The position numbers and the translations under genes were made by a program. Positions 1-64,000 of a stretch of 64,000 nucleotides of DNA are shown in pieces (within the stretch, counting starts at the first letter, position 1; each line of letters opens with the position of its first letter). The notes under the pieces are model-generated. The model saw only the letters and a list, made by a program, of their open reading frames with translations, had not been told where the DNA came from and searched no databases. The stretch covers positions 1 to 64,000 of the forward strand of contig CANFVU010000001.1 of NCBI GenBank assembly GCA_947450545.1, given 5' to 3'. This stretch comes from Actinomycetota bacterium. Its GTDB lineage: Bacteria; Actinomycetota; Actinomycetes; Nanopelagicales; Nanopelagicaceae.

Positions 1-123
1 AAATCAACTGTAGTTTTATCTGCAGTTATAGTTTTGCTTGGTTTGTGTGGTTAACGAGATCATCCAAGCTTCCTCGGCCCGCTTCCTCTGTCCCAACAAC
101 TAAAGTCGAAACCGATCACCCCC
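1..123 (-). ncRNA. ssrA: tmRNA (ssrA), 5' part, cut by window edge
   Basis: Transfer-messenger RNA that rescues stalled ribosomes with SmpB. Read on the minus strand the 5' end is GGGGGTGATCGGTTTCGACT, the usual tmRNA 5' acceptor and D-like segment. It runs on through a purine-rich stretch of the kind seen in actinobacterial tmRNAs. The tag reading frame appears to resume at GCA and would begin A-D-K-T-T-V-D, resembling the ADS... start of mycobacterial tags; the tag end and the 3' TpsiC/acceptor half lie outside the window. smpB lies upstream on the same strand, the common actinobacterial order. The 5' end is placed from the acceptor stem and could be off by a base or two. Confidence 0.88.
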
Positions 124-302
124 AAGGTTGTTAACGATTGCTCGTTAGAAAAATGGGTGCTGAGTAAGCATTTATATAACGCATCTATATGTAGTTTTCA
201 TTCCTGCGAATCTTCCCAATTCTATCGGGTTTCATTATGCCGAGATTCACCTCGAGAGGTTTGCCGAGTCGGCCGCATATGCAGGCAACGACGTACACGG
301 GG

Positions 303-358
303 ACCACGGGACCACGGGATAACGGGATAACGGGATAACGGGATAACGGGATAAGGAT
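303..358. repeat. 8-bp tandem repeat at the 3' end of smpB
   Basis: Two ACCACGGG units are followed by four ATAACGGG units and one decayed unit (ATAAGGAT). The last unit runs into the smpB stop codon. The rest of the smpB-ssrA gap (124-302) shows nothing I can name apart from a short CCTCGAGAGG palindrome. Copy number is likely to vary by slippage (inference). Confidence 0.85.
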
Positions 359-837
359 TAGGAATCTTTGCCGGTATTGCGGCGCGAGTAATTGCGCGCG
401 ATATCTCGATTGGCTTGCTTCTCAAGAAGAGTTTGACGCTTGTCATGCGCCTTCTTTCCTTTAGCAAGAGCAATCTCAACTTTTGCTCGTCCATCTACAA
501 AATACAACGACAACGGAACAAGTGTGAGTCCACCTTGTTTGATAATTGAGTGAAGCTTGTCGATTTCGCGACGATGCATCAAGAGCTTTCGCTTACGTCG
601 AGGAGTGTGGTTGGTCCAACTTCCCTCGTTGTATTCAGGAATGTGAATTCCTTCCAGCCACGCTTCACCATCATCGATCGTTGCAAAACCATCAATGAGA
701 GAAGCCCGACCAGCACGAAGTGATTTCACCTCTGTGCCAGAAAGAACAAGCCCACATTCATAAACATCTTCAATGAAATAGTCATGACGAGCAGCCTTAT
801 TCTGCGCAATCATTTTCTTGCCCGTTTCTTTCACCAT
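358..837 (-). CDS. smpB: SsrA-binding protein SmpB
   Basis: Small basic RNA-binding protein that carries tmRNA into the A site of stalled ribosomes (trans-translation). The 159-aa length is normal for the family. The OB-fold core contains the signature stretch [14 protein letters not shown] near residues 33-46, and the C-terminal tail is basic ([10 protein letters not shown], then RRNTGKDS), the part that mimics an anticodon stem in the decoding centre. The start is supported by a strong GGAGGTG Shine-Dalgarno sequence five bases before ATG. It sits directly upstream of ssrA on the same strand. A small inverted repeat (ATTCCC/GGGAAT) lies just upstream of the ribosome binding site; its role is unknown. 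Confidence 0.97.
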
Positions 838-961
838 CTCGTCACCTCCATTCCCAATAAAAGGGAATTACTCCCCCATATATAGACACATTCTCCCGCA
901 ATTTGTTGCCCCTACCAACCAGATTAACGAATTGAGCGTAAACAGAGGTTGGATGCGGCAG

Positions 962-1256
962 GTGCAGCGGCTAGAGCAGAGAGACGTGTAATCGCGATGC
1001 GAAGCGGTAGGCACAACCGCAAGCAATTGCGATTATTAAGGCGAACTTCTCGCCGCGCGGCCCTCGGCGCGAGACGCGCACGTCAGTGCAGCGGCTAGAG
1101 CAGAGAGACGTGTAATCGCAATGTGAAGCGGTAGGCACAACCGCAAGCAATTGCGATTATTAAGGCGAACTTCTCGCCGCGCGGCCCTCCGCGCGAGACG
1201 CGCACGTCAGTGCAGCGGCTAGAGCAGAGAGACGTGTAATCGCAATGTGAAGCGGT
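962..1256. repeat. 124-bp tandem repeat array (2.4 copies)
   Basis: The gene-free stretch between smpB and ftsX (838-1273) is filled mainly by direct repeats of period 124: copies at 962-1085, 1086-1209 and a partial third at 1210-1256. Copies differ at only a few positions. Each full unit can fold: TAATCGCAA pairs with TTGCGATTA around an inner GCGGT/ACCGC hairpin, followed by GGCGA/TCGCC and GCGCGG/CCGCGC hairpins. No open frame spans the array and no unique spacers separate the copies, so it is not a CRISPR array. The part from 838 to 961 holds the smpB leader and otherwise nothing I recognise. Confidence 0.9.
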
Positions 1257-1273
1257 GTCTTACGAGCTAAGCG

Positions 1274-2176
1274 TCAGACCTTGAGATATTTGCGAAGTGT
1301 GAGCAGCGATGCGATTGTGGAGATCACGAGTCCGGTGAGCAAGAGTTCGCTTGATGCAACCCAGACATCTCCCCATGTGAAGAATCGCGTGAAGCTCAAG
1401 AGTGGCGCAACCTTGGATGAGATCAACAACTTAAAGAGTGACAACAACCCCGTTGAAAAGAGCCAGCCAACCAACGCCGAGAAGACACCTTCAAGAAGGA
1501 ATGGCAATTGAATCGAGAAAGATGTTGCACCAACGAGTTTCATAACGCCCGTTTCGCGGCGGCGGTTAAATGCAGCGATGCGCAGGGTGTTTGAAATCAA
1601 GAGCATTGCAGTCAAAATTGATGCAACGCCGATAGCAAGCGCGCCATCGCGAAGAACCCCGAGGAGCTTGAAGAACTTATCGAGGATTGCGCGTTGATCT
1701 TGAACGGTATCTACACCTGGACGACCAGAGAATGCAGATTGAATCACGTTGAATTTTGTTGGATCTTTCAATTTCACGCGGAAAGATTCTGGAAGTTGAT
1801 CTGGCGTTACATTTTGAGCGATTGCAGAGTTCTTAAAGCGCTCTTGGAAATGTGTATATGCCTGAGCTTGTGACTCGTAATAAACAGTTTGAACAACAGG
1901 AAGAGCTTTCAAATCATCTTGAATTGCAAGGCGTTGTGCAGCGTTAATTGGACCACCTGCACATGAAGGAGATTCGGAGAGAGATCCGCAGAGGAAAACG
2001 GAAACTTCGATTTTGTCATACCAATAATCTTTCATCACGCGCACTTGTGAGTTAGCAAGTAAGCCGATGCCAAGAAGAGTCAGCGAGATTGCAACGGTGA
2101 TCATCACCGCAAAAGTCATGGTGAGGTTACGGCGAATGCCAATCTTTACTTCACTGGCTACGAATGCTGCGCGCAT
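1274..2176 (-). CDS. ftsX: Cell division protein FtsX
   Basis: Membrane partner of the ATPase FtsE; the pair couples septal ring assembly to peptidoglycan hydrolase activation at the division site. The 300-aa protein has the FtsX layout: a cytoplasmic N terminus, a first membrane helix near residues 19-42, an extracellular domain to about residue 165, then three hydrophobic segments at about 172-197, 219-245 and 265-290. The extracellular domain holds a pair of cysteines (LCGS...SCAG). The gene starts 15 bp after ftsE in the same direction, so the two are almost certainly co-transcribed. prfB-ftsE-ftsX-smpB is the standard actinobacterial order. Confidence 0.96.
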   Translation of the reverse strand: MRAAFVASEVKIGIRRNLTMTFAVMITVAISLTLLGIGLLANSQVRVMKDYWYDKIEVSVFLCGSLSESPSCAGGPINAAQRLAIQDDLKALPVVQTVYYESQAQAYTHFQERFKNSAIAQNVTPDQLPESFRVKLKDPTKFNVIQSAFSGRPGVDTVQDQRAILDKFFKLLGVLRDGALAIGVASILTAMLLISNTLRIAAFNRRRETGVMKLVGATSFSIQLPFLLEGVFSALVGWLFSTGLLSLFKLLISSKVAPLLSFTRFFTWGDVWVASSELLLTGLVISTIASLLTLRKYLKV

Positions 2177-2191
2177 CTTCTTTTTCCGTCC

Positions 2192-2881
2192 TTATCCCGT
2201 GTATCCATAAACGCCACGAACTTGATCTCGAACAACATGTCCGCCATCGAGCTCGATCACGCGCTTACGCATCTGATCAACAATTCCTGAATCGTGTGTC
2301 GCCATCACAACAGTGGTGCCTTCGCGGTTGATTCTGTCGAGAAGTTTCATGATTCCTACTGATGTTGCAGGATCAAGGTTTCCTGTTGGTTCATCGGCAA
2401 TCAAAATCATCGGACGAGAAACATAAGCGCGGGCAATCGCAACGCGTTGTTGCTCACCGCCTGAAAGTTCAGATGGCTTGCGATCGGCTTTCTCTTCCAA
2501 ACCAACAAGCTCCAATACCTCTGGAACTTCGCGGTCGATCTCTTTTTGCGAGTAGCCAAGTACGTGAAGGGTGAAAGCTACGTTTTCAGCAACCGTTTTA
2601 TTTGGAAGCAAACGGAAATCTTGGAAAACTGTTCCTACTTGGCGACGAAGTTCTGGAATTTTGTGCGCTGCCAATTCGTTGAGGTCTTTACCCGCAACGA
2701 TGATGGTGCCAGATGTTGGCATCTCTTCGCGAAGGCAGAGGCGCAAGAAAGTAGATTTACCCGAACCTGAAAGACCCACAAGGAAAACGAATTCGCCTTT
2801 TTCGATATCTAAACTCACCTTATCCAGGGCAGGTTTCTCCTGCTTTGGATATAACTTGGTGACGTTCTCAAAACGAATCAC
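2192..2881 (-). CDS. ftsE: Cell division ATP-binding protein FtsE
   Basis: ABC-type ATPase that drives the FtsEX complex at the septum. Walker [10 protein letters not shown] is near residue 36, the Q-loop in VFQDFR, the signature LSGGEQQR near residue 139 and Walker B LIADEP near residue 160, followed by the switch histidine in MATHDS. Length of 229 aa is typical. The start is GTG with AAGGAG six bases upstream. About 186 bp separate it from the end of prfB; that gap contains TATATC as a possible -10 element but nothing stronger, so an own promoter is possible but unproven. Confidence 0.97.
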
Positions 2882-3067
2882 ATCTACTCCTTCGACACAT
2901 CAAACAGTTCAGACGTGAAAACTAAAAAGTGCCCGAAATGTGGACAGCTTGCAGCTCTCTCGATATAGCCCAAAGTTTAAGGAGCGAGGGCGCTTAGAGT
3001 CGGGAAATACGCGCTGAAATGGCTGTGAGAAAAAGAAAGTTACGCGTGAAATTGAGAAATTTGGTGG

Positions 3068-4168
3068 TTACGCGCTCTTGCGCCACTTAATCGCAGCTTC
3101 GATGAATCCGTCGATATCGCCATCCAGAACAGCAGATGGATTTCCAACTTCATAATCGGTACGAAGATCTTTCACCATTTGATACGGAGCAAGCACATAC
3201 GAGCGCATTTGATTGCCCCACGATCCTGTTGAATCACCTTTGAGGGCATCAAGTCGTGCACGTTCTTCTTGGCGGCGGCGTTCTAGAAGTTTGGATTGCA
3301 ACACAGCCATCGCAGTTGCTTTGTTCTGAATCTGCGAGCGTTCGTTCTGACAAGAAACCACAATGCCTGTAGCCATGTGAGTAATGCGCACAGCAGAGTC
3401 GGTTGTGTTCACGCCTTGACCTCCAGGGCCAGATGAGCGGTAAACATCGACGCGAATATCTTTTTCATCAATCTCAACGTGATCGCTCACCGCAACAACC
3501 GGAACAACTTCAACTCCGCAGAAAGATGTATGGCGACGAGATTGTGAATCGAATGGTGAAATACGAACTAAGCGATGGGTGCCTTGCTCCACCGAGAGGT
3601 TGCCATATGCATAAGGCGCACTCACGCGAAATGTTGATGATTTAATTCCTGCTTCTTCGGCATATGAGGTTTCAAGAACATCAACTTTGTAACCTTTGCG
3701 CTCGCAATAACGAAGATACATGCGCTGAACCATTTGCGCCCAGTCCGCTGCTTCAACTCCCCCGGCTTCAGAGCGAATCGTGACCAACGCATCGCGATCA
3801 TCGTATTCACCGTTGAGGAGTGTCTGAACTTCTAGCTCGCGAATCGTTTTTGCAATCGTATCGAGCTCATTGCCAGCATCAGCAATCGCCGATGCATCCT
3901 TCTCTTCCATCGCTAACTCATAAAGAAGAGGAACCTCTTCAAGGTGGCGACGGATGGTCTTTGCACGATTGAGTGTGGATTGGACTCGTGAGAGCTTGCT
4001 CGTGATGACTTGAGCTTTCTCAGGATCGTCCCAAAGATTTGGCGCGCTCGCTTCAGCTTCAAGTTCGGCCGATTCCTTCTCGAGTTTCGGAAGGTTGAGG
4101 ACAGCTTCGATACTTTTGAGAACGCCGTCGAGTTCCTCGACTTCTAATTCCCATTCACGCGCTGCCAT
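3068..4168 (-). CDS. prfB: Peptide chain release factor 2
   Basis: Terminates translation at UGA and UAA. The 366-aa protein has the RF2 stop-codon reading tripeptide SPF (RISPFDSQ, about residue 203) and the universal peptidyl-hydrolysis motif GGQ (GPGGQGVN, about residue 248). The frame is uninterrupted: there is no in-frame UGA and no programmed +1 frameshift site like that of E. coli. No Shine-Dalgarno sequence precedes the ATG, but TATTCT lies exactly six bases upstream, consistent with a leaderless mRNA. It heads the prfB-ftsEX-smpB block. Confidence 0.96.
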
Positions 4169-4174
4169 GGGTGA

Positions 4175-4180
4175 AGAATA
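4175..4180 (-). promoter_or_regulatory. -10 element TATTCT for leaderless prfB
   Basis: TATTCT followed by six bases (TCACCC) and the prfB ATG; fits the TANNNT plus 6-7 nt rule for leaderless actinobacterial transcripts seen repeatedly in this window. Confidence 0.6.
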
Positions 4181-4191
4181 ACTGACTCACC

Positions 4192-4839
4192 TCACTGAAG
4201 CCTATTTGTCGCTGCAATCTCGGCACTTATATCCACTGGACTTTGTGAGCCAATAATAGGGAGAACGAGCAATTGCTTGATTCGTGAAGTCAGCGTCACA
4301 GAGACTCTCCACCCATCACAATTCCATGCGCTTATCCATATAGGTTGATCGCGAAGTTGTGCGCGCAATATTGATTGAGAAAATTGAGAATAAGCAGTGT
4401 TGCAATCAATAGGTAGCGACGATTGTTGAGATTGATTCGTCATGCCATACATTTGACCAAAATATGCCGGTTGGTTGTAGTTCGAACCGCTGTACGCGCT
4501 ACTTGACCCATTGAAATTAGAACCAATGGAACCATTGGAACCATTGGAACCATTGGAACCATTGGAACCATTGGAACCATTGGAACCATTGGAACCATTG
4601 GAACCATTGGATCCATTGGAACCATTGGAGTAATACGTTGCAGCATCAAGGTTTTGCACAGCTTTCGAAAGTAGCGCTTCACCCGTCTGAATGAGTTCGC
4701 GCTTTGCCAGAAATCCCGATGAAGTATTCATGATGACAAACGATGAGAGAACAAGCAGAAAGAAGAGTGAGGTCGACAAAATTGAGAGAGATCCTCGCTC
4801 GTCAACAATTTTCTCTCGCATCCTCATGTGTTGCGCCAT
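4192..4839 (-). CDS. TadE-like pilus protein with NGS repeats
   Basis: Last gene of the Tad operon. The N terminus has the TadE-like pattern: charged DERGS then a long hydrophobic helix (residues about 18-40), matching the small TadE-like proteins of actinobacterial Tad loci. It is 215 aa long and unusual in carrying about eleven Asn-Gly-Ser repeats (near residues 70-105), followed by a Ser/Asn/Tyr-rich stretch and a C-terminal part with two Cys in CNTAYS and WNCDGW. It probably sits in the membrane with its C-terminal part outside as a minor pilin or assembly factor. The ATG overlaps the end of the preceding gene by 16 bp. The repeat region is built from identical 9-bp DNA units. Confidence 0.72.
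   Translation of the reverse strand: MAQHMRMREKIVDERGSLSILSTSLFFLLVLSSFVIMNTSSGFLAKRELIQTGEALLSKAVQNLDAATYYSNGSNGSNGSNGSNGSNGSNGSNGSNGSNGSNGSIGSNFNGSSSAYSGSNYNQPAYFGQMYGMTNQSQQSSLPIDCNTAYSQFSQSILRAQLRDQPIWISAWNCDGWRVSVTLTSRIKQLLVLPIIGSQSPVDISAEIAATNRLQ
4528..4629. repeat. 9-bp minisatellite encoding Asn-Gly-Ser repeats
   Basis: About 11 near-identical copies of GGAACCATT (plus-strand sense), with a single-base variant GGATCCATT near the right end. Because the unit is nine bases, gain or loss of copies keeps the TadE-like gene in frame. The MVPMVP-rich ORF in the track over this area is just another frame of the repeat. Confidence 0.93.
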
Positions 4840-5309
4840 TTATCAACCACTTGGGTGTCAGTTGCCGTCACCTGGTTCGAAGAGGTATTGAGAAAGCGAA
4901 GATAGCCCGAAAGTTGCGCGGAGTTTTCTTGAAGCGACACAGTTACTTGGACGCTTGCTCCAGGAGTAAGGCATGGAGAGGCTGAACATCGGATGGAGAT
5001 ATTTGGAATCGATGAAATTCCGTGTGGGCGGAGGACTCTCTGTTGGAAAGCTTGTGAGACAACGTCCACTCGAGGTGCTGTTAATTCTTCGCTTGGGCTT
5101 GAAATGTAAGCGCGGGCTATCTGTCTTGCAAGGTTATGTGCATCGAAAGAGATTTGAGATTGTGAATTGATAACGCTGAGATAGAGCGCAAACGGCACGA
5201 AGAGTGGGAGCGTAAGAACCACAAACTCGATGACAGCGCTTCCACGCTCTTCTCTCAATGCATGCGCGATTGGCAATCTATTCAGTAATCGCGAGCCCCG
5301 TAGCTTCAT
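4824..5309 (-). CDS. TadE family pilus assembly protein
   Basis: TadE-like pseudopilin. Residues following the chosen start read a short basic segment, then EERGSAVIEF, the conserved Gly/Glu processing-site pattern, and a hydrophobic helix. Two Cys (RCSASPC) in the C-terminal half could form a disulfide. The ORF track opens at 5399, but ATG at 5309 is preferred: it gives 161 aa, has GGTGA six bases upstream, and overlaps the previous gene by only 32 bp. A TTG at about 5276, just after the upstream stop, is the main alternative. It is translated in the same direction as the other pilus genes and overlaps both neighbours, indicating one transcript. Confidence 0.75.
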   Translation of the reverse strand: MKLRGSRLLNRLPIAHALREERGSAVIEFVVLTLPLFVPFALYLSVINSQSQISFDAHNLARQIARAYISSPSEELTAPRVDVVSQAFQQRVLRPHGISSIPNISIRCSASPCLTPGASVQVTVSLQENSAQLSGYLRFLNTSSNQVTATDTQVVDKWRNT

Positions 5310-5607
5310 AGTTGTCACCGCCGGGAAGGAGCGGTGTGATGGATGGAATGTGAATCTGTTGGGTGCCGATTGTGAAAGAACCTCCACCCGGCAGTTCAAT
5401 TACTTGATTTGTGGCATTACTTGGCTTGGAATTACCACCGCTTTGATTGTCTACATGTACTACATCGCTTCCATTAATTGCCGTACCTGCAACGCTTCCT
5501 TGTACAACATTCGTTGAAACTGTTCTCGACATTACGCCTGTTGATATTTGCAGGACGCTAAGAAAGGTGATGAGCAACGGAATCATCATCATGACGCTTT
5601 CAGTCAC
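5278..5607 (-). CDS. TadE-like minor pilin, short
   Basis: 109-aa protein starting with GTG (GGAG six bases upstream). After MTES it has an uninterrupted hydrophobic helix (residues about 6-26) and then a soluble Ser/Thr/Asn/Gly-rich domain. The glutamate at residue 3 next to the helix resembles the TadE/pseudopilin processing motif, but the N terminus is very short. Position between the pilin-like gene and a TadE gene is the strongest evidence for a pilus role. I do not recognise a named family beyond TadE-like. Confidence 0.65.
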   Translation of the reverse strand: MTESVMMMIPLLITFLSVLQISTGVMSRTVSTNVVQGSVAGTAINGSDVVHVDNQSGGNSKPSNATNQVIELPGGGSFTIGTQQIHIPSITPLLPGGDNYEATGLAITE

Positions 5608-5619
5608 AGTGAGCTCCGA

Positions 5620-5964
5620 TCAGCGGATGTTGTTCATAGAATCGAGAGATGTTCGCAGTATTGATTGAATACGTGGAGCTGCAAGCGTCCAAATTGCGGT
5701 AACAAGCCCCGTTGTCATGAGTACAACCAATACCCAACCTGGCACATCACCGCGTTCATCGACAACGTGCGAACGAAGACGGTGAAGACCATGACGGAAG
5801 TTAATGATCACAAAGCAGGCAATTCGTAGCGCCCATTGTTTCCATCCGGGATTGATGAGCTGCTTGAGTGTGAAAGATTTACGAATGTGTGCTTTCATCG
5901 ATGCGATGAGGCGATCGTATTCAACTTGTTCCTCTGGACTGTAGTGACTTCTACGAAAACGCAT
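5620..5964 (-). CDS. Flp-pilin-like protein of the Tad locus
   Basis: 114-aa protein in the position where Tad operons encode the Flp pilin. The C-terminal half has DERGD followed by a hydrophobic helix (about residues 70-92) and a short tail, the Flp layout. Two things are unusual: a roughly 65-residue N-terminal extension, and no glutamate five residues after the glycine of the expected cleavage site (GDVPGW). It may be a Flp relative with a long leader or a different membrane component. The start has GAGGGAAG upstream. A 188-bp gap with a strong hairpin separates it from the platform gene before it, which may allow a different expression level. Confidence 0.65.
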   Translation of the reverse strand: MRFRRSHYSPEEQVEYDRLIASMKAHIRKSFTLKQLINPGWKQWALRIACFVIINFRHGLHRLRSHVVDERGDVPGWVLVVLMTTGLVTAIWTLAAPRIQSILRTSLDSMNNIR

Positions 5965-6090
5965 TTCTTCCCTCTTTCTATTTATTTACTCGTTTGTGGT
6001 CCAAAAAAATATCTTCTTATCTAGTGAAAATTCATTCATTACTACGCCGGAATATCTGTTGCACTCCACGAATCTTTCCTCGGAAATCTC

Positions 6091-6122
6091 TCCACAGAAC
6101 CACCCCTCAATGGTTCTGTGGA
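6091..6122 (-). other. 12-bp perfect hairpin between tadC and the pilin gene
   Basis: TCCACAGAACCA and TGGTTCTGTGGA form a perfect 12-bp stem with an 8-nt loop. There is no T-run after it on the minus strand, so it is not a typical intrinsic terminator; an RNA-processing or 3'-stabilising role within the tad transcript is plausible (inference). Confidence 0.75.
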
Positions 6123-6152
6123 TATCTGGCTATTCACAAAAGCGCGAAAAAG

Positions 6153-6740
6153 TTAGAAACCCATGTTCTGTCCTAACGCAAAGTAAGAAGGCCACAGGGC
6201 AAAGAGCACTGAGACCGGCAGAATCAAAAAGACGACGGGAATCATCAATGCAATCTCGGCTTTCCCTGCTCGCTCAAGCATCTGACTTCGCTGTGCTTGT
6301 CGCACCTCCTCCACTTGTCGCATCAGTACATCGGTCAACGGCGTACCTCGCTCCATTGCGATAAGAATCGAATCGTTGAATCGTCGAATGGAAGGTGACT
6401 TCACAACATCGTTGATCAGCTCGAGTGCAACAGATAATGGCGCGCCATGTCGCATTTCATGCACACACTCGTGGAGCAACCGCGCGAATTCGCCTGAGCT
6501 CACTTCACTAATTCTCAGTAGCGCCGCCGACGGACTTTGTCCTGCAGATACCAGAATCGCAAAAAGTTCCACGACGCTGGGGAATTCCAATTCCAATTGA
6601 TGGAGTTCAGCTTTCTTGCGTCGTTTCAACTTCTCCCCTGAATAGATGGAGATGATTTCTTCTCGCAAATCATCGGCAAGCAACACAACACCGATCAGGA
6701 GTAACGGAAGGACGAAGAGAAGACTGAGTGCGAGAATCAT
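6153..6740 (-). CDS. tadC: Type II secretion F domain protein TadC
   Basis: Inner-membrane platform protein of the Tad pilus. The 195-aa protein has a membrane helix at residues 1-22, the cytoplasmic T2SF helical domain (about 45-160, with the LVSAGQSPSAAL and LINDVVKSPSIRRF segments) and a C-terminal membrane helix near 165-187. It is short compared with many TadC proteins (about 280-300 aa), as is common in actinobacterial Tad loci. Its start overlaps the stop of tadB by four bases (ATGA), so the two are translationally coupled. Confidence 0.87.
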   Translation of the reverse strand: MILALSLLFVLPLLLIGVVLLADDLREEIISIYSGEKLKRRKKAELHQLELEFPSVVELFAILVSAGQSPSAALLRISEVSSGEFARLLHECVHEMRHGAPLSVALELINDVVKSPSIRRFNDSILIAMERGTPLTDVLMRQVEEVRQAQRSQMLERAGKAEIALMIPVVFLILPVSVLFALWPSYFALGQNMGF

Positions 6741-7477
6741 CGCTTTCTAGCATCTCTAACGAAAATACGCGGAACTTCCTCAATTTTTCCGACGCGCCCC
6801 ATCCAGAGAAATGCAGTGATGCTCATAATGGTGCCGAGCACGAGTACGAATATTCCCGTCCCGGTGGAAAATGCGCGGACTGTGCTCGGTTGCGCAGAAA
6901 GAATCAAAAGGAGAATCCAAGGTGCAAGCGTCGCAATAATTGCTGAATTCTTGATCCAGCCGTGCTTTGCACGGATTTCAGAACGAATAGCGATATCTCC
7001 ACGGATGTGATCTCCCAGAGTTCTCAAAGTTGTTGTGATGTCTCTGCTTCCTGAAGCGCGAGCGAAATCAAGAACTTCACAAACTTGATCGGCAAGTGGA
7101 TCACGGAAGCTCTCTTTGATGGTGTGAAAAACTTGCAAGAAATCTCCGTGGTTGCGAAGAATTTTCTCGCACTCGAGAAAGATATGGCGAGACTCTTCAG
7201 GACCACGGTGTCCAAAATGAATCAAGGTTTGAGCAAGCGATAAACCTGAACGAAGCCCACTGATGAGATGGTCGATAAGTTCTGGCCATAACAAAGCTAG
7301 CGCAGCTTTTTCTTTTTCAATCTTTCGCGCCGTGAAATAGAAAGGAAGATAAGAAGTAGCGCCTGCAAATGGCAGTGCCAATAACGAAGAGCCGATAATG
7401 GTTCTTGCAACAAAAAATCCAATACAGAAGAAAAAAGTTGCCTGCAATAAGTCTTTCTCGCGCAACTTCATGCTCAT
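6737..7477 (-). CDS. tadB: Type II secretion F domain protein TadB
   Basis: Second platform protein of the Tad pilus motor. Hydrophobic segments lie at about residues 10-50 and 170-225 around a cytoplasmic T2SF domain containing LISGLRSGLSLAQTL and a DQVCEVLDFARASGSRD segment. Start and stop both overlap neighbours by four bases (tadA before, tadC after), giving a tightly coupled tadA-tadB-tadC unit. Function in recruiting the ATPase TadA to the membrane is known for the family; nothing unusual is seen. Confidence 0.87.
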   Translation of the reverse strand: MSMKLREKDLLQATFFFCIGFFVARTIIGSSLLALPFAGATSYLPFYFTARKIEKEKAALALLWPELIDHLISGLRSGLSLAQTLIHFGHRGPEESRHIFLECEKILRNHGDFLQVFHTIKESFRDPLADQVCEVLDFARASGSRDITTTLRTLGDHIRGDIAIRSEIRAKHGWIKNSAIIATLAPWILLLILSAQPSTVRAFSTGTGIFVLVLGTIMSITAFLWMGRVGKIEEVPRIFVRDARKR

Positions 7478-8556
7478 AGGCGCCGCCTTGCGAAAATTCT
7501 TTCGGGATCACCTAAGCCGGTTTCGTACCTACCCAGTTCAGATTTGTGTGACGCCTGTGCTTTCTGAGAGTTCTCATTAGATACGAGGCCACCGCTTCGA
7601 AAAGTGAAGAGAGGTTCGATTTCCGCTCGATTTCCCTCAACTCTTCCCGTTACAAAGCCAATTTCAGTGATCTTGCGAATTCCAGAATCTCGCAAAATAG
7701 TTGTGTGAACAATGAGATCGATGGCGTTAGCAACAATAGGGGCGATGAAATCGTGTGAGATATTTTCACCGGCAAGTAATGGAAGAGTTTGCAGTTTTGC
7801 GATTGCATCACGTGCCGAATTTGCATGAATGGTGGCCATGCCGGGAATGCCTGAGTTGAGGGCAATAAGCAGATCGAGTGACTCTGCCTCACGAATCTCG
7901 CCCACAACAATCTGCGTTGGTCGCATTCGTAGCGATTCTTTAATGAGACGACGCAGCGGAATTTCACCTTCGCCTTGCACATTTGCAGGTTTAGTTTGCA
8001 AAGCGACGCAATCAGGTAAACGGGGTTTCAATTCGAAAACTTCTTCAATCGTGATCACTCGGTTATGAAACGGCACTGCACTGACCAACGCATTGAGGAG
8101 AGTTGTTTTTCCTGCTTGTGTTGATCCGCTCACCATGATGTTGAGTCCTGCTTCAACTGCTCGCGTTAGGAAGGAAGCGATTTCCTGTGTCATTACCTCG
8201 AGCTGCGCAAGATCATCGAGCGATTTTCCACGGATGAGATGTTTACGAATATTTACTGCCCAGTGAACTGCGGTGACTTCAGGAATCGCCACATGCAATC
8301 GACTTCCGTCAGGCAATCTGGCATCAACGAATGGATGTGAAAGGTCGAGCCGTCGCCCTCCCCACATCAAGAGTCGCTCAACCAATTCATGGACTTCTGA
8401 GCTCGTCATCACAATATTTGTCAGTTCGCTGTTGCCAGATTTTGCGACAAAGATTCGATTAGGTGAGTTGAGCCAAATTTCCTCAATGTGCGGATTGCTC
8501 ATTAAAGGAGCGAGTTGGCCGAACTCCCGGTGCTGATCTGTTGTCGCTGGTCTCAC
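7474..8556 (-). CDS. tadA: Tad pilus assembly ATPase TadA (CpaF family)
   Basis: Hexameric secretion ATPase that powers Tad pilus assembly. Walker A GSTQAGKTT is near residue 144 (Thr-Gln replaces the more usual Gly-Ser spacing but GKT is intact). The Asp-box region holds RVITIEEVFELK, Walker B lies in IVVGEIREAESLD, and the His-box in GMATIHANSA. At 360 aa it lacks the long N-terminal extension of some CpaF proteins. The likely start is GTG at 8556 with no clear ribosome binding site; TTATCT lies six bases upstream, close to the leaderless pattern. No TadZ/CpaE or TadV prepilin peptidase gene is present in the window. Confidence 0.92.
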   Translation of the reverse strand: MRPATTDQHREFGQLAPLMSNPHIEEIWLNSPNRIFVAKSGNSELTNIVMTSSEVHELVERLLMWGGRRLDLSHPFVDARLPDGSRLHVAIPEVTAVHWAVNIRKHLIRGKSLDDLAQLEVMTQEIASFLTRAVEAGLNIMVSGSTQAGKTTLLNALVSAVPFHNRVITIEEVFELKPRLPDCVALQTKPANVQGEGEIPLRRLIKESLRMRPTQIVVGEIREAESLDLLIALNSGIPGMATIHANSARDAIAKLQTLPLLAGENISHDFIAPIVANAIDLIVHTTILRDSGIRKITEIGFVTGRVEGNRAEIEPLFTFRSGGLVSNENSQKAQASHKSELGRYETGLGDPERIFARRRL

Positions 8557-8712
8557 TAGGGCAGATAACCCTGTGTTTCATTTCGAAGGTGAAGAGGATC
8601 TTTGATTCTGTGCACTTCCCCTACGTGCATCACTTCAGTATGAAATTCCCATTACCGATTGCAGCATCAATCCACATGTCGAGCTATCGGGTTTTACCGG
8701 ACCCTTTCTGAG

Positions 8713-8718
8713 TAGGCT
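8713..8718 (+). promoter_or_regulatory. -10 element TAGGCT for the lipoprotein gene
   Basis: TAGGCT, six bases (CGCTCC), then ATG at 8725; no Shine-Dalgarno sequence. Leaderless start predicted. Confidence 0.6.
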
Positions 8719-8724
8719 CGCTCC

Positions 8725-9390
8725 ATGGGATTAATCTCGAAGAAGCTAGGTTCACCTCGCCGCAGCGCACAAGGCTTGATGGTCGTCGCGGCTCTTCTAC
8801 TGCTGAGCGGTTGTGGCCCACAAAACGGTACTCAACGCCCCGCGGATGATGTGTTGAAAAAGGGAATCGCTCAACTTACTCAAACATTTGAAGCGAAATA
8901 TCCAAAGTTAGTAAATTGGAATAACGCTTCAGTCAAGCAACAAATTTCTGGAAAGTTGCCGATTGGAAACTCTACGGAAGCTGGCTGGCATCTTGCTTGG
9001 CCAAATGCCGCTAGCGATCAACTTGTCGAAGTCTATGTGCCGTGGGCGCTCATCGGTCAGATGCCCGAAACTTTCCCTGAAAGTACTTCCCGATATACCG
9101 GCGGACGTAATGTTCCAAGTTCAGTGATTCAAGATATTCGTCGCCAATTTCTCGCAAAAGCAAATGTCGGAGATTATTTTGCTGCAGTTGCACATGTGCG
9201 ATATTCCACCGCAAATTCTAAATACATAATCTTTGAAAGCATCCCTTATCTTCCTGTAACCGATCCAGCTTACGGATGGGCCAGCGCAGAATCCGGTGCC
9301 TGGAAAGTAATTGACTACGGAACTGCAACTGTCGGATGCGGAATTGTTCCTGCGAACGTTCAGAGAGAATTTGGATTTAGCTGTCCCTAA
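8725..9390 (+). CDS. Predicted lipoprotein of unknown function
   Basis: 221-aa exported protein. The N terminus has a basic segment, a hydrophobic core and a lipobox LLSGC (Cys about residue 30), so it should be lipid-anchored on the outer face of the membrane. The mature part has no motif I recognise; it contains a C-terminal pair of Cys (VGCGIV and FSCP). It stands alone, diverging from the tad operon and overlapping the following convergent permease gene by 4 bp. The start is supported by the leaderless -10 element. Confidence 0.8.
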   Translation: MGLISKKLGSPRRSAQGLMVVAALLLLSGCGPQNGTQRPADDVLKKGIAQLTQTFEAKYPKLVNWNNASVKQQISGKLPIGNSTEAGWHLAWPNAASDQLVEVYVPWALIGQMPETFPESTSRYTGGRNVPSSVIQDIRRQFLAKANVGDYFAAVAHVRYSTANSKYIIFESIPYLPVTDPAYGWASAESGAWKVIDYGTATVGCGIVPANVQREFGFSCP

Positions 9391-10640
9391 GATTTTTGTT
9401 TAAGAAAGCTCTCTTTGCAGCCTTCCATACAGAAGTAATACATAACCCCATTCACCTCTGCCGTTGCAGGCGCATCATCTTTGCGAACTTGCATCCCACA
9501 AATGGGATCTTGGGCGAATTCGCTATCGTTGCTGGTGTCTCGAGATTTATAGAGCCAGAACACGACAGCAAAAATTGCTAGGAAAATAAGATTCAAGATA
9601 GTCGTGTAATTCCAACCAAAGTGATTCATGGACATCGCATGGTGCATTTGTGCCGGAACAAGACCAAACGCGCTGAAGATGCCTTCTGTTATCAGTCCAC
9701 TGAGGCTCATAATCGCCCAAAACAGAAGGCTCATACGCAAGGCAACTTTATTGCCGTAATACTTTCGATAAATCATTACGAGCGGGAACGCGAGGAGATC
9801 GGCAAAAATAAATGCGATGACGCCGCCAAAAGTAATGCCGGCATGCCAGAGAGCTGCAGCGAGTGGAACGTTTCCGACGGAGCAAACAAAACTAATAAAG
9901 GCGAGAAATGGACCGATGACGGCGTTCTCAACTGCTGAAAGAAATCCTCGATCTGAAAGAAAGAGTGATTGCCAGAATGAGAATGGAACCACTGTCGCGG
10001 CAAGCCCGGCCACCACAAAACCGATCACGAGTTCTTTGCGCAACATAATGAAGTCGCCCATGGTGTATCCCGCTGCTGCGCTCCAACTTCGTTTCTCTTT
10101 CGGTGCTTCCGGAGACGTTTCACCTGCCATCGACAGTGAAACCATCCCACTTGGTGGCGCCATAAATGCTGGATTCTTTCCATCTTTAATGAGCTGATCG
10201 TTGCGAACTTTGTCCGACATTTTCTGCGAAATAATCTTAGGAAGCGTGAGCGCGAGCAAGAGAATCATTATCGCCCCGCCAATAAATTCTGCAACGGCAA
10301 ATTGCCATCCAAGCATCAGCCATAAAACGATTCCAAGTTCGACAACAAGATTTGTACTTGCAAACATAAAAATCATAGATGTGGTGAAGTCAGCACCTTT
10401 GAGAAATATGGATCTACCTAAAGCCGAAGCTGCGTACGAACACGATGAAGAAACCATTCCAAAGAAAGAGGCTTTACCGATTGAACGAGCATCGTGTTTG
10501 CCGAGGGTTGATTCCATGGATTTGCGAGTGACAAAGGCTTGAACGATTCCAGAGAGAGTAAATCCTAAAACGAGAGCCCAAAAGGTATGGAAAAACATCC
10601 ACCAACCTTCAGCTAATCCGCTCGTAATCTTCTGCATCAC
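9387..10640 (-). CDS. DUF318-type permease with C-terminal YHS domain
   Basis: 417-aa membrane protein of the DUF318/ArsP-like permease superfamily, with about eight to ten hydrophobic helices and the characteristic Cys/Ser-rich turn SSSCSYAASA near residue 62 plus the related SVGNVPLAAALWHAG near residue 255. The last about 45 residues form a YHS-type metal-binding domain (DPICGMQV ... YYFCMEGCKESF). The fusion suggests export of, or sensing linked to, a metal or metalloid ion; the substrate cannot be told from sequence. The GTG at 10640 has TATTGT seven bases upstream; ATG at 10637 is the next codon option. It does not sit in an operon. Confidence 0.82.
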   Translation of the reverse strand: MMQKITSGLAEGWWMFFHTFWALVLGFTLSGIVQAFVTRKSMESTLGKHDARSIGKASFFGMVSSSCSYAASALGRSIFLKGADFTTSMIFMFASTNLVVELGIVLWLMLGWQFAVAEFIGGAIMILLLALTLPKIISQKMSDKVRNDQLIKDGKNPAFMAPPSGMVSLSMAGETSPEAPKEKRSWSAAAGYTMGDFIMLRKELVIGFVVAGLAATVVPFSFWQSLFLSDRGFLSAVENAVIGPFLAFISFVCSVGNVPLAAALWHAGITFGGVIAFIFADLLAFPLVMIYRKYYGNKVALRMSLLFWAIMSLSGLITEGIFSAFGLVPAQMHHAMSMNHFGWNYTTILNLIFLAIFAVVFWLYKSRDTSNDSEFAQDPICGMQVRKDDAPATAEVNGVMYYFCMEGCKESFLKQKS

Positions 10641-10647
10641 ATCGTTA

Positions 10648-10653
10648 ACAATA
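10648..10653 (-). promoter_or_regulatory. -10 element TATTGT for the permease gene
   Basis: TATTGT, seven bases (TAACGAT), then GTG at 10640. Leaderless start predicted; slightly weaker case because a second start (ATG) follows directly. Confidence 0.45.
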
Positions 10654-10730
10654 CGCCTGCAACAAGAGAGTTAGTACGGTGAAAAGGGTATGAGTTGGCT
10701 TACGTCCTACCGCCACGCGCAAGCTTTTGC

Positions 10731-11072
10731 TTACTCGTTCACGATTTTTTCGCGAAGAGTCTCGCGAGCGTAATCCTTCTCTTTCTCATGAATCTTGCGA
10801 ATCTGAAGTTCAATCGCTGCGACAGCTTTATCGAAAGCAGCAAGATCGTTGAAACCTTCGCCGTCGGCACGCAGGAATGGGCCGCTTCCATGGGTTGTGA
10901 GCACAACGGAGTGCGAGGACTTTCCGTGGTGAGGATTGGCTTCATGTTTTATTTCGACTTTAAATTCATCCAGTTTTATCCCGAACCGTAAAAGGCTTTC
11001 TAACTTTTCTTTTGCGATTCCGCGAAAATCTTCAGCGAGGTTTGCATGTCTAGAATGAAAAACGATCTGCAT
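10731..11072 (-). CDS. Ribosome hibernation factor, HPF/RaiA family (short)
   Basis: 113-aa protein matching the N-terminal domain of HPF/YfiA: FHSRHANLAEDF at the start, an acidic-basic alternating strand EVKIEIKHEANPHH-like segment, and a helix LAAFDKAVAAIELQIRK. The family binds the 30S decoding region and silences ribosomes in stationary phase. It lacks the C-terminal dimerisation domain of long HPF, so it is of the short type. ATG at 11072 is chosen over the track's upstream start because GGGAG lies five bases before it. It is a single gene with no co-directional neighbour close by. Confidence 0.85.
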   Translation of the reverse strand: MQIVFHSRHANLAEDFRGIAKEKLESLLRFGIKLDEFKVEIKHEANPHHGKSSHSVVLTTHGSGPFLRADGEGFNDLAAFDKAVAAIELQIRKIHEKEKDYARETLREKIVNE

Positions 11073-11160
11073 GAGAACTCCCATCTCGTTGCTTAAAAAG
11101 GTACTCCCCTGCCCAGTCCGGCGCAAGGGAGTACGCGGATTAAATCCGTGCTCTTTCTAT

Positions 11161-11201
11161 TTCTGAACCTTAAGTTCTGAACCTTTAGTTCTGACCTTAG
11201 G
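11161..11201. repeat. 14-bp tandem repeat, three copies
   Basis: TTCTGAACCTTAAG, TTCTGAACCTTTAG and a shortened TTCTGACCTTAGG lie end to end across the stop codon of the Lys-rich gene. Confidence 0.8.
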
Positions 11202-11847
11202 CACGCAAACGTAAACGCATACGAGGCTTAGCAACCGAACGAGTTACCTTTCGCGCAACCTTCTTTGCAGTTGCAGCGCCCTTCTTAACGGATGCTTTGG
11301 TGCTTTTGACTTTAGCGGCTGTCGCACTTTTGACAGCTGCTTTCTTAGCGGCCACCTTTTTTACAGTTGCTGCTTTCTTTGTCGCGACTTTCTTTGCAAC
11401 ACCTGTTTTCTTAGCGGATGCTTTCTTCACAACTCTCGACTGAGTTGTACCAGCAGTTTTTGCCACCTTCGCAAGTGCTGTCTTTGTAACCGCACCTTTC
11501 GTTCTCGCATTAACGCGCGTCGCACGATTTCCAGAGCGCGTGGTACGGGTTTTCTTGGAAGCGGTTTTCTTAACTGCACTTTTCTTGCTCGCGTTCTTTA
11601 CCGCCTTCACTGCGCTTTTATTGGCAGATGCACTCGATGCATCAACAGGAGGAGTGACCATGGCTGTTAATGGAGCAGTAGCAACTGTTGCTAAGTCCAT
11701 TGGAGGCGTTGCATCAGCTGCGAGCGCTCCATCGATTGATGCGCTTCCTAGAGCGAGCGCAACAACTGTCAATGCGACAGATGTGCGACGCATCAAAATG
11801 GATGGTGCTGATGGAGATCTATCTGTCATGGGTTTGGAGATATTCAT
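11197..11847 (-). CDS. Exported Lys/Ala-rich basic protein
   Basis: 216-aa protein with a signal peptide (RR, hydrophobic ALTVVALALG, cleavage likely after GALA near residue 43) and a C-terminal region made largely of K, A, V and T in histone-H1-like runs such as VKKVAAKKAAVK. The tail ends RMRLRLRA. Low-complexity basic tails of this kind bind nucleic acids or polyanions; with a signal peptide the target is probably at the cell surface (teichoic-type polymer, extracellular DNA) rather than the nucleoid. ATG at 11847 is preferred to the track start because it begins the signal peptide and has AGAG upstream. I do not recognise a characterised family. Confidence 0.75.
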   Translation of the reverse strand: MNISKPMTDRSPSAPSILMRRTSVALTVVALALGSASIDGALAADATPPMDLATVATAPLTAMVTPPVDASSASANKSAVKAVKNASKKSAVKKTASKKTRTTRSGNRATRVNARTKGAVTKTALAKVAKTAGTTQSRVVKKASAKKTGVAKKVATKKAATVKKVAAKKAAVKSATAAKVKSTKASVKKGAATAKKVARKVTRSVAKPRMRLRLRA

Positions 11848-12003
11848 TTCTCTACTTTCTCTGTAGCTACAGTGATTGGGGTGGTTTTGTTGGGATGAAC
11901 GGTGTAGCCACATGGCGCGAATACTCGCTACTTCTGACATTATTCACTCGACGAGAAGGCCAAACTGTGTAATTCACACGCATTGGTGGCAGACTTACGC
12001 CCC

Positions 12004-12927
12004 ATGAGCACACAAGGATCGAACGCTTCCGCGGGGAGCAAAGGAAACGGTGGCCGCGATGGCTTCGTTCCTCGCATCCAAGTTTTCGAACCTCACCGTG
12101 CATCTCTCCCACCTGTTCGCGGATATATGCGCGAATTTTGGGCACGTAAACGATTTTCATTAGAGCTCGCACGATTTGCCGATAAAGCTGAATATCTCGA
12201 TAGCAACCTCGGAAAAGTCTGGCTTGTCCTCAACCCTCTCCTTCTCGCTTTCGTCTACTTCCTCCTGGTCACAGTACTTCGCGGAGGATCCGATAAAGCA
12301 AGTGGATTCACAACTCTTGCTCACATCTTGATTGGGCTCTTTACTTTTTACTTCGCACAAAATGTCATCAGCGATGGCGCGCAATCCATCACTTCAGGCG
12401 GGCGTTTGATTCTTAACCAAGCATTCCCTCGCACTCTTCTTCCGCTTTCATCAGCAATCCGATCTTTTTGGCAGTACATCCCAACGATTCCCGTATACAT
12501 CGTCGTTGTAGTACTCGGAAAACTCTTTATTCCTAAAGCCGATATTCATATCTTCAGTTGGGCACTTCTCTGGATTCCATATGTCACCGTTTGCTTGGCT
12601 CTCACAGCATTTGGCATGGCTCTCGTTTTTGCGACAATGAACGTTTATTTCCGCGATACATCAAAGCTTCTCTCCTACACCACTCGTATTTGGTTGTACG
12701 GCTCCCCTGTTTTGTGGTTGCCTGAAATGTTGCATGGCTGGCACCGCGCGATTTTGTATATCAACCCATTGGGTCCGGCTCTTTCAGCAACAGCTGAAAT
12801 TTGGATTCGTGGACATGCCCCAACTCTTGCTCAGCTCATTGGCCTTCTCGTGTGGGCTGTATTAGCAATGGTTCTGGGCGGATACTTCTTTATTTCAAGG
12901 GAGCGTGATTTCGCTGTCCGCATCTAA
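12004..12927 (+). CDS. ABC-2 polysaccharide export permease (Wzm/TagG type)
   Basis: Membrane half of an ABC exporter for a cell-surface glycan. The N-terminal about 50 residues are polar, then six hydrophobic segments follow in the ABC-2 pattern (for example NPLLLAFVYFLLV near residue 75 and IGLLVWAVLAMVLG near residue 275), with the amphipathic EFWARKRF segment before the first. The next gene is the cognate ATPase, overlapping or abutting by a few bases. ATG at 12004 is taken as start; TTG 11983 or GTG 11986 would add six or seven residues and none has a good ribosome binding site. Context (glycosyltransferases, UDP-GlcNAc3NAcA genes) points to export of a uronic-acid-containing polymer. 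Confidence 0.87.
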   Translation: MSTQGSNASAGSKGNGGRDGFVPRIQVFEPHRASLPPVRGYMREFWARKRFSLELARFADKAEYLDSNLGKVWLVLNPLLLAFVYFLLVTVLRGGSDKASGFTTLAHILIGLFTFYFAQNVISDGAQSITSGGRLILNQAFPRTLLPLSSAIRSFWQYIPTIPVYIVVVVLGKLFIPKADIHIFSWALLWIPYVTVCLALTAFGMALVFATMNVYFRDTSKLLSYTTRIWLYGSPVLWLPEMLHGWHRAILYINPLGPALSATAEIWIRGHAPTLAQLIGLLVWAVLAMVLGGYFFISRERDFAVRI

Positions 12928-12949
12928 ATCCGCCCGCCGAGATAAGCGC

Positions 12950-13741
12950 ATGCTCATCGATATGCCAGATGATTTGGCCGTTCGCATCGAGGATCTCTCT
13001 ATTACGTACAAGATCAATGTAGATACAAAAAAGACTTTGAAGAACGCTGTGATGCGTGCAAGTAAAGGTGAAAAAGTTCGCATGCGCACTGTTGAAGCGG
13101 TGAAGCACATGAACTTAGAAATTCCTCACGGATCAGTACTTGGAATTGTGGGCGCAAATGGCGCCGGTAAATCAACGTTAATGCGTTCCATTGCAGGAAT
13201 CTTGCCTCCGACTGAAGGCCGCATCACTGTTAATGGAAAAATTTCCACACTTCTTGCTCTCGGAGTTGGCTTCAATCCCGCGCTCTCGGGCCGCGACAAC
13301 ATCATTCTCGGTGGACTTGCATCGGGTCTTACGAAAGATGAGATTGCCGCAAAGACAGATGAGATTGCTCGCTTCGCAGATTTGCCAGATGGATTCATTG
13401 ATATGCCCGTTCGAACATATTCATCGGGTATGTATGGGCGCGTAGCTTTTGCCGTGGCTGTGGCGATGACACCAGATATCTTGCTTCTTGATGAAGCTCT
13501 CTCCGCGGGCGATGCTGCATTCAAAGAGAAATCATTCTTGCGTATGCGCGAACTCGTTCAGGAAGCGCGCACCATTGTGATTGTTTCTCACGCTCTCCAA
13601 ACTGTTAAGGATTTGTGTACTCACGCCATCTGGATGCACAAGGGTCAGATTTTGGCTAAGGGTGATGCTGGTGAAATCACAGAGAAATACCTTGAATTCC
13701 TCAACGTTGGCACTCTTCCTTCCAACCTCGAAGACTTCTAA
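12950..13741 (+). CDS. Polysaccharide ABC exporter ATPase (Wzt/TagH type)
   Basis: ATPase partner of the preceding permease. Walker A GANGAGKST lies about 50 residues in, the signature is the Wzt/TagH-type YSSGMYGR rather than LSGGQ, and Walker B is LLLDEALSAGD. There is no C-terminal carbohydrate-binding domain of the long Wzt type, so it resembles TagH/RfbE short forms. The ORF track starts at GTG 12905, which would overlap the permease by 23 bp with AGGGAG too close to the start; ATG 12950 or 12962 gives the usual short N terminus before the first strand. The exact start is uncertain. Confidence 0.88.
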   Translation: MLIDMPDDLAVRIEDLSITYKINVDTKKTLKNAVMRASKGEKVRMRTVEAVKHMNLEIPHGSVLGIVGANGAGKSTLMRSIAGILPPTEGRITVNGKISTLLALGVGFNPALSGRDNIILGGLASGLTKDEIAAKTDEIARFADLPDGFIDMPVRTYSSGMYGRVAFAVAVAMTPDILLLDEALSAGDAAFKEKSFLRMRELVQEARTIVIVSHALQTVKDLCTHAIWMHKGQILAKGDAGEITEKYLEFLNVGTLPSNLEDF

Positions 13742-13754
13742 AACACATCACGAT

Positions 13755-13760
13755 TAGACT
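13755..13760 (+). promoter_or_regulatory. -10 element TAGACT for the GT4 gene
   Basis: TAGACT, six bases (CAGATC), then GTG at 13767. Indicates a separate leaderless transcript inside the polysaccharide cluster. Confidence 0.6.
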
Positions 13761-13766
13761 CAGATC

Positions 13767-14840
13767 GTGACTCTCAAGGTAGCTATCCTCACATCAGCAG
13801 ATGATGTCGCTGATGCGCGCTTACATAGATTGAGTAATGCCCTCATCAAAGGTGGCTGCGAAGTGGAAGTTCGCGCACTTGGAGATGCTAAGAGCGCTCC
13901 TCAGGGAACCACTTTTTACAGAGCGCCGGGTAAACGAAATTTCCTTGGACGAATTCATCGCGACATTGTTCTGCCGCTGATGAGCAACGCAGATGTATGG
14001 ATTGTTGTTGCACCTGACCTTCTTCTACCAGCCTGGCTCATTGCAAAAATTCGCGGGAAGAAGATCGTTGCAGATGTGCATGAAGATTATGTACAACTTC
14101 TCAAAGATCGCGCTTGGGCAAAAGGATGGATTGGTTTTGCTGCCAAAATCGTTGCCAGACTCGCTACATCTTTAGCAGCAGCCTCCGATCTCACTTCCGT
14201 TGCAGATACTCAAGTCCCGCCATTTAACGCAAAGAAGCGCTTGGTCGTCCGCAATCTTCCAGATTCATCACTCTTAACAATGAGCACTGAATTATCACCG
14301 ACTCCCACTGCAATTTATATTGGCGATGTTCGTCGATCTCGCGGACTTTTCACCATCCTTGAAACTGCCGAGAAGACACCTGGTTGGAACTTTGAAATTA
14401 TTGGAAATCTTTCTGCTGCACATAGTGAAGAAGTGAAAGCCTGGAAAGAAAAATCTCCTGCAGCAAATCGCGTGAATTTTCATGGTCGACTTGCACCTCG
14501 CGAAGCTTGGCGATTTGCAGAGAAGGCGTGGGTAGGATTGACACTTCTTGAATCAACTCCCGCATTTGTTGAAGCAGTACCAAGTAAGTTGTACGAATAT
14601 ATGAGTTGTGGACTTGCAACAATTTCAACTCCGCTTCCACGATGCATCGCTTTGATCAATCAAAGTCATGGCGGAAAGATTGCAGCTAATTCATCCGAGG
14701 TCGCAGATATTCTTCATCACTGGCAATCTCACCCTGATGAGATTCGCGTCATACGTAGCCAGGCCAAAGCGTGGGCCGACCATAATCTCGATAGCGAGCG
14801 CGAATATGGCGCCCTTGTCGAAGCAATCAAGTCGCTGTAA
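13767..14840 (+). CDS. GT4-like glycosyltransferase
   Basis: 357-aa retaining glycosyltransferase of the GT-B fold. The C-terminal Rossmann half has the GT4 E-x7-E-like region VPSKLYEYMSCGLATIST (about residue 272), which binds the nucleotide sugar; the N-terminal half binds the acceptor. The N terminus is short and soluble, so it acts on the cytoplasmic face of the membrane. The donor and acceptor sugars cannot be read from sequence; location between the exporter and the UDP-GlcNAc3NAcA genes suggests assembly of the exported glycan. GTG start, leaderless promoter just upstream. Confidence 0.85.
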   Translation: MTLKVAILTSADDVADARLHRLSNALIKGGCEVEVRALGDAKSAPQGTTFYRAPGKRNFLGRIHRDIVLPLMSNADVWIVVAPDLLLPAWLIAKIRGKKIVADVHEDYVQLLKDRAWAKGWIGFAAKIVARLATSLAAASDLTSVADTQVPPFNAKKRLVVRNLPDSSLLTMSTELSPTPTAIYIGDVRRSRGLFTILETAEKTPGWNFEIIGNLSAAHSEEVKAWKEKSPAANRVNFHGRLAPREAWRFAEKAWVGLTLLESTPAFVEAVPSKLYEYMSCGLATISTPLPRCIALINQSHGGKIAANSSEVADILHHWQSHPDEIRVIRSQAKAWADHNLDSEREYGALVEAIKSL

Positions 14841-14858
14841 TCGGCATCCCTCGCAAGA

Positions 14859-14864
14859 TAGACT
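14859..14864 (+). promoter_or_regulatory. -10 element TAGACT for the acetyltransferase gene
   Basis: TAGACT, six bases (TCCCGC), then GTG at 14871, only 30 bp after the previous stop codon. Same hexamer as the promoter of the gene before it. Confidence 0.6.
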
Positions 14865-14870
14865 TCCCGC

Positions 14871-15464
14871 GTGAACGTACGAATCGCTCCTGGCGCGGAT
14901 ATTGATCCCAGCGCGTCCATTGGTGATGGCAGTTCCATTTGGCATCTTGCACAAGTTCGTGACAAAGCTGTGCTTGGAACCAATTGCATCATCGGACGCG
15001 GTGCTTATATTGGTAGCGGTGCAATCCTCGGCGATAATTGCAAAGTTCAAAATTATGCTCTGGTCTACGAACCCGCAAAGTTAGGTAACGGTGTTTTCAT
15101 CGGACCTGCTGTTGTTTTAACAAATGATCACTTCCCTCGCGCTATTAATTCTGATGGATCCATCAAGAGCGCTTCGGATTGGGATGCTGTTGGAGTCACC
15201 ATCGGAGATGGGGCTTCGATCGGAGCTCGCGCTGTGTGCGTTGCGCCGGTCACCATTGGTGCCTGGGCGTTGGTCGCTGCAGGCGCAGTTGTGACAAAAG
15301 ATGTCCCTGAATACGCCCTTGTGGCAGGAGTCCCAGCAAAACGCATCCGTTGGGTGGGTCGCGCAGGCCTTCCATTGGAAGATATTGGAGATAATCGCTT
15401 TCGTTGTCCCGAGACAGGTGCAACGTATAAAGAAATAAGCCCTGAAAAGCTCGTTCAAGAATAG
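14871..15464 (+). CDS. UDP-2-acetamido-3-amino-glucuronate N-acetyltransferase (WbpD/WlbB-like)
   Basis: Left-handed beta-helix acetyltransferase; acetylates the 3-amino group of UDP-GlcNAc3NA to give UDP-GlcNAc3NAcA. The 197-aa protein shows hexapeptide repeats from the N terminus (IAPGADIDPSASIGDGSSIW), the family-specific LTNDHFPRA segment around residue 84 that holds the catalytic Asn/His region, and the AGVPAKRIRWVG end of the helix followed by a short C-terminal tail with one Cys (RCPETG). The neighbouring aminotransferase, oxidoreductase and dehydrogenase complete the WbpA-B-E-D path. GTG start, leaderless. Confidence 0.88.
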   Translation: MNVRIAPGADIDPSASIGDGSSIWHLAQVRDKAVLGTNCIIGRGAYIGSGAILGDNCKVQNYALVYEPAKLGNGVFIGPAVVLTNDHFPRAINSDGSIKSASDWDAVGVTIGDGASIGARAVCVAPVTIGAWALVAAGAVVTKDVPEYALVAGVPAKRIRWVGRAGLPLEDIGDNRFRCPETGATYKEISPEKLVQE

Positions 15465-15471
15465 GACCGAA

Positions 15472-16560
15472 ATGATTCCAGCAGCTAAGCCGATTATCGG
15501 AGATGAAGAGCGCGAAGCAGTTGACCGCGTATTGCGTTCGGGAATGTTGGCTCAGGGTCCTGAAGTAAAAGCTTTCGAAGAAGAATTCTCTGCAACAGTC
15601 GGTGGACGCCATTGCGTTGCCATGAACTCCGGAACGTCGGGTCTGCATCTTGGATTTATCGCTGCGGGAATCGAACGTGGCGATGAAGTAATTGTTCCTT
15701 CATTCTCATTTGCAGCAACTGCTAACTCCGTTGCGCTCGCTGGGGCTACACCTATTTTTGCTGATATCGATCCTAAGACTTTCAATATGGATCCTGATCA
15801 TGTCGAAACTTTGATCACCAAGAAAACGAAAGCAATCATGCCTGTCCACCTTTATGGACACATTGCTGCAATGGATCGCTACCAAGAAATCTCAAGCAAA
15901 TATGGCGTAAAGATTATTGAAGATGCAGCTCAAGGACACCTTGCTTCCCTCAACGGTCGCAACGCCGGTGAATTTGGTATTTGCGCAACATTCTCTTTCT
16001 ACCCAACAAAGAATATGACCGCGGGCGAAGGTGGAATGGTTGTCACTGATGATGCAGAAGTTGCGCGTATGTTGCGCTTGCTTCGCAACCAAGGCCAAGA
16101 AATTCGCTACCAGAATGAAGTCGTCGGATTTAACACTCGTATGACAGATATTCACGCAGCTATTGGTCGCGTCCAACTTCGCAAACTTCCAGGTTGGACC
16201 AAGCAACGTCAAGACAATGCTGCTTACCTTGATTCCAATATCAAAGCCGGAAACGTTGTTGTTCCATTTGTGCAACCAGGTTCAACGCACTCGTATCACC
16301 AATACACAGTTCGCGTTACTGGTGGATCTGGTGAAAAGCGTGATGCCTTTATGAAGGGCCTTGCAGATCGCGGTGTTGGTTCAGGTGTGTACTACCCAAC
16401 TCCTATTCATCGCCTCCAATCATTTAATCTCACTCTTGATCTGCCTCAAACAGAGTTGCTCGCGAAAGAGTGCGTCTCTCTTCCAGTTCATCCATCGCTG
16501 TCACACAGCGATCTTGAAACAATTGCTACTGCAGTGAATGAAGTGGCGGCTTCTCTCTAA
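15472..16560 (+). CDS. DegT/DnrJ/EryC1 sugar aminotransferase (WbpE-like)
   Basis: PLP-dependent aminotransferase that should convert UDP-3-keto-GlcNAcA to UDP-GlcNAc3NA. The 362-aa protein has the DegT family order: SGTSGLHLGF (phosphate cup), PSFSFAATANSV, IEDAAQGH with the PLP-binding Asp, and the Schiff-base lysine in FYPTKNMTAGEGG (about residue 181). A ribosome binding site AGGA precedes the ATG and only 7 bp separate it from the acetyltransferase gene, so both are probably on one mRNA. The last codon overlaps the start of the next gene. Confidence 0.9.
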   Translation: MIPAAKPIIGDEEREAVDRVLRSGMLAQGPEVKAFEEEFSATVGGRHCVAMNSGTSGLHLGFIAAGIERGDEVIVPSFSFAATANSVALAGATPIFADIDPKTFNMDPDHVETLITKKTKAIMPVHLYGHIAAMDRYQEISSKYGVKIIEDAAQGHLASLNGRNAGEFGICATFSFYPTKNMTAGEGGMVVTDDAEVARMLRLLRNQGQEIRYQNEVVGFNTRMTDIHAAIGRVQLRKLPGWTKQRQDNAAYLDSNIKAGNVVVPFVQPGSTHSYHQYTVRVTGGSGEKRDAFMKGLADRGVGSGVYYPTPIHRLQSFNLTLDLPQTELLAKECVSLPVHPSLSHSDLETIATAVNEVAASL

Positions 16561-17558
16561 TGGCCCAACAACTTCGCGCAGGCCTTGTAGGTCTTGGCAT
16601 GATGGGTCGCCATCACGCACGCGTGCTTGGTTCACTCGATGGCGTTGAACTTGTTGCAGTATGCGATCCCATGGGCGATGCTCATAATGTTGCTGGCGGA
16701 CGTCCTGTTTTTACTCAGGTCAAAGATCTCATCGCAGCTGGTATTGATTATGCAATGGTTGCTGCTCCAACTGCCTTTCACGAAGAACTCGCACTCGAAC
16801 TTGCAGAAGCAGGAATTCACGCTCTCATTGAGAAACCTCTCGCAGTTGATACTCCCGCAGCAAAGAGAATCCAAGAAGCATTCGCGGCGAAGAAGCTCGT
16901 TGGAGCTGTTGGACACATCGAGCGTTACAACCCCGCTCTCCAGCAACTTCGTGCACGTTTAGATAAGGGCGAACTTGGCGCGGTCTATCAGATTGCAACG
17001 CGTCGCCAGGGACCATTCCCTGCACGTATTGCAGACGTTGGAGTCATTAAGGATTTAGCAACGCACGATATTGATTCCACCGCATGGGTTGCTCGTTCAA
17101 AATTTATTTCTGTATCTGCTCAAACTGCACATAAATCAGGACGACCTCACGAAGACATGGTTGCCGCAGTCGGTAAGTTGGAGAATGGAATTATCACTAA
17201 CCATCTCGTTAACTGGTTGACTCCATTTAAAGAGCGCCTCACAATCGTTACAGGTGAGCGCGGTGCACTCGTTGCAGATACCTTGACTGCAGATCTCACT
17301 TTCTATGCCAATGCTTCTGTCGATACCGAATGGGATTCTGTTGCAGCATTTCGCGGGGTAAGTGAAGGTGATGTCATTCGTTATGCATTCTCCAAGCCAG
17401 AGCCTCTTCGCACCGAGCATGAAGCATTCCGTGATGCGGTTCTTGGTCTTCCTGGTGCAGTAGAGCGCATCGTCACCATGGAGCAAGGACTCGCTACCGT
17501 TGCTGTTGCATCAGCGATGATTGAAAGTTCCTCAACAGGAAAAGTTATTACTCTTTAA
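16560..17558 (+). CDS. Gfo/Idh/MocA oxidoreductase (WbpB-like UDP-GlcNAcA 3-dehydrogenase)
   Basis: NAD-dependent oxidoreductase, 332 aa. N-terminal Rossmann motif GLVGLGMMGRHHARVL, the family EKP motif in ALIEKPLAV (about residue 95), and the second conserved block ATHDIDSTAW near residue 160. Proposed role is oxidation of UDP-GlcNAcA at C3, coupled to the aminotransferase. The ATG overlaps the stop of the aminotransferase gene (TAATG), so translation is coupled. Specific assignment depends on the neighbouring WbpD, WbpE and WbpA homologues; the fold assignment itself is firm. Confidence 0.88.
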   Translation: MAQQLRAGLVGLGMMGRHHARVLGSLDGVELVAVCDPMGDAHNVAGGRPVFTQVKDLIAAGIDYAMVAAPTAFHEELALELAEAGIHALIEKPLAVDTPAAKRIQEAFAAKKLVGAVGHIERYNPALQQLRARLDKGELGAVYQIATRRQGPFPARIADVGVIKDLATHDIDSTAWVARSKFISVSAQTAHKSGRPHEDMVAAVGKLENGIITNHLVNWLTPFKERLTIVTGERGALVADTLTADLTFYANASVDTEWDSVAAFRGVSEGDVIRYAFSKPEPLRTEHEAFRDAVLGLPGAVERIVTMEQGLATVAVASAMIESSSTGKVITL

Positions 17559-17594
17559 TTCACGTAATCCTCACAAAACTAACGGGCGGAAATA

Positions 17595-18893
17595 ATGAAG
17601 ATAGCGGTTGTAGCACTTGGCAAAATTGGCCTTCCTCTTGCTGTTCAATTTGCAAAGAAGGGTCATCACGTCATCGGTTGCGATGTGAATCCCAAGACTG
17701 TTGAGCTCGTTAACGCTGGAACAGAGCCATTCCCAGGCGAAGCCCATCTCGATACATATATGAAAGAAGTTGTTGCTTCAGGCCATCTCACTGCAACGAC
17801 AGATACAACATCAGCTGTTGCTTCATCTGAAGCGGTTGTCATTGTTGTTCCTCTTTTCGTTGATAACGATGGAGTTCCTGATTTTGGTTGGATGGATGAA
17901 GCAACAGAGAAAATTGCTGCTGGGCTCAAGCCAGGCACTCTCGTTTCGTATGAAACCACTCTCCCGGTTGGTACAACTCGCAATCGTTTTGCTAAAGCTC
18001 TCGAAAAAGGCTCCGGGCTTGTTGCCGGCAAAGATTTCCACCTTGTTTTCTCACCTGAGCGCGTGCTTACCGGTCGCGTCTTTGCAGATCTTCGCAAATA
18101 TCCAAAGCTCGTAGGCGGAATCAATGAAACTTCCACAGCTGCTGGTGTGAAGTTCTATGAAGCCGTTCTTGATTTTGATGATCGTCCAGACCTCACCCAG
18201 AAGAATGGCGTCTGGGATCTCGGCACATCTGAAGCTTCTGAAATGGCAAAGCTTGCAGAAACAACATATCGCGACGTCAACATTGCTTTGGCTAACCAAT
18301 TTGCAATCTTTGCTGAAGGTGCCAATATCGATATCGCAAAAGTGATTGCTGCATCGAACTCTCAGCCATATAGCCATATCCACCAACCTGGAATTGCTGT
18401 TGGCGGACATTGCATTCCCATTTATCCACGTTTCTACTTGTGGAACGACCCACAAGCAACAGTTGTTCGTGCGGCTCGTGAAGCGAATGCAGCAATGCCA
18501 GCTCACGCAGTATCACTACTCTCCTCTGCACTAGGTTCCCTGCAAGGGAAGAAAGTTCTCGTGCTTGGAATCTCTTATCGCGGCGGCGTAAAAGAATCAG
18601 CATTCTCAGGCATCTTTGGCACAGTCACAGCACTTAAAGCGCAAGGGGCAGATGTTGTTGTGCACGATCCGATGTACACCGATGAAGAATCAACTCGTCT
18701 TGGTTTTGTGCCTTTCACTCTGGGAAGTGGCAACGTTGATGCTGTTATTTTGCAAGCCGATCATGCAGAGTACAAAGCGCTCACAGCGAAGGATTTCCCT
18801 GGAGTTCAAGCAATTGTCGATGGACGTCGCGCTTTCAACCCTTCAAACTTTGCTGGCGTAGATTTCCGCGTCATTGGCGCACCCGCCAATTAA
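17595..18893 (+). CDS. Nucleotide-sugar dehydrogenase (WbpA-like, UDP-GlcNAc 6-dehydrogenase)
   Basis: UDP-glucose/GDP-mannose dehydrogenase family protein of 432 aa that oxidises C6 of a UDP-sugar to a carboxylate with two NAD. N-terminal Rossmann ALGKIGLPLAVQFA, substrate region YETTLPVGTTR, FSPERVLTGR, and the catalytic Cys in GGHCIPIYP near residue 278. GISYRGGVKE opens the C-terminal domain. The VLTGR and HCIPIYP forms fit WbpA/WecC-type enzymes better than UDP-glucose dehydrogenase. It closes the plus-strand sugar operon; the next gene converges from the other side, 50 bp away, with no clear terminator between. Confidence 0.9.
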   Translation: MKIAVVALGKIGLPLAVQFAKKGHHVIGCDVNPKTVELVNAGTEPFPGEAHLDTYMKEVVASGHLTATTDTTSAVASSEAVVIVVPLFVDNDGVPDFGWMDEATEKIAAGLKPGTLVSYETTLPVGTTRNRFAKALEKGSGLVAGKDFHLVFSPERVLTGRVFADLRKYPKLVGGINETSTAAGVKFYEAVLDFDDRPDLTQKNGVWDLGTSEASEMAKLAETTYRDVNIALANQFAIFAEGANIDIAKVIAASNSQPYSHIHQPGIAVGGHCIPIYPRFYLWNDPQATVVRAAREANAAMPAHAVSLLSSALGSLQGKKVLVLGISYRGGVKESAFSGIFGTVTALKAQGADVVVHDPMYTDEESTRLGFVPFTLGSGNVDAVILQADHAEYKALTAKDFPGVQAIVDGRRAFNPSNFAGVDFRVIGAPAN

Positions 18894-18943
18894 TTAATTC
18901 ACACTGTCTCTATCGGCGGACAGGAAATCAAAAGTTGATGAAA

Positions 18944-20254
18944 CTACTGCGTGATTTCGAAAGGGCGATGCTCGTGCGCTGTTGGTGAGGCGTGGGCGAT
19001 GCGGTTGTAAATCGCGAGAAGATTCTCGGCTTGGCGTTCCCATGAACGTTCACTCAAAACTTCTGGTGTGTAAACCCCTACGTACGCGCTCTTATTCGAA
19101 AGAACTTTTTGGACCGCTGCGGCAAAATCTTTCGTATCTTGAGCGATAAACACTTCTCCATTACCCAAGCGCTTTACTTCCGCTGACATCGTTCGAACAT
19201 CGCTTACAACAATTGGTAAACGGGCCTGCATATATTCACCGAATTTGGTGATGAGTGAAATTTCGTGATTGAGTTTGTGATGAATAGGAATCAAGCCAAT
19301 ATCTGCTGTTGAGAGATATGAAACGAGCTCCGCATTGGGTACGTAAGGAACAACGTGGAAGCGATCAGCTAGATCCGAATAAGTCTCAATATATTGAATC
19401 ACTGTTGCATTTTTTGGATTAGCAATCAATGCAAGGTGAACATCGGCTAGCTCAGGTGAAGATCGAAGCGCATCAAGAACATCGCCCACTCCTCGTTGAG
19501 GAGCCACAGCCCCGCTATAAACGAGTAACGGGACGCTTTCAGAAATATTGCAATCACGACGAAGGTTGCGAGCTGAAGGAAGTTGGCCTTCGACTAAAGG
19601 ATCGTTTGCAACTATTTCTGGTTGGGATGAAATTCCAAGGTGTGGAACAAGAAGTTCATTCATACCTTCACTCACTGAAAGAATCGCTTGGGAAAGGGCA
19701 GCGTATTTCTTCTCTTGAGTGGTGTAGAGCTTAGCTAATGGCTTATTGAGATGAGCAACACCTGGAACATACTCATGTGCGTCATAAACGAGCGCAGCTG
19801 TGTGCCCTTTAACTGCAAGTGCCTCAACCATCGCACCCGCAATAGGAAGAGCTGTGTAATCGTGGGCATGAATCACATCGGGTTTGAAATCTAAAGCTAC
19901 GGGAGTTATCACCTTTACTGCACGACCATAATTTGGAATTCCAGGTTCACGAGCAGGAAGAAATCGAGCTTCAAATCGACGTTTGTAATAGCGAAGTCTG
20001 CGCAAAACTTTTGCTAATAGATCCTGTGTAACAACAGGTTTGAGGCCTAATCGTCGAATCGTTGCGTACCCAATTGAGATTTCGTCATCTTTAGGCGTTG
20101 AGGTAGCACCGATTACAAGTACATCCCAACCCGCATTGCCTAGCGACCAAGCGCATTTAAGAACGCGAGAATCTTCAACGACAGAGTTCAAAACAATATG
20201 AAGGGTGCGGGGCGCAGAGGAGCTGGAATTCTCAAATTGTGGCGCACTTCCCAT
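18944..20254 (-). CDS. GT4-family glycosyltransferase
   Basis: 436-aa GT-B glycosyltransferase. The N-terminal half contains DVIHAHDYTALPIAG, typical of GT4 acceptor domains; the C-terminal half has VYSGAVAPQRGVGDVL and the nucleotide-sugar loop ITKFGEYMQARLPIVVSD (about residue 343). It converges on the sugar dehydrogenase gene and belongs by content to the same surface-glycan region, but it has its own leaderless promoter and lies on the other strand. Sugar specificity cannot be told. Confidence 0.85.
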   Translation of the reverse strand: MGSAPQFENSSSSAPRTLHIVLNSVVEDSRVLKCAWSLGNAGWDVLVIGATSTPKDDEISIGYATIRRLGLKPVVTQDLLAKVLRRLRYYKRRFEARFLPAREPGIPNYGRAVKVITPVALDFKPDVIHAHDYTALPIAGAMVEALAVKGHTAALVYDAHEYVPGVAHLNKPLAKLYTTQEKKYAALSQAILSVSEGMNELLVPHLGISSQPEIVANDPLVEGQLPSARNLRRDCNISESVPLLVYSGAVAPQRGVGDVLDALRSSPELADVHLALIANPKNATVIQYIETYSDLADRFHVVPYVPNAELVSYLSTADIGLIPIHHKLNHEISLITKFGEYMQARLPIVVSDVRTMSAEVKRLGNGEVFIAQDTKDFAAAVQKVLSNKSAYVGVYTPEVLSERSWERQAENLLAIYNRIAHASPTAHEHRPFEITQ

Positions 20255-20260
20255 AGGCGG

Positions 20261-20266
20261 AATCTA
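20261..20266 (-). promoter_or_regulatory. -10 element TAGATT for the minus-strand GT4 gene
   Basis: TAGATT, six bases (CCGCCT), then ATG at 20254; leaderless start predicted. Confidence 0.6.
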
Positions 20267-20301
20267 CTAATAAAGCCCCGCGGGTGTAGCGTTAATGAAC
20301 C

Positions 20302-21582
20302 ATGAAGTTTCCTGAGATTCTTCCTTCACGACGAGATTACGCGGAGTTGGCGCGGAGTTGGCGAGTAGATCTCATTGCTGGAGTGACAGTTGGAATTGTT
20401 GCCCTCCCCTTAGCTCTTGCTTTTGGAATAACCACCGGAGCTGGCGCATCTGCCGGACTCATCACTGCAGTGCTTGCCGGATTAATTGCTGCCATATTTG
20501 GTGGATCCCATTTACAAGTAAGTGGTCCTACTGGTGCAATGACTGTCGTATTGGTTCCCATCGTTGCTCAACATGGCGTTGCAGTTTTACTTCCACTGGG
20601 CATTTTTGCCGGCATACTCGTGATTCTTTCTGGAATATTCGGAATAGGTACATTAATCAATCGAGTCCCATGGACAGTCATGGAAGGTTTCACGCTCGGA
20701 ATTGCAATGGTCATTGGGCTTCAACAAATTCCCATGGCGCTCGGTGTTGCAAAAGCGCATGGAGAAAGAACAATTCCTGTGGCATGGAATACGGTGCGCC
20801 ATGCGCTGCAAAGCGGGATTCACTGGAGTTCAGTCCTGATTGTGATCGCAAGTTTAGGAATTAAGTTTGCAACTCCACATCTGCTCAAGAAATTCAATAT
20901 TTCAATCTTCATTCCAGGCAGTTTTCTTTCGATAGTAATCATGACTGCGCTTTTATGGGGAACTGACGTGGCAAAAGTCGGAGCAATCCCGAAGTCACTC
21001 ATCAATACCCATGAATTATTCTCGTCCCATGCGTTGAGCGCACAAGGTATGACACTTTTTGCTTTCATGTATGCGGCGTTCTCGATTGCAGCTCTCTCGG
21101 GCATCGAGTCACTTCTCTCAGCGCGAGTTGCAGATCAAATGGCACACCATCATGGCTTAACGAAAACACTTCCTAACCGAGAACTCTTTGGACAAGGTTT
21201 AGCAACGGTTATAGCTTCGGCGTTGGGTGGAATCCCCGCAACCGGTGCAATCGCGCGCACCAGCGTCAATGTACGCTCGGGAGCACGCACTCGTTTTGCC
21301 GCTATCTCTCATGCGCTTTTCTTGATTCTCATCATCACTGTATTAAGCCCTGTTATAGCTCATGTTCCAACTGCCACATTAGCTGCAGTCCTAATTGGAA
21401 CATCTATCCGAATTGCATCGCCTGCGCGAATGAGAGAACTGCTCCGCACAACGGGGCCAGATGAGATTGTTTTGCTGGTTACTGCATTTGCAGTGCTCTG
21501 CATTGACTTGATGTGGGGAATTGTAATCGGAATAGTCTTGCATCTACTTCTGACTCGATTGATGAAGAAGAGTATTAATTAA
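20302..21582 (+). CDS. SulP-family anion transporter without STAS domain
   Basis: 426-aa membrane transporter of the SLC26/SulP family (sulfate, bicarbonate or similar anions). The substrate-site motif QVSGPTGAMTVVL is near residue 73, and about twelve to fourteen hydrophobic segments follow in the 7+7 inverted-repeat pattern; GIPATGAIARTSVN near residue 310 is the second conserved block. Most SulP proteins continue for about 120-150 residues as a cytoplasmic STAS domain; here the frame ends right after the last membrane helix (LMKKSIN), inside a (TTAA)n palindrome. No carbonic anhydrase gene is adjacent, so the anion is open. Confidence 0.9.
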   Translation: MKFPEILPSRRDYAELARSWRVDLIAGVTVGIVALPLALAFGITTGAGASAGLITAVLAGLIAAIFGGSHLQVSGPTGAMTVVLVPIVAQHGVAVLLPLGIFAGILVILSGIFGIGTLINRVPWTVMEGFTLGIAMVIGLQQIPMALGVAKAHGERTIPVAWNTVRHALQSGIHWSSVLIVIASLGIKFATPHLLKKFNISIFIPGSFLSIVIMTALLWGTDVAKVGAIPKSLINTHELFSSHALSAQGMTLFAFMYAAFSIAALSGIESLLSARVADQMAHHHGLTKTLPNRELFGQGLATVIASALGGIPATGAIARTSVNVRSGARTRFAAISHALFLILIITVLSPVIAHVPTATLAAVLIGTSIRIASPARMRELLRTTGPDEIVLLVTAFAVLCIDLMWGIVIGIVLHLLLTRLMKKSIN

Positions 21583-21600
21583 TTAATTAATTAATTAATA
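21573..21600. repeat. (TTAA)n perfect 28-bp palindrome holding both stop codons
   Basis: TATTAATTAA... repeats as a perfect palindrome. The TAA stops of the SulP gene (plus strand, ending 21582) and of the membrane protein gene (minus strand, ending 21587) both lie inside it. Confidence 0.92.
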
Positions 21601-21982
21601 CAGTGACTAGCGTGATGACTGCGGTAAGCGCAGCTGCTTGAGCAAGAAGAACAAGAGCTGTCTTGCGATCAGCTGAACGTTGTTCAGGAGTTAAAACTTT
21701 TGTAATTGCCCCGACTTTGCCAAAGTTGAATGCGCCCATAAATCCAAATGCGAGACAGAACTTCTTGCGAGATTGAACGAAACCAATCGAGAATACAAAT
21801 GCAGGAAGGATGATGCTTAAGCGATCCATCTTTGATGCGCTATTTTGTTGAAAACTCGCAATGGTGACAATCGAGAGCAAACAACCAAGCCACATAACAA
21901 TTCTGCGGCGGCGAATTTCAGCTGGTCCAATGTTGCAGGTGCCAGGAATGTAGTTTGCTTCAGGAGTATTTGATTGAGACAT
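21587..21982 (-). CDS. Small membrane protein of unknown function
   Basis: 131-aa protein with three or four hydrophobic segments (about residues 27-44, 55-75, 80-92 and 108-130). Before the first helix lies a compact motif GTCNIGPAEIRRRR, which looks conserved-like and contains the only strategically placed Cys in a soluble part, but I cannot name the family. The C terminus (VTVLIN) is encoded in the (TTAA)n palindrome. A 47-aa ORF and metB lie upstream on the same strand, so it could be the last gene of a metB unit. No Shine-Dalgarno sequence is visible. Confidence 0.7.
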   Translation of the reverse strand: MSQSNTPEANYIPGTCNIGPAEIRRRRIVMWLGCLLSIVTIASFQQNSASKMDRLSIILPAFVFSIGFVQSRKKFCLAFGFMGAFNFGKVGAITKVLTPEQRSADRKTALVLLAQAAALTAVITLVTVLIN

Positions 21983-21996
21983 AGTGGAATGAGACG

Positions 21997-22140
21997 CTAG
22001 AGAGCGTGCTCTTCATCCTCAAAAATTTCGTTGCTATCAAGCTCATTTTTATCGAGCCACTCAAAGAGGCTCTTGAGTGCACCAAAAATCATCGCAAGGA
22101 GCGCGAAAAGACCAAAGAGGCGGCGAATAGCTTTGAGCAT
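21997..22140 (-). CDS. Small ORF (47 aa), single membrane helix
   Basis: Below the ORF track's length cut. ATG three bases after the metB stop codon, encoding MLKAIRRLFGLFALLAMIFG and on to an acidic tail ending EDEEHAL. The first half is a plausible membrane helix flanked by basic residues; the second half is acidic. Tight packing behind metB and in front of the next minus-strand gene favours a real gene, but there is no family match I can name and no clear ribosome binding site; translation would be coupled to metB. Confidence 0.55.
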   Translation of the reverse strand: MLKAIRRLFGLFALLAMIFGALKSLFEWLDKNELDSNEIFEDEEHAL

Positions 22141-22143
22141 GGC

Positions 22144-23259
22144 TTAATAATAGCCGAGGGCGCCGTCGATATCGGCCCAGATGTCTTCGACATCCTCAAT
22201 CCCCACAGAGAGACGGATCAAATTCTCCGGGATTGATGGACTTTCTGCGCTCCAACGATGGCGTCGTTCCCATAGGGACTCCACGCCTCCCAGTGATGTA
22301 GCTTGAGAGATCAGCGTTGACGACGAACACACCGTGTCAGCATCAGCAGGAGTTCCGTGAATTTCAAAACTAATAACTGCTCCAAAGCCCTGCATGAATT
22401 TCTTTGCAGTGGCGTGATGCGGATCTGTTGGCAAGCCTGGGTAGCGAACTTTGGCAACTTTTGGATGGTTGCTCAGACGTGTTGCAAGTTCAAGAGCGCT
22501 CTTTTGAGATTGTGCCAAACGAATTGCAAGAGTGCGCAATCCGCGAAGTGCCAACCAACTTTCAAATGGACCTGGGATAGCTCCGCCGAGTTTGCGTTGA
22601 TCTTCAAGTCGCGTGAAGAGCGCTTCATCATTGGTCGAAAGCGAACCCATCAAAACATCACTGTGACCAGCGAGGAACTTTGTTACGGAGTTCATGGAAA
22701 TGTCAGCGCCCATCGCAATCGGCTTTTGATTCAACGCAGTTGCAAAAGTGTTATCCACTCCCACACCACAATTAAGAGATTTAGCTGCAGCGATAATTGT
22801 TGGGAGATCTGCAACTTCCATCGCGGGATTTGTTGGAGATTCCATCCAGAGCAAGACTGTGCCAGGAAGTGCGTCGAGTACTTCCTGAGTGTTTGCCACA
22901 TCAACATAGCGAACTTCAATGCGCTCTTCTACAGAAAGTTTCTTCAACAATGACATCGTGCCGCTATACCCGTGCTTCGAAGCGGTGATAACTGCACCTC
23001 GAGGAAGAATATTGAAAACAGCAGAAATTGCAGCCATACCTGAACCAAATGTCAGTGTTCGTCCGCCTTCAAGGGCTGAAATAGCATCTTCGAGAGCGCT
23101 CCACGTTGGGTTGCCGTAGCGACCATAACCAATTTCATTTGGAGCATGAAAAGTAGAACTGAGAGAAATAGGCGGATTGATATCGCCATCAGCAGATACT
23201 GGAGGGCGACCAGCAGCAACGACTGCAGAAGCCGGGCGCAATGACTTTTTCTCGCTCAC
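22144..23259 (-). CDS. metB: Cystathionine gamma-synthase (Cys/Met metabolism PLP enzyme)
   Basis: PLP enzyme of the trans-sulfuration family, 371 aa. YGRYGNPTW near residue 45 supplies the Tyr/Arg that contact PLP phosphate of the partner subunit, and the Schiff-base lysine is in NSVTKFLAGHSD (about residue 189). Together with the following cystathionine beta-lyase-type gene this allows cysteine to homocysteine conversion for methionine synthesis. A gamma-lyase or O-acetylhomoserine sulfhydrylase role cannot be excluded from sequence, but the pairing with a MalY/PatB enzyme favours MetB. GTG start with a leaderless -10 element; the beta-lyase gene is 25 bp upstream, on the same strand. Confidence 0.85.
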   Translation of the reverse strand: MSEKKSLRPASAVVAAGRPPVSADGDINPPISLSSTFHAPNEIGYGRYGNPTWSALEDAISALEGGRTLTFGSGMAAISAVFNILPRGAVITASKHGYSGTMSLLKKLSVEERIEVRYVDVANTQEVLDALPGTVLLWMESPTNPAMEVADLPTIIAAAKSLNCGVGVDNTFATALNQKPIAMGADISMNSVTKFLAGHSDVLMGSLSTNDEALFTRLEDQRKLGGAIPGPFESWLALRGLRTLAIRLAQSQKSALELATRLSNHPKVAKVRYPGLPTDPHHATAKKFMQGFGAVISFEIHGTPADADTVCSSSTLISQATSLGGVESLWERRHRWSAESPSIPENLIRLSVGIEDVEDIWADIDGALGYY

Positions 23260-23265
23260 CAGATA

Positions 23266-23271
23266 ATCCTA
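23266..23271 (-). promoter_or_regulatory. -10 element TAGGAT for metB
   Basis: TAGGAT, six bases (TATCTG), then GTG at 23259; lies in the 25-bp gap after the beta-lyase gene. Confidence 0.55.
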
Positions 23272-23284
23272 CAGTGCAGAGGAA

Positions 23285-24430
23285 TTAGCGAATGGCAGCA
23301 GCAATACGCTCGATTGCTTCAGTGAGAATCTCAGGACTTGTTCCAAAGTTGAGGCGAACAAATTGAGAATGTGTAGCGCTAAATGTGGCACCAGCATTGA
23401 GAGCAACTTTTGCACGTTCAAGCAAAGCTTGGGCTGGATTCTCTCCAAGATTCAACGAAGTCAGATCAAGCCAAGCGAGATAGCTCGTATCGGGTATGCG
23501 ATATCCAACAGAAGGAAGTTTCTCGGCCAATAACGTTGCGAGGAATTTTCTATTGTGATCAAGAGTCTCTAAGCAAGCATCAAGCCATTCAACAGATTCA
23601 TATGCTCTGGCAGCAGCAAAAGCGCCAAAGAGTGAAGAACGCCAATGCACTGCAGGCGGCATCGCTTTCGCCGTTTGAAGCCACTTTTCATTTTGCGTAA
23701 TGATGGTCGCACATTTAAGTCCAGCGATATTCCACGACTTACTTGCAGCAGTAACTGTGATACCCACTTCGCGGGCAGTTTCACTGACGTTAAGAAATGG
23801 AACAAACTCATGTTCTTTAAAAGTTAGTGGGGCATGGATTTCATCACTGAAAACAGCAACGCCATACTTCTTTGCTAAATCAGCAAGTGCACTTAACTCT
23901 TCACGCGTATGAACTGTGCCCGTTGGGTTCTGTGGATTGCAAAGGTAATGTATTTTCGCACCGCTCTTGTAGGCCTCTTCAATCAATGGGAGGTTGAGGC
24001 GGTACTCAAGTCCATGTCGAATCATGGGAGCATCGACGATGTGACATTTAAGTTCGAGAATCCAGTTTGCAAAATTGTGATAGACCGGAGAATCGACAAC
24101 GATGTGATCGCCTGGTTGAACAATCATGCGAGACATCTCAACCATGCCCACACCAACATCCGTTGCTGGGAAAACTTGTGCAACGTCAACATCCCAATTC
24201 CAGCGGCGTTTCATAAAAGCTGCGAGATTTGCACTTAATTCAGGGACTGATCCTAGGTAGCCGATATCTGAACGATTGAGCATCTCCATCAATTGGGTAC
24301 GGATTGCTTCTGCTATTTCGAAATCCATCTCTGCAACAGGGAGCGGCAATACATCATGAGGAAAATCGCGCCACTTGGTCGAGAGTCGTTTTTGTAGATC
24401 GACGAGCGGTAAACCCTTAAGTGGTTGCAT
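23285..24430 (-). CDS. MalY/PatB-type cystathionine beta-lyase (class I/II aminotransferase)
   Basis: 381-aa PLP enzyme. NPQNPTGTVHTREEL near residue 164, VFSDEIHAPL near residue 195 and the PLP lysine in AASKSWNIAGLK (about residue 230) are the MalY/PatB pattern; this subgroup cleaves cystathionine to homocysteine, pyruvate and ammonia. Position just before metB on the same strand supports a methionine role. A plain aminotransferase function is the alternative. Start ATG; TACTGT lies only four bases before it, so it does not fit the leaderless spacing seen at other genes. Confidence 0.85.
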   Translation of the reverse strand: MQPLKGLPLVDLQKRLSTKWRDFPHDVLPLPVAEMDFEIAEAIRTQLMEMLNRSDIGYLGSVPELSANLAAFMKRRWNWDVDVAQVFPATDVGVGMVEMSRMIVQPGDHIVVDSPVYHNFANWILELKCHIVDAPMIRHGLEYRLNLPLIEEAYKSGAKIHYLCNPQNPTGTVHTREELSALADLAKKYGVAVFSDEIHAPLTFKEHEFVPFLNVSETAREVGITVTAASKSWNIAGLKCATIITQNEKWLQTAKAMPPAVHWRSSLFGAFAAARAYESVEWLDACLETLDHNRKFLATLLAEKLPSVGYRIPDTSYLAWLDLTSLNLGENPAQALLERAKVALNAGATFSATHSQFVRLNFGTSPEILTEAIERIAAAIR

Positions 24431-24497
24431 TTCGACAGTATTTCATGGCAACCGCACTTTCGCTAGGCAATCAGATTCGAGCCTGTACTTACGTGGG

Positions 24498-25418
24498 TTA
24501 TTTGGCAGCGCGCTCAGCGCGTTTTGCTGCTGCAAGACTCACAACGGCTGTTGTACCGAGCACCACAAGAATGAATCCAAGACTTACTTGCAGAGATATT
24601 TCGGGAATTTCGATTCCAGCAACCTCATGATGTCCGCCTGATATTGCAGCTTCAAGAACGAGCTTCACGCCAATGAAAGCAAGAATGAGCGATAGTCCTT
24701 CAGTCAGGTAAACAAGCTTTGCCATCAACCCTCCGATGAGGAAGTACAGCTGACGCAGCCCCATCAAAGCAAAGACGTTGGCAGTCACAATAATGTAAGG
24801 ATTTTTTGTGAGACCAAAAATCGCTGGGATGGAATCAAAAGCAAAGAGGACATTTGTTGTTGAGATGGCGATTAAAGCAAGCACAAAAGTTGAAGCACCT
24901 TTGGAGCGAACGAAGGATATGAGCTTGCCTTCTTCCCACTCTTCAGATTCGTTTTCTCTGTAGAGCTGAATTGCGGTGTATATCAAGAAGAAGCCGAAGA
25001 AGTAGAAAATCCATGAATATCTATTTACAAGAGCCGATCCCCCAGCGATAAATATTCCTCGCAAAAAGAGGGAGGAGACAATTCCGATGAGAAGAACCAA
25101 TTCTTCTTTCTCTTTCGGAACTTGAAGCCTGGCAAGAATCAAAATAAAAACAAAGAGGTTGTCGAATGAGAGTGAGTACTCGGTTATCCACCCTGCAAAA
25201 AATTCACTTCGCGCACCTTCTGTTGCCCACGCAGCTAAGGAGAGCCCAAAAATAACTGCGAGGCCAACATAAAAAAGGGTCCAAAAAGTTGCGGCTTTGA
25301 GAGTCGTCTTCTTATTTCGATTGAAGAATGCGAGAGCGAAATCAAACCCCAGAACTAAAGTCAGACCAATCAGCGTGATGACCCAAATGTGAAGACTCAT
25401 GGGAGTTGATGCGTTCAT
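24498..25418 (-). CDS. TerC family integral membrane protein
   Basis: 306-aa polytopic membrane protein with about nine hydrophobic segments. The TerC signature is present: acidic residues in membrane segments in LGFDFALAFFNR (about residue 27) and SLSFDNLFVFILILARL (about residue 80), and AFDSIPAIFG near residue 200. The family has been linked to metal ion (manganese, tellurite) homeostasis and membrane protein insertion. The ORF track starts at 25442; ATG 25418 is preferred because TAGAGT sits seven bases before it. It stands alone. Confidence 0.87.
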   Translation of the reverse strand: MNASTPMSLHIWVITLIGLTLVLGFDFALAFFNRNKKTTLKAATFWTLFYVGLAVIFGLSLAAWATEGARSEFFAGWITEYSLSFDNLFVFILILARLQVPKEKEELVLLIGIVSSLFLRGIFIAGGSALVNRYSWIFYFFGFFLIYTAIQLYRENESEEWEEGKLISFVRSKGASTFVLALIAISTTNVLFAFDSIPAIFGLTKNPYIIVTANVFALMGLRQLYFLIGGLMAKLVYLTEGLSLILAFIGVKLVLEAAISGGHHEVAGIEIPEISLQVSLGFILVVLGTTAVVSLAAAKRAERAAK

Positions 25419-25425
25419 TGTCGCA

Positions 25426-25431
25426 ACTCTA
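25426..25431 (-). promoter_or_regulatory. -10 element TAGAGT for terC
   Basis: TAGAGT, seven bases (TGCGACA), then ATG at 25418; decides the start against the track's longer frame. Confidence 0.5.
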
Positions 25432-25484
25432 GCAAGCCTCAAGAACCATCACCGTCAGGTGGAGCCGCATGAGCGCCAAAAGGG

Positions 25485-25490
25485 TAAAGT
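25485..25490 (+). promoter_or_regulatory. -10 element TAAAGT for the glycosylase gene
   Basis: TAAAGT, six bases (CGTTGT), then GTG at 25497; leaderless start predicted. Confidence 0.6.
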
Positions 25491-25496
25491 CGTTGT

Positions 25497-26129
25497 GTGG
25501 CCCTGACAACCGAAGCGCAAATGTTGGCAATCGCCAAGAAGATTGTGAAAGCAGATCCAGCGTTCAAGCCAATTATTCTTCGTGCACCTCTCTGCACCAT
25601 TGGACGCAAACGTCCTAAGCAAGGCCACTATGAGACTCTTGTTGACTCCATCATCTCCCAACAACTAGCGATTAAAGCGGCAGAAACCATCTTTAATCGG
25701 TTGAAAGATCTCGTAGACGGAGAAATTCTTCCGGAGAAAATCACGAAATTATCTGTCAATCAACTCCGCGCAGTGGGTGCCTCAGGAGCGAAAGCTAAAT
25801 CTATTCTCGAATTAACCGATGCAACCCTTGCTGGTGATTTACATTTTGCGAAATATGGTCGTATGTCGAATGAAGACATCACCAACGACCTCATAAAGAT
25901 TTGGGGTATTGGAAGGTGGACGACGGAAATGTTTCTCATGTTCCACCTGGGCCGCCTCGATGTATGGCCCGTTTTAGATTTAGGAGTTCGACGCGGCTGG
26001 GAGAAACTCCATAATCTCAAATCAGAGATTGAGCCAAAAAAGTTGGAACCACTCGGAGAAAAGTTCGATGGCTTTCAATCAGTGGCAGCGTGGTATTGCT
26101 GGCGTGCACTTGAGAAAGAGCCGTCTTAG
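25497..26129 (+). CDS. DNA-3-methyladenine glycosylase, HhH-GPD superfamily
   Basis: Base-excision repair glycosylase of the AlkA/HhH-GPD fold, 210 aa. A helix-hairpin-helix IKIWGIGRWTTEMF is near residue 130 and the catalytic Asp follows in VWPVLDLGVRRG (about residue 160). No iron-sulfur cluster cysteines follow, which separates it from EndoIII/MutY types and fits AlkA-like enzymes acting on alkylated purines. It stands alone between terC and msrA, each on the other strand. Confidence 0.88.
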   Translation: MALTTEAQMLAIAKKIVKADPAFKPIILRAPLCTIGRKRPKQGHYETLVDSIISQQLAIKAAETIFNRLKDLVDGEILPEKITKLSVNQLRAVGASGAKAKSILELTDATLAGDLHFAKYGRMSNEDITNDLIKIWGIGRWTTEMFLMFHLGRLDVWPVLDLGVRRGWEKLHNLKSEIEPKKLEPLGEKFDGFQSVAAWYCWRALEKEPS

Positions 26130-26155
26130 AAAGTTACGTTTTAGAATCTGAAACG

Positions 26156-26695
26156 TTAAGCGAGTACAGGAAATGCAATTCCTGTTGAAGAATGACAATC
26201 GTAGCCATTTGGATTTTTCTCCAAATAACGTTGATGGTATTCCTCTGCTTCCCAATATGTATGTCCGTCTGCTTCTTGGATCTCGGTACAGATTTTATCC
26301 ATTCCATTTTTTACAAGAGCGGTTTCGTAAATATCGCGAGTATTTACAGCTTCAATCATCTGTTCAGGAGTCGCTGTATAAATTGCGCTTCGATACTGCG
26401 TTCCAATATCTCCACCTTGCTTATTCAGTGATGTTGGATCGTGCATCGTCCAGAATTCCTGAAGCAAGCGGTTGTAGCTCACAACAGATGGATCGAAAAT
26501 AACTTTCACCATTTCTGCATGACCAGTTTGACCCGTACATACTTCTTTATATGTCGGCTCAGATTTATTGCCGCCCATATATCCAACGGATGTTTCAACA
26601 ACGCCATCCATCTGCCAGAACCGTCGCTCGGCTCCCCAAAAGCAACCTGTTGCGAAATATGCGGTCTCGGTGTGCAAGCTATCTGCGTTCATCAT
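26156..26695 (-). CDS. msrA: Peptide-methionine (S)-S-oxide reductase MsrA
   Basis: Repairs oxidised methionine in proteins. The catalytic motif GCFWGAERRFW is near residue 13, followed by VGYMGG and the EVCTGQTGHAE segment, and the C-terminal EEYHQRYL block. About 179 aa from the chosen start. The track start is TTG 26719; the tandem ATG at 26695/26692 is preferred, with GGAAG about ten bases upstream, so the start is only moderately certain. No SigR-type promoter was found upstream. Confidence 0.94.
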   Translation of the reverse strand: MMNADSLHTETAYFATGCFWGAERRFWQMDGVVETSVGYMGGNKSEPTYKEVCTGQTGHAEMVKVIFDPSVVSYNRLLQEFWTMHDPTSLNKQGGDIGTQYRSAIYTATPEQMIEAVNTRDIYETALVKNGMDKICTEIQEADGHTYWEAEEYHQRYLEKNPNGYDCHSSTGIAFPVLA

Positions 26696-26745
26696 GGGGG
26701 TAATTCTTCCACTTTCCAATAGAGTTGCTTACTGGCGCGAAAAAC

Positions 26746-26817
26746 GCCCTCGTAGCTCAGGGGATAGAGCACTGCCCTCCGGAGGCAGGTGCGCAGGTTC
26801 GATTCCTGCCGAGGGCA
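26746..26817 (+). tRNA. tRNA-Arg (anticodon CCG)
   Basis: Cloverleaf: acceptor GCCCTCG/CGAGGGC, D arm GCTC...GAGC, anticodon stem CTGCC/GGCAG with loop CTCCGGA (anticodon CCG, reading CGG), variable GTGC, T arm GCAGG/CCTGC with TTCGATT loop, discriminator A. CCA is not encoded (CAA follows). Confidence 0.96.
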
Positions 26818-27098
26818 CAAATCACACGATTTTCCTCAAATTGTTGGAATCTTTTCTGTTTCACCCTTGTTATGTAAGGAGTTACACGGGAGAATACGAC
26901 GTGCACTTCTTTTAGGGGTGCGAGCAGTTTGCTTCATCAATGTTCGAAACCGCTGTACAGATGTTCCGCATTTAGTACCACCTGAGTTTCAACGCTGAAA
27001 CGAATGAGCGACCTAGAGGATGACCTCGGGTTGAATCAATTTTTTACCCTGTTGTTCGATCCCCCGAGCGACAGTATGTGAGTTGTTAAGGAGATGCC
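26818..27098. other. Intergenic stretch upstream of whiB1
   Basis: 281 bp between tRNA-Arg and whiB1 without a credible gene. It contains a 6-bp inverted repeat GTTTCA-N4-TGAAAC at 26986-27001, about 100 bp before the whiB1 start, which could be an operator, and a short direct repeat of GACCT. No CRP-type TGTGA-N6-TCACA site was found. Confidence 0.5.
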
Positions 27099-27368
27099 AT
27101 GGATTGGCGACATCAATCGGCTTGCCGAGATGAAGATCCCGAGCTCTTCTTTCCTATCGGAAATACCGGACCAGCAATCGCTCAAATCGAAGAAGCGAAA
27201 AAAGTGTGCAATCGCTGCATCGTCAAAGATGCTTGCTTGGCATGGGCCATTGAATCTGGACAAGATGCTGGTGTCTGGGGTGGACTTTCAGAAGATGAGC
27301 GTCGCGCTATGAAGCGTCGCGCTGCTCGTAACCGCGCTCGCATGATGGAGCAACAGCAACAATTCTAA
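27099..27368 (+). CDS. whiB1: WhiB family iron-sulfur transcription factor (WhiB1-like)
   Basis: 89-aa Wbl protein. Four cysteines in the Wbl spacing (SACRDED, then VCNRCIVKDAC) bind a nitric-oxide-sensitive 4Fe-4S cluster, and the GVWGGLSEDERR turn is the region contacting the principal sigma factor. The basic RRAARNRARM tail would contact DNA. Length and the ELFFP/GVWGGL forms match WhiB1/WhmE, the essential member. A good AAGGAG ribosome binding site precedes the ATG, so this mRNA has a leader. Single-gene unit. Confidence 0.93.
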   Translation: MDWRHQSACRDEDPELFFPIGNTGPAIAQIEEAKKVCNRCIVKDACLAWAIESGQDAGVWGGLSEDERRAMKRRAARNRARMMEQQQQF

Positions 27369-27380
27369 CGATTGTGAACT

Positions 27381-28736
<1,356 letters not shown>

Positions 28737-28739
28737 CTA

Positions 28740-28745
28740 AGCCTA
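28740..28745 (-). promoter_or_regulatory. -10 element TAGGCT for argG
   Basis: TAGGCT, six bases (TAGCCC), then ATG at 28733; overlaps the end of the gene upstream. Confidence 0.55.
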
Positions 28746-29180
28746 ATGCGTCCGAATGGTGAAATGCGCCAGATCCACTGCGTGAAGCCAATGCTCGAAC
28801 GTGCTCCACCGGGAGCTTTCAATGACTGCGATCTTCCATAACTCTTGCGCGACGAGCGGAGCTGACTTAATTCTGGCTGCAAGTATTTCTCCGGCTTGGG
28901 TTTCACCGCGAAACGCAATCCAAAATCCTTCCTCAGAAATTCTGCAGAAAAATTCTTCCCCGCGGATTTCTCTTTCGATACTTCGAGCGAGCGCAACTAT
29001 CTGCCCCTCACCCACCTGTGAATCATGTGCAGCAGAGTTGAGCGAGAGAATTGAGAGAGCTCGACCATCGCGGCGAGATCCAAAATATTCCGACTGTGCG
29101 CGTTCCAGAAAAATTGCAGGTGCGGGCGCACCAGTGAGTGAGTCGGTCACGCCATTATTGCCAAATTCAATCTCGTTCAT
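28743..29180 (-). CDS. Degenerate GGDEF-like domain protein
   Basis: 145 aa from the chosen ATG. The sequence follows the GGDEF fold: DSLTGAPAPAIFLER at the start resembles DxLTGLxNRRxFxER, then GRALSILSLN, and where the active-site GGDEF should be there is ISEEGFWIAF. With the signature lost it is unlikely to make c-di-GMP; it may bind a nucleotide or partner protein. The track frame runs to 29360, overlapping the divergent gene, so ATG 29180 is preferred. The gene diverges from the membrane protein at 29213 with only 32 bp between start codons. Confidence 0.6.
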   Translation of the reverse strand: MNEIEFGNNGVTDSLTGAPAPAIFLERAQSEYFGSRRDGRALSILSLNSAAHDSQVGEGQIVALARSIEREIRGEEFFCRISEEGFWIAFRGETQAGEILAARIKSAPLVAQELWKIAVIESSRWSTFEHWLHAVDLAHFTIRTH

Positions 29181-29189
29181 CGTGAGATG

Positions 29190-29195
29190 AAAATA
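29190..29195 (-). promoter_or_regulatory. Possible -10 element TATTTT for the GGDEF-like gene
   Basis: TATTTT, nine bases, then ATG at 29180, within the 32-bp divergent gap. Spacing is longer than at other leaderless genes. Confidence 0.35.
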
Positions 29196-29200
29196 ATCGC

Positions 29201-29206
29201 TATCCT
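29201..29206 (+). promoter_or_regulatory. -10 element TATCCT for the 29213 gene
   Basis: TATCCT, six bases (GATGCC), then GTG at 29213; leaderless start predicted. The -35 region would fall inside the divergent gene's start. Confidence 0.55.
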
Positions 29207-29212
29207 GATGCC

Positions 29213-29614
29213 GTGGAAGAGAACCAACACTCAAGCGAGAGCAAATCGCAATTTCCACCATTAATGGAATTTGCTCGTCGATCGGCACACCACCTGTTGC
29301 GCATTGAATCAGCTCTCTTAATTCTGCTTGCTCTTTATCTTGCAATCTCTGCCGTAACAAAAGGCGTTACAGCACCTGGAGCTTTCGCCGGCGAGATTAT
29401 CTTCTCTCTCACTGCAGCAATCGGCCTCTACTTCTGCTCTCAAGGATTTAAGAAGCGAGCAGCTTTTGGTCGGGCTCCGGCGCTTCTGGCAAACCTCATA
29501 GCTTTAGGGGTTGCCTATTTCATGATCTCCGGAAAACTCATCTGGGTCGGGGTTCTGTTGGGACTCTTGGCATTCGCCACCGCGCTCTCAGCTTTGCTCG
29601 GCTATACCGAATAA
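29213..29614 (+). CDS. Small integral membrane protein, unknown
   Basis: 133-aa protein with a polar N terminus of about 28 residues and four hydrophobic segments (about residues 32-50, 57-78, 90-105 and 108-129). I do not recognise the family. GTG start, preceded by a -10 element at leaderless spacing. It lies upstream of odhA on the same strand but 104 bp away, and odhA has its own promoter-like sequence, so co-transcription is uncertain. Confidence 0.7.
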   Translation: MEENQHSSESKSQFPPLMEFARRSAHHLLRIESALLILLALYLAISAVTKGVTAPGAFAGEIIFSLTAAIGLYFCSQGFKKRAAFGRAPALLANLIALGVAYFMISGKLIWVGVLLGLLAFATALSALLGYTE

Positions 29615-29689
29615 GACCCACCTCGGGGAAGCGACCCTTCTCACATTTCTCGCATAATGGGCCGATGTGAACCTACGCTCAATTCACCA

Positions 29690-29695
29690 TAGACT
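29690..29695 (+). promoter_or_regulatory. -10 element TAGACT for odhA
   Basis: TAGACT five bases before TTG 29701. Transcription would begin near 29701, leaving a short leader with AAGGAG before ATG 29719. Confidence 0.5.
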
Positions 29696-29718
29696 CCGGC
29701 TTGAACGAAAAGGAGTAC

Positions 29719-32700
29719 ATGCCAGTGTCGGCAATCGATCCAGCTGCAGGCGACAAGAGCCCTGCGAATCACTTTGGTGGCTCATTTGGTCCCAATGAGT
29801 GGTTAGTCGATGAGATGTACCAGCGTTTTCTCGCAGATCCCAATTCGGTTGATCCTGCGTGGCATGAATTTTTTGCAGATTATGTAACACCTTCGCGCGC
29901 AGCGTCTAGTGCACCACTTGCTTCCGCTCCACGTGGAGGAACTCCCCCGCTTCCAAAAGCTGCAGCCAAAGCCGAATCAAAAGTAGAACAAAAGGCAGAA
30001 GTGAAACCGGCACAAGTGGCGCAACCTATTTCTCCTGTTGCTCCTATTGCTCCTGTTACTCCTGCTCCACAACCACAAGAAACGGTGGCACCTCACGTGA
30101 CAACTCCACATCAAACTCCTGCGGATCCAGTTGTGAAACCAATTCCAACTCTCGTCACTCCAGGAGCTTCATCTGCAGAGCCAATCCGTGGAGTCGCTGC
30201 GCGCGTAGTGCAAAGCATGGAAGCTTCGCTCACAGTTCCAACAGCAACATCTGTTCGCGCTGTTCCTGCAAAACTTATGATCGACAACAGAACCGTGATC
30301 AACAATCACCTTCGTCGTTCTCGCGGCGGCAAAGTTTCATTTACTCACATCATCGGCTACGCAATGATCAAAGCAATGCGTCAAATGCCAGAGATGAACG
30401 CATTCTTCACCGAAGTTGATGGCAAGCCAGCTCTGGGAAAACCAGAACATATTAATTTGGGTATTGCTATCGATATGGCAAAACCGAATGGTGAGCGCCA
30501 ACTACTCGTTCCTTCTATTAAAGGTTGTGAAAGTTTAGATTTCGGCCAATTCTGGGCTTCGTATGAAGACACCGTTCGCAAAGCACGTAATGGCCAGCTG
30601 ACAGTTGAAGATTTTGCTGGAACCACAGTTTCACTTACCAACCCAGGAACAATCGGAACAGTTCACTCTGTGCCTCGTCTTGTCCAAGGACAAGGCCTCA
30701 TTCTTGGCGTCGGAGCTATGGATTACCCTGCAGAATTCCAAGGTGCATCAGAAGAGACGCTCACAAACCTTGCTGTAAGCAAAGTTGTCACGCTGACAAG
30801 CACATACGATCACCGCATCATTCAAGGTGCAACATCAGGTGATTTCTTACGCCGCATTCATGCAATTTTGCTCGGTGAAGATAACTTCTATGACGAGATT
30901 TTTGCAGCACTTCGCGTGCCTTACGTTCCCATTCGTTGGACTCAAGATATTCAATTCTCCAAAGATGACCAGATCTCCAAAGAGACTCGTGTGCAGGAAT
31001 TGATTCGTGCATATCGAACCAACGGCCACCTCATGGCAGATATCGATCCGCTCACCTACGAGCAGCGCTACCACGCAGATCTCGACGTTTTAAATCATGG
31101 CTTAACTTTGTGGGATCTTGACCGTGAATTCCCAACCGGCGGATTTGGTGGAAAACCATTTCTTCCGCTTCGCAAAATTCTTGGACGTTTACGTGATTCG
31201 TATTGCCGCACCATCGGCGTTGAATACATGTATATGGAAAATCCTGAAGAACGTGCATGGATTCAGGAACATGTTGAGTCTGGGGCAACCCAAACTCCTC
31301 GCGAGGAGCAACTTCGTATTTTGCGCAAACTCAATAGCGCTGAAGCGTTCGAAGCGTTCCTTCACACAAAATATGTTGGCCAAAAGCGTTTCTCACTCGA
31401 AGGCGGAGAATCTGTTATCCCGCTTCTCGATGCAATTATCGCCGATGCTGCCGATCAGAAACTGGATGAAGTATGTATTGGAATGTCCCACCGTGGGCGT
31501 CTCAATGTTTTAGCAAATATTGCTGGAAAGAATATTGGCCAAATCTTCCAAGAATTTGAAGGCCACTATCACGACAACCAAGTTCAAGGTTCGGGAGACG
31601 TTAAATATCACCTTGGAACACAAGGAACATTTACATCACCTTCTGGCGCGCAGACTAAGGTCTATCTCGCTGCCAATCCATCTCACTTGGAAGCTGTAAA
31701 TCCAGTACTTGAAGGCATTGTTCGCGCAAAGCAAGATCGACTCAACATCAAAGAGGCGTACACAGTTATGCCGATTTTGGTGCACGGCGACGCTGCATTT
31801 GCGGGCCAAGGCATTGTCTCCGAAACTTTGAGCCTCTCACTTCTTAAGGGTTATCGCGTTGGCGGAACAATTCACGTGGTGATCAATAACCAAGTTGGAT
31901 TTACAACCTCACCAGAATTCTCTCGCTCTTCACGTTACTCAACAGATATCGCCAAGATGATTCAGGCGCCTGTCTTCCACGTGAACGGTGATGATCCTGA
32001 ATCTGTAGTTCGCGTTGCACGACTTGCTTTTGCATATCGCCAAGCATTTAAGAAAGATGTTGTCATTGATCTTGTTTGCTACCGCTTACGTGGACACAAC
32101 GAGGGTGATGAGCCAAGCTTCACTCAGCCACAGATGTACAAACTCATCGAAGCTAAACGCAGCACTCGCAAGCTTTATACAGAAGCGCTTATCGGTCGCG
32201 GTGATATCACCGTTGAAGAAGCAGAAGAAGTTCTTCGCGATTACCAAGCTCAACTTGATGGCGCTTTTGGCGCTGCTCACAATGTTCATCCTGAAACGGA
32301 TCCAAACTTCGTTGAGCCAATGCCACCAGAAGCTAATGAGATTAATACCGCTGTCGATGAAGCAACACTTCGTAAGATTGCTGCAACGCAAATTGCAACG
32401 CCTGAAGGATTTGCAATTCATCCAAAGCTTGCTCCACAGCTCGCAAAGCGCAACGAGATGCTCAATGATGGAACAGTAGATTGGTCAACGGGAGAAATGT
32501 TCGCATTTGGTTCGTTGCTTCTCGAAGGACATCCAATTCGTATGGCTGGACAAGATGTGCGCCGCGGAACATTCTCAAATCGTCACGCAGTCATCATTGA
32601 CCAGAACAATGGATCTACATGGACTCCACTTCAAGGTCTGATCGATAACAGCAATCAATTCTTTATCTTTGACTCACTTCTCTCAGAATATGCAGCTCTA

Positions 32701-33489
32701 GGCTTTGAATATGGCTATTCCGTAGAGCGTCCAGAAGCTCTCACGATCTGGGAAGCACAATTTGGTGACTTCGCTAATGGTGCGCAGACCATCATCGATG
32801 AATTCATTTCATCCTCACTTCAAAAGTGGGGTGAGCGCTCAGGCGTTGTAATGCTTCTGCCTCATGGTTATGAAGGTCAAGGTCCAGATCACTCATCAGC
32901 GCGTATTGAACGCTTCCTCACTCTTGCTGCTGAACAGAACATGACTATCGCTCAGCCTTCAACCCCCGCTCAATATTTCCATTTGCTTCGTTGGCACATG
33001 AAGAACAGCGCACGTCGCCCACTCATTGTCTTTGAACCAAAGTCAATGCTCCGTCTCAAAGCTGCAGCATCTGGATTGAACGATTTCACAAGCGGACATT
33101 TCCGCCCTGTCATGTCAGATCCAACTGTTAACAATGCAACTCGCGTTATTTTCTGCTCAGGTAAGGTCTATTACGATCTTGTCGCTGAACGTGAAAAACT
33201 CGGTGAACACACAACTGCGATTGTTCGTGTTGAATTGCTCTATCCGCTTCCCGTTGACGAAATTCTTGAAGAAGCTAATAAGCATCCTCAAGCGAATTTG
33301 TTGTGGGTACAAGATGAACCTGCAAACCAAGGTCCTTATCCTTACATTGCAGCTCGCACACTTGCATCTCTCAATGGTCGAACACTTCGCAGAATTTCAC
33401 GTCGTGCGACAGCAAGCCCAGCAACAGGAAGTCATCACCTCCACGAAGAAGAGCAACGCGCTCTTATTGTGGAAGCATTTACGCGCTAA
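29719..33489 (+). CDS. odhA: Multifunctional 2-oxoglutarate dehydrogenase E1/E2 (OdhA/KGD)
   Basis: Fused enzyme of actinobacteria that joins an E2-type succinyltransferase domain to the thiamine-dependent E1 of the 2-oxoglutarate dehydrogenase complex (TCA cycle; can also release succinic semialdehyde). About 1256 aa. Order: an E1-type N-terminal segment (NEWLVDEMYQRF), a Pro/Ala linker, an E2 catalytic domain from about 150 to 400 with the active-site TYDHRIIQGATSGDF, then E1 with GMSHRGRLNVLANI and the thiamine-binding HGDAAFAGQG region. There is no lipoyl domain, as in known OdhA. Start: ATG 29719 with AAGGAG three bases upstream, or GTG 29725; the track's TTG 29701 is probably the mRNA end. 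Confidence 0.95.
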   Translation: MPVSAIDPAAGDKSPANHFGGSFGPNEWLVDEMYQRFLADPNSVDPAWHEFFADYVTPSRAASSAPLASAPRGGTPPLPKAAAKAESKVEQKAEVKPAQVAQPISPVAPIAPVTPAPQPQETVAPHVTTPHQTPADPVVKPIPTLVTPGASSAEPIRGVAARVVQSMEASLTVPTATSVRAVPAKLMIDNRTVINNHLRRSRGGKVSFTHIIGYAMIKAMRQMPEMNAFFTEVDGKPALGKPEHINLGIAIDMAKPNGERQLLVPSIKGCESLDFGQFWASYEDTVRKARNGQLTVEDFAGTTVSLTNPGTIGTVHSVPRLVQGQGLILGVGAMDYPAEFQGASEETLTNLAVSKVVTLTSTYDHRIIQGATSGDFLRRIHAILLGEDNFYDEIFAALRVPYVPIRWTQDIQFSKDDQISKETRVQELIRAYRTNGHLMADIDPLTYEQRYHADLDVLNHGLTLWDLDREFPTGGFGGKPFLPLRKILGRLRDSYCRTIGVEYMYMENPEERAWIQEHVESGATQTPREEQLRILRKLNSAEAFEAFLHTKYVGQKRFSLEGGESVIPLLDAIIADAADQKLDEVCIGMSHRGRLNVLANIAGKNIGQIFQEFEGHYHDNQVQGSGDVKYHLGTQGTFTSPSGAQTKVYLAANPSHLEAVNPVLEGIVRAKQDRLNIKEAYTVMPILVHGDAAFAGQGIVSETLSLSLLKGYRVGGTIHVVINNQVGFTTSPEFSRSSRYSTDIAKMIQAPVFHVNGDDPESVVRVARLAFAYRQAFKKDVVIDLVCYRLRGHNEGDEPSFTQPQMYKLIEAKRSTRKLYTEALIGRGDITVEEAEEVLRDYQAQLDGAFGAAHNVHPETDPNFVEPMPPEANEINTAVDEATLRKIAATQIATPEGFAIHPKLAPQLAKRNEMLNDGTVDWSTGEMFAFGSLLLEGHPIRMAGQDVRRGTFSNRHAVIIDQNNGSTWTPLQGLIDNSNQFFIFDSLLSEYAALGFEYGYSVERPEALTIWEAQFGDFANGAQTIIDEFISSSLQKWGERSGVVMLLPHGYEGQGPDHSSARIERFLTLAAEQNMTIAQPSTPAQYFHLLRWHMKNSARRPLIVFEPKSMLRLKAAASGLNDFTSGHFRPVMSDPTVNNATRVIFCSGKVYYDLVAEREKLGEHTTAIVRVELLYPLPVDEILEEANKHPQANLLWVQDEPANQGPYPYIAARTLASLNGRTLRRISRRATASPATGSHHLHEEEQRALIVEAFTR

Positions 33490-33504
33490 TAACTTTCGCG
33501 TTTA

Positions 33505-33822
33505 TTATTTCCTGAAAGCAACTGCAACGATTTCGTGCGCTTGCAAAAATCCCCATGTGCGCGAGTCGGTCGATGCTTCAAGGTTGTCACCTTCGACCCA
33601 GATTCCTTCATCGCTCACTCGTGTAACTCGCTTAATAAAGAAGATTCCGGGATAACTGTCGCGTACAACTAAAACAATCTTTCCCACCAATGTATGTGGG
33701 TCTGAGCCTGCTTTTGGGGCTCCTTGAAAGAGCAGAATCCGCCCATCTTTGAATTTTGGAAGCATCGAATTTCCAGAAATCTTTACCCGACGAAGCGGCA
33801 ATCTGATTGGCGAGAGGCTCAT
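33505..33822 (-). CDS. sodX: Nickel SOD maturation protease (S26/SodX-like)
   Basis: Small S26 family signal-peptidase-like protease of about 105 aa, divergent from the nickel superoxide dismutase gene. The catalytic Ser is in SGNSMLP (about residue 20) and the general-base Lys in FFIKRVTRV. It should remove the N-terminal propeptide of the dismutase so that His1 can bind nickel. No membrane helix is seen, as expected for this subgroup. The track start is TTG 33843; ATG 33822 is preferred because GGAG lies six bases before it. Adjacent sodN makes the assignment firm. Confidence 0.88.
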   Translation of the reverse strand: MSLSPIRLPLRRVKISGNSMLPKFKDGRILLFQGAPKAGSDPHTLVGKIVLVVRDSYPGIFFIKRVTRVSDEGIWVEGDNLEASTDSRTWGFLQAHEIVAVAFRK

Positions 33823-33959
33823 TTGTGGCTCCATTCTGAGCAAATTCGAATTCCATTCGACTTTGGCCTGGGGGAAGTAAGCGTAGTACCCTCACATCTG
33901 TAGGGCATCTTTAGGACGTCTACCCGTTTTGTTCTATCCAATATCTAAAGGAGAGATCC

Positions 33960-34355
33960 ATGAAGTTTTTTGAGAAGACAGTCGTAGCTCTTGCACACTG
34001 CGACCTTCCATGTGGCGTTTATGATCCAGCTCAAGCAAAGCTTGAAGCTCAATCTGTTAAAGCAGCGATGGAGAAGTATGCAGCATCAACCGATGCTGAT
34101 TTCAAATCTCGCGCAGTTGCAGTGAAGGAAGAGCGTTCAGAGATGGTCAAGCATCACCTCTGGGTTTTGTGGACTGATTACTTCAAGCCAAACCATTTTG
34201 AGGCATACCCACAGCTTCACGTTCTCTTCAATGAGGCAACAAAGCTTGCTGGTGCTGGTGGCACAAAGGGAACAAACGATGTTGCTGTTGCTGAAAAGCT
34301 TCTTGCAAAGATCGAAGAAATCTCAGAGATCTTCTGGGCTACAAAGAAGGCTTAA
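33960..34355 (+). CDS. sodN: Nickel-containing superoxide dismutase
   Basis: Converts superoxide to oxygen and peroxide. The nickel hook HCDLPCGVYDP begins at residue 13, directly after a short propeptide (MKFFEKTVVALA), so cleavage before His would give the active N terminus with Cys2 and Cys6 as ligands. 131 aa precursor, helical remainder typical of the family. AAAGGAG precedes the ATG with good spacing. sodX is divergent, 137 bp away; the gap holds TATCCAATATCT as a possible -10 area. No Fe or Mn SOD gene is in the window. Confidence 0.97.
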   Translation: MKFFEKTVVALAHCDLPCGVYDPAQAKLEAQSVKAAMEKYAASTDADFKSRAVAVKEERSEMVKHHLWVLWTDYFKPNHFEAYPQLHVLFNEATKLAGAGGTKGTNDVAVAEKLLAKIEEISEIFWATKKA

Positions 34356-34364
34356 TTCAGAAAA

Positions 34365-34769
34365 CTATTCTGAAGTAATTCTCTCGGCCGCGATGCGCGC
34401 CATATAAGAGACACGATCTACCAATCGCCGCTGCACTTCTGCAGTGGCGATTGTTTTATTGAAATGCGTCACTTCTGCTTCAAAAGTAAAAATATCTTCT
34501 TCAATGTTGATACATCGCGCATTGGCGCGCAACTCCTCGCCAACTGTCACCGTAGTTTCGATATTGAGAGTGAAAGTCGCAGTCTGAGTCGTCTCTCCTA
34601 ATTCCAAGAGATCGATAATTGCTGAACTACAGGCACTTTCAATGACATTCAGAACGGCCGTCGAGGAGACCACAGAAAGGTCATTGATTCCCATCGCAAC
34701 CGAGGTGTCGCCGGGACGGACAGACATAGAGGCCATACCCACGCATCCAAGCGCTGCCTCGAAGTCCAT
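34365..34769 (-). CDS. Hotdog-fold thioesterase-like protein (FlK-like)
   Basis: 134-aa protein fitting the hotdog fold of fluoroacetyl-CoA thioesterase-like enzymes: GDTSVAMGINDLSVVSSTAVLNVIESACSS forms the first strand and central helix, and GEELRANARCINIEEDIFTFEAEV the later strands. A catalytic-type Glu (VIESAC) is in the helix. The substrate is unknown. It is the last gene of the sigR-rsrA unit, starting nine bases after a 35-aa ORF. Internal ATGs at residues 12 and 15 are alternative starts. Confidence 0.7.
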   Translation of the reverse strand: MDFEAALGCVGMASMSVRPGDTSVAMGINDLSVVSSTAVLNVIESACSSAIIDLLELGETTQTATFTLNIETTVTVGEELRANARCINIEEDIFTFEAEVTHFNKTIATAEVQRRLVDRVSYMARIAAERITSE

Positions 34770-34778
34770 GTAGGAAAC

Positions 34779-34886
34779 TTACTCTTCTTCCACCTCAAAA
34801 TGGTGCGTGATTTCGGTAGTTTCGATATCAATACGAGTCTCGATGCCATCTACTGTGAATTCTGTTCGACTAAATTGCGTAACCAC
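34779..34886 (-). CDS. Small ORF (35 aa) after rsrA
   Basis: Below the ORF track cut. GTG follows the rsrA stop codon directly (TAGGTG) and the frame ends just before the thioesterase-like gene, filling the gap exactly. The peptide MVTQFSRTEF... ends in VEEE and is acidic. No family is recognised. Support comes from the tight packing and coupled start; translation is unproven. Confidence 0.5.
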   Translation of the reverse strand: MVTQFSRTEFTVDGIETRIDIETTEITHHFEVEEE

Positions 34887-35198
34887 CTAAGTCGCAAATG
34901 GTGATGGCATACCGAAAAATTGGGCTTGCATTTGCTGGGCCAAGTGCGTTGTTTGATTGAGAATCTTCTCGTGCAGTGAATCAGGCGCTTCTTCTGCGCA
35001 AGATTCAGAGAGGAGTGATCGCAACTTTTCAAGCACGAGCTGCTCGTGAGTGAGCTCTTGCTGGCATGGTGGACACTCTTGGAAATGAACTTCTATTTGA
35101 TGTACTTGGTTCTGATCTTCAATCTCATGATCAATAAAGAGAACGAGAGAGTGAAGAACTTCATTGCATGGAAGTTCATGTGGGTTGCCGCAACTCAT
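34887..35198 (-). CDS. rsrA: Zinc-binding anti-sigma factor RsrA/RshA
   Basis: Redox-sensitive anti-sigma factor that holds the neighbouring ECF sigma factor until disulfide stress ejects its zinc. The ZAS motif HFQECPPC (H-x3-C-x2-C) is near residue 38, with an additional upstream His region ([11 protein letters not shown]). A further Cys lies at CAEEAP near residue 67. Length 103 aa is typical. The start overlaps the sigma gene stop by four bases (ATGA), so both are made in step. Confidence 0.92.
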
Positions 35199-35860
35199 CG
35201 TTCGCCCCCTTTCACAAATCCGCGATCTTTTGCGTAATCGGCAAGAGATTCACGAAGCAACTTACGTCCTCTATGCAGACGAGACATCACAGTTCCAGTA
35301 GGAGCCCCGACAATGTCAGCTATGTCTTTATACGAAAACCCTTCAACGTCAGCCAGATACACGGCCATGCGAAATTCTTCAGGCATATCTGCAAGCGCTT
35401 GCTTGATATCTACATCAGCGATATTTTCTAAAACTTCATCTTCAGCGCTCTTACCCTGATCGCTTGTATGTGATGCAGCATCGTAAAGCTGCCAATCTTC
35501 AACTTCTCCCCCACCAGATTGGAGTGGGCGACGTTGGTCTTTACGGTAATTATTGATAAAAGTAGTTGTGAGAATTCGATAGAGCCATGCTTTGAGATTT
35601 GTTCCCTCTTCAAATTGATGAAAAGAAACAAAGGCTTTTGCATACGTATCCTGGACGAGATCTTCAGCATCGCTCGGATTCTTTGTGTAGCGCATTGCAG
35701 CGGCATACAGTTGATTTGTATATTGAAAAGCATCGCGTTCAAAACGTTCTTTGCGCTGCACAACAGATTCATGGCCAGCAGCAATCGCAACGCTACTCTT
35801 GCTCGCGGTCGCGATCTCGTTGGACGGAACTTTCTTCATCGTCATTAAGGCTACAGCCAT
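35195..35860 (-). CDS. sigR: ECF sigma factor SigR/SigH
   Basis: RNA polymerase sigma factor for the thiol-oxidative stress response, 221 aa from the chosen start. Region 2 holds [17 protein letters not shown] and [20 protein letters not shown]; region 4 holds LPEEFR-type [25 protein letters not shown] and [15 protein letters not shown]. Next gene is its anti-sigma factor. The track start TTG 35878 lies upstream of the predicted transcription start, so ATG 35860, just downstream of a SigR-type promoter, is preferred; ATG 35845 and 35839 are alternatives. Order sigR-rsrA near aroA-rsgA-hisN matches Streptomyces. Confidence 0.93.
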
Positions 35861-35868
35861 ACTCTGAG

Positions 35869-35894
35869 AACCAGCCAAACGCCCCCTTTATTCC
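35869..35894 (-). promoter_or_regulatory. SigR/SigH-type autoregulatory promoter
   Basis: GGAAT (35894-35890), exactly 18 bases, then GTT (35871-35869), matching the known SigR consensus GGGAAT-N18-GTT. The start point would fall within a few bases of ATG 35860, giving an almost leaderless sigR mRNA. Confidence 0.75.
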
Positions 35895-35925
35895 TGAAAC
35901 TCCCGCAGTCTGGCCGGTTGATCGA

Positions 35926-36654
35926 CTAAAAGAGCGTCTCAGGCTCTCCGAGTTCGATTGGCGCAGTCAACTGAGCCCCGTTATTTCGCACCACATTAAC
36001 TTCGCGCCCCACAGGATGCGCCTCTAAGCCTTGGGCTGGCGAATCAACCTCCATCAAAGAGCGAATCTCTTTTACATCGGTGAGCTCTCTATTCATCCAC
36101 ACATCCCACCGATCGCGAGGCAAAAACACTGGCATGCGATGATGAATTTCGGCTAATGGTGAGACGGCTTCGCGTGTAATGATTGCGGCGCTCTCCCGAA
36201 TTTCTCCCGTTGGAGAAACCCAGCGATCCCAAATACCTGCAAACGCGAGAGTTTTTTTATCGCTACGAGAAATGTAGAACGGTTGTTTTGCTGGTGCACC
36301 TAATTCAGTTGCCCATTCGTAATACCCGTCTGCAGGAATAAGACATCGACGAGATCTAAATGCGTTTCGAAAAGTAGGTTTCTCATCAATGGATTCACTT
36401 CGCGCATTAATCGCAATCGATTGTGATTTCACTGCATCGTTTTCGTTCTTACTCCACGGTGCAATGAGCCCCCAAGAGACTGTCGTGAGTTCACGATTCT
36501 GCTCACTGTTGTGGCGCACGAGATATATTTCTTTTGTCGGAGCTATATTCCAATCGGCAGGAAGAATGGATTGACGCAAGGATTCACCAGTGTGGATTTC
36601 AAACTCTTCAATCAGTTCAGCGGGGAGCTTGCTCAAGGCATATCGTCCGCACAT
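35926..36654 (-). CDS. SOS response-associated peptidase-like protein (SRAP/YedK)
   Basis: HMCES/YedK family protein that forms a covalent thiazolidine link to abasic sites in single-stranded DNA. MCGRYALSK at the N terminus supplies the essential Cys2, which fixes the start at 36654. Other family blocks are NARSESIDEKPTFRNAF, the RRCLIPADGYYEW segment with catalytic Glu, and the histidine in EIHHRMPVFL. 242 aa. It diverges from aroA with 74 bp between starts, both of which look leaderless. Confidence 0.95.
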   Translation of the reverse strand: MCGRYALSKLPAELIEEFEIHTGESLRQSILPADWNIAPTKEIYLVRHNSEQNRELTTVSWGLIAPWSKNENDAVKSQSIAINARSESIDEKPTFRNAFRSRRCLIPADGYYEWATELGAPAKQPFYISRSDKKTLAFAGIWDRWVSPTGEIRESAAIITREAVSPLAEIHHRMPVFLPRDRWDVWMNRELTDVKEIRSLMEVDSPAQGLEAHPVGREVNVVRNNGAQLTAPIELGEPETLF

Positions 36655-36660
36655 GCAGCA

Positions 36661-36666
36661 AGATTA
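36661..36666 (-). promoter_or_regulatory. -10 element TAATCT for the SRAP gene
   Basis: TAATCT, six bases (TGCTGC), then ATG at 36654. The start codon is independently fixed by catalytic Cys2, so this is one of the clearest leaderless cases. Confidence 0.65.
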
Positions 36667-36715
36667 ACAAGGCTGAGCAGGTTATTGAGGTTCTCGAGAG
36701 CATGCACGTCTGCGT

Positions 36716-36721
36716 TAGGAT
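36716..36721 (+). promoter_or_regulatory. -10 element TAGGAT for aroA
   Basis: TAGGAT, seven bases (TAGCCAT), then ATG at 36729; decides the start against the 501-aa track frame. Confidence 0.55.
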
Positions 36722-36728
36722 TAGCCAT

Positions 36729-38039
36729 ATGACACTTTCGTCGGAATTATGGAGCGCTCCTTATCGTGGGCTTGAGCCGGTGCGCTCTCGCATCACGATT
36801 CCTGGTTCCAAATCCGTAACGAATCGAGCGTTGATTCTCGCTGCTCTTGCCGATACGCCTTCTCTACTCCGCAAGCCACTTCACTCACGCGATTCCGCCT
36901 TGATGATTGGCGGACTTAAAGCTCTTGGTATTGGAATTATTCAAGCGCCTAATGGGGATTTGCTCGTTCATCCCGCTCCTATGTTTGGGCCAGCCCATAT
37001 TGATGTTGGAAACGCTGGAACAGTAATGCGCTTTCTCCCGCCACTTGCTGCGATGGCTAAGGGGCTCATTCATTTCGATGGAGATCCTCGCTCTCACGAA
37101 CGGCCACTTGGTCCGGTCATTGCTGCGATGGAATCACTCGGTATTTCTATCGAACATGGCAATCGATATTCACTTCCTATGACGATCAATGCAAACGGAC
37201 AACTTGCTGGTGGTCGCGTAGATGTTGATGCAACGTCGTCGAGCCAATTCGTTTCTGCTCTGTTGTTAGTTGCCCCGGCAATGAAAGAAGGCCTCGTACT
37301 TCGCCATATCGGCTCATCTCTTCCATCAATGCCACATATCGAAATGACAATTCAGATGCTTCGCGAAGTGGGCGTCAGCGTCAAAGTTGTTGAAGTGGAT
37401 GGGCACAAGGAGTGGCATGTGTCGCCCACAACGATGCGCGGCCGCGAGATAACGATTGAGCCAGATCTATCTAACGCAGCACCGTTTATGGGCGCTGCAA
37501 TGATCTGCGGTGGTTCAGTCACTATTACGGATTGGCCAGAATCAACCACGCAACCTGGCGATCAACTTCGCACGATTCTCTCCGATATGGGAGCGCGCGT
37601 TGAATTTGAAAAGAGTTCTTCCGGAAGCAATCTCACAATCTCTGGCGATGGATCGATTCACGGAATTGATGTGGACCTTCACGATGTCGGGGAACTCACT
37701 CCATCTATTGCTGCACTCGCAGTTCTAGCCGATTCCCCTTCCTCGTTACGTGGAATCGGGCATTTACGACTGCACGAAACAGACCGCCTTGCTGCACTTG
37801 CCCGTGAAGTAAACGCACTTGGTGGAAAAGTTGTTGAAGAAGCGACAGCTCTTCACATCACTCCTGCGCCCCTCCATGCAGGTGTTTTTCACACATATGA
37901 AGACCATCGCCTTGCGACTGCTGGCGCAATGATTGGGTTACGTGTGCAAGGAATTGAAGTAGAAAATATTGCAACCACACAAAAGACGCTGCCTGATTTT
38001 CCGGGTGCCTGGGACCATATTTTGCAAGGCAAGCAGTGA
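36729..38039 (+). CDS. aroA: 3-Phosphoshikimate 1-carboxyvinyltransferase (EPSP synthase)
   Basis: Shikimate pathway enzyme joining shikimate-3-phosphate and PEP; target of glyphosate. 436 aa. Conserved blocks: PGSKSVTNRALILAALAD near residue 20, DVGNAGTVMRFLPPLA (LGNAGTAxR region), TSSQFVSALLL and the C-terminal HETDRLAALAREV. The NAGTVMRF form belongs to class I. The 65 extra residues of the track ORF are upstream of the promoter and are not coding. The rsgA start overlaps the stop (GTGA). Confidence 0.95.
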   Translation: MTLSSELWSAPYRGLEPVRSRITIPGSKSVTNRALILAALADTPSLLRKPLHSRDSALMIGGLKALGIGIIQAPNGDLLVHPAPMFGPAHIDVGNAGTVMRFLPPLAAMAKGLIHFDGDPRSHERPLGPVIAAMESLGISIEHGNRYSLPMTINANGQLAGGRVDVDATSSSQFVSALLLVAPAMKEGLVLRHIGSSLPSMPHIEMTIQMLREVGVSVKVVEVDGHKEWHVSPTTMRGREITIEPDLSNAAPFMGAAMICGGSVTITDWPESTTQPGDQLRTILSDMGARVEFEKSSSGSNLTISGDGSIHGIDVDLHDVGELTPSIAALAVLADSPSSLRGIGHLRLHETDRLAALAREVNALGGKVVEEATALHITPAPLHAGVFHTYEDHRLATAGAMIGLRVQGIEVENIATTQKTLPDFPGAWDHILQGKQ

Positions 38040-39016
38040 CGGCTCGGTCATATGATGAATCGGATGTTCGCATCCGTCCTTCTCGTAGAACTCGACCTCG
38101 TACAAAAGATCGTCCCGACCATGCCGATGCAGTTGAAGGTCGCGTTATTGCTGTAGATCGCGGCCGCACTACATGCTTAGTACTTGAACACAACAAACCT
38201 GTTACTGCGATGAAAGCTCGCGAGCTTGGACAGAAATCTGTTGTCGTGGGTGATTTAGTTTCACTCGTCGGCGATATTTCCGGAACTGAAGGTTCGCTCT
38301 GCAGAATTGTTTCCGTTTCTGCGCGATCCAATGTTTTGACGCGGACCGTGGATGATGCGGCCCAATTTGAACGAATGATTGTCTCTAACGTCGATCAAAT
38401 TGCCATTGTCATCGCAGCTGCAGATCCTGAACCTCGACACGGTTTTGTGGATCGCGCTCTTGTTGTTGCATTTGATCAAGGAATTGCGCCGCTCATCATT
38501 GTCACCAAGTGCGATTTAGCTAATCCTTCAGAATTCCTCGCTCCATACGCCACCCTCAATGTTCCCTCAATTCAAATTCAACGGGGTGCTGATTTAACCG
38601 CACTGAAGAAATTGCTTGAAGGAAAGAGAACTGTTCTGCTTGGGCACTCTGGCGTTGGTAAATCCACTCTCGTGAACGCTCTCGTTGGAGATGATGTTCG
38701 AGCAACTGGAGATGTGAATACAACCACGGGACGAGGTCGCCACACCTCATCAAGCGCCGTTGCACTGTCTCTTGATTCTCACCCTCATGACCAAGGCACA
38801 TGGATTATTGATACGCCGGGCGTCCGATCATTTGGTCTCGCACACGTTGAACGCGACCGAGTTATTCGCGCATTCTCTGAATTTACTGAGGCAATCGAAC
38901 ATTGCCCTCGCAATTGCTCGCATGATGAAGCCGATTGCGCGCTCAATCATTGGGATTTCACTGATGAATCTAAAGCCCGCCTTGTGAATCTGCGCGGACT
39001 TCTCGGTGAACGGTAA
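38036..39016 (+). CDS. rsgA: Ribosome small subunit GTPase RsgA
   Basis: Circularly permuted GTPase that checks late 30S assembly. 326 aa: an OB-fold, then G4 TKCDL near residue 158, G1 GHSGVGKSTLVNAL near residue 203, G3 DTPGVRSFG near residue 257, and the C-terminal zinc knuckle HCPRNCSHDEADCAL. An N-terminal basic extension of about 35 residues is present. The GTG start overlaps the aroA stop codon, so it is coupled to aroA. Confidence 0.94.
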   Translation: MTARSYDESDVRIRPSRRTRPRTKDRPDHADAVEGRVIAVDRGRTTCLVLEHNKPVTAMKARELGQKSVVVGDLVSLVGDISGTEGSLCRIVSVSARSNVLTRTVDDAAQFERMIVSNVDQIAIVIAAADPEPRHGFVDRALVVAFDQGIAPLIIVTKCDLANPSEFLAPYATLNVPSIQIQRGADLTALKKLLEGKRTVLLGHSGVGKSTLVNALVGDDVRATGDVNTTTGRGRHTSSSAVALSLDSHPHDQGTWIIDTPGVRSFGLAHVERDRVIRAFSEFTEAIEHCPRNCSHDEADCALNHWDFTDESKARLVNLRGLLGER

Positions 39017-39019
39017 CCT
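39014..39019 (+). promoter_or_regulatory. -10 element TAACCT for hisN
   Basis: TAACCT, six bases (TCACCC), then GTG at 39026; overlaps the rsgA stop codon region. Confidence 0.55.
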
Positions 39020-39025
39020 TCACCC

Positions 39026-39841
39026 GTGACTTCACAATCCCGCGATTATTCTGCAGATTTAGCGCTGGCGCATGCACTTGCTGATGCAGCAGATGCCATT
39101 ACTTTGGCCCGCTTCCAAGCTCATGATTTAGTGATTGAAACGAAACCTGATGCAACTCCGGTAACGGATGCTGATAAAGCAACGGAGAAAGCAATTCGTG
39201 AGATTCTTTCTTCTCAACGTCCCGATGATCTCGTGGTCGGCGAAGAGTTCGGTGCACCAACACCTGAAGCTATTGCCGGTAAGTACTACTGGGTGATTGA
39301 TCCCATCGATGGAACAAAGAATTTTTTGCGTGGAATTCCAGTATGGGCAACTCTGATTGGACTTGTTGCACCTGATAACACTGTCGTTGCAGGAGTTGTC
39401 TCATCCCCTGCTCTTGGACGTCGCTGGAGCGCAGCTCAAGGATTCGGATCTCATGTTCGCACCTTGGGTCAACCTGAAAAATCAATCCATGTATCTGCAG
39501 TCTCGCGCCTAGAAGATGCACAACTTTCATATAGCGATCTGATTGGTTGGGGTGAACGTAAAACCTCAATGCTCAATCTCCAAGAAAAAGTTTGGCGTAC
39601 TCGAGGCATCGGCGATTTCTGGTCACATATGTTGGTTGCCGAAGGCGCTGCAGATATTGCCGCTGAACCAGTTTTAGCTTTGTGGGATATGGCTGCTCTC
39701 GACATTATTGTTCGCGAAGCCGGTGGAATATTCACAAATATCAACGGAGTCGATGGCCCTCACGGTGGAAGTGGAATCTCGAGTAACGGCACGTTACACA
39801 AAGAATTCCTGAACGCACTCAATTCTTCTTTGTCGAAGTAA
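39026..39841 (+). CDS. hisN: Histidinol-phosphatase, IMPase family (HisN)
   Basis: Mg-dependent phosphatase of the inositol monophosphatase fold, 271 aa. Metal sites: VVGEEFG near residue 72, DPIDGTKNFLRG near residue 92 and LWDMAALDIIVREAGG near residue 222. The FLRG form after DGTKN and the aroA-rsgA-hisN neighbourhood, the same as in Streptomyces, favour histidinol-phosphatase over inositol phosphatase. GTG start with a leaderless -10 element. The following gene starts 14 bp later. Confidence 0.88.
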   Translation: MTSQSRDYSADLALAHALADAADAITLARFQAHDLVIETKPDATPVTDADKATEKAIREILSSQRPDDLVVGEEFGAPTPEAIAGKYYWVIDPIDGTKNFLRGIPVWATLIGLVAPDNTVVAGVVSSPALGRRWSAAQGFGSHVRTLGQPEKSIHVSAVSRLEDAQLSYSDLIGWGERKTSMLNLQEKVWRTRGIGDFWSHMLVAEGAADIAAEPVLALWDMAALDIIVREAGGIFTNINGVDGPHGGSGISSNGTLHKEFLNALNSSLSK

Positions 39842-39855
39842 CGGAGAGATTTTCC

Positions 39856-40362
39856 ATGGGTCTATTTTCAAAGCTATTTAAGCGCAAAAATTCTCCCGCT
39901 CGCAGCAAAGTTGATGCACCTGCACTGGCTGAACATTTCACAATTACTGACCTCGTCGTCGTCCCTGCTCCGCTCGGCAATGTACGTGGCACAACACTGG
40001 ATGAAGCCGTTATCCGTTCTTGCATTGCAGCTGTCCTTAAGAACAACCCCACCAAAGTAAATAACGTCATTATTGATCAAATGAAAGCAACCTACGACTT
40101 TCTCTCAACTGGCTACAGCCACAATACCGAACGCGGATATGCCGCTGTCGTGAGAGACAACTCTGGTGATCATAAAGAATTGCCTATTGATCGACGAGTA
40201 TTGATTGGTAGCGCTGGATATGTCCGGCGTGCCACAACAGATTTACATGCAGATATTTCAGCTCTTGTGAGCCGTGAATTGCCAGTCGATTCCACTCTGC
40301 ATCTAGCCGCTATCGATGGAATTGCTTATGCAGCAATCATCATGAAGCGCGAGATGAAGTAA
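39856..40362 (+). CDS. Conserved-looking protein of unknown function
   Basis: 168 aa, soluble. A basic N terminus (FSKLFKRKNSPARSK) precedes a mixed alpha/beta region; no signal peptide, membrane helix, Cys cluster or nucleotide-binding loop is seen. GGAGAG lies six bases before the ATG and the gene is 14 bp behind hisN, so it is probably co-transcribed with it. It ends 5 bp from the convergent zwf. I do not recognise a family. Confidence 0.75.
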   Translation: MGLFSKLFKRKNSPARSKVDAPALAEHFTITDLVVVPAPLGNVRGTTLDEAVIRSCIAAVLKNNPTKVNNVIIDQMKATYDFLSTGYSHNTERGYAAVVRDNSGDHKELPIDRRVLIGSAGYVRRATTDLHADISALVSRELPVDSTLHLAAIDGIAYAAIIMKREMK

Positions 40363-40367
40363 ATCTC

Positions 40368-41753
40368 TTAGAGATCAATCCAATGCCCGCCGACAAGTTC
40401 ATCGGCGTTATCTGGACCCCATGATCCAACAAAGTACGGATGTACTGGTGCTTCACCGTTTAAGATTCCTTGAACAATACGCCAGGTTTCAAGAACAGAA
40501 TCAATACGAGTAAAGCGCATGTGATCACCGAGCATCGCTGCGCGAATTAAACGTTCATATGCTTCTTGGCGCTCCCCAAGAGCAGCGCTAAATTCAACAT
40601 TGAGCTGCACTGGAATAGTCGAAAGATGATCGCCCGGCGCTTTCGCCATGAGCTCGATATCTACGCCATCTTTCTTACCTAAGCGGAATCGCAAAATATT
40701 TGGTGAAGCTTCTTGGGTTTCAGCAAAGAGCATGCGTGGAGGTTGCTTGAATTCAACAATTACTTCCAGCGTCGTTTCAGCAAGAGCTTTACCTGTACGG
40801 ATGATGAACGGTACGCCAGCCCAACGCCATGAATCCACGTGAACTTTTGCTGCAACGAATGTTTCGGTGTGAGAGTTTGGAGCAACTCCTGGTTCATCGA
40901 GATAACCAACATATTGTCCACGTACAACTTCATCCGGAGTCAGCGCTGAAATAGCGCGGAAAACTTTGAGTTTCTCCATCTCCATGGATTCTGCAGACAT
41001 ATCGGCAGGTGGCTCCATCGCAATCAACGCAAGAACTTGGAGCAAGTGGTTTTGGAGAACGTCTCGAACTGCGCCGACACCGTCGTAGAAAGCGCCTCGG
41101 CCCTCAATGCCAAAATCTTCGGCCATCGTAATTTGAATGCTATTGATGTAGCGACGGTTCCAGAGTGGTTCCCAAATTGAGTTTGCGAATCGGAAAATCA
41201 AAATATCTTCAACTGATTCCTTACCGAGATAGTGATCGATTCGATAGATGCGCTTTTCTGGAAGTACAGCTTCCAATACATCCTGAAGATGGATTGCGGA
41301 TTCAAGATCGCGACCAAATGGTTTTTCAACAACAAGGCGGCAGCGTCCCGTTAGGCCCACGCGAGCCAAGCCCTGTGTGACATTTTCAAATGCGGCAGGT
41401 GGAATAGCGAGGTAAATAACCGGCTTCTCTTTATCTTTGAGTACTTCAGCTAAACGTTCGTACAGTTCAGGAGACTCGTAATTTCCAACAATAAGTTCTA
41501 AGTGAGAATCGAGTTTCTCCAAAACTTCGGAGTCAGGATTCTTTACAGCAGCGAGAATTCCATCTATTGCATGTTGAGCAAATTGCGAATGATCCCATTT
41601 CGAGGAAGCAACTCCATAGACGGGCACGTTGAGGAAACCGCTCTTTGCCATGTTGTACAACGCAGGGAAAAGCTTCTTCTTCGCTAAGTCACCAGTAGCA
41701 CCGAACATCACCAAGACATCTGCTTGGCGCTTTTGAATAATTCTCGGGTTCAT
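40368..41753 (-). CDS. zwf: Glucose-6-phosphate dehydrogenase
   Basis: First enzyme of the oxidative pentose phosphate pathway; makes NADPH. About 461 aa. N-terminal coenzyme motif [16 protein letters not shown] near residue 18, the substrate signature [11 protein letters not shown] near residue 173, and [11 protein letters not shown]. The ATG at 41753 follows the gnd stop after three bases (TAATTGATG); the track's TTG 41756 would add one residue. Third gene of the tRNA-fMet-pgl-gnd-zwf unit. No opcA partner is visible. Confidence 0.96.
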
Positions 41754-41756
41754 CAA

Positions 41757-42791
41757 TTATTTGTTCTTCTTGACTTCAACGTGACCGCCAAATTTCTTTC
41801 GCATAGCTGAAAGCACTTTATTTCCATAAAGGCCATTGCCGCGAGATGAGAAGCGATCCATAAGTGAAGCACTGAGAACATTTGCAGGCGTTCCTGCATC
41901 GATTGCAGTCTGAACAGTCCAACGTCCTTCACCTGAATCAGAGACTGAACCTTCATAAGAAGCGAGTTCTGGATCTTCTTCATATGCAATTGCAGTGAGA
42001 TCCAAGAGCCACGATGCAACGACAGATCCGCGGCGCCATACTTCAGTAATTTCAGTGAGGTTGAGATCGTAACGAGTCTCGTTATGTGCTCCGACAGATG
42101 TTGGGTGCTTGATTCCATCGCCAGCTGCATGAAGAAGGTTTAGTCCTTCTGCATATGCTGCCATTGCACCGTATTCGATTCCGTTGTGAACCATCTTTAC
42201 GAAGTGGCCTGCGCCAACAGGTCCGCAATGATAGAAACCGTATTCAGCTTGAGATGGGGTTCCATCTTTACCGATTGTCCGCTCAGCTGCTTCAATTCCA
42301 GGAGCGAGTGCTTTGAAAATTGGGTTGAGGCGTTCGACAACAGCCTTATCTCCACCAATCATCAAGCTGTAGCCACGAGCAAGGCCGTACACGCCGCCTG
42401 AAGTTCCAACGTCAACAAAGTTAATCTTCTTCTCAGCAAGCCAATCAGCATTTGCAATATCGTCACGATAGAAAGTATTTCCACCATCAATAATGATTGA
42501 TCCTGGAGCTAAATGCTCTGCAACTTTTGCAATGGTTTCCTTTGTTACTTCTGCAGGAACCATCACCCAAACTATTTGTGGGTTTGAATCGTTGTTGTAT
42601 TGAGCTAAATCTGCGAGTGAAGAAAGACCTGTGAATCCCTCTTTCGCAAGAGTCGCAACAGTTTCCGCGCTGACATCGTAAACAGAGATGTTGACTGGAG
42701 TTGAGGGGTCAATGTGCTTTTGGATTCGGCGTGCAATGTTGGCGCCCATGCGTCCGAGTCCAACCATTGTGAATTGAAGTTGTGTGCTCAT
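41757..42791 (-). CDS. gnd: 6-Phosphogluconate dehydrogenase, decarboxylating (short GndA type)
   Basis: Oxidises and decarboxylates 6-phosphogluconate to ribulose-5-phosphate. The 344-aa length is that of the short, often NAD-linked form rather than the 470-aa form. N-terminal Rossmann VGLGRMGANIARRI near residue 11, DGGNTFYRDD near residue 97, the family signature FVDVGTSGGVYGLARGYSLMIGG near residue 116, and catalytic Lys/His in HFVKMVHNGIEYG near residue 176. GGAG lies close to the ATG. 25 bp after pgl, directly before zwf. Confidence 0.95.
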   Translation of the reverse strand: MSTQLQFTMVGLGRMGANIARRIQKHIDPSTPVNISVYDVSAETVATLAKEGFTGLSSLADLAQYNNDSNPQIVWVMVPAEVTKETIAKVAEHLAPGSIIIDGGNTFYRDDIANADWLAEKKINFVDVGTSGGVYGLARGYSLMIGGDKAVVERLNPIFKALAPGIEAAERTIGKDGTPSQAEYGFYHCGPVGAGHFVKMVHNGIEYGAMAAYAEGLNLLHAAGDGIKHPTSVGAHNETRYDLNLTEITEVWRRGSVVASWLLDLTAIAYEEDPELASYEGSVSDSGEGRWTVQTAIDAGTPANVLSASLMDRFSSRGNGLYGNKVLSAMRKKFGGHVEVKKNK

Positions 42792-42816
42792 ATCTCCGCT
42801 TCGCTCTTCTCTCGTA

Positions 42817-43572
42817 TTAATTCTTTAAATCTGTAGCTATCAACATCTGTCCAAAGCTTCCCGCTTCTTTGAGGAGCGCAACTGGACCAACATTCTTCGA
42901 CGTAAATTCTGTTAGAGCCTCGCGCTTACCTTCGCCAAGAGCGAAGATATAAACCGCCGAGGAGTTCGCAAGCCGATCAACGCTGATGCTAACCCGCTCT
43001 GCGGGAGGCTTGGGAGAATTATCTACTGACACGGCCGATTTTGTTGAATGCCCCGTCGTACTTAATCCAGGAAAGAGCGAAGCAACGTGACCATCTTCAC
43101 CCATACTCAGAAGTACCGCATCAAAGCGGCGTTCCTCTAAAGAACCATCAAGTTCAACTGAATACTTATCGGCAGCTTCCTGGAGAGTCATCTCATCCGG
43201 TGAAGCGACACGATGGAAAACAAGAGTGAGATCTTTTGCTTGACTACATTTCTCGAATGCAGAAATCAATTTGGTGTCTGTGCGTTCTGGATCTTCGAGT
43301 GATGTAAAACGTTCATCGCTAAACCAAATGTGCAAGGTAAGTGATTCACCTTCAAGCAAAATTGTTGGTGATAAAAATGGTTGTGAATTGATGAGTCTAA
43401 AAATCTCTGTATCGAGAGTTTGTGCAATCTGGAATCCAGTGCGGCCACCTGTCAGAACAATGTGAGCAGCGCGATGCTGTTGCCAGTTGTGTGAGATTGA
43501 CGCGACTGTCTTATCAACAACCGTCGAGACCAGAACCCCAGTTGAGGGGTCGACGACGGTCGTGATGTTCAT
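42817..43572 (-). CDS. pgl: 6-Phosphogluconolactonase
   Basis: Hydrolyses 6-phosphogluconolactone, the middle step of the oxidative pentose phosphate pathway. 251 aa with HIVLTGGRTGFQIAQ (about residue 36), LHIWFSDERFTS (about residue 89) and the catalytic-site LLSMGEDGHVASLFPG (about residue 155). The N-terminal VVDPSTGVLVSTVV lines up with other Pgl proteins, supporting the ATG at 43572. That ATG is only two bases beyond the 3' end of tRNA-fMet, so there is no room for a ribosome binding site outside the tRNA. Confidence 0.94.
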   Translation of the reverse strand: MNITTVVDPSTGVLVSTVVDKTVASISHNWQQHRAAHIVLTGGRTGFQIAQTLDTEIFRLINSQPFLSPTILLEGESLTLHIWFSDERFTSLEDPERTDTKLISAFEKCSQAKDLTLVFHRVASPDEMTLQEAADKYSVELDGSLEERRFDAVLLSMGEDGHVASLFPGLSTTGHSTKSAVSVDNSPKPPAERVSISVDRLANSSAVYIFALGEGKREALTEFTSKNVGPVALLKEAGSFGQMLIATDLKN

Positions 43573-43574
43573 AG

Positions 43575-43648
43575 TAGCGGGGACAGGATTTGAACCTATG
43601 ACCTCTGGGTTATGAGCCCAGCGAGCTACCGAGCTGCTCCACCCCGCG
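43575..43648 (-). tRNA. Initiator tRNA-fMet (anticodon CAT)
   Basis: Minus-strand sequence begins CGCGGGGTGGAGCAGC. Acceptor GCGGGG/CCCCGC with a C1.U72 mismatch, D arm, anticodon stem with the three G-C pairs CTGGG/CCCAG around CTCATAA, T loop TTCAAAT, discriminator A. The unpaired position 1 and the GGG/CCC stem mark it as initiator. CCA is not encoded; CT then the pgl ATG follow. Confidence 0.97.
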
Positions 43649-43651
43649 TCG

Positions 43652-43680
43652 GTAGTGGAATCTTACTTTGATTCCACTAC
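43652..43680. promoter_or_regulatory. 11-bp inverted repeat over the tRNA-fMet promoter
   Basis: GTAGTGGAATC and GATTCCACTAC form a perfect inverted repeat with a 7-bp centre, ending four bases before the tRNA 5' end. It overlaps the predicted -10 element and start point, so it could be an operator; no T-run follows, so it is a poor terminator. Confidence 0.6.
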
Positions 43681-43689
43681 TTACTGCAA
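43660..43689 (-). promoter_or_regulatory. Promoter of the tRNA-fMet-pgl-gnd-zwf unit
   Basis: -35 TTGCAG (43689-43684), 18-bp spacer, -10 TAAGAT (43665-43660). Start point would be about four to five bases before the tRNA 5' end, as is usual for tRNA genes. Confidence 0.55.
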
Positions 43690-43716
43690 AACGAGAGAAA
43701 GCAGCGAATAAACCGC

Positions 43717-46614
43717 TTACTTACCCGCAGATTGAGCCTTAATTGCATCGCTGATTGCAGATTTCAATCGATCCTGTGCTTTTCCATACGCAGCAAAATC
43801 GCCATTCTTTAACGCAGTTTGCGAATCTTTCATCGCGCTCTGCGCAGCTGCAAGGGCGCTCTTCACAGTCGAACTCATCGATGATGAAGATGTATTAGAA
43901 GTTCCAGTGGATGCAGAAATAGTTGTGCCAGTGTTATTCAACGTCGTTCCGGAGTTACCACCGAATACTTGATCAAGTGCTGATTTCAAATTATTGTCGA
44001 AACCAATCTGATCTCCGAATGAGACGAGAACTTTCTGCAGCAATGGATATGCCGCTGAGTTCGATGTTGCTTTAACGTATACAGGCTGGACATACAGCAA
44101 ACCACTTCCGACTGGAAGTGTAAGCAAATTACCGAGAACTACATCAGATCCACCTTGACGCAGCAATGAGAGCGCTTGCGCTACTTCAGGACGCGCTTCA
44201 AAGTTCGATGCCACTTGTGATGGACCAGGAATATTTGTAGAGCGAGGCAATTGCAAGACGGTCATCTTGCCGTAATTTGGGCCCGCATCAGAATTTACAA
44301 CTGCGAGTGCTGTGAGGTTCTGACGACCGCCGCGAGGAACGAACGCTGTTGAAAGTGAGAAGTCTTGGCTCTTGCTTCCAGGCAATTTCATTGTTTGATA
44401 GAGCGGAGGTTGCGCGCCAGCATTGGCACCAAGAGATGATGGATCACTTGGAATTCTCCAGAAATCCTGTCCGCCGTAAAACGCACCAGCAGTGGTGACG
44501 TGATATGTGCTTAGTACATCGCGTTGAACATCAAAGATATCTGCTGGATAACGAATGTGTTGAAGAAGCGAGCTTGAAATCGCGCTCTTAGGCTTCACTG
44601 TTCCAGGGAAAGCTTTGCTCCATGTTTTGAGCACAGGATCAGTGGTATCCCATTGATACAGGGTGACAGTTCCATCAAATGCATCAACAGTTGCTTTCAC
44701 AGAGTTGCGAATGTAATTCACATTCTTATCTGCGAGTGGTGCTACCGACGTAGCAGCTGCTGTTACTGAGTTGCTCGTCGCTGTTGCAAGGTTAGTGAAC
44801 TTTGAATATGGATAGCCAGCGCTGGTGGTGTAGCCATCGATAATCCACGTAACTTTTCCATTCACAATGGCTGGATAAGGGTTTCCATCCAATGTGAGCC
44901 ATGGTGCAACTTTTTGAACGCGAAGGCTTGGGTCGCGATTGAAAAGAATCTTCGAATCTTTATTGATGAGGTTAGAGAGAACAATGCGCTGTTCCTTATA
45001 TTTCACAGCAAAGAGCAGGCGTGTGAGCATCGAGCCCATTGGAACGCCACCTTTACCTGTGTAGGTGTAATTCTTCTGACCATTAGATGAGGTGTCATCA
45101 GGATAATCAAGCTCAGTAGCAGAAGAGTTTTTCGCTCCACCAATGATTGAGTAATCAGGAACGTTCTCACCGAAATAGATGCGCGGTTCGAATTTTCCAA
45201 GACCATTCGTTGGAGGAATATTTCCAACAGAGAAGTTTGGCTTTCCGTCTGCATCAACGGTATTTGCATATGCTCCAACAAAACCGAATCCGTGGGTGTA
45301 AACCAGGTGGTCGTTAATCCAATTTCGGACTGGATTGCCAGCAATATTTAATTCACGTACTGCCACAACAGTGTCACGACTCTTGCCATTTACTGTGTAA
45401 CGATCAACGTCGAGAGAATCTGGGAATGTGTAATACGGCTTGATTTGCTGGAGTTGGCGGAAAGTTGCTGAGACCACATTTGGATCAATCAAACGAATGT
45501 TGGAGATCGTTGATGCATCATTAGCAAGCTGACCAGCTGCTGTTGAACTTACAGCTTGGTAATCCTGGACTGTTACTCCACTTAAGCCATATGCAGCGCG
45601 GGTTGCATCAATATTGCGCTGGATGAATGGTGCTTCCTTCGATGATTCACTTGGCTTCACAGTGAACTGTTGAATAAAAGCTGGATAAATTCCCGCAATA
45701 AGAAGTGATGAGACAACAAGGAGCGCTGTACCTGCTGCAGGCAATACCCACGAGCGACGAACAATGTTTGCAAAGAAGAGAAGTGCACAAATCACGGCAA
45801 TGCCCGCCAAAATTGCTTTGGCAGGAAGAGTCGCATTGACATCTGAGTATGTAAGTCCCGTGATCAGCTTGCCTTGCTTAAGAGCTAAGTTGTAGCGATC
45901 GAGCCAATATGCAGCAGCTTTGAGAAGAACGATTGCACCGAGCAAAATTGATAGCTGAACGCGAGCTGCAACAGTCGTGCGATCTTCGCGAACTTGAGGG
46001 CGAATTCCTCCATAGAGATAGTGAACTCCTGCTGAAACAAGCAGAGTCAATATGGCAATAGAGATTGCCCATGAAAGAAGTGATTGATACATAGGAAGCT
46101 TGAAAGCGTAAAAGGAGATATCTTTCCCAAATTGGGGATCTTTCACTCCAAAAAGAGTGGCATTCTTATATTGAAGCCAGGTCTCCCACAGTCGGCTTCC
46201 AGAGCTTCCTGCAAAATAAAATAGCCCGATTGCAATTGCAACTATGACGCTCTTGCGAATGGGTTCAATCTGTCCGCGATATCGCTCGAGATTATCAATC
46301 TCTACCGGCGCATAAACAGGGCGGGTGCGATAAGCAACGATGACAAATGTTGTGATGAATAGAGAGCTCACTATTCCAAAAGCAATAAAGAGTTCAATTT
46401 TGGTGAAGAGAGTTGTTCTCCAGACTTCAGTGAAATCTACTGAACGAAACCAAAGGAGGTCCGCGTAGAAAGAACTGAGAGATAGGAATATCGCAACCAA
46501 GATTGCAAAAGCGATAGCTGTGTAACCTGCTGGCCCAATCTTCTTGCGACCGCCCTTAAAGCCAGAGCCAGGATTTTGTGTGAATGGATTGCCAGGGAAT
46601 TGAAATGAACTCAT
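43717..46614 (-). CDS. UPF0182 family membrane protein
   Basis: 965-aa protein of UPF0182 (Rv3193c-like), widespread in actinobacteria with unknown function. The N-terminal third has seven hydrophobic segments (about residues 28-50, 72-95, 120-135, 180-200, 225-245, 270-295, 300-322); the rest is a large extracellular domain. A Ser/Thr-rich stretch near residue 905 precedes a Lys/Ala-rich C-terminal helix. The DUF2342 gene is divergent nearby, the same neighbourhood as in M. tuberculosis. The start is four bases after the stop of a small membrane protein gene. Confidence 0.92.
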   Translation of the reverse strand: MSSFQFPGNPFTQNPGSGFKGGRKKIGPAGYTAIAFAILVAIFLSLSSFYADLLWFRSVDFTEVWRTTLFTKIELFIAFGIVSSLFITTFVIVAYRTRPVYAPVEIDNLERYRGQIEPIRKSVIVAIAIGLFYFAGSSGSRLWETWLQYKNATLFGVKDPQFGKDISFYAFKLPMYQSLLSWAISIAILTLLVSAGVHYLYGGIRPQVREDRTTVAARVQLSILLGAIVLLKAAAYWLDRYNLALKQGKLITGLTYSDVNATLPAKAILAGIAVICALLFFANIVRRSWVLPAAGTALLVVSSLLIAGIYPAFIQQFTVKPSESSKEAPFIQRNIDATRAAYGLSGVTVQDYQAVSSTAAGQLANDASTISNIRLIDPNVVSATFRQLQQIKPYYTFPDSLDVDRYTVNGKSRDTVVAVRELNIAGNPVRNWINDHLVYTHGFGFVGAYANTVDADGKPNFSVGNIPPTNGLGKFEPRIYFGENVPDYSIIGGAKNSSATELDYPDDTSSNGQKNYTYTGKGGVPMGSMLTRLLFAVKYKEQRIVLSNLINKDSKILFNRDPSLRVQKVAPWLTLDGNPYPAIVNGKVTWIIDGYTTSAGYPYSKFTNLATATSNSVTAAATSVAPLADKNVNYIRNSVKATVDAFDGTVTLYQWDTTDPVLKTWSKAFPGTVKPKSAISSSLLQHIRYPADIFDVQRDVLSTYHVTTAGAFYGGQDFWRIPSDPSSLGANAGAQPPLYQTMKLPGSKSQDFSLSTAFVPRGGRQNLTALAVVNSDAGPNYGKMTVLQLPRSTNIPGPSQVASNFEARPEVAQALSLLRQGGSDVVLGNLLTLPVGSGLLYVQPVYVKATSNSAAYPLLQKVLVSFGDQIGFDNNLKSALDQVFGGNSGTTLNNTGTTISASTGTSNTSSSSMSSTVKSALAAAQSAMKDSQTALKNGDFAAYGKAQDRLKSAISDAIKAQSAGK

Positions 46615-46618
46615 GGGA

Positions 46619-46861
46619 CTACTTTAGGTCTGTTTTATCATCTCTAAAACTCGCCTGAAAGGCGCTGAACTTCCCCACCGAGCGGTGAGTTTCATTTTCA
46701 TATCCCTGCTGAAATTTTGAAACCCAAATCACATATCCAATTGCGCCTAAGACGGCGAGTATCGGCACTATCCACCACGCTAAGGCGGCGATCGCCGAGG
46801 AGCTGGCGTGTATCGCGCCATGAAAGGCGAGCGTGTGGAGGCCTGAAGCCGGTAGGAACAT
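46619..46861 (-). CDS. Small single-helix membrane protein
   Basis: 80-aa protein with one hydrophobic helix (WWIVPILAVLGAIGYVIWV, about residues 29-47) and a basic/polar tail with YENETHRSVGKF. It heads a unit with the UPF0182 gene, four bases downstream. Reality is supported by a TAGACT element six bases before the ATG. Family not recognised, but the tight pairing with UPF0182 suggests a partner of it. Confidence 0.68.
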   Translation of the reverse strand: MFLPASGLHTLAFHGAIHASSSAIAALAWWIVPILAVLGAIGYVIWVSKFQQGYENETHRSVGKFSAFQASFRDDKTDLK

Positions 46862-46867
46862 GGGTGG

Positions 46868-46873
46868 AGTCTA
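46868..46873 (-). promoter_or_regulatory. -10 element TAGACT for the 46619-46861 gene
   Basis: TAGACT, six bases (CCACCC), then ATG at 46861; leaderless start predicted for the small membrane protein/UPF0182 unit. Confidence 0.6.
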
Positions 46874-46989
46874 TCCCTCCTCTCACACTCCACTCACTAA
46901 GCCCGGGAATGAATCCCCTTTCTCAGATTGTTAACCTGAGAACAGAGCTAGTCGGTTTTAGATGCAGGCAATTATTGGGAGGATACGGC

Positions 46990-48291
46990 ATGAGCAATTT
47001 TGGATTTGTTCCTGGTGAATTCTTTAACGCTGCCAATGGCGTGAACAAAGGCATCAACAACGAGCTCATCACTCTTGAAGCTCTCCGAGAAAGTGCGCGC
47101 ACATTTTTAGCGCCTCATGAAATTCTTCCTGTGGGATCTGCAGACCAGAGCGCAGCAAAAGAAGCTCTCGATTTAGCTGAATTATGGCTCAACGATGCAA
47201 CTGTTTTTCCTGCAACAACAACGAATTCCGATGTGGCGTGGTCCCGTCGTGAATGGCTTGATTCTTCAATCACTGGTTGGCAGAAAATGGTAGAGCCACT
47301 TGCCGAAGGTATGGCAACTGCACTTTCAACAGTTCTGACAGAAATGACTCGTGAACTGGGTGGATCTCAACCTGAAGGAATGGATGAGGATACATCGAAC
47401 GAAGTTCGTGATGCCATCGCAGAAAACTTAGGACTCCCACAAGGATTTCCGATGGGTGGATTTAGCGTTGAAGCAATCAACCCCATCATGCGCACATTTA
47501 TGGGATCGCTCGTTGCAACTCAACTTGGCTTATCTGTTGGTGGTTTAGCGCTCAAACTCACTGGTTCTCACGATGTCTCACTTCCTCTTTTCTCAAAGCC
47601 AGGCTCGCACTTAATTCCGCAGAACATCAAGGAATGGTCGAAAGATTTAGAGATTGATGAACGCGAAATCATGTACTTCCTTGCACTGCGCGAAGCTGCT
47701 GCAGCACGATTGTTCGCACATACTCCGTGGCTTGCACCATATATTCAAAATTGCATGACTCAATATGGAAAAGGAATTCGCATCGATGTTGAGAGCATTC
47801 AACGTCAAGCAGAAGATGCAATGGCGTCGGGCGAACTCGATATCAATAATCCAGCGTCAATTAATGTGGCAATCAATCAAGGAATGTTCATGCCAGAACA
47901 AACTCCTCAACAAGCTGCTGCACTTGAAAAATTAGAAATGGCACTCGCTCTCATCGAAGGATGGATTGATCACGTTGTTACGATGGCTGGTAAAGATCGC
48001 TTGCCATCCTTTATTTCTCTACAGGAAATGCAACGTCGCAACCGTGCAACCAACTCCCCTGCGCAACAACTCTTTGCTTCACTTCTCGGGTTGGAAGTTT
48101 CACCACGTAAATCACGTGAATGCTCGATTTTCTGGGGAGAGCTGCTCTCGCTCGGTTTAGAGAATGGAATCGAAGTACGTGATCATCGCTGGGAAGACTC
48201 AGCGCTTCTACCAACGCTTAAAGATTTGAGTGATCCGGAAGGCTTTATTCGAAGCACTACTGTGCCGGATGATTTATCTGGTTTGCTCTAA
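46990..48291 (+). CDS. DUF2342 zincin-like protein (Rv3195-like)
   Basis: 433-aa protein of the DUF2342 family (zincin_2, also called F420-associated metalloprotease-like). Recognisable blocks: LALREAAAARLFAHTPWL near residue 226 and MALALIEGWIDHVV near residue 316, the latter the site aligned with a metal-binding helix. Function is unknown. The track ORF starts far upstream; ATG 46990 has GGGAGG seven bases before it. In M. tuberculosis the orthologue also diverges from the UPF0182/PDZ region. No PDZ protease gene lies between here. Confidence 0.88.
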   Translation: MSNFGFVPGEFFNAANGVNKGINNELITLEALRESARTFLAPHEILPVGSADQSAAKEALDLAELWLNDATVFPATTTNSDVAWSRREWLDSSITGWQKMVEPLAEGMATALSTVLTEMTRELGGSQPEGMDEDTSNEVRDAIAENLGLPQGFPMGGFSVEAINPIMRTFMGSLVATQLGLSVGGLALKLTGSHDVSLPLFSKPGSHLIPQNIKEWSKDLEIDEREIMYFLALREAAAARLFAHTPWLAPYIQNCMTQYGKGIRIDVESIQRQAEDAMASGELDINNPASINVAINQGMFMPEQTPQQAAALEKLEMALALIEGWIDHVVTMAGKDRLPSFISLQEMQRRNRATNSPAQQLFASLLGLEVSPRKSRECSIFWGELLSLGLENGIEVRDHRWEDSALLPTLKDLSDPEGFIRSTTVPDDLSGLL

Positions 48292-48312
48292 AAAATATCT
48301 AGAGTTAAAAAA

Positions 48313-48386
48313 GCGAAGTCCCCGGGCGCACGATTCTTTATTTGCCTTCCCCTTGCAAATAATGAACGGTTATCCGAGGACTTCGT
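48313..48386. ncRNA. Possible structured RNA element
   Basis: The 322-bp gap 48292-48613 has no gene. Within it a 12-bp outer stem (CGAAGTCCCCGG with CCGAGGACTTCG, one C.A mismatch) encloses a perfect 8-bp inner hairpin (TTATTTGC/GCAAATAA, C-rich loop CTTCCCCTT). The rest of the gap has a palindrome AGGTCT-T-AGACCT near 48549. No Rfam class is recognised; it might also be the 3' structure of the DUF2342 mRNA. Confidence 0.4.
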
Positions 48387-48613
48387 GTGCTGAACATACG
48401 AGAAGTGCGAAGCAGAATCAAATATGAATCTCATTATTTTCAATAGATCCACTATTTAGGTGGCTGGTGAGAAGCTCCTAGAAAAATTATCGTGTTGAAA
48501 TCTGCAATGTCTTTGCAATAGTTGGAGGAGAGACTTACCGTTCTCTTTAGGTCTTAGACCTGCTGCAATCTAGCCTGTTGATAAACTTGTGGAGAAGACG
48601 GGGATAACTCACT

Positions 48614-49315
48614 GTGTCGGTGGATAACGTAGTAAATAACGCCTCCATCAACAGGGACCCGGATAAGTACATTCAAGAATTGATTTTCGGCGATATCTTC
48701 GAGGATGTGGCCCAGAAAGTTGAAAGTCAGAGAAAATCTAAGAGAAGATCTCCTTCCGCCAGCTCGCTTTCATCGTTACCTGCTCTTCCACCCAACCTTC
48801 CTGAGTTTCGAGTCATCCGCAGCGCTCGTCGCAAGCGCGGAATCAGCGCGATACGCCAAAACGGACTCATTGAGATTCATATTCCCGACAAAATGACCCG
48901 CAGACAAGAGCGTGAAGTGATTCCCGAGATGATTGCGCTCCTGCTTCGCCGCGAAGCGAAAGCAAAGCGAGGTAATGACGTCTTGGAATCCCTCGCTCTT
49001 GAGCTACTGGAGCGCTACCTTCCTGATTTTCATGAACGCCCAGCCAGTGTCAGCTGGCGCTCGATGCGTGAGCGATGGGGTTCATGTACGACTGTGGATC
49101 GAACGATTCGGATCTCTGACCGCCTCAACGGGGCGCCGGACTTTGTCCTATCGTGCGTCCTCTTCCATGAGCTCGTTCACCTACGGGTTGCCGACCACAG
49201 CGAGGATTTTTACGCCATCTTGGCCCGATATCCCGATTTAGAGAGGGCCGAGGCCTGGCTAGAGGGCTTTGAGGCTGGAATCGCCCTACTGCCGGACTCA
49301 CCGCTCCTTTCCTAG
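48614..49315 (+). CDS. YgjP-type metallopeptidase domain protein
   Basis: 233-aa protein of the YgjP/M48-like (DUF45) family. The zinc site HELVHLRVADHSEDF near residue 189 gives the HExxH pair and a downstream acidic/His ligand, preceded by the family block SWRSMRERWGSCT near residue 150. The N-terminal 80 residues are polar with a basic stretch. GTG at 48614 is used; GTG two codons later is possible. Cellular role unknown. It follows DUF2342 in the same direction after the 322-bp gap. Confidence 0.87.
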   Translation: MSVDNVVNNASINRDPDKYIQELIFGDIFEDVAQKVESQRKSKRRSPSASSLSSLPALPPNLPEFRVIRSARRKRGISAIRQNGLIEIHIPDKMTRRQEREVIPEMIALLLRREAKAKRGNDVLESLALELLERYLPDFHERPASVSWRSMRERWGSCTTVDRTIRISDRLNGAPDFVLSCVLFHELVHLRVADHSEDFYAILARYPDLERAEAWLEGFEAGIALLPDSPLLS

Positions 49316-49420
49316 GCTCAAAAGGAGCTGCGACTCGCTCCAATATTCTGCACAAATGTGCGTGAATATCCCTCGTTCGAGCGTGGCCAGCCTGTAACCT
49401 CTATGCATACGCACGCTCAG

Positions 49421-49437
49421 GTCGGGAGGCTCCCGAC
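49421..49437 (+). other. 7-bp hairpin upstream of the DUF5679 gene
   Basis: GTCGGGA-GGC-TCCCGAC in the 215-bp gap between the YgjP gene and the DUF5679 gene. No T-run follows, so terminator activity is doubtful. Nothing else is recognised in this gap. Confidence 0.45.
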
Positions 49438-49530
49438 TATTGCTGGACTCTAAATGGATACTCCACACGGATATTCAAATAGAAACAGCGTCTTACACGA
49501 CACGAGCGTCGCGGTGATTGGAGGAGCAAA

Positions 49531-49689
49531 ATGGCTGAAGAATATAAGGGTGAGGCTTACTGCGTTAAGTGCAAAGAGAAGCGTTCCTTTGAAGGACACG
49601 TCAAGGTCTCAGATTCCGGTCGCCGTATGGCACAGGGCATCTGTCCAGTATGCGGCACAAAAGTAAATCGCATCTTGGGTAAGGCTTAA
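49531..49689 (+). CDS. DUF5679-type small zinc-ribbon protein
   Basis: 52-aa protein missed by the ORF track. Two CxxC pairs (YCVKCKEK and CPVCGTK) form a zinc ribbon around a basic middle (SDSGRRMAQG). GGAGGAG precedes the ATG at good spacing. The family occurs across actinobacteria; function unknown. It is followed by a strong intrinsic terminator, so it forms its own transcription unit or ends one. Confidence 0.85.
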   Translation: MAEEYKGEAYCVKCKEKRSFEGHVKVSDSGRRMAQGICPVCGTKVNRILGKA

Positions 49690-49735
49690 TCACCATACTC
49701 TCGCACGAACGCTTTTCCTAAAAGCTTTCAACTGT

Positions 49736-49785
49736 AAAACCGCAACCTCTTCAGGTACATACCTAGGTGAGGTTGCGGTTTTTTT
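49736..49785 (+). terminator. Intrinsic terminator after the DUF5679 gene
   Basis: AAAACCGCAACCTC pairs with GAGGTTGCGG followed by seven T; the loop contains a second AGGTAC/ACCT hairpin. The A-run on the left would also allow some termination from the other side. Confidence 0.92.
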
Positions 49786-49809
49786 ATTGCCGCCTGCCAA
49801 CGAGGTGCT

Positions 49810-50955
49810 GTGAATTCCCCAGATTCGAAATTTGAATATGCACGCAGATGCTCAATCCTTCACACTCGCCCCGTGCAATTTCCCCGCCTCAAACCAGGTT
49901 TACTCCTGATCTCGCTTCATGCCGATGAGTTTTATATCGGTGAGAGTTCCGAAGGCGTCTACATTCCATCTGATCCTTATCTGGCAATAGCGCGGGCATG
50001 CGATGGGGTGAATTCAACACAAATGATTGCCCAACACTCAAACCTGCCGCATGGCTTAGTGCTCCAGTTTCTCGACGAGCTACGTTCACACAACTTCATT
50101 GAACTTCGCTGCGAACCAATCGCATCTGCAACTCTTGATGAGCTAGCAAATCATTATCGCGAGCGCGTGACGCCTGAACACCAACTCTTCACGTGGCGTA
50201 CAGATACAAGCGATGGCGGGGAGAGCGAAGTTGCGCTTCGAAAAGAGTTCGGCATTTTCATTTTTGGGCAGAACAGGCTTGCCCGCTCGCTACTCGCACA
50301 TCTGCAAGCGAGTGGATTCAGTCAGACAAAAATTATTTCGCCCGTTAGTCGAGGCGCCAAGAGAATCGTGGCTCGTGATATTTGTGGGATCACGGTACGC
50401 CAGAGCGATTTAGGAGTGAAAGAGAGTGATTGCCATAGAGAGATCATTGCTCAATCTCAACTGATTCATGGATCAAACGTTGATAGACCCATCCATGAAT
50501 CCGTAGCTTTAGCGATTTCAACATCAGCTGCTACCTCAGATTACGTTCAACAATGGATTAGCGAGGGCATCCCCCACCTTCAAATATCGCAGCCCACGAC
50601 CCATTCACTGGAAATCGGACCATTAGTTCTGCCTGGCCTAGAAGCGTGCCTCAATTGCGTGCAACTTCATCGCCGTGACTATCTTCCGCCCTTTATCGGT
50701 GCGGTCGCTCTCGATAACCTCATGCACAAGCATGGGCGAGAGCTCACTGCAGCTTCAACCTCTTTTGCTGCAGGCGTTATTACTCCATACATATGTGAAT
50801 TTGCAGCTCGAGGAAGCTCCTCGCTTATAAGCCGCTCTCTCACTATCGACTTGCTTGAACCACTCCACGGAATTACGCATCACCATTGGAATGTGCATCC
50901 TGAATGTGGTTGTGGTTCAAGCAACCCTTTCACCGATCAAGTCAGTATCGATTAA
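49810..50955 (+). CDS. Ocin-ThiF/cyclodehydratase-like protein (Rv3196-like)
   Basis: 381-aa protein resembling the leader-peptide-binding/cyclodehydratase C-protein of azole-peptide (TOMM) systems. The N-terminal part (residues about 20-115) has the winged-helix-like arrangement of a peptide-clamp domain; the C-terminal half is ThiF-like with GPLVLPGLEACLNCVQLHRRD near residue 276 and the end PECGCGSS, giving four Cys for a zinc site. No YcaO partner or oxidase is in the window. The same gene lies next to DUF2342 and whiB7 in M. tuberculosis, so it is a conserved actinobacterial protein, not a RiPP cluster relic. Its last 39 bp overlap the convergent whiB7. Confidence 0.75.
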   Translation: MNSPDSKFEYARRCSILHTRPVQFPRLKPGLLLISLHADEFYIGESSEGVYIPSDPYLAIARACDGVNSTQMIAQHSNLPHGLVLQFLDELRSHNFIELRCEPIASATLDELANHYRERVTPEHQLFTWRTDTSDGGESEVALRKEFGIFIFGQNRLARSLLAHLQASGFSQTKIISPVSRGAKRIVARDICGITVRQSDLGVKESDCHREIIAQSQLIHGSNVDRPIHESVALAISTSAATSDYVQQWISEGIPHLQISQPTTHSLEIGPLVLPGLEACLNCVQLHRRDYLPPFIGAVALDNLMHKHGRELTAASTSFAAGVITPYICEFAARGSSSLISRSLTIDLLEPLHGITHHHWNVHPECGCGSSNPFTDQVSID

Positions 50956-51303
50956 CTCATCTTCACGAATGGCACGTGGGCGTCCAACTCCACGCTTTTG
51001 AGCAACAATGCGACCGTTATCGAAGAGTTGACCGCCCCATACGCCACACGGCTCGTTACGAGAGAGTGCGCCTTCAAGGCATGCTGCCTTCATTGGACAG
51101 GCTGCGCATGCGCTCTTTGCGCGAGCAATCGTTGCCATATCTTCTGAGAAGAAGATTTCTGGATCTGCAGTGTGGCATGGAAGATCGAAAGCTCCCTCTT
51201 CACCTTGCAAACTCGTCACTTCACGCAAACCGATCATCGGTTCACTACTTATTTCGCTATCAGCCCACCCTGGGACTAATAGCTCACTCAGGAGTACTCC
51301 CAT
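50917..51303 (-). CDS. whiB7: WhiB7-like transcription factor
   Basis: 128-aa Wbl protein. Four Cys in LPCHTADPE, ACAACPMKAAC; then the turn GVWGGQLFDNGRIV and an AT-hook-like tail GVGRPRAIRE. WhiB7 of mycobacteria activates intrinsic antibiotic resistance with the principal sigma factor. Differences: the EPW before GVWGG is EPC here, giving a fifth Cys, and the AT hook RGRPR is reduced to GVGRPR. An N-terminal extension of about 40 residues is present. Gene position next to uvrD2 equals that of M. tuberculosis whiB7. AAGGAAG lies eight bases before ATG. A leader with ORF, terminator and antiterminator precedes it. Confidence 0.87.
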   Translation of the reverse strand: MGVLLSELLVPGWADSEISSEPMIGLREVTSLQGEEGAFDLPCHTADPEIFFSEDMATIARAKSACAACPMKAACLEGALSRNEPCGVWGGQLFDNGRIVAQKRGVGRPRAIREDELIDTDLIGERVA

Positions 51304-51380
51304 TTTCTTTACTTCCTTTCATTTCTCTCTTTGTTTATATATTTTTTCTTCTTTGTATTTCTCAGATTAAGAATCTGAAT

Positions 51381-51416
51381 AAAAAAAGGACCGCCATCCG
51401 GTTGGATGAGCGGTCC
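51381..51416 (-). terminator. Intrinsic terminator in the whiB7 leader
   Basis: GGACCGC-T-CATCC-AACC-GGATG-GCGGTCC followed by seven T on the minus strand, about 78 bp before the whiB7 start and 20 bp after the upstream ORF stop. Confidence 0.92.
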
Positions 51417-51462
51417 TGGTTGGGACTTGTATCGGGTTATCCGATAATCCGCCAGGTTCCGC
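51410..51462 (-). promoter_or_regulatory. Antiterminator pairing in the whiB7 leader
   Basis: GCGGAACCTGG (51462-51452, last codons of the upstream ORF) can pair with CCAGGACCGC (51419-51410), which includes the 5' arm of the terminator stem. A 6-bp hairpin TATCGG/CCGATA holding the ORF stop codon lies in the loop. Terminator and antiterminator cannot form together. Confidence 0.65.
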
Positions 51463-51613
51463 CCTGTCCATACTTGTTGGCTGTAAAGGCATAATTGCGA
51501 GCCTTGGCAGCAAACGCGTAAGCAGAGGCGTTTGTATGTGTTGTGGAATGCCAAAGTGACGCAGTGGTTGCTGCGCCTGAAAGTGAAGATTTAACAACTG
51601 TTGTGTTCAACAT
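51437..51613 (-). CDS. whiB7 upstream ORF (58 aa)
   Basis: Two residues short of the ORF track cut. ATG with AAAGG eight bases upstream; peptide MLNTTVVKSSLSGAATTASL... ends YGQGGTWRIIG. The two 70-80-aa ORFs in the track over this area are other frames. Its last codons form one arm of the antiterminator and its stop lies 20 bp before the terminator, so it is best seen as a regulatory upstream ORF of whiB7, as known in mycobacteria. A function of the peptide itself is not excluded. The promoter should lie in 51614-51729; no clear -35/-10 pair was found. Confidence 0.72.
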   Translation of the reverse strand: MLNTTVVKSSLSGAATTASLWHSTTHTNASAYAFAAKARNYAFTANKYGQGGTWRIIG

Positions 51614-51729
51614 CTGTTAATCCTTTCTTTCTTAGCTTTCTTAGCTTTTATCCTTATTTGGACTTCCAGCTATGACTAACTGGTGGAATTGCAAAGGGTA
51701 CGCGAACCCTCAATCGGCGCGCAACTGAA

Positions 51730-53379
51730 TTAAATTGCTGCGAGGAATGGGCTGGGCTTGCCCACGTAACTCAGGTGTACCTGCTTCTTTGCGCGTGTGA
51801 GGCCAACATAAAAGAGGCGTCGCTCCTCCTCCACCTCAGCAGCGCCTCGAATGGTCGAAAGCGGAAGGGTTCCATCGTTAATTCCCACTAAAAAGACGTG
51901 ATCCCACTCAAGACCTTTAGCTGCGTGGAGCGTGGAGAGGACGATGCCCGGAAGAGTCGGTGGGTTATTTTGCTCAGCTCGATCTTCTAATTCACGCAAG
52001 AACTGGCGAAGCGTTGTCGTGCCCGACTCCTGGAGATCGCGAGCGAGCGTGAGAAAAGCTTGCACGTAATCGGCTCTACCAAAGGGAGTCAGCACAGATT
52101 CCAAATCTCGATACCAATCATCGGACGGCAAGACTGAGGCTTGGCGAATAACTTTCATCGCATCGCGCACATCGACGCGATCAAAGAATCGGTCAGAATT
52201 CTTTACTTGAGAAGGGATTCCTCGTTTTGCAAGTTCGCTTTCAAATGCATCGAGTTGGGAATTTGTGCGAGCCAATATTGCAATCTCCAGTTTTGAATCG
52301 GCCCGATACAACTCTTCAATTCTCAATCCAACATCTTTTGCTTCATCCAGCGAGGCGTTAAAAGGCGTCAATGTAAATTGTTCGCCCGACTCGTTCATCG
52401 AAACAAGTTCGTGGTGTTGTGGATCTTGATGAGCAACTGCTTGGCGCAGAACTTTATTTGCTGCGCGAATAATCTCAGGAGTAGAGCGATATCCACGACT
52501 CAAACGCACAACTTTTGCTTGAGGGAAACGATGGGTAAATGAGAGCAAGAATGTTGAGGATGCTCCCGCAAATGAGTAAATGGTCTGTGCTGAATCTCCT
52601 ACGACGCAGATCTCTTCACGATTACCAAGCCACAAATTCAAGAGCCGTTGTTGGAGTGGAGAAACGTCTTGATACTCATCCACAGTGAAGTATCGGTATT
52701 GATCACGAACGCGCTCTCGAACAGCGCGATCTTCTTCCATCATCCCGACAGTAAGGAGAAGAACATCTTCAAAATCAATGACCCGCTCCTGCTTCTTCGT
52801 GGCTTCGTATTGTTCATAGACTTTTGCGATCTCTAAGAGATTCTCTTTATTGCTCTTGCCATTAGGCATCATCAAAGTACGTGACGCTGCTTCTGCTTCC
52901 TCAACATAGAAATGGGGTGCAATCTCCATCGACTTAGCCCACTCGATTTCAGAAGAGATATCTCGAAGGGTCTGCGCTCCTTGGGTGAGATATGTATCGG
53001 TTGCATTGATCGACGCTGCCAAAAGCGGTGCTTTTGTCGTTAACAGGCGTGGAAATTGGCCGCCGAGTGAATGAGGCCAGAAAAACATGAGTTGGCGAAG
53101 TGCTGCTGAGTGAAAAGTTCGAGCTGATGCGTTGGGAACACCTAACTGGCGCAATCGCGCGCGCATCTCACCTGCTGCTCGCGCAGTGAAAGTAAGTGCA
53201 AGGGTTTTGGATGGATCGGCAACACCCGATGCGACAGCGTAAGCAATGCGATGTGTAATGACTCGAGTCTTACCTGTACCAGCGCCTGCTATGACACAAA
53301 CAGGGCCGCGAATAGCGGTGACAGCTTCACGCTGTTCAGCATCAAGCCCTTCGAGAATCTGATCGGGATTGAGAGCCAC
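51730..53379 (-). CDS. uvrD2: ATP-dependent DNA helicase UvrD2-like
   Basis: Superfamily 1A 3'-5' helicase, 549 aa. Motif I AGAGTGKTRVITHR near residue 32, motif Ia TFTARAAGEMRARL, motif II VDEYQDVSPLQ near residue 233, motif III VGDSAQTIYSFAGA, motif V LSTLHAAKGLEWDHVFL and motif VI EEERRLFYVGLTRAKK. It stops soon after motif VI, so the HRDC and tetracysteine C-terminal parts of mycobacterial UvrD2 (about 700 aa) are absent. GTG start four bases downstream of the nudC stop, hence coupled. Position next to whiB7 and nudC supports the name. Confidence 0.9.
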   Translation of the reverse strand: MALNPDQILEGLDAEQREAVTAIRGPVCVIAGAGTGKTRVITHRIAYAVASGVADPSKTLALTFTARAAGEMRARLRQLGVPNASARTFHSAALRQLMFFWPHSLGGQFPRLLTTKAPLLAASINATDTYLTQGAQTLRDISSEIEWAKSMEIAPHFYVEEAEAASRTLMMPNGKSNKENLLEIAKVYEQYEATKKQERVIDFEDVLLLTVGMMEEDRAVRERVRDQYRYFTVDEYQDVSPLQQRLLNLWLGNREEICVVGDSAQTIYSFAGASSTFLLSFTHRFPQAKVVRLSRGYRSTPEIIRAANKVLRQAVAHQDPQHHELVSMNESGEQFTLTPFNASLDEAKDVGLRIEELYRADSKLEIAILARTNSQLDAFESELAKRGIPSQVKNSDRFFDRVDVRDAMKVIRQASVLPSDDWYRDLESVLTPFGRADYVQAFLTLARDLQESGTTTLRQFLRELEDRAEQNNPPTLPGIVLSTLHAAKGLEWDHVFLVGINDGTLPLSTIRGAAEVEEERRLFYVGLTRAKKQVHLSYVGKPSPFLAAI

Positions 53380-53382
53380 TCG

Positions 53383-54300
53383 TTAACGCCAACTTTCGGG
53401 ACTATCTAGACGTGGGCGATCAACTCCATCAGCTTTATACCAAGCATCAATCATTGCGCGCGCAACAGACATCGGTGGTGGCAGCAAAAGTGTTTCAGAT
53501 TTAAGTTCAGCAATAATCGAATCTCTATCGAGCCATTTAATATCAACAATCTCTTCACCATCAGGAGCAGCGCTTGCTGGATCTTCAATAATTGCGCTAA
53601 ACGCAATCATCAACGATGCTGGAAACGGCCACGGTTGGGAGCCCACATATTGAATCGAGTGAACAGAAACATTTGCTTCTTCTTTCACTTCTCGAATTAC
53701 TGCAGCTTCAAAAGATTCTCCAGGCTCAACAAATCCTGCAAAAGTTGAGAAGCGATGTTCTGGCCAGACTTGTTGGCGACCGAGCAAAATACGATCGTCG
53801 CTATCTCGCGTTAAAACAATGATTGCTGGATCAGTGCGAGGGTAATGATCTGTTTCGCACGAAGCGCACTTGCGCACTGAACCACCAAGAGTTGGAAACG
53901 TATCTGAACCACATGTCGAACATTTAGGGTGGCGTTTGTGCCAGAGCGATAGCGATTGGCTATGAACAGCTAAACCAATATGAAGTTCATTAAATTGAGC
54001 TTCGCGCAGTGAGCGATACTCCTCTTCACTCCCCAACAACTCATCAGAGCGCAGAACAAAGTAAGGCGTCGAATCGCTGTCGATTCCGAGGAAGTAACGC
54101 TCACCCCCTTCAATCTTTTCAGGAGCAAGAAAACGCAGTCCCGTTGCATCGGTAAGGAATTTCTCTCCGTTGAAATGGAGAATCTTGGCTCTCAGCCAGA
54201 GAGCATCGAGCTCTGCTTGATCGAGGCGAAGATGGGCAGCTCGATCAACACCGCTCTTTGCCAAGGGCAAGTTAAGCGGGAAATTGAGAGCAGCGACCAT
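53383..54300 (-). CDS. nudC: NADH pyrophosphatase NudC
   Basis: Nudix hydrolase that cleaves NAD(H) and removes NAD caps from RNA. 305 aa: N-terminal domain, a four-Cys zinc ribbon (CSTCGSD ... CASCETD) near residue 125, the Nudix box GFVEPGESFEAAVIREVKEEANV near residue 190 and the NudC-specific SQPWPFPASLM directly after it. Heads the nudC-uvrD2 unit with a leaderless start. Same order as M. tuberculosis Rv3199c-Rv3198c, without the mycoredoxin gene between. Confidence 0.94.
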   Translation of the reverse strand: MVAALNFPLNLPLAKSGVDRAAHLRLDQAELDALWLRAKILHFNGEKFLTDATGLRFLAPEKIEGGERYFLGIDSDSTPYFVLRSDELLGSEEEYRSLREAQFNELHIGLAVHSQSLSLWHKRHPKCSTCGSDTFPTLGGSVRKCASCETDHYPRTDPAIIVLTRDSDDRILLGRQQVWPEHRFSTFAGFVEPGESFEAAVIREVKEEANVSVHSIQYVGSQPWPFPASLMIAFSAIIEDPASAAPDGEEIVDIKWLDRDSIIAELKSETLLLPPPMSVARAMIDAWYKADGVDRPRLDSPESWR

Positions 54301-54306
54301 GGGGCG

Positions 54307-54312
54307 ACCTTA
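54307..54312 (-). promoter_or_regulatory. -10 element TAAGGT for nudC
   Basis: TAAGGT, six bases (CGCCCC), then ATG at 54300; leaderless start predicted. Confidence 0.6.
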
Positions 54313-54360
54313 CTAGGCTCCACTCTCCCCCTACTACTCTCGCCTTATGGGTATCAGAAT

Positions 54361-55212
54361 ATGAAAATTGCTACATGGAATCTGCTCCATGGCATGGCAA
54401 TTCCCCCTGCATCCGATTCGGCTGAACCCAATTCCGAGCAGGCGTACAACGATGCCTTTGCGAGACTTGAAAGTGCAGTTACAACGCTAGGCGTTGATGT
54501 GCTTGGTATTCAAGAAATTGATCTCAATCAGCCGCGTTCGTCTATGGCTCATCATGTGCAAGAGATTGCAGAATCTATGAAGACAGCACATTGGGCTTTC
54601 GCACCGGGAATTATTGGAACCCCTGGCGAACAGTGGCGCAAAATTGAAAGTGAATCTGAAAAAATAATTACGGCATCCAATAATTCACTTACCGAAAGAG
54701 CGTATGGAATCGGACTCATTTCACGAATTCCTGTCGTTCAATGGCATCGTCTTGAATTAGGAAGATCTCGAGTTGGATTGCCTCTTGCAGTTCCTCGCAA
54801 ACGAGGCTTAGGGCTGGCTTACGTGCAGGATGAACCACGAGTTGCACTTGCTGCCCAATTGGAGAATGGATTCACAGTTGCAGTCACACATCTTTCATTT
54901 GTTCCATTTGTTAATTATTTCCAACTGAAGAAAATTCAGAAATGGATGGAGAAAATTCCAGGTACTCCCATAATTATGGGAGATCTCAATTTGCCGTGGA
55001 ATATTCCGACGAAGACAGGTTGGAAATCTCTCATTGAAAAACGGAGCTATCCGTCATGGGATCCAAAAATTCAATTCGATTACTTACTTATGCAACAGGG
55101 AGACAGTACGGATTCCTCAGTAAACGAACTTCACTTCCCACCTCTCGGTGTGAGTGATCATCTTCCTGTAGGCGTTGAGCTAGAAATTAAGCCAGCTCAA
55201 TCCCAGCGATAA
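54361..55212 (+). CDS. Endonuclease/exonuclease/phosphatase family protein
   Basis: 283-aa EEP-superfamily metal hydrolase. MKIATWNLLHG at the start (Asn), LGIQEIDLNQ (Glu) near residue 49, THLSFVPFV near residue 180, MGDLNLPWN (Asp/Asn) near residue 207 and the catalytic GVSDHLPV near residue 265. Substrate (nucleic acid or phospholipid) is not evident; no signal peptide. The track ORF begins at 54175 inside nudC; ATG 54361 starts the first strand. Its 3' end overlaps the convergent adnB by 26 bp. Confidence 0.85.
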   Translation: MKIATWNLLHGMAIPPASDSAEPNSEQAYNDAFARLESAVTTLGVDVLGIQEIDLNQPRSSMAHHVQEIAESMKTAHWAFAPGIIGTPGEQWRKIESESEKIITASNNSLTERAYGIGLISRIPVVQWHRLELGRSRVGLPLAVPRKRGLGLAYVQDEPRVALAAQLENGFTVAVTHLSFVPFVNYFQLKKIQKWMEKIPGTPIIMGDLNLPWNIPTKTGWKSLIEKRSYPSWDPKIQFDYLLMQQGDSTDSSVNELHFPPLGVSDHLPVGVELEIKPAQSQR

Positions 55213-58200
55213 GGTCGGCAATCTGCGCTTCAGTAAGAAGATCGGCTGGGCGAATGGTTGTATTCGCCGGAATGTAATGGAACGCGGCGCTGATATTTTC
55301 AAGAGGGATATCGTGAAGTTTGGAGTAAGCCAAGCGATACATCGCTAATTGAATTGCAGCGCTGGCAAGATCTTCTGCATCTTTCACTTTCCCAGTCTTC
55401 CAATCCACAACTTCATAGCGATCAGCGTCTATGCGGTAAATGGCATCAATTCGGCCTCGTAGAAGTACTCCTTCAATGACTGTTTCAAAACCTTCTTCAA
55501 CAGAGATCGGTTGGCGATTACCCCACTCACTTTCCAACCACGCATCTTGAAGTTTCTTGAGGTTTGCTGAAGTGCGCTCTGCTGGGATATCGGATGCATC
55601 TTCGTGAAGTTCTCCATCAAATATGTCATCATCGAAGAGAACGCTCGATTCAAAATGTCTCTCAATCCACGTATGGAACTCAGTGCCTTGACGTGCAACG
55701 CGAGCAGTATGCGAAGGCATTGGACGGCGAATATTGAGCGCCAAATTCGCTGGATCTGATTGAAGTGAAATTAAAGTGGAGACGGATAAGCGCGAAGGTA
55801 AATAGACGTTGGTGACATGAGAATAACGACGTCGTTCCTCAATCAACGCTGCAGCATCTTTGAGAAGCGCTTTCTCTTCATCCGTTGATGCAAGAATTTC
55901 TGCATAGGGCATAGATTTTGCAGCCTCAACGATCTTTGCTGATTGTTGAATGGCAGCTACGCGCTTTGGAATGAGCGGCCACGTTGCGCTCTTCTTGTTA
56001 ATGAGGTTGGGGTTCTCTCCCCCATCATCAATCGCATCTGAAAGTAGATTATTTGGCGTGCGAGCAAGTGTGAACTCTTTGAGCCAGGTAAAGATCTCAC
56101 TTTCTGCATTGGCAGTCTTGCCATCGCCATAAATCGCACTTGTTCCAAAGAGGTGTGATTTAGCGCGAGTGAATGCAACATATGCAAGCCTCAGTTCCTC
56201 TTCACGCTTCTTACGCTTCCAACGGCTCTCAAATTCTTTGAGCTCTTTACCTGTTGCGGCGAAAGTCGGATCGCTTGGCAATCGAAAATCTTCCACATCC
56301 ATCGTATCTTTTCGCAATTCAAGGTGAATTGATCCTGAACTCTTGAGCCAACTATCAGAACCTCGACCAGAGTTTGGAAAATTCTTTTCATTCAATCCCG
56401 GAACTACAAGAGCGTCCCATTCGGCACCTTTGGAGGTATGGATTGTGAGGATCTGGATGGCTTCGTTATTGACAGTAACTGTCGCTGGTTTTAAGCCACC
56501 TTCCTGGGTTTCAGCAATCTCAAGCCAACGCAGGAAGGATGAGAGCGTTCCGCCGTTGCGCTGAAAAGAGGCAGCTTCATCAAGAAATGCGTCGATATGG
56601 CGACGACCTGTCTGCCAGCCATCACGGACAAGGAGCTCCGTATCAAGGCGTAAGAAACGTTCGACTTCCGTAATGATGTCGGTGAGAGAACCTGACAATG
56701 AACGGCGAAGAGCGGCTAGCTCGAGTGAGAACTCCTTAAGTCTCTTCAATCCTTCTGCGGTGAAGTAGGAAGTATGAGCTTCTGAAATATCATCGAGAGC
56801 TTCAATGATAGAACCGATGGGAAGATCATCTGCTTCCAGTACATCAGTATCGCCGTTCTCAAGAGCTAATTCCAGTGCTTTACTTCGTGACTCATCTCCA
56901 CTCTTTGCGCGGTCGCGTGCAAAACGACCAAGACCTGCAAGGTCTCGAGGACCCAGTGCGATGCGTGGACCGACAAGCAATCGCGCAAGTGCGGTGCCTT
57001 TGTCAGGAAAAGTGATTGAGCGCAGCACTGCAATGATGTCTGCGATTTCAGGAACATGTATCAATCCGCCGAGCCCCACAACTTCTGTCGGTAAACCTCT
57101 ATCGCGAAGTGCATTCTCAATCTCAGATATGTAGCTCTTCGTGCGAACAAGTACAGCGCATGTGGGGCGATCCTCGACCGATCGAGGTTTACCCGTTTCA
57201 TCCATCCATAACTTCTCAAAGAAATCTGCAATTGCGTCAGCTTCATCTTGGCGGGTGAGATAACGTCCAGCAAGAACTTCACCACTTCCAGCACCTGGGC
57301 GCAAAGACAGTTTCTTTACTGAAGTACGTGCACTGCCACGAGATGAGTTAATCGCTTCAGCGTGATGGTCGATGATGAGATTGGCAAAATCTAAGATTTC
57401 TAAATCGTTGCGCCATGTGGTGAGCAGATTAAACTCCACACAGCTGGTGCCACTCTTTGCAAATCGCTTCTCGAAATCCTCAAGCGTTTGAGCTGCTGCT
57501 CCTCTCCAGCCATAAATGGATTGGTGCGGATCTCCCACGGCTGTTACGGAATGGCCCTTATTGCCGAATAAATTAGAGAGAAAGCGGACTTGGCTGAAGG
57601 ATGTATCTTGGTATTCATCCAAGAGGACAACTTTATAACGGGCGGATTCACGAAGAGCCATATCAGGAACCTCTTCAGAGAGCTTTGCAGCAAGGGCCAT
57701 GTGATCATCAAAAGTTAAAGAACCATTGCTCTTGCGATACTCATTAGACTCACGGACCATTCGCAAAATGGTGATGCGTTCTTTCAACACAGTGATGGCA
57801 TCACGAACTTCCTTATTTGATTTACCGGTAATTGCTTCAAAATCAGCGAGCTTTGCGCGGTCGAGAGCTTCGACATCATCAGGAGTGAGATTATGTTCAG
57901 CGATGGCTGATGAGAGTGACATGACATTCTCGACAATAGTTTTTGGCGAGTGAGTGATGGGGAATTCGATATCACCTTCGCGCGTCACGATCTGGTGTGT
58001 GAGTTGCCATGCTGCGGCTTCACCAATCGGTTCAACCGATGAATCAATTCCGAGCAAGATTCCATATTCATTGAGAGCGCGACCAGCATAGGAATGGTAG
58101 GTCGAAACCTCGACAGCGATATCAGGAGATAGCCCGCTGTGTGGATCATCAGGAAGCAGTCCTGCTTTGCGAAGTTGGCGGAGGCGTTTGCGAATGCGTT

Positions 58201-58501
58201 GTGAAAGTTCACCAGCTGCTTTTCGGGTGAACGTCAATCCCAGAATCTCGTTCGGCGAAACAACTCCATTTGCAACTAACCAGAGAACGCGTTGGCTCAT
58301 CGTCTCCGTTTTACCGGAACCGGCTCCTGCAATGATGACAGCAGGTCCCCAATGTTTGGATTCGATGATTGCTCGTTGCTCATCGGTGGGAAGAATCAGT
58401 TTGCCACTCGACGTAGCGAGAGCTTGAGCGATTTCAACGGATGAAATCTCTTTCTTCAGTTCAATGGTGCCATTCACAATTCTGGCATTAGCAGTACTCA
58501 T
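55187..58501 (-). CDS. adnB: AdnB: helicase-nuclease subunit of AdnAB (Rv3201c-like)
   Basis: Lead motor and nuclease subunit of the actinobacterial DNA-end resection complex. 1104 aa. UvrD-like motor: motif I AGAGSGKTETMSQRV near residue 60, motif II LLDEYQDTSFSQVRFL near residue 290, QSIYGWRGAA, and motif VI LRLAYVAFTRAKSHL. C-terminal RecB-type nuclease: GRIDAIYRIDADRYEVVDWKTGK near residue 1030 supplies the metal-binding Asp and the DWK motif. The track start is 21 residues upstream; ATG 58501 overlaps the adnA stop (ATGA). Together with AdnA it processes double-strand breaks for recombination. Confidence 0.92.
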   Translation of the reverse strand: MSTANARIVNGTIELKKEISSVEIAQALATSSGKLILPTDEQRAIIESKHWGPAVIIAGAGSGKTETMSQRVLWLVANGVVSPNEILGLTFTRKAAGELSQRIRKRLRQLRKAGLLPDDPHSGLSPDIAVEVSTYHSYAGRALNEYGILLGIDSSVEPIGEAAAWQLTHQIVTREGDIEFPITHSPKTIVENVMSLSSAIAEHNLTPDDVEALDRAKLADFEAITGKSNKEVRDAITVLKERITILRMVRESNEYRKSNGSLTFDDHMALAAKLSEEVPDMALRESARYKVVLLDEYQDTSFSQVRFLSNLFGNKGHSVTAVGDPHQSIYGWRGAAAQTLEDFEKRFAKSGTSCVEFNLLTTWRNDLEILDFANLIIDHHAEAINSSRGSARTSVKKLSLRPGAGSGEVLAGRYLTRQDEADAIADFFEKLWMDETGKPRSVEDRPTCAVLVRTKSYISEIENALRDRGLPTEVVGLGGLIHVPEIADIIAVLRSITFPDKGTALARLLVGPRIALGPRDLAGLGRFARDRAKSGDESRSKALELALENGDTDVLEADDLPIGSIIEALDDISEAHTSYFTAEGLKRLKEFSLELAALRRSLSGSLTDIITEVERFLRLDTELLVRDGWQTGRRHIDAFLDEAASFQRNGGTLSSFLRWLEIAETQEGGLKPATVTVNNEAIQILTIHTSKGAEWDALVVPGLNEKNFPNSGRGSDSWLKSSGSIHLELRKDTMDVEDFRLPSDPTFAATGKELKEFESRWKRKKREEELRLAYVAFTRAKSHLFGTSAIYGDGKTANAESEIFTWLKEFTLARTPNNLLSDAIDDGGENPNLINKKSATWPLIPKRVAAIQQSAKIVEAAKSMPYAEILASTDEEKALLKDAAALIEERRRYSHVTNVYLPSRLSVSTLISLQSDPANLALNIRRPMPSHTARVARQGTEFHTWIERHFESSVLFDDDIFDGELHEDASDIPAERTSANLKKLQDAWLESEWGNRQPISVEEGFETVIEGVLLRGRIDAIYRIDADRYEVVDWKTGKVKDAEDLASAAIQLAMYRLAYSKLHDIPLENISAAFHYIPANTTIRPADLLTEAQIADLIAGIELA

Positions 58502-61500
58502 TCGATCACGCTCCTTCCATTGGCTTGCAATGGACAGATCAGCTTGACCGAGCAGGTGCGGCAATTCTTATTGATTGTCGCTGTAAATTCACGTGCGCTC
58601 ATACCTTCGGCAGCGGCTTCAACTTCTTGAGCAATAGCGTCTCGATCCACAACAGGTTGGGTGCGAACTGCAGCATCGACGCGATCTCCCCCGACAAAGA
58701 GAAGCTCCGCTCCGCCTGAAGTGGTGACTTCAGTGACACGAGCAAATCCGCCTTCCATGACTGCAAGTTGGTAGGCAGCAAGTTGTTTGTGTTCGATTCC
58801 TTCTTTTACAGATGATGCTGTGGCGCCAGTCTTAAGATCCACAACGTGCAGCGCACCATCATGAAGCTCAAGTCGATCGACGCTTCCGCTCACAATTGCT
58901 CGACCGATTTCAATCTTGAATTTCTCTTCAACAGCAACTATCTGACGTTTATTTTCTCGGTGCCAATCGAAGAATCGCTCCAACATTGCGCGCGCTTCAC
59001 CAAGCTGAGCTTCTTTAAACCAACCGACATTTTGATCGACAATCGACCATGACTTAGTCAGCTTTTCAATTGCTCCATCTAATGTGAGGTTGGGATCTTG
59101 GGCAGCCATTCGCGCCAAAGCATGGATTGCAGTTCCAAGAAGTTGGGCTGTGGAATCTCCATCACGAGCACCGTTCTTTTCCAAGAACCATTTCACGCCA
59201 CAATCTTCGAAACTTTGAAGACCGCTAGGAGATACAAATACTGATTCGTTCGGATCAACGACAGGACCATCGCTGCTTAAAGGTGCAGCTCCTAACCAAT
59301 TCTTGGGATGAGCAGCAGAAAAACCTTCGTCAGAAAGAACCTTTAATAAAGTGGAAGCAAAAGTTGTATCGCTGTGCGCACCAGATTCCAAAGAGCGCCG
59401 AAGTTCTGCAATGAGCGCCTGAGACGTGAGTGAACGTTCGGGTGTTGTGTGATCACCTTCGTCAGCAGAAATTCCGTAAATCTCTTCATAAATTTCATCG
59501 AAGAAGCGCGATGGCTGGAGATCTTCAGCTTGTACTGCCACGCTTAAAAGATGCGATTGTGCACGCGTGCGGGCTACATGCAACAAGCGGCGTTCATCTT
59601 TCATGAGACCAAAAGAAGCACTTGCAGATATCTCGTGAGGCGAGCGAAGTCCCGTGCGTTGAGCTTCAACTAATCGCTCACTGCCAAGAAGTGAGCCACG
59701 CTCTTTCAGGTTTGGCCACGCACCTTCTTGGAGCCCGGCAAGCGCAACAAATTTCCATTCCAAACCTTTAGCTGCATGCACAGTGAGAAGCGAAACAACG
59801 TTCTCTTTCTGGGCTTTATAGAAAATTGCATCGCTCAAGATTCGTTCATCGAAGAGTTGATCAATGAATGTTGTGGCTCGAGCTCCGGGTGCGCGTTCGC
59901 TAAATCGACGCGCTGCTTCAAAAAGCTGAATGACTGAATCGATATCTCTATCTGCAAGTGCGCCTTTATGTCCACCGTTCAACGCACGCTCACGCCAAAG
60001 GTTCGAAATCTTCACCCCGGTGTAATCCATTGATCCATCCCAGATAGCCCACAAGAGATCACTGACATCTGATTGCGGAGCGCGAAGAGCTGCGCGTGCG
60101 GCCGCTAAGAGATCTCGCAAACGCACAAAAGATCGAAACTCTGAATCTTCGGTGAGAGTGGGATCGCTCAAAAGAGCGATTGCCATCTCTGTTGTGGTGG
60201 AGAGATCTCCTTCGGTACGTTCTTTCCCAAGAGCCATGCGGATCTGACGTAGCTCAATTGCATCTGCGCCACAGAATTCAGAGAGAAGAACGGATTCAAT
60301 TCGTTCCCAATTGGATGGCGCAAGAAGATGAGGTCTGAGTGCAAAATTCGCGATATCCAAAATCGGACGAACAGCAGGATTATCTGCAAGAGCTACAGCA
60401 CCAGCATCAACGTTGAGGGGAATTCCATTCTGTGCGAATGCTCGCTGCAAGGCTGTAACTTGTAATCCTGGGTTACGTACCAACACTGCCATCTCTGACC
60501 ATGGGACAGAGCCATGTAAATACGCTCGTTTAAAGGCATGTGCGATGTATTGAGCAGCTTCGGCGTGACTGGAGAGTTTGGCAGCTTCTTCACGTCGATC
60601 TGGGTCTATGCGATATTGGGTTTCAAGCACAATCTGGGTTGAGCTCGTATCGCGCACGTATCGTTCAACGCTATCGGGATCAGCGCCGCGAAAGCGACCG
60701 ACTGCAGATTCGCCATCGACAAAGAGAACAGTATCGGCGGGAGCAATGAGCGCCAATAAATCTCGCTGACTTTGATCGCTCTCTTGAAATTCATCAACAA
60801 GGATTGTGGTGAAGAGAGAACGATAATGAGCAAGAAGTTCTGGAGAAGATTTCAAACGCGCGATAGCTTCAACAATAATTGCAGAGGGATCGATGCGAAT
60901 AACGCTCTCCCCCACACTCGCACTTCGCAAATTCATCACTTCGGAATATGACTTCCAAAATTCTGCAGCGCCGTTCCAATATGGCTCATTCATTTCATGA
61001 GCGAGAGCGATGAGATCGTCAGGAAATAGCCCAAGTTCGGTTCCGCGAAGAATGAGATCGCGAACTTCACGGACAAAACCTTGAGTCGTTTTAGCTAACG
61101 TTAAATCAGGATGCCACGTGGATGTATCAAAACCGCTCGAGAGCATCTCACTGATGAAAGCATCTTGCTCTGCACCAGAAACCAAAATATAAATCGGATC
61201 TTCGGGAGTTAATTTCTCATTCAAAATAGAGAAAGCAAGTGAGTGGAAAGTGCGTGCAAGTGGATTGGTTGCAGTGCTCTTTGCGCCTAAGGCAATTTCA
61301 TCGCGAATGATGGATGCGCTCTCGCGGCCATAAGTAATTATCAAAAGTGAATTCGGATCTTGTCCAGCATCGAGTCGCGAAAGAGCGGAACGAATAAGGG
61401 TGCGAGTCTTTCCGGTGCCAGGCTTTCCAAATACTCCAAGAGATCCTCGAAAAGCGATGACTTCATCTTGCGCAGAGTCGGCCTCAAAAGTCAGCGTAGA

Positions 61501-61536
61501 AATCGCTCGACGAACGAGTTTGAGTTGCGCAGCCAT
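58498..61536 (-). CDS. adnA: AdnA: helicase-nuclease subunit of AdnAB (Rv3202c-like)
   Basis: Partner of AdnB, 1012 aa. Motif I GKPGTGKTRTLIRSAL near residue 38, motif II TILVDEFQESDQSQRDLL near residue 247, LLTVHAAKGLEWKFVALAG near residue 590. The C-terminal nuclease has VSGSVDRLELHDGALHVVDLKTG, and cysteines FEDCGVKWFLE and NCRTCSVKLICP flank it, the AddB-style iron-sulfur staple. Both subunits keep nuclease motifs, as in mycobacterial AdnAB. ATG 61536 has TTAGAT six bases before it, near but not equal to the leaderless consensus. Confidence 0.92.
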   Translation of the reverse strand: MAAQLKLVRRAISTLTFEADSAQDEVIAFRGSLGVFGKPGTGKTRTLIRSALSRLDAGQDPNSLLIITYGRESASIIRDEIALGAKSTATNPLARTFHSLAFSILNEKLTPEDPIYILVSGAEQDAFISEMLSSGFDTSTWHPDLTLAKTTQGFVREVRDLILRGTELGLFPDDLIALAHEMNEPYWNGAAEFWKSYSEVMNLRSASVGESVIRIDPSAIIVEAIARLKSSPELLAHYRSLFTTILVDEFQESDQSQRDLLALIAPADTVLFVDGESAVGRFRGADPDSVERYVRDTSSTQIVLETQYRIDPDRREEAAKLSSHAEAAQYIAHAFKRAYLHGSVPWSEMAVLVRNPGLQVTALQRAFAQNGIPLNVDAGAVALADNPAVRPILDIANFALRPHLLAPSNWERIESVLLSEFCGADAIELRQIRMALGKERTEGDLSTTTEMAIALLSDPTLTEDSEFRSFVRLRDLLAAARAALRAPQSDVSDLLWAIWDGSMDYTGVKISNLWRERALNGGHKGALADRDIDSVIQLFEAARRFSERAPGARATTFIDQLFDERILSDAIFYKAQKENVVSLLTVHAAKGLEWKFVALAGLQEGAWPNLKERGSLLGSERLVEAQRTGLRSPHEISASASFGLMKDERRLLHVARTRAQSHLLSVAVQAEDLQPSRFFDEIYEEIYGISADEGDHTTPERSLTSQALIAELRRSLESGAHSDTTFASTLLKVLSDEGFSAAHPKNWLGAAPLSSDGPVVDPNESVFVSPSGLQSFEDCGVKWFLEKNGARDGDSTAQLLGTAIHALARMAAQDPNLTLDGAIEKLTKSWSIVDQNVGWFKEAQLGEARAMLERFFDWHRENKRQIVAVEEKFKIEIGRAIVSGSVDRLELHDGALHVVDLKTGATASSVKEGIEHKQLAAYQLAVMEGGFARVTEVTTSGGAELLFVGGDRVDAAVRTQPVVDRDAIAQEVEAAAEGMSAREFTATINKNCRTCSVKLICPLQANGRSVIE

Positions 61537-61607
61537 GGGTCTATCTAACCCAATGCGACTGACAAAGCAGGGTAAGTAGGATGCCTAGTTCATATCCGGT
61601 CGAAAGC

Positions 61608-61709
61608 CCCGATTACACGCTGAATCACGTCTCATCGCGTTACCAGGCGCTACGCGTGGAAGTGTCCACGCGCCGACAAATTCATCTTAGTAATCGGGCC
61701 TTCCGCCCG
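61608..61709 (-). ncRNA. Possible structured RNA between typA and adnA
   Basis: In the 198-bp gap, CCCGATTAC (61608-61616) pairs with GTAATCGGG (61690-61698). Inside lies a perfect 8-bp hairpin CGCGTGGA-AGTG-TCCACGCG (61653-61672). A competing hairpin CGGGC-CTTCC-GCCCG (61695-61709) shares the outer arm, so two folds are mutually exclusive. No known riboswitch class is recognised and no T-run follows. Confidence 0.42.
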
Positions 61710-61734
61710 TCTGTGAACGTGTCGTGCGTGCAAC

Positions 61735-63636
61735 TTACTGATCTGCGTTGAGGTTTGCTTTCTTCGCACGTGCAGTCGCGCGTGCTCGCTCATTACCATC
61801 AAGGGTCACCTTGCGGATACGAACAACAGCTGGCGTTACTTCTACGCACTCATCTTCGCGACAGAATTCAAGAGCAGCTTCCATGTTGAGTTTCTTTGGC
61901 GGAATCAAACGTTCTGATTCATCAGTTCCTGATGCACGCATGTTGGTGAGTTTCTTTTCGCGAACACAGTTCACATCCATATCTTCTGAACGTGAGTTCT
62001 CGCCAATAACCATACCTTCATACACTTCATCGCCTGGCTCAACGAAAATGCTTCCGCGATCTTGTGTTCCATACAGTGCATACGATGTAACTGTTCCCAT
62101 GCGATCTGAAACAAGTGATCCAGTTCCGCGAGTACGGATATCTCCGTGCCATGCTTCGTAACCATCAAAGACGTGGTGCAACAAACCAGTTCCGCGAGTT
62201 TCTGTCAGGAACTCGGTACGGAAACCAATCAAACCACGTGCTGGAACTCGGTAATCCAAACGGATCCATCCAGTGCCATGGTTAACCATCTGTTCCATGC
62301 GACCCTTACGAAGTGCCATGAGCTGTGTGAGAACTCCAAGGAATTCTTCTGGTGCATCAATAGATAGGCGCTCCATTGGTTCGTGGACTTTTCCATCGAT
62401 CTTCTTCAAAACAACTTGAGGCTTTCCAACAGTAAGTTCGAATCCTTCACGCTTCATGATTTCGACAAGAACAGCGAGCTGTAGCTCTCCACGGCCTTGT
62501 ACTTCCCATGTATCTGGGCGCTCTGTGTTGAGAACGCGTAATGAAACGTTACCGACAAGCTCTGCATCCAGACGGCCCTTTACTTGGCGAGCAGTCAGCT
62601 TGGTGCCGCTCTTACCTGCAAGAGGAGAGGTGTTGATACCAATTGTCATCGAAATAGAAGGCTCGTCCACTGTAATAAGTGGCAGCGCATAAGGGTTTTC
62701 TGTATCTGCAAGAGTCTCGCCCAATGTAATGGTTTCGATACCGGCAACAGCGATGATGTCTCCAGGATGCGCTTCGAGTGCAGGAACGCGCTCGAGTGCT
62801 TCGGTCATCAAGAGTTCAGAGATTTTCACGCGCTCTGTTGTGCCATCGGTCTTCATCCATGTGACTTGTTGGCCCTTTTTGATAACGCCTTCGCGTACGC
62901 GGCAGAGTGCAAGACGACCAAGGAATGGAGATGAATCCAAGTTTGTAACGTGTGCTTGAAGTGGAGCACCTTCGTGATATTCAGGTGCTGGAATTGCAGA
63001 GAAGATTGTGTCGAATAGAACATCGAGGTTCTCTTCTTCTGGCATTCCACCGTCAGCAGGACGAGTCAATGATGCGCGACCTGCTTTTGCAGATGCGTAA
63101 ATGACTGGGAATTCAATTTGTTCTTCATTCGCATCAAGATCCAAGAACAATTCGTACGCTTCATCAACAACTTCTGCGATTCGAGAATCGGGACGGTCTA
63201 CTTTGTTGATCAAGAGAATGACAGGAAGATTCTTTTGAAGCGCTTTGCGAAGAACGAAACGTGTTTGTGGAAGTGGTCCTTCAGAAGCATCAACGAGAAG
63301 AATTACGCCATCGACCATTTCAAGTCCGCGCTCTACTTCGCCGCCGAAATCTGCGTGGCCTGGTGTATCAATAATATTGACGATTGTGTTGCCGCGCTTG
63401 ACCGCAGTGTTCTTAGCAAGGATGGTGATTCCCTTTTCGCGCTCTAGATCCATTGAATCCATCATGCGATCTTGGCCTTCATCTTGCTTCTTGTGTGCAG
63501 CAAATGCGCCGGATTGCCACAACATCGCATCGACGAGAGTGGTCTTTCCATGGTCAACGTGGGCAATGATCGCAACGTTACGAAGATCTTCGCGCTTCTT
63601 TACAGGCAGGTCTTTTAGATGTGGTTGCTTTTTCAT
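61735..63636 (-). CDS. typA: Ribosome-associated GTPase TypA/BipA
   Basis: Translational GTPase related to EF-G and LepA, involved in stress adaptation and 50S assembly. 633 aa. G1 AHVDHGKTTLVDAM near residue 24, G2 region ERERGITI-like EREKGITILAKNT, G3 DTPGHADFGGEVERGL near residue 75, G4 NKVDRPD near residue 130, then domains II, III, V and the TypA-specific C-terminal part (RGTGSLVSDRMG, with the Lys/Arg-rich end). GAGGGAC precedes the ATG. A structured gap separates it from adnA. Confidence 0.96.
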   Translation of the reverse strand: MKKQPHLKDLPVKKREDLRNVAIIAHVDHGKTTLVDAMLWQSGAFAAHKKQDEGQDRMMDSMDLEREKGITILAKNTAVKRGNTIVNIIDTPGHADFGGEVERGLEMVDGVILLVDASEGPLPQTRFVLRKALQKNLPVILLINKVDRPDSRIAEVVDEAYELFLDLDANEEQIEFPVIYASAKAGRASLTRPADGGMPEEENLDVLFDTIFSAIPAPEYHEGAPLQAHVTNLDSSPFLGRLALCRVREGVIKKGQQVTWMKTDGTTERVKISELLMTEALERVPALEAHPGDIIAVAGIETITLGETLADTENPYALPLITVDEPSISMTIGINTSPLAGKSGTKLTARQVKGRLDAELVGNVSLRVLNTERPDTWEVQGRGELQLAVLVEIMKREGFELTVGKPQVVLKKIDGKVHEPMERLSIDAPEEFLGVLTQLMALRKGRMEQMVNHGTGWIRLDYRVPARGLIGFRTEFLTETRGTGLLHHVFDGYEAWHGDIRTRGTGSLVSDRMGTVTSYALYGTQDRGSIFVEPGDEVYEGMVIGENSRSEDMDVNCVREKKLTNMRASGTDESERLIPPKKLNMEAALEFCREDECVEVTPAVVRIRKVTLDGNERARATARAKKANLNADQ

Positions 63637-63668
63637 TTTCGTCCCTCGTTATCGGTTATAGCTAGAAA

Positions 63669-64000
63669 TTAGACGTTGAAACGGAATTCAACGACATCGC
63701 CATCTTGCATTACATAATCTTTACCTTCCATACGCACTTTTCCATGCGCACGTGCTTCAGTCATCGACCCTGCAGCGATTAAATCGTTGAAGGAGACAAC
63801 TTCTGCCTTGATAAATCCTTTTTGGAAATCTGTATGGATGACACCTGCAGCCATCGGCGCGGTATCTCCCTTATGGATTGTCCATGCGCGAGCTTCTTTC
63901 GGCCCTGCAGTGAGATAGGTCTGAAGACCCAAAGTATCGAATCCAACTCGAGCGAGTGTTGTGAGACCAGGTTCAGTTAACCCAATCGCTTCAAGCAGCT
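63669..64000 (-). CDS. ychF: Redox-regulated ATPase YchF (C-terminal part, cut by window edge)
   Basis: The reading frame is open to the right edge, beyond the ORF track's start: residues before it read LLEAIGLTEPGLTTLARVGF. TYLTAGPKEARAWTIHKGDTA and the TGS-domain end KGFIKAEVVSFNDLI ... MQDGDVVEFRFNV are the YchF/Ola1 C terminus. YchF is an Obg-related ATPase that binds ribosomes. Only about 109 C-terminal residues are visible; the G domain and start lie outside. It precedes typA on the same strand, 32 bp away. Confidence 0.93.
   Translation of the reverse strand, partial: LLEAIGLTEPGLTTLARVGFDTLGLQTYLTAGPKEARAWTIHKGDTAPMAAGVIHTDFQKGFIKAEVVSFNDLIAAGSMTEARAHGKVRMEGKDYVMQDGDVVEFRFNV

Follow-up and report, generated by a model that had tools for sequence, protein, structure and literature searches.

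The window, the whole 64,000-nucleotide stretch analysed here, comes from the draft of a 1.31-Mb freshwater actinobacterial MAG in 41 contigs (~88% complete). Database matches to its smpB are uncultured freshwater actinobacteria, Nanopelagicaceae and Planktophila among them, and the organism is probably of Nanopelagicales type. Rfam and Pfam matches and open reading frames give a gene order, in rising coordinates, of tmRNA, smpB, ftsX, ftsE and prfB. The spacer between smpB and ftsX covers 838-1273 (436 bp), and 295 bp of it are filled by the strongest tandem array of the window by a wide margin, in which TRF finds a 124-bp unit repeated 2.4 times at 962-1256 (98% matches, score 569). Table 1 lists the features of the region.

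Table 1. Features at and around the smpB-ftsX spacer, in window coordinates.
Feature	Position	Strand	Basis or remark
tmRNA (ssrA), 5' part, cut by contig end	1..123	-	RNA family search (Rfam)
Second array, ACGGGATA x 6.1, between smpB and ssrA	306..354		TRF
smpB	358..837	-	PF01668, 2.5e-60
Conserved block, between array and smpB	884..913	-	TATAGACACATTCTCYCGCAAWWTGTTGC on +; kept in four closest relatives
Tandem copy 1 (124 bp)	962..1085		Stems TAATCGCGAT/ATTGCGATTA, GCGGT/ACCGC, GGCGA/TCGCC
Tandem copy 2 (124 bp)	1086..1209		Stems of copy 1, all paired, plus GCGCGG/CCGCGC
Partial copy 3 (47 bp)	1210..1256		Equals first 47 nt of copy 2
ftsX	1274..2176	-	PF18075, PF02687
Third strong array, 9-bp x 12.7, in-frame NGS repeats	4516..4629	-	TRF, ORF, Pfam neighbours

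A preliminary description of this DNA had reported two full copies and one partial copy of a 124-bp unit between smpB and ftsX, GC-rich relative to the surroundings. The copies, their period and their placement are confirmed, with the correction that the span it gave, 838-1273, is that of the whole spacer. The array has a GC content of 59.7%, compared with 47.8% for the window and 46.8% for 838-961. Three substitutions (unit positions 35, 39 and 105) separate copies 1 and 2; over its 47 nt, copy 3 shows no difference from copy 2. The 884-913 block is presumably the smpB promoter, although a sigma-70 consensus scan did not call it.

The wider neighbourhood includes Tad-pilus-type genes, with T2SSE and T2SSF matches in Pfam, and putative polysaccharide genes at 12-20 kb, read from ORF translations alone. 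The third strong array encodes a run of NGS tripeptides in a predicted membrane-anchored protein beside the Tad-pilus-type genes, and the collagen-repeat match of this protein falls slightly under the cut-off. A 9-bp x 13.8 array lies ~10 kb from smpB in another genome of the genus (G013). Positions 11197-11940 encode a Lys/Ala-rich protein with a signal-like start and a histone-H1-like composition, for which Pfam gave no match.

Folding and uniqueness of the 124-bp unit

Inspection of the inverted repeats bears out the earlier remark that the TAATCGC/GCGATTA stem is partly kept despite point changes: it is paired at 10 of 10 positions in copy 2 and at 9 of 10 in copy 1, where the mismatch may form a G-U wobble. 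The GCGCGG/CCGCGC stem is intact in copy 2, and the change at position 105 breaks its copy 1 version. On the + strand, copy 2 folds at z -3.3 and beats 300 of 300 dinucleotide shuffles, with the minus strand nearly as good (z -2.8); the corresponding values for copy 1 are -2.0 and -0.8. None of 60 random 124-nt segments of the window reached z -3.2 or below. Hairpins as a common trait of such arrays are ruled out, as 23 units of other arrays (period at least 30) fold ordinarily on average, with a mean best-strand z of -0.57 versus -0.33 for random segments. The stems are thus peculiar to the 124-bp unit, where they may have helped slippage along.

The preliminary description had proposed a BLASTN search of the unit against its genome and relatives. 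That search returned one locus only in the source genome and, across 296 genomes of the order (31 further species of the genus among them), no match. Plasmids and phages hold no relative of the unit; phage matches at E 0.3 and 4 were dismissed as chance, and no viral contig matched two exact patterns of the unit. Rfam gave no covariance-model match for the array. A covariance model run on 24 further members of the genus plus 16 less related genomes returned the array's own two copies and one chance-level match (E 0.36); having been built on two near-identical copies, this model could miss distant relatives. The source sequence of the unit was not found by these searches, and such arrays are unreported for the order among open-licence PMC papers.

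Unrelated spacer arrays in sister species and a regional excess of repeats

The smpB loci of 28 genomes of the genus, our own included, were compared. In the closest relatives (smpB 89-95% identical), a 30-bp block ~50 bp upstream of smpB is kept and the sequence beyond it diverges; the spacers of the nearest relatives measure 138-250 nt and are unrelated in sequence. The nearest sampled relative, G004 (smpB 95% identical), carries an unrelated spacer repeat of 41 bp x 3.1 whose unit includes the final codons of ftsX, and the 16 bp x 5.5 repeat of G028 has a piece of the ftsX 3' end as its unit. Other spacers hold repeats of 26 bp x 4.0 (G008), 84 bp x 3.1 (G005), 88 bp x 1.9 (G011) and 52 bp x 2.6 (G029), with still other units in G010, G024, G031 and G006. 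A repeat with a TRF score of at least 40 lies within 450 nt upstream of smpB in 11 of the 28 genomes of the genus, compared with 3 of 56 loci from other genera of the order. By-eye reading suggests that many species of the genus have, upstream of smpB, a ctpA-type (S41) peptidase-like sequence rather than ftsX.

The excess of repeats extends beyond the spacer. Across the source genome and the genus, repeats occur at 4.2 per 10 kb around smpB versus 0.5-0.8 in other stretches. For strong repeats, defined as TRF score at least 100, a gradient was drawn from seven long contigs (our own and six others) with contig-end repeats excluded; these contigs belong to related species, several have smpB at one end, and the densities are those of sampled stretches. 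Moving outward from smpB, the successive densities per 10 kb are 1.95 (up to 10 kb), 1.12, 0.25, 0.40, 0.00 and 0.19; the density past 60 kb is about 0.1, and other contigs, 203 kb in all, hold 0 strong repeats. When positions were shifted circularly within contigs, the p values for strong repeats were 0.0004, 0.0002 and 0.003 at 10, 20 and 40 kb, cut-offs that were picked once the binned counts had been seen. Among sister genera, no peak is seen in genomes G032, G319, G320 and G321, and that of G034 is weak.

We judge the chances to be evenly balanced that the ~40 kb around smpB-ssrA are a genus-specific birthplace of tandem repeats, coding and noncoding, that differ between species, with a local feature that makes or tolerates duplications. 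Some candidates for this feature are events of integration and excision at the ssrA gene, the neighbouring pilus and polysaccharide genes, and relaxed selection. The noncoding fraction is 13% near smpB versus 4% elsewhere, and because of this difference the data do not separate the tolerance of repeats from their production.

An origin or terminus as the cause is disfavoured, with GC skew of the same sign on either side of smpB in the contig that best spans it (G017:C5) and a distance of ~195-315 kb between smpB and dnaA in complete relatives from other genera. A search with the dif-core pattern was uninformative. On the long contigs tested, no phage integrase (PF00589) was found in the vicinity of smpB; the closest match lies 65 kb off, in G017:C5. 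In the complete freshwater actinobacterial chromosomes of IMCC25003 (CP015603.1) and IMCC19121 (CP015605.1), smpB lies 282 bases from the start, at position 283; both records apparently start in or near ssrA, not at dnaA.

Contigs of the genus frequently stop no more than a few hundred bases from smpB-ssrA, as do the window's own contig, G025:C97, G013:C58, G003:C7, G023:C3 and G007:C46. Several contigs end within perfect tandem repeats (e.g., 7 bp x 15.6, 15 bp x 9.5 and 14 bp x 8.9), and the assemblies therefore probably under-report arrays.

Origin and meaning of the array

The array is quite likely a lineage-specific minisatellite of the VNTR type that has no conserved function of its own and is a product of the regional hotspot. 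Local sequence between the ftsX end and the presumed smpB promoter block would be duplicated through replication slippage or unequal or illegitimate recombination, and the array, presumably neutral, would be retained because the spacer tolerates changes in length. It would be one product of a genus-specific repeat-forming hotspot reaching ~20 kb to either side of smpB-ssrA. In favour of a minisatellite, the presumed promoter block is conserved and the array side is not. Also in its favour are the single locus of the unit, the different arrays that sister species carry in this spacer, the regional excess of repeats and the ordinary folding of other arrays. Against it, the fold of copy 2 exceeds what is normal for a randomly duplicated spacer; the agreement between copies 2 and 3 also counts against it, as the array need not be decaying, and so does the failure to find a source sequence for the unit.

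Good folding is what a small structured RNA or an element of a 3' UTR, in array form and acting through its fold, would lead one to expect, and the unit is GC-rich with nested stems in both full copies. We nevertheless regard such an RNA, which the preliminary description had suggested, as quite unlikely. Rfam gave no match, and neither BLAST nor the covariance model yielded a relative in the genus; the better fold is on the + strand, whereas both flanking genes are transcribed from the minus strand; the scan called nothing promoter-like close to the array; and with just three substitutions, covariation or stem conservation could not show itself. The strong hairpins and the position between two transcription units would also suit a protein-binding array, or one that terminates or insulates transcription between ftsEX and smpB. 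This too seems decidedly improbable, given that the scan gave no terminator-like site inside the array and that the nearest relatives have just their short, unrelated spacers at this place. The chromosome-organising site proposed earlier gained no positive evidence.

An extragenic, GC-rich, palindromic unit resembles REP/BIME elements, and a REP/BIME- or MITE-like mobile element copied in tandem at the spacer is a reading that we hold to be very unlikely. REP/BIME elements have many dispersed copies, whereas the unit occupies a single locus; the Y1_Tnp match expected of a Y1 (RAYT) transposase is absent from the source genome, itself ~88% complete; and phages and plasmids lack relatives. From the earlier phrase "recently amplified REP-like", the recent amplification holds, with near-identical copies in one genome, and the likeness to REP does not. 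Least probable by our estimate is an artefact of short-read MAG assembly. The genome is a draft whose window contig starts inside ssrA, and other genus contigs terminate inside repeats, but three positions distinguish the copies, ten other assemblies have arrays in the same spacer upstream of smpB, and short reads are likelier to collapse copies than to invent them.

The minisatellite reading places the array beside known bacterial VNTR loci, with which it shares head-to-tail, near-identical copies in a spacer and a partial last copy. Its unit of 124 bp and 98% identity fall in the class of ~10-100+ bp units of high identity, and the unit is lineage-specific, being unique while those of sister species differ. 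It departs from that class in folding unusually well, and it is known from one assembly of the species. In lake Planctomycetes, intergenic tandem repeats have been tied to structural variants, with slippage proposed (Okazaki et al. 2022, PMC9426551). Both cases concern lake bacteria, intergenic repeats and proposed slippage; in contrast, the Planctomycetes are another phylum with large genomes, and here the genome is small and the repeats cluster at one chromosomal place.

The array alone is ordinary in kind, and more interest attaches to the regional hotspot. In the stretches sampled, the genomes of this genus, small and tightly packed as they are, make and keep tandem repeats in a single chromosomal region and scarcely elsewhere. 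This clustering offers a natural system for studying how local rates of duplication are set in bacteria, and it may explain the frequent breaks of MAG contigs beside ssrA in the genus.

Follow-up and report, generated by a model that had tools for sequence, protein, structure and literature searches.

The leader of a whiB7 gene was analysed on the minus strand of the window, which comprises the complete DNA stretch of 64,000 nucleotides and originates from an assembly of 1.31 Mb in 41 contigs (88% complete) with three WhiB genes. Along this strand, the end of a UvrD-like gene is followed by a predicted promoter, an upstream open reading frame (uORF), a hairpin around the uORF stop codon, an intrinsic terminator and whiB7 itself (Table 1). 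The uORF with its ribosome binding site, the terminator with seven T before whiB7 and the placement of the stop codon in a small hairpin inside the antiterminator loop had been reported in a preliminary description of the locus and were found as reported. The pairing of the last uORF codons with the segment holding the terminator 5′ arm, also proposed there, is present as well, and the best duplex is longer than the one first described. By computation, a terminator is located between the uORF and whiB7, and an antiterminator is available that is mutually exclusive with it.

Table 1. Features of the whiB7 leader and the adjacent genes in the window.
Feature	Position	Strand	Description
UvrD-like helicase gene	51730-53379	-	in the window; its end precedes the promoter
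Predicted whiB7 promoter	51695..51733	-	TTAATT 51733-51728, 3 nt, -35 TTGCGC 51724-51719, 18-nt spacer, -10 TACCCT 51700-51695
uORF Shine-Dalgarno AAAGGA	51621..51626	-	from sequence; anti-SD duplex -5.7 kcal/mol
uORF	51437..51613	-	58 codons, ATG start, C-terminus ...GGTWRIIG-stop
Antiterminator 5′ strand	51446..51471	-	in the last uORF codons; core GCGGAACCTGG 51462-51452; from duplex and covariation; best duplex 51471-51446 with 51428-51402, -27.4 kcal/mol
Stop-codon hairpin	51430..51446	-	TATCGG-ATAAC-CCGATA; UAA 51439-51437 in the loop; nested inside the antiterminator
Antiterminator 3′ strand	51402..51428	-	core CCAGGACCGC 51419-51410, common to the terminator 5′ arm
Intrinsic terminator	51381..51417	-	hairpin 51417-51387, -22.9 kcal/mol; 7-T tract 51387-51381; present in family leaders
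whiB7	50917..51303	-	128 aa, WhiB domain, Pfam PF02467 E=2e-15; C-terminal AT-hook-like KRGVGRPR (by eye)

The 3′ part of the leader (81 nt) folds 5.1 sd below dinucleotide shuffles, and the complete leader of 357 nt folds 7.5 sd below shuffles. In a simple consensus terminator scan, terminator-like sites were no more common than in shuffled sequences, and the significance of the element therefore rests on conservation and covariation and not on a single-sequence scan. No match at gathering score was obtained for the leader with Rfam release 15, all permissive hits being far below the gathering scores, and the uORF had no match in Pfam and NCBIfam. Elsewhere in the window, a tmRNA match (RF00023) was detected at positions 1-123 on the minus strand, where it runs off the window edge.

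For the comparison within the family, which comprises at least 17 genera with genomes of mostly 1-2 Mb, a search for related loci with WhiB7 alone gave 3 loci and was replaced by a whole-genome search. WhiB7 matches in 251 family genomes resulted in 140 loci, of which six were cut by contig ends and 134 were usable. In all 134 loci with enough upstream sequence, whiB7 is preceded by a uORF and a terminator; most of these leaders were detected automatically, whereas seven needed manual correction and L124 was interpreted by eye. The Shine-Dalgarno sequence or the start codon is weak or uncertain in a minority of the leaders (e.g., L030, L070, L093, L139). A non-redundant set of 49 leaders, representing 13 genera, shows pairing of the uORF end with the 5′ half of the terminator in every case, at -19 to -34 kcal/mol. 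A search for additional copies with the covariance model R1 yielded about one strong match per genome, which is located at whiB7 wherever this could be checked; the other matches are weak. One genome (G092) carries two WhiB7-like genes (L015 and G092:C1:306534-306899), which share 60% and 58% identity with the query.

Of 124 family leaders, 95 carry the promoter motif TTAATTNNNTTGC-18-TANNNT upstream of the uORF, all 95 with a spacer of 18 nt, and none carries it between the uORF and whiB7. Since it is located upstream of the uORF and never after it, the alternative that whiB7 is transcribed from a start site behind the terminator is removed as far as sequence can do so; neither this arrangement nor a loss of the arms or the uORF was seen across the family leaders. 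The motif has a single match in the window, and no other exact match occurs anywhere in the genome. An AT-rich box directly before the -35 region is the known layout of WhiB7 binding (PMC3905903), with the box placed 3 nt upstream of the -35 (PMC7157823), and the predicted promoter fits this layout of autoregulation via the WhiB7 AT-hook. In the window, the uvrD-like gene ends with a stop codon that overlaps the AT-rich block. The use of the promoter pattern for finding further members of the WhiB7 regulon was dropped, as with two mismatches 26 sites were obtained vs. 39 in a reversed-pattern control. For a site with one mismatch in L216, no gene of at least 100 aa is located downstream on the same strand.

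The covariation analysis suggested in the preliminary description showed that, in the relatives, both stems carry compensatory changes and the 3′ end of the uORF is conserved. The two arms change jointly by genus, e.g., CCUGG/CCAGG, CUUGG/CCAAG and CCCGG/CCGGG, and further joint changes are GCGG/CCGC, GGG/CCC and GAGGCC/GGCCUC. When arms were swapped between genera, the pairing energy was -18.7 ± 0.8 kcal/mol vs. -23.8 kcal/mol for the own arms, and none of 20000 permutations was as good. Synonymous recoding of the uORF arm, which keeps the peptide, weakens the pairing (mean z -2.2; 35 of 49 leaders at or below 5%), which shows selection on the RNA itself. The covariation score of the alignment A1 is 0.203 vs. 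0.125 ± 0.010 in shuffles, of which 0 of 500 reach the observed value; it peaks at the true register and drops upon a one-base shift. The percentage of paired cells is only 76, owing to one-base register ambiguities in the alignment of the 3′ arm.

For the stop-codon hairpin, double-sided changes were observed in all six pairs among the 49 leaders. This hairpin and the terminator were recovered by RNAalifold on a MAFFT alignment; the alternative antiterminator was not, as expected for competing folds. The number of double-sided pair types derived from the duplexes did not separate from genus-permuted partners (17/31 vs. 17.7/30.0), whereas the number of duplex pairs did (16.0 vs. 14.0 ± 0.5, maximum 15.4).

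By evolutionary criteria, the uORF is translated. Each of the 158 indels found within it between close relatives has a length divisible by three, and the part that is free of RNA pairing shows a pN/pS of 0.47. Residue conservation across genera is largely limited to the last seven codons, where the RNA constraint is located, and upstream of these both sequence and length of the peptide vary between genera. A conserved arrest motif was not found across the lineage, residue entropy being high at all codons before -7.

For 49 leaders, the RNA that is free downstream of the ribosome was folded at each codon position, using ribosome-footprint edges known for E. coli. In this model, virtually all antiterminator pairing is prevented before the terminator 3′ arm is made as long as the P site lies within the last eight codons. 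With the P site at least 14 codons from the stop, 12-16 antiterminator pairs are formed, and about 16 at a distance of at least 16 codons, which places the modelled switch point at codon positions -9 to -14 relative to the stop. The calculation thereby agrees with the earlier proposal, in which the arm is masked by a ribosome that completes the uORF and is freed if the ribosome has stalled upstream or is absent. In the model, the equilibrium advantage of the terminator is reduced from 17 to about 6 kcal/mol when the arm is free, and it never vanishes. As even then the terminator keeps a lead of about 6-9 kcal/mol at equilibrium, antitermination would have to be kinetic, with the antiterminator forming first.

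Taken together, the element is very probably a uORF-controlled transcription attenuator of the whiB7/wblC type in a small-genome actinobacterium, which probably belongs to the Nanopelagicales (acI). In such a device, RNA polymerase would start at the WhiB7-type promoter upstream of the uORF. A ribosome that promptly reaches the last eight or so codons would cover the antiterminator arm, so that the terminator forms and transcription ends before whiB7. If the ribosome is arrested while still more than about 14 codons away from the stop, or if initiation fails, the arm would pair with the terminator 5′ arm once this is made. The resulting antiterminator of about 16 bp would enclose the stop-codon hairpin, the terminator would come too late and whiB7 would be transcribed, after which WhiB7 would activate its own promoter. 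For the inducing signals, which are known only for relatives, we infer ribosome-targeting antibiotics and amino-acid shortage.

Three other explanations were weighed against the attenuator. The purifying selection on the uORF would also be expected if it encoded a functional small protein, with the terminator acting constitutively, and only partially, between this gene and whiB7. This is very unlikely, since both the sequence and the length of the peptide upstream of the last seven codons differ from genus to genus, whereas conservation is concentrated at the part that pairs in the RNA, with arms that covary with the terminator. That there is nothing regulatory, and that a GC-rich hairpin shows chance complementarity, could be argued from the terminator scan, which did not exceed shuffles, but it is contradicted by the covariation, the genus-swap and the synonymous controls and by the presence of the device in every relative examined, and its probability is close to negligible.

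The uORF might also encode a specific arrest peptide, comparable to those of erm leaders, with one drug class being sensed through a conserved motif of the nascent chain. Some genus-level motifs, KPAFYAAFYAGYEA, KNFAAYG and AWYPAFGE, are found repeatedly at 10-20 codons from the stop, close to where ribosome stalling would release the arm. However, before codon -7 no motif is common to the genera, and whiB7 in relatives responds to many drug classes and to amino-acid starvation (PMC12121999), which makes a single-drug arrest peptide improbable.

The amino acid composition of the family uORFs (L004-L146) was calculated outside the last 14 codons, with the genes of the window as reference. Ala, Ser and Thr together account for 48% vs. 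24% in the window's genes (Ala 21%, Thr 14% and Ser 13% vs. 10, 6 and 7%, respectively), and His for 5.7% vs. 2.4%, and Trp is enriched. Asp and Glu are reduced to 0.9% vs. 11.2%, with acidic residues absent from 84 of 113 uORFs, Gly to 2.0% vs. 7.2%, and Leu and Ile are threefold depleted. Position-specific base composition alone fails to predict this bias, as 9.8% Pro and 3.8% Asp would be expected and 4.6% and 0.6% were found, respectively.

Glycine counteracts the stalling of ribosomes by chloramphenicol and linezolid. Stalling by these drugs is strongest with a penultimate Ala and weaker with Ser or Thr (PMC8987054). The density of such stalling contexts per codon is 0.46 in the uORFs vs. 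0.20 ± 0.08 in the window's proteins, and 0.54 in the window's own uORF. The composition bias would fit this context rule; drug stalling within the whiB7 uORF is described in the literature as untested (PMC12121999). Tentatively, the composition may have been selected for easy stalling by peptidyl-transferase drugs and otherwise smooth translation. If so, several drug classes would be sensed via composition and not via a motif, which would answer how one uORF detects so many antibiotics. The bias makes multi-drug sensing by a single uORF directly testable by experiment.

The main rival for the composition bias, and a serious possibility although short of an even chance, is that the uORF senses amino-acid supply, chiefly of alanine together with Thr, Ser and His, with the attenuator unchanged. 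All four amino acids are enriched compared to the window's genes, and alanine as well as amino-acid starvation induce whiB7 in relatives (PMC11550727, PMC10727445). The enrichment is, however, spread over several amino acids, and the near absence of Asp and Glu and the loss of Gly are not explained by supply sensing alone.

The device itself is already known in other actinobacteria. The preliminary description named control of whiB7 by a uORF and early termination, in response to translation-blocking antibiotics, for mycobacteria; the device is reported for whiB7 of both mycobacteria and Streptomyces (PMC10727445, PMC11550727, PMC4128351). According to summaries (PMC10727445, PMC11550727) of the work by Burian & Thompson (2018) and Lee, Lee & Roe (2022) on the whiB7/wblC uORF attenuators of Mycobacterium and Streptomyces, these systems share with the present one the uORF, a Rho-independent terminator, an antiterminator from overlapping uORF and terminator sequence, an autoregulated promoter further upstream whose -35 is preceded by an AT-rich box, and the same downstream gene. 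In contrast, the leaders described here belong to a low-GC streamlined lineage, have their own arm sequences by genus, and end in GTWSxIG-stop instead of the WSPPV-stop of many other families. New here, in comparison with the known system as summarised, are the quantified RNA covariation, the conserved stop-codon hairpin and the uORF composition, besides the strong conservation in a small-genome lineage. An antibiotic-responsive whiB7 switch would thus be retained across a streamlined, probably freshwater lineage, and an alignment-based model with base-pair evidence, including the stop-codon hairpin, is available for an RNA element without an Rfam match.

In the ilvB1 attenuator of M. tuberculosis (PMC13236596), a ribosome at the stop codon likewise masks the antiterminator strand and a stalled ribosome frees it. 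Attenuators of this type contain a few control codons and serve one pathway, whereas no such codons were detected in the present leaders, whose target gene encodes a resistance regulator. In E. coli, the toiL uORF that precedes topAI (PMC12121999) also responds to several ribosome-targeting drug classes, but differs in gene, organism and details of the mechanism.

Furthermore, 59 whiB7 loci of the class were compared, nearly all from other families and two from the own family. In 40 of these, a uORF of 43-118 codons with a strong Shine-Dalgarno sequence ends 6-27 nt before a terminator; the loci failing this strict search include Streptomyces-sized genomes. The uORF, noted as long in the preliminary description, is therefore not special in its length, and a long uORF and its layout are the norm in the class. 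The uORF end of the class leaders pairs with its own terminator at -26.5 kcal/mol vs. -21.9 kcal/mol with others (synonymous z -1.5), and the stop codon tends to be located in a hairpin, z being below -1 for 35 of 40 leaders. Many of these uORFs end in WSPPV-stop, where the distance from Trp to the stop equals that of TWSxIG-stop in the family. The class-wide composition bias is milder, with Thr, Ser and Ala increased and Asp, Glu and Leu decreased.

A uORF stop codon in or beside a small hairpin loop is also present in the class leaders L163, L165, L172, L176 and L208. Outside the class, two WhiB genes of Acidimicrobiia (L035, L036) are preceded by a uORF ending in ..HSQPSRFAT-stop, in which CTCCCAG can pair with CTGGGAG in the following hairpin.
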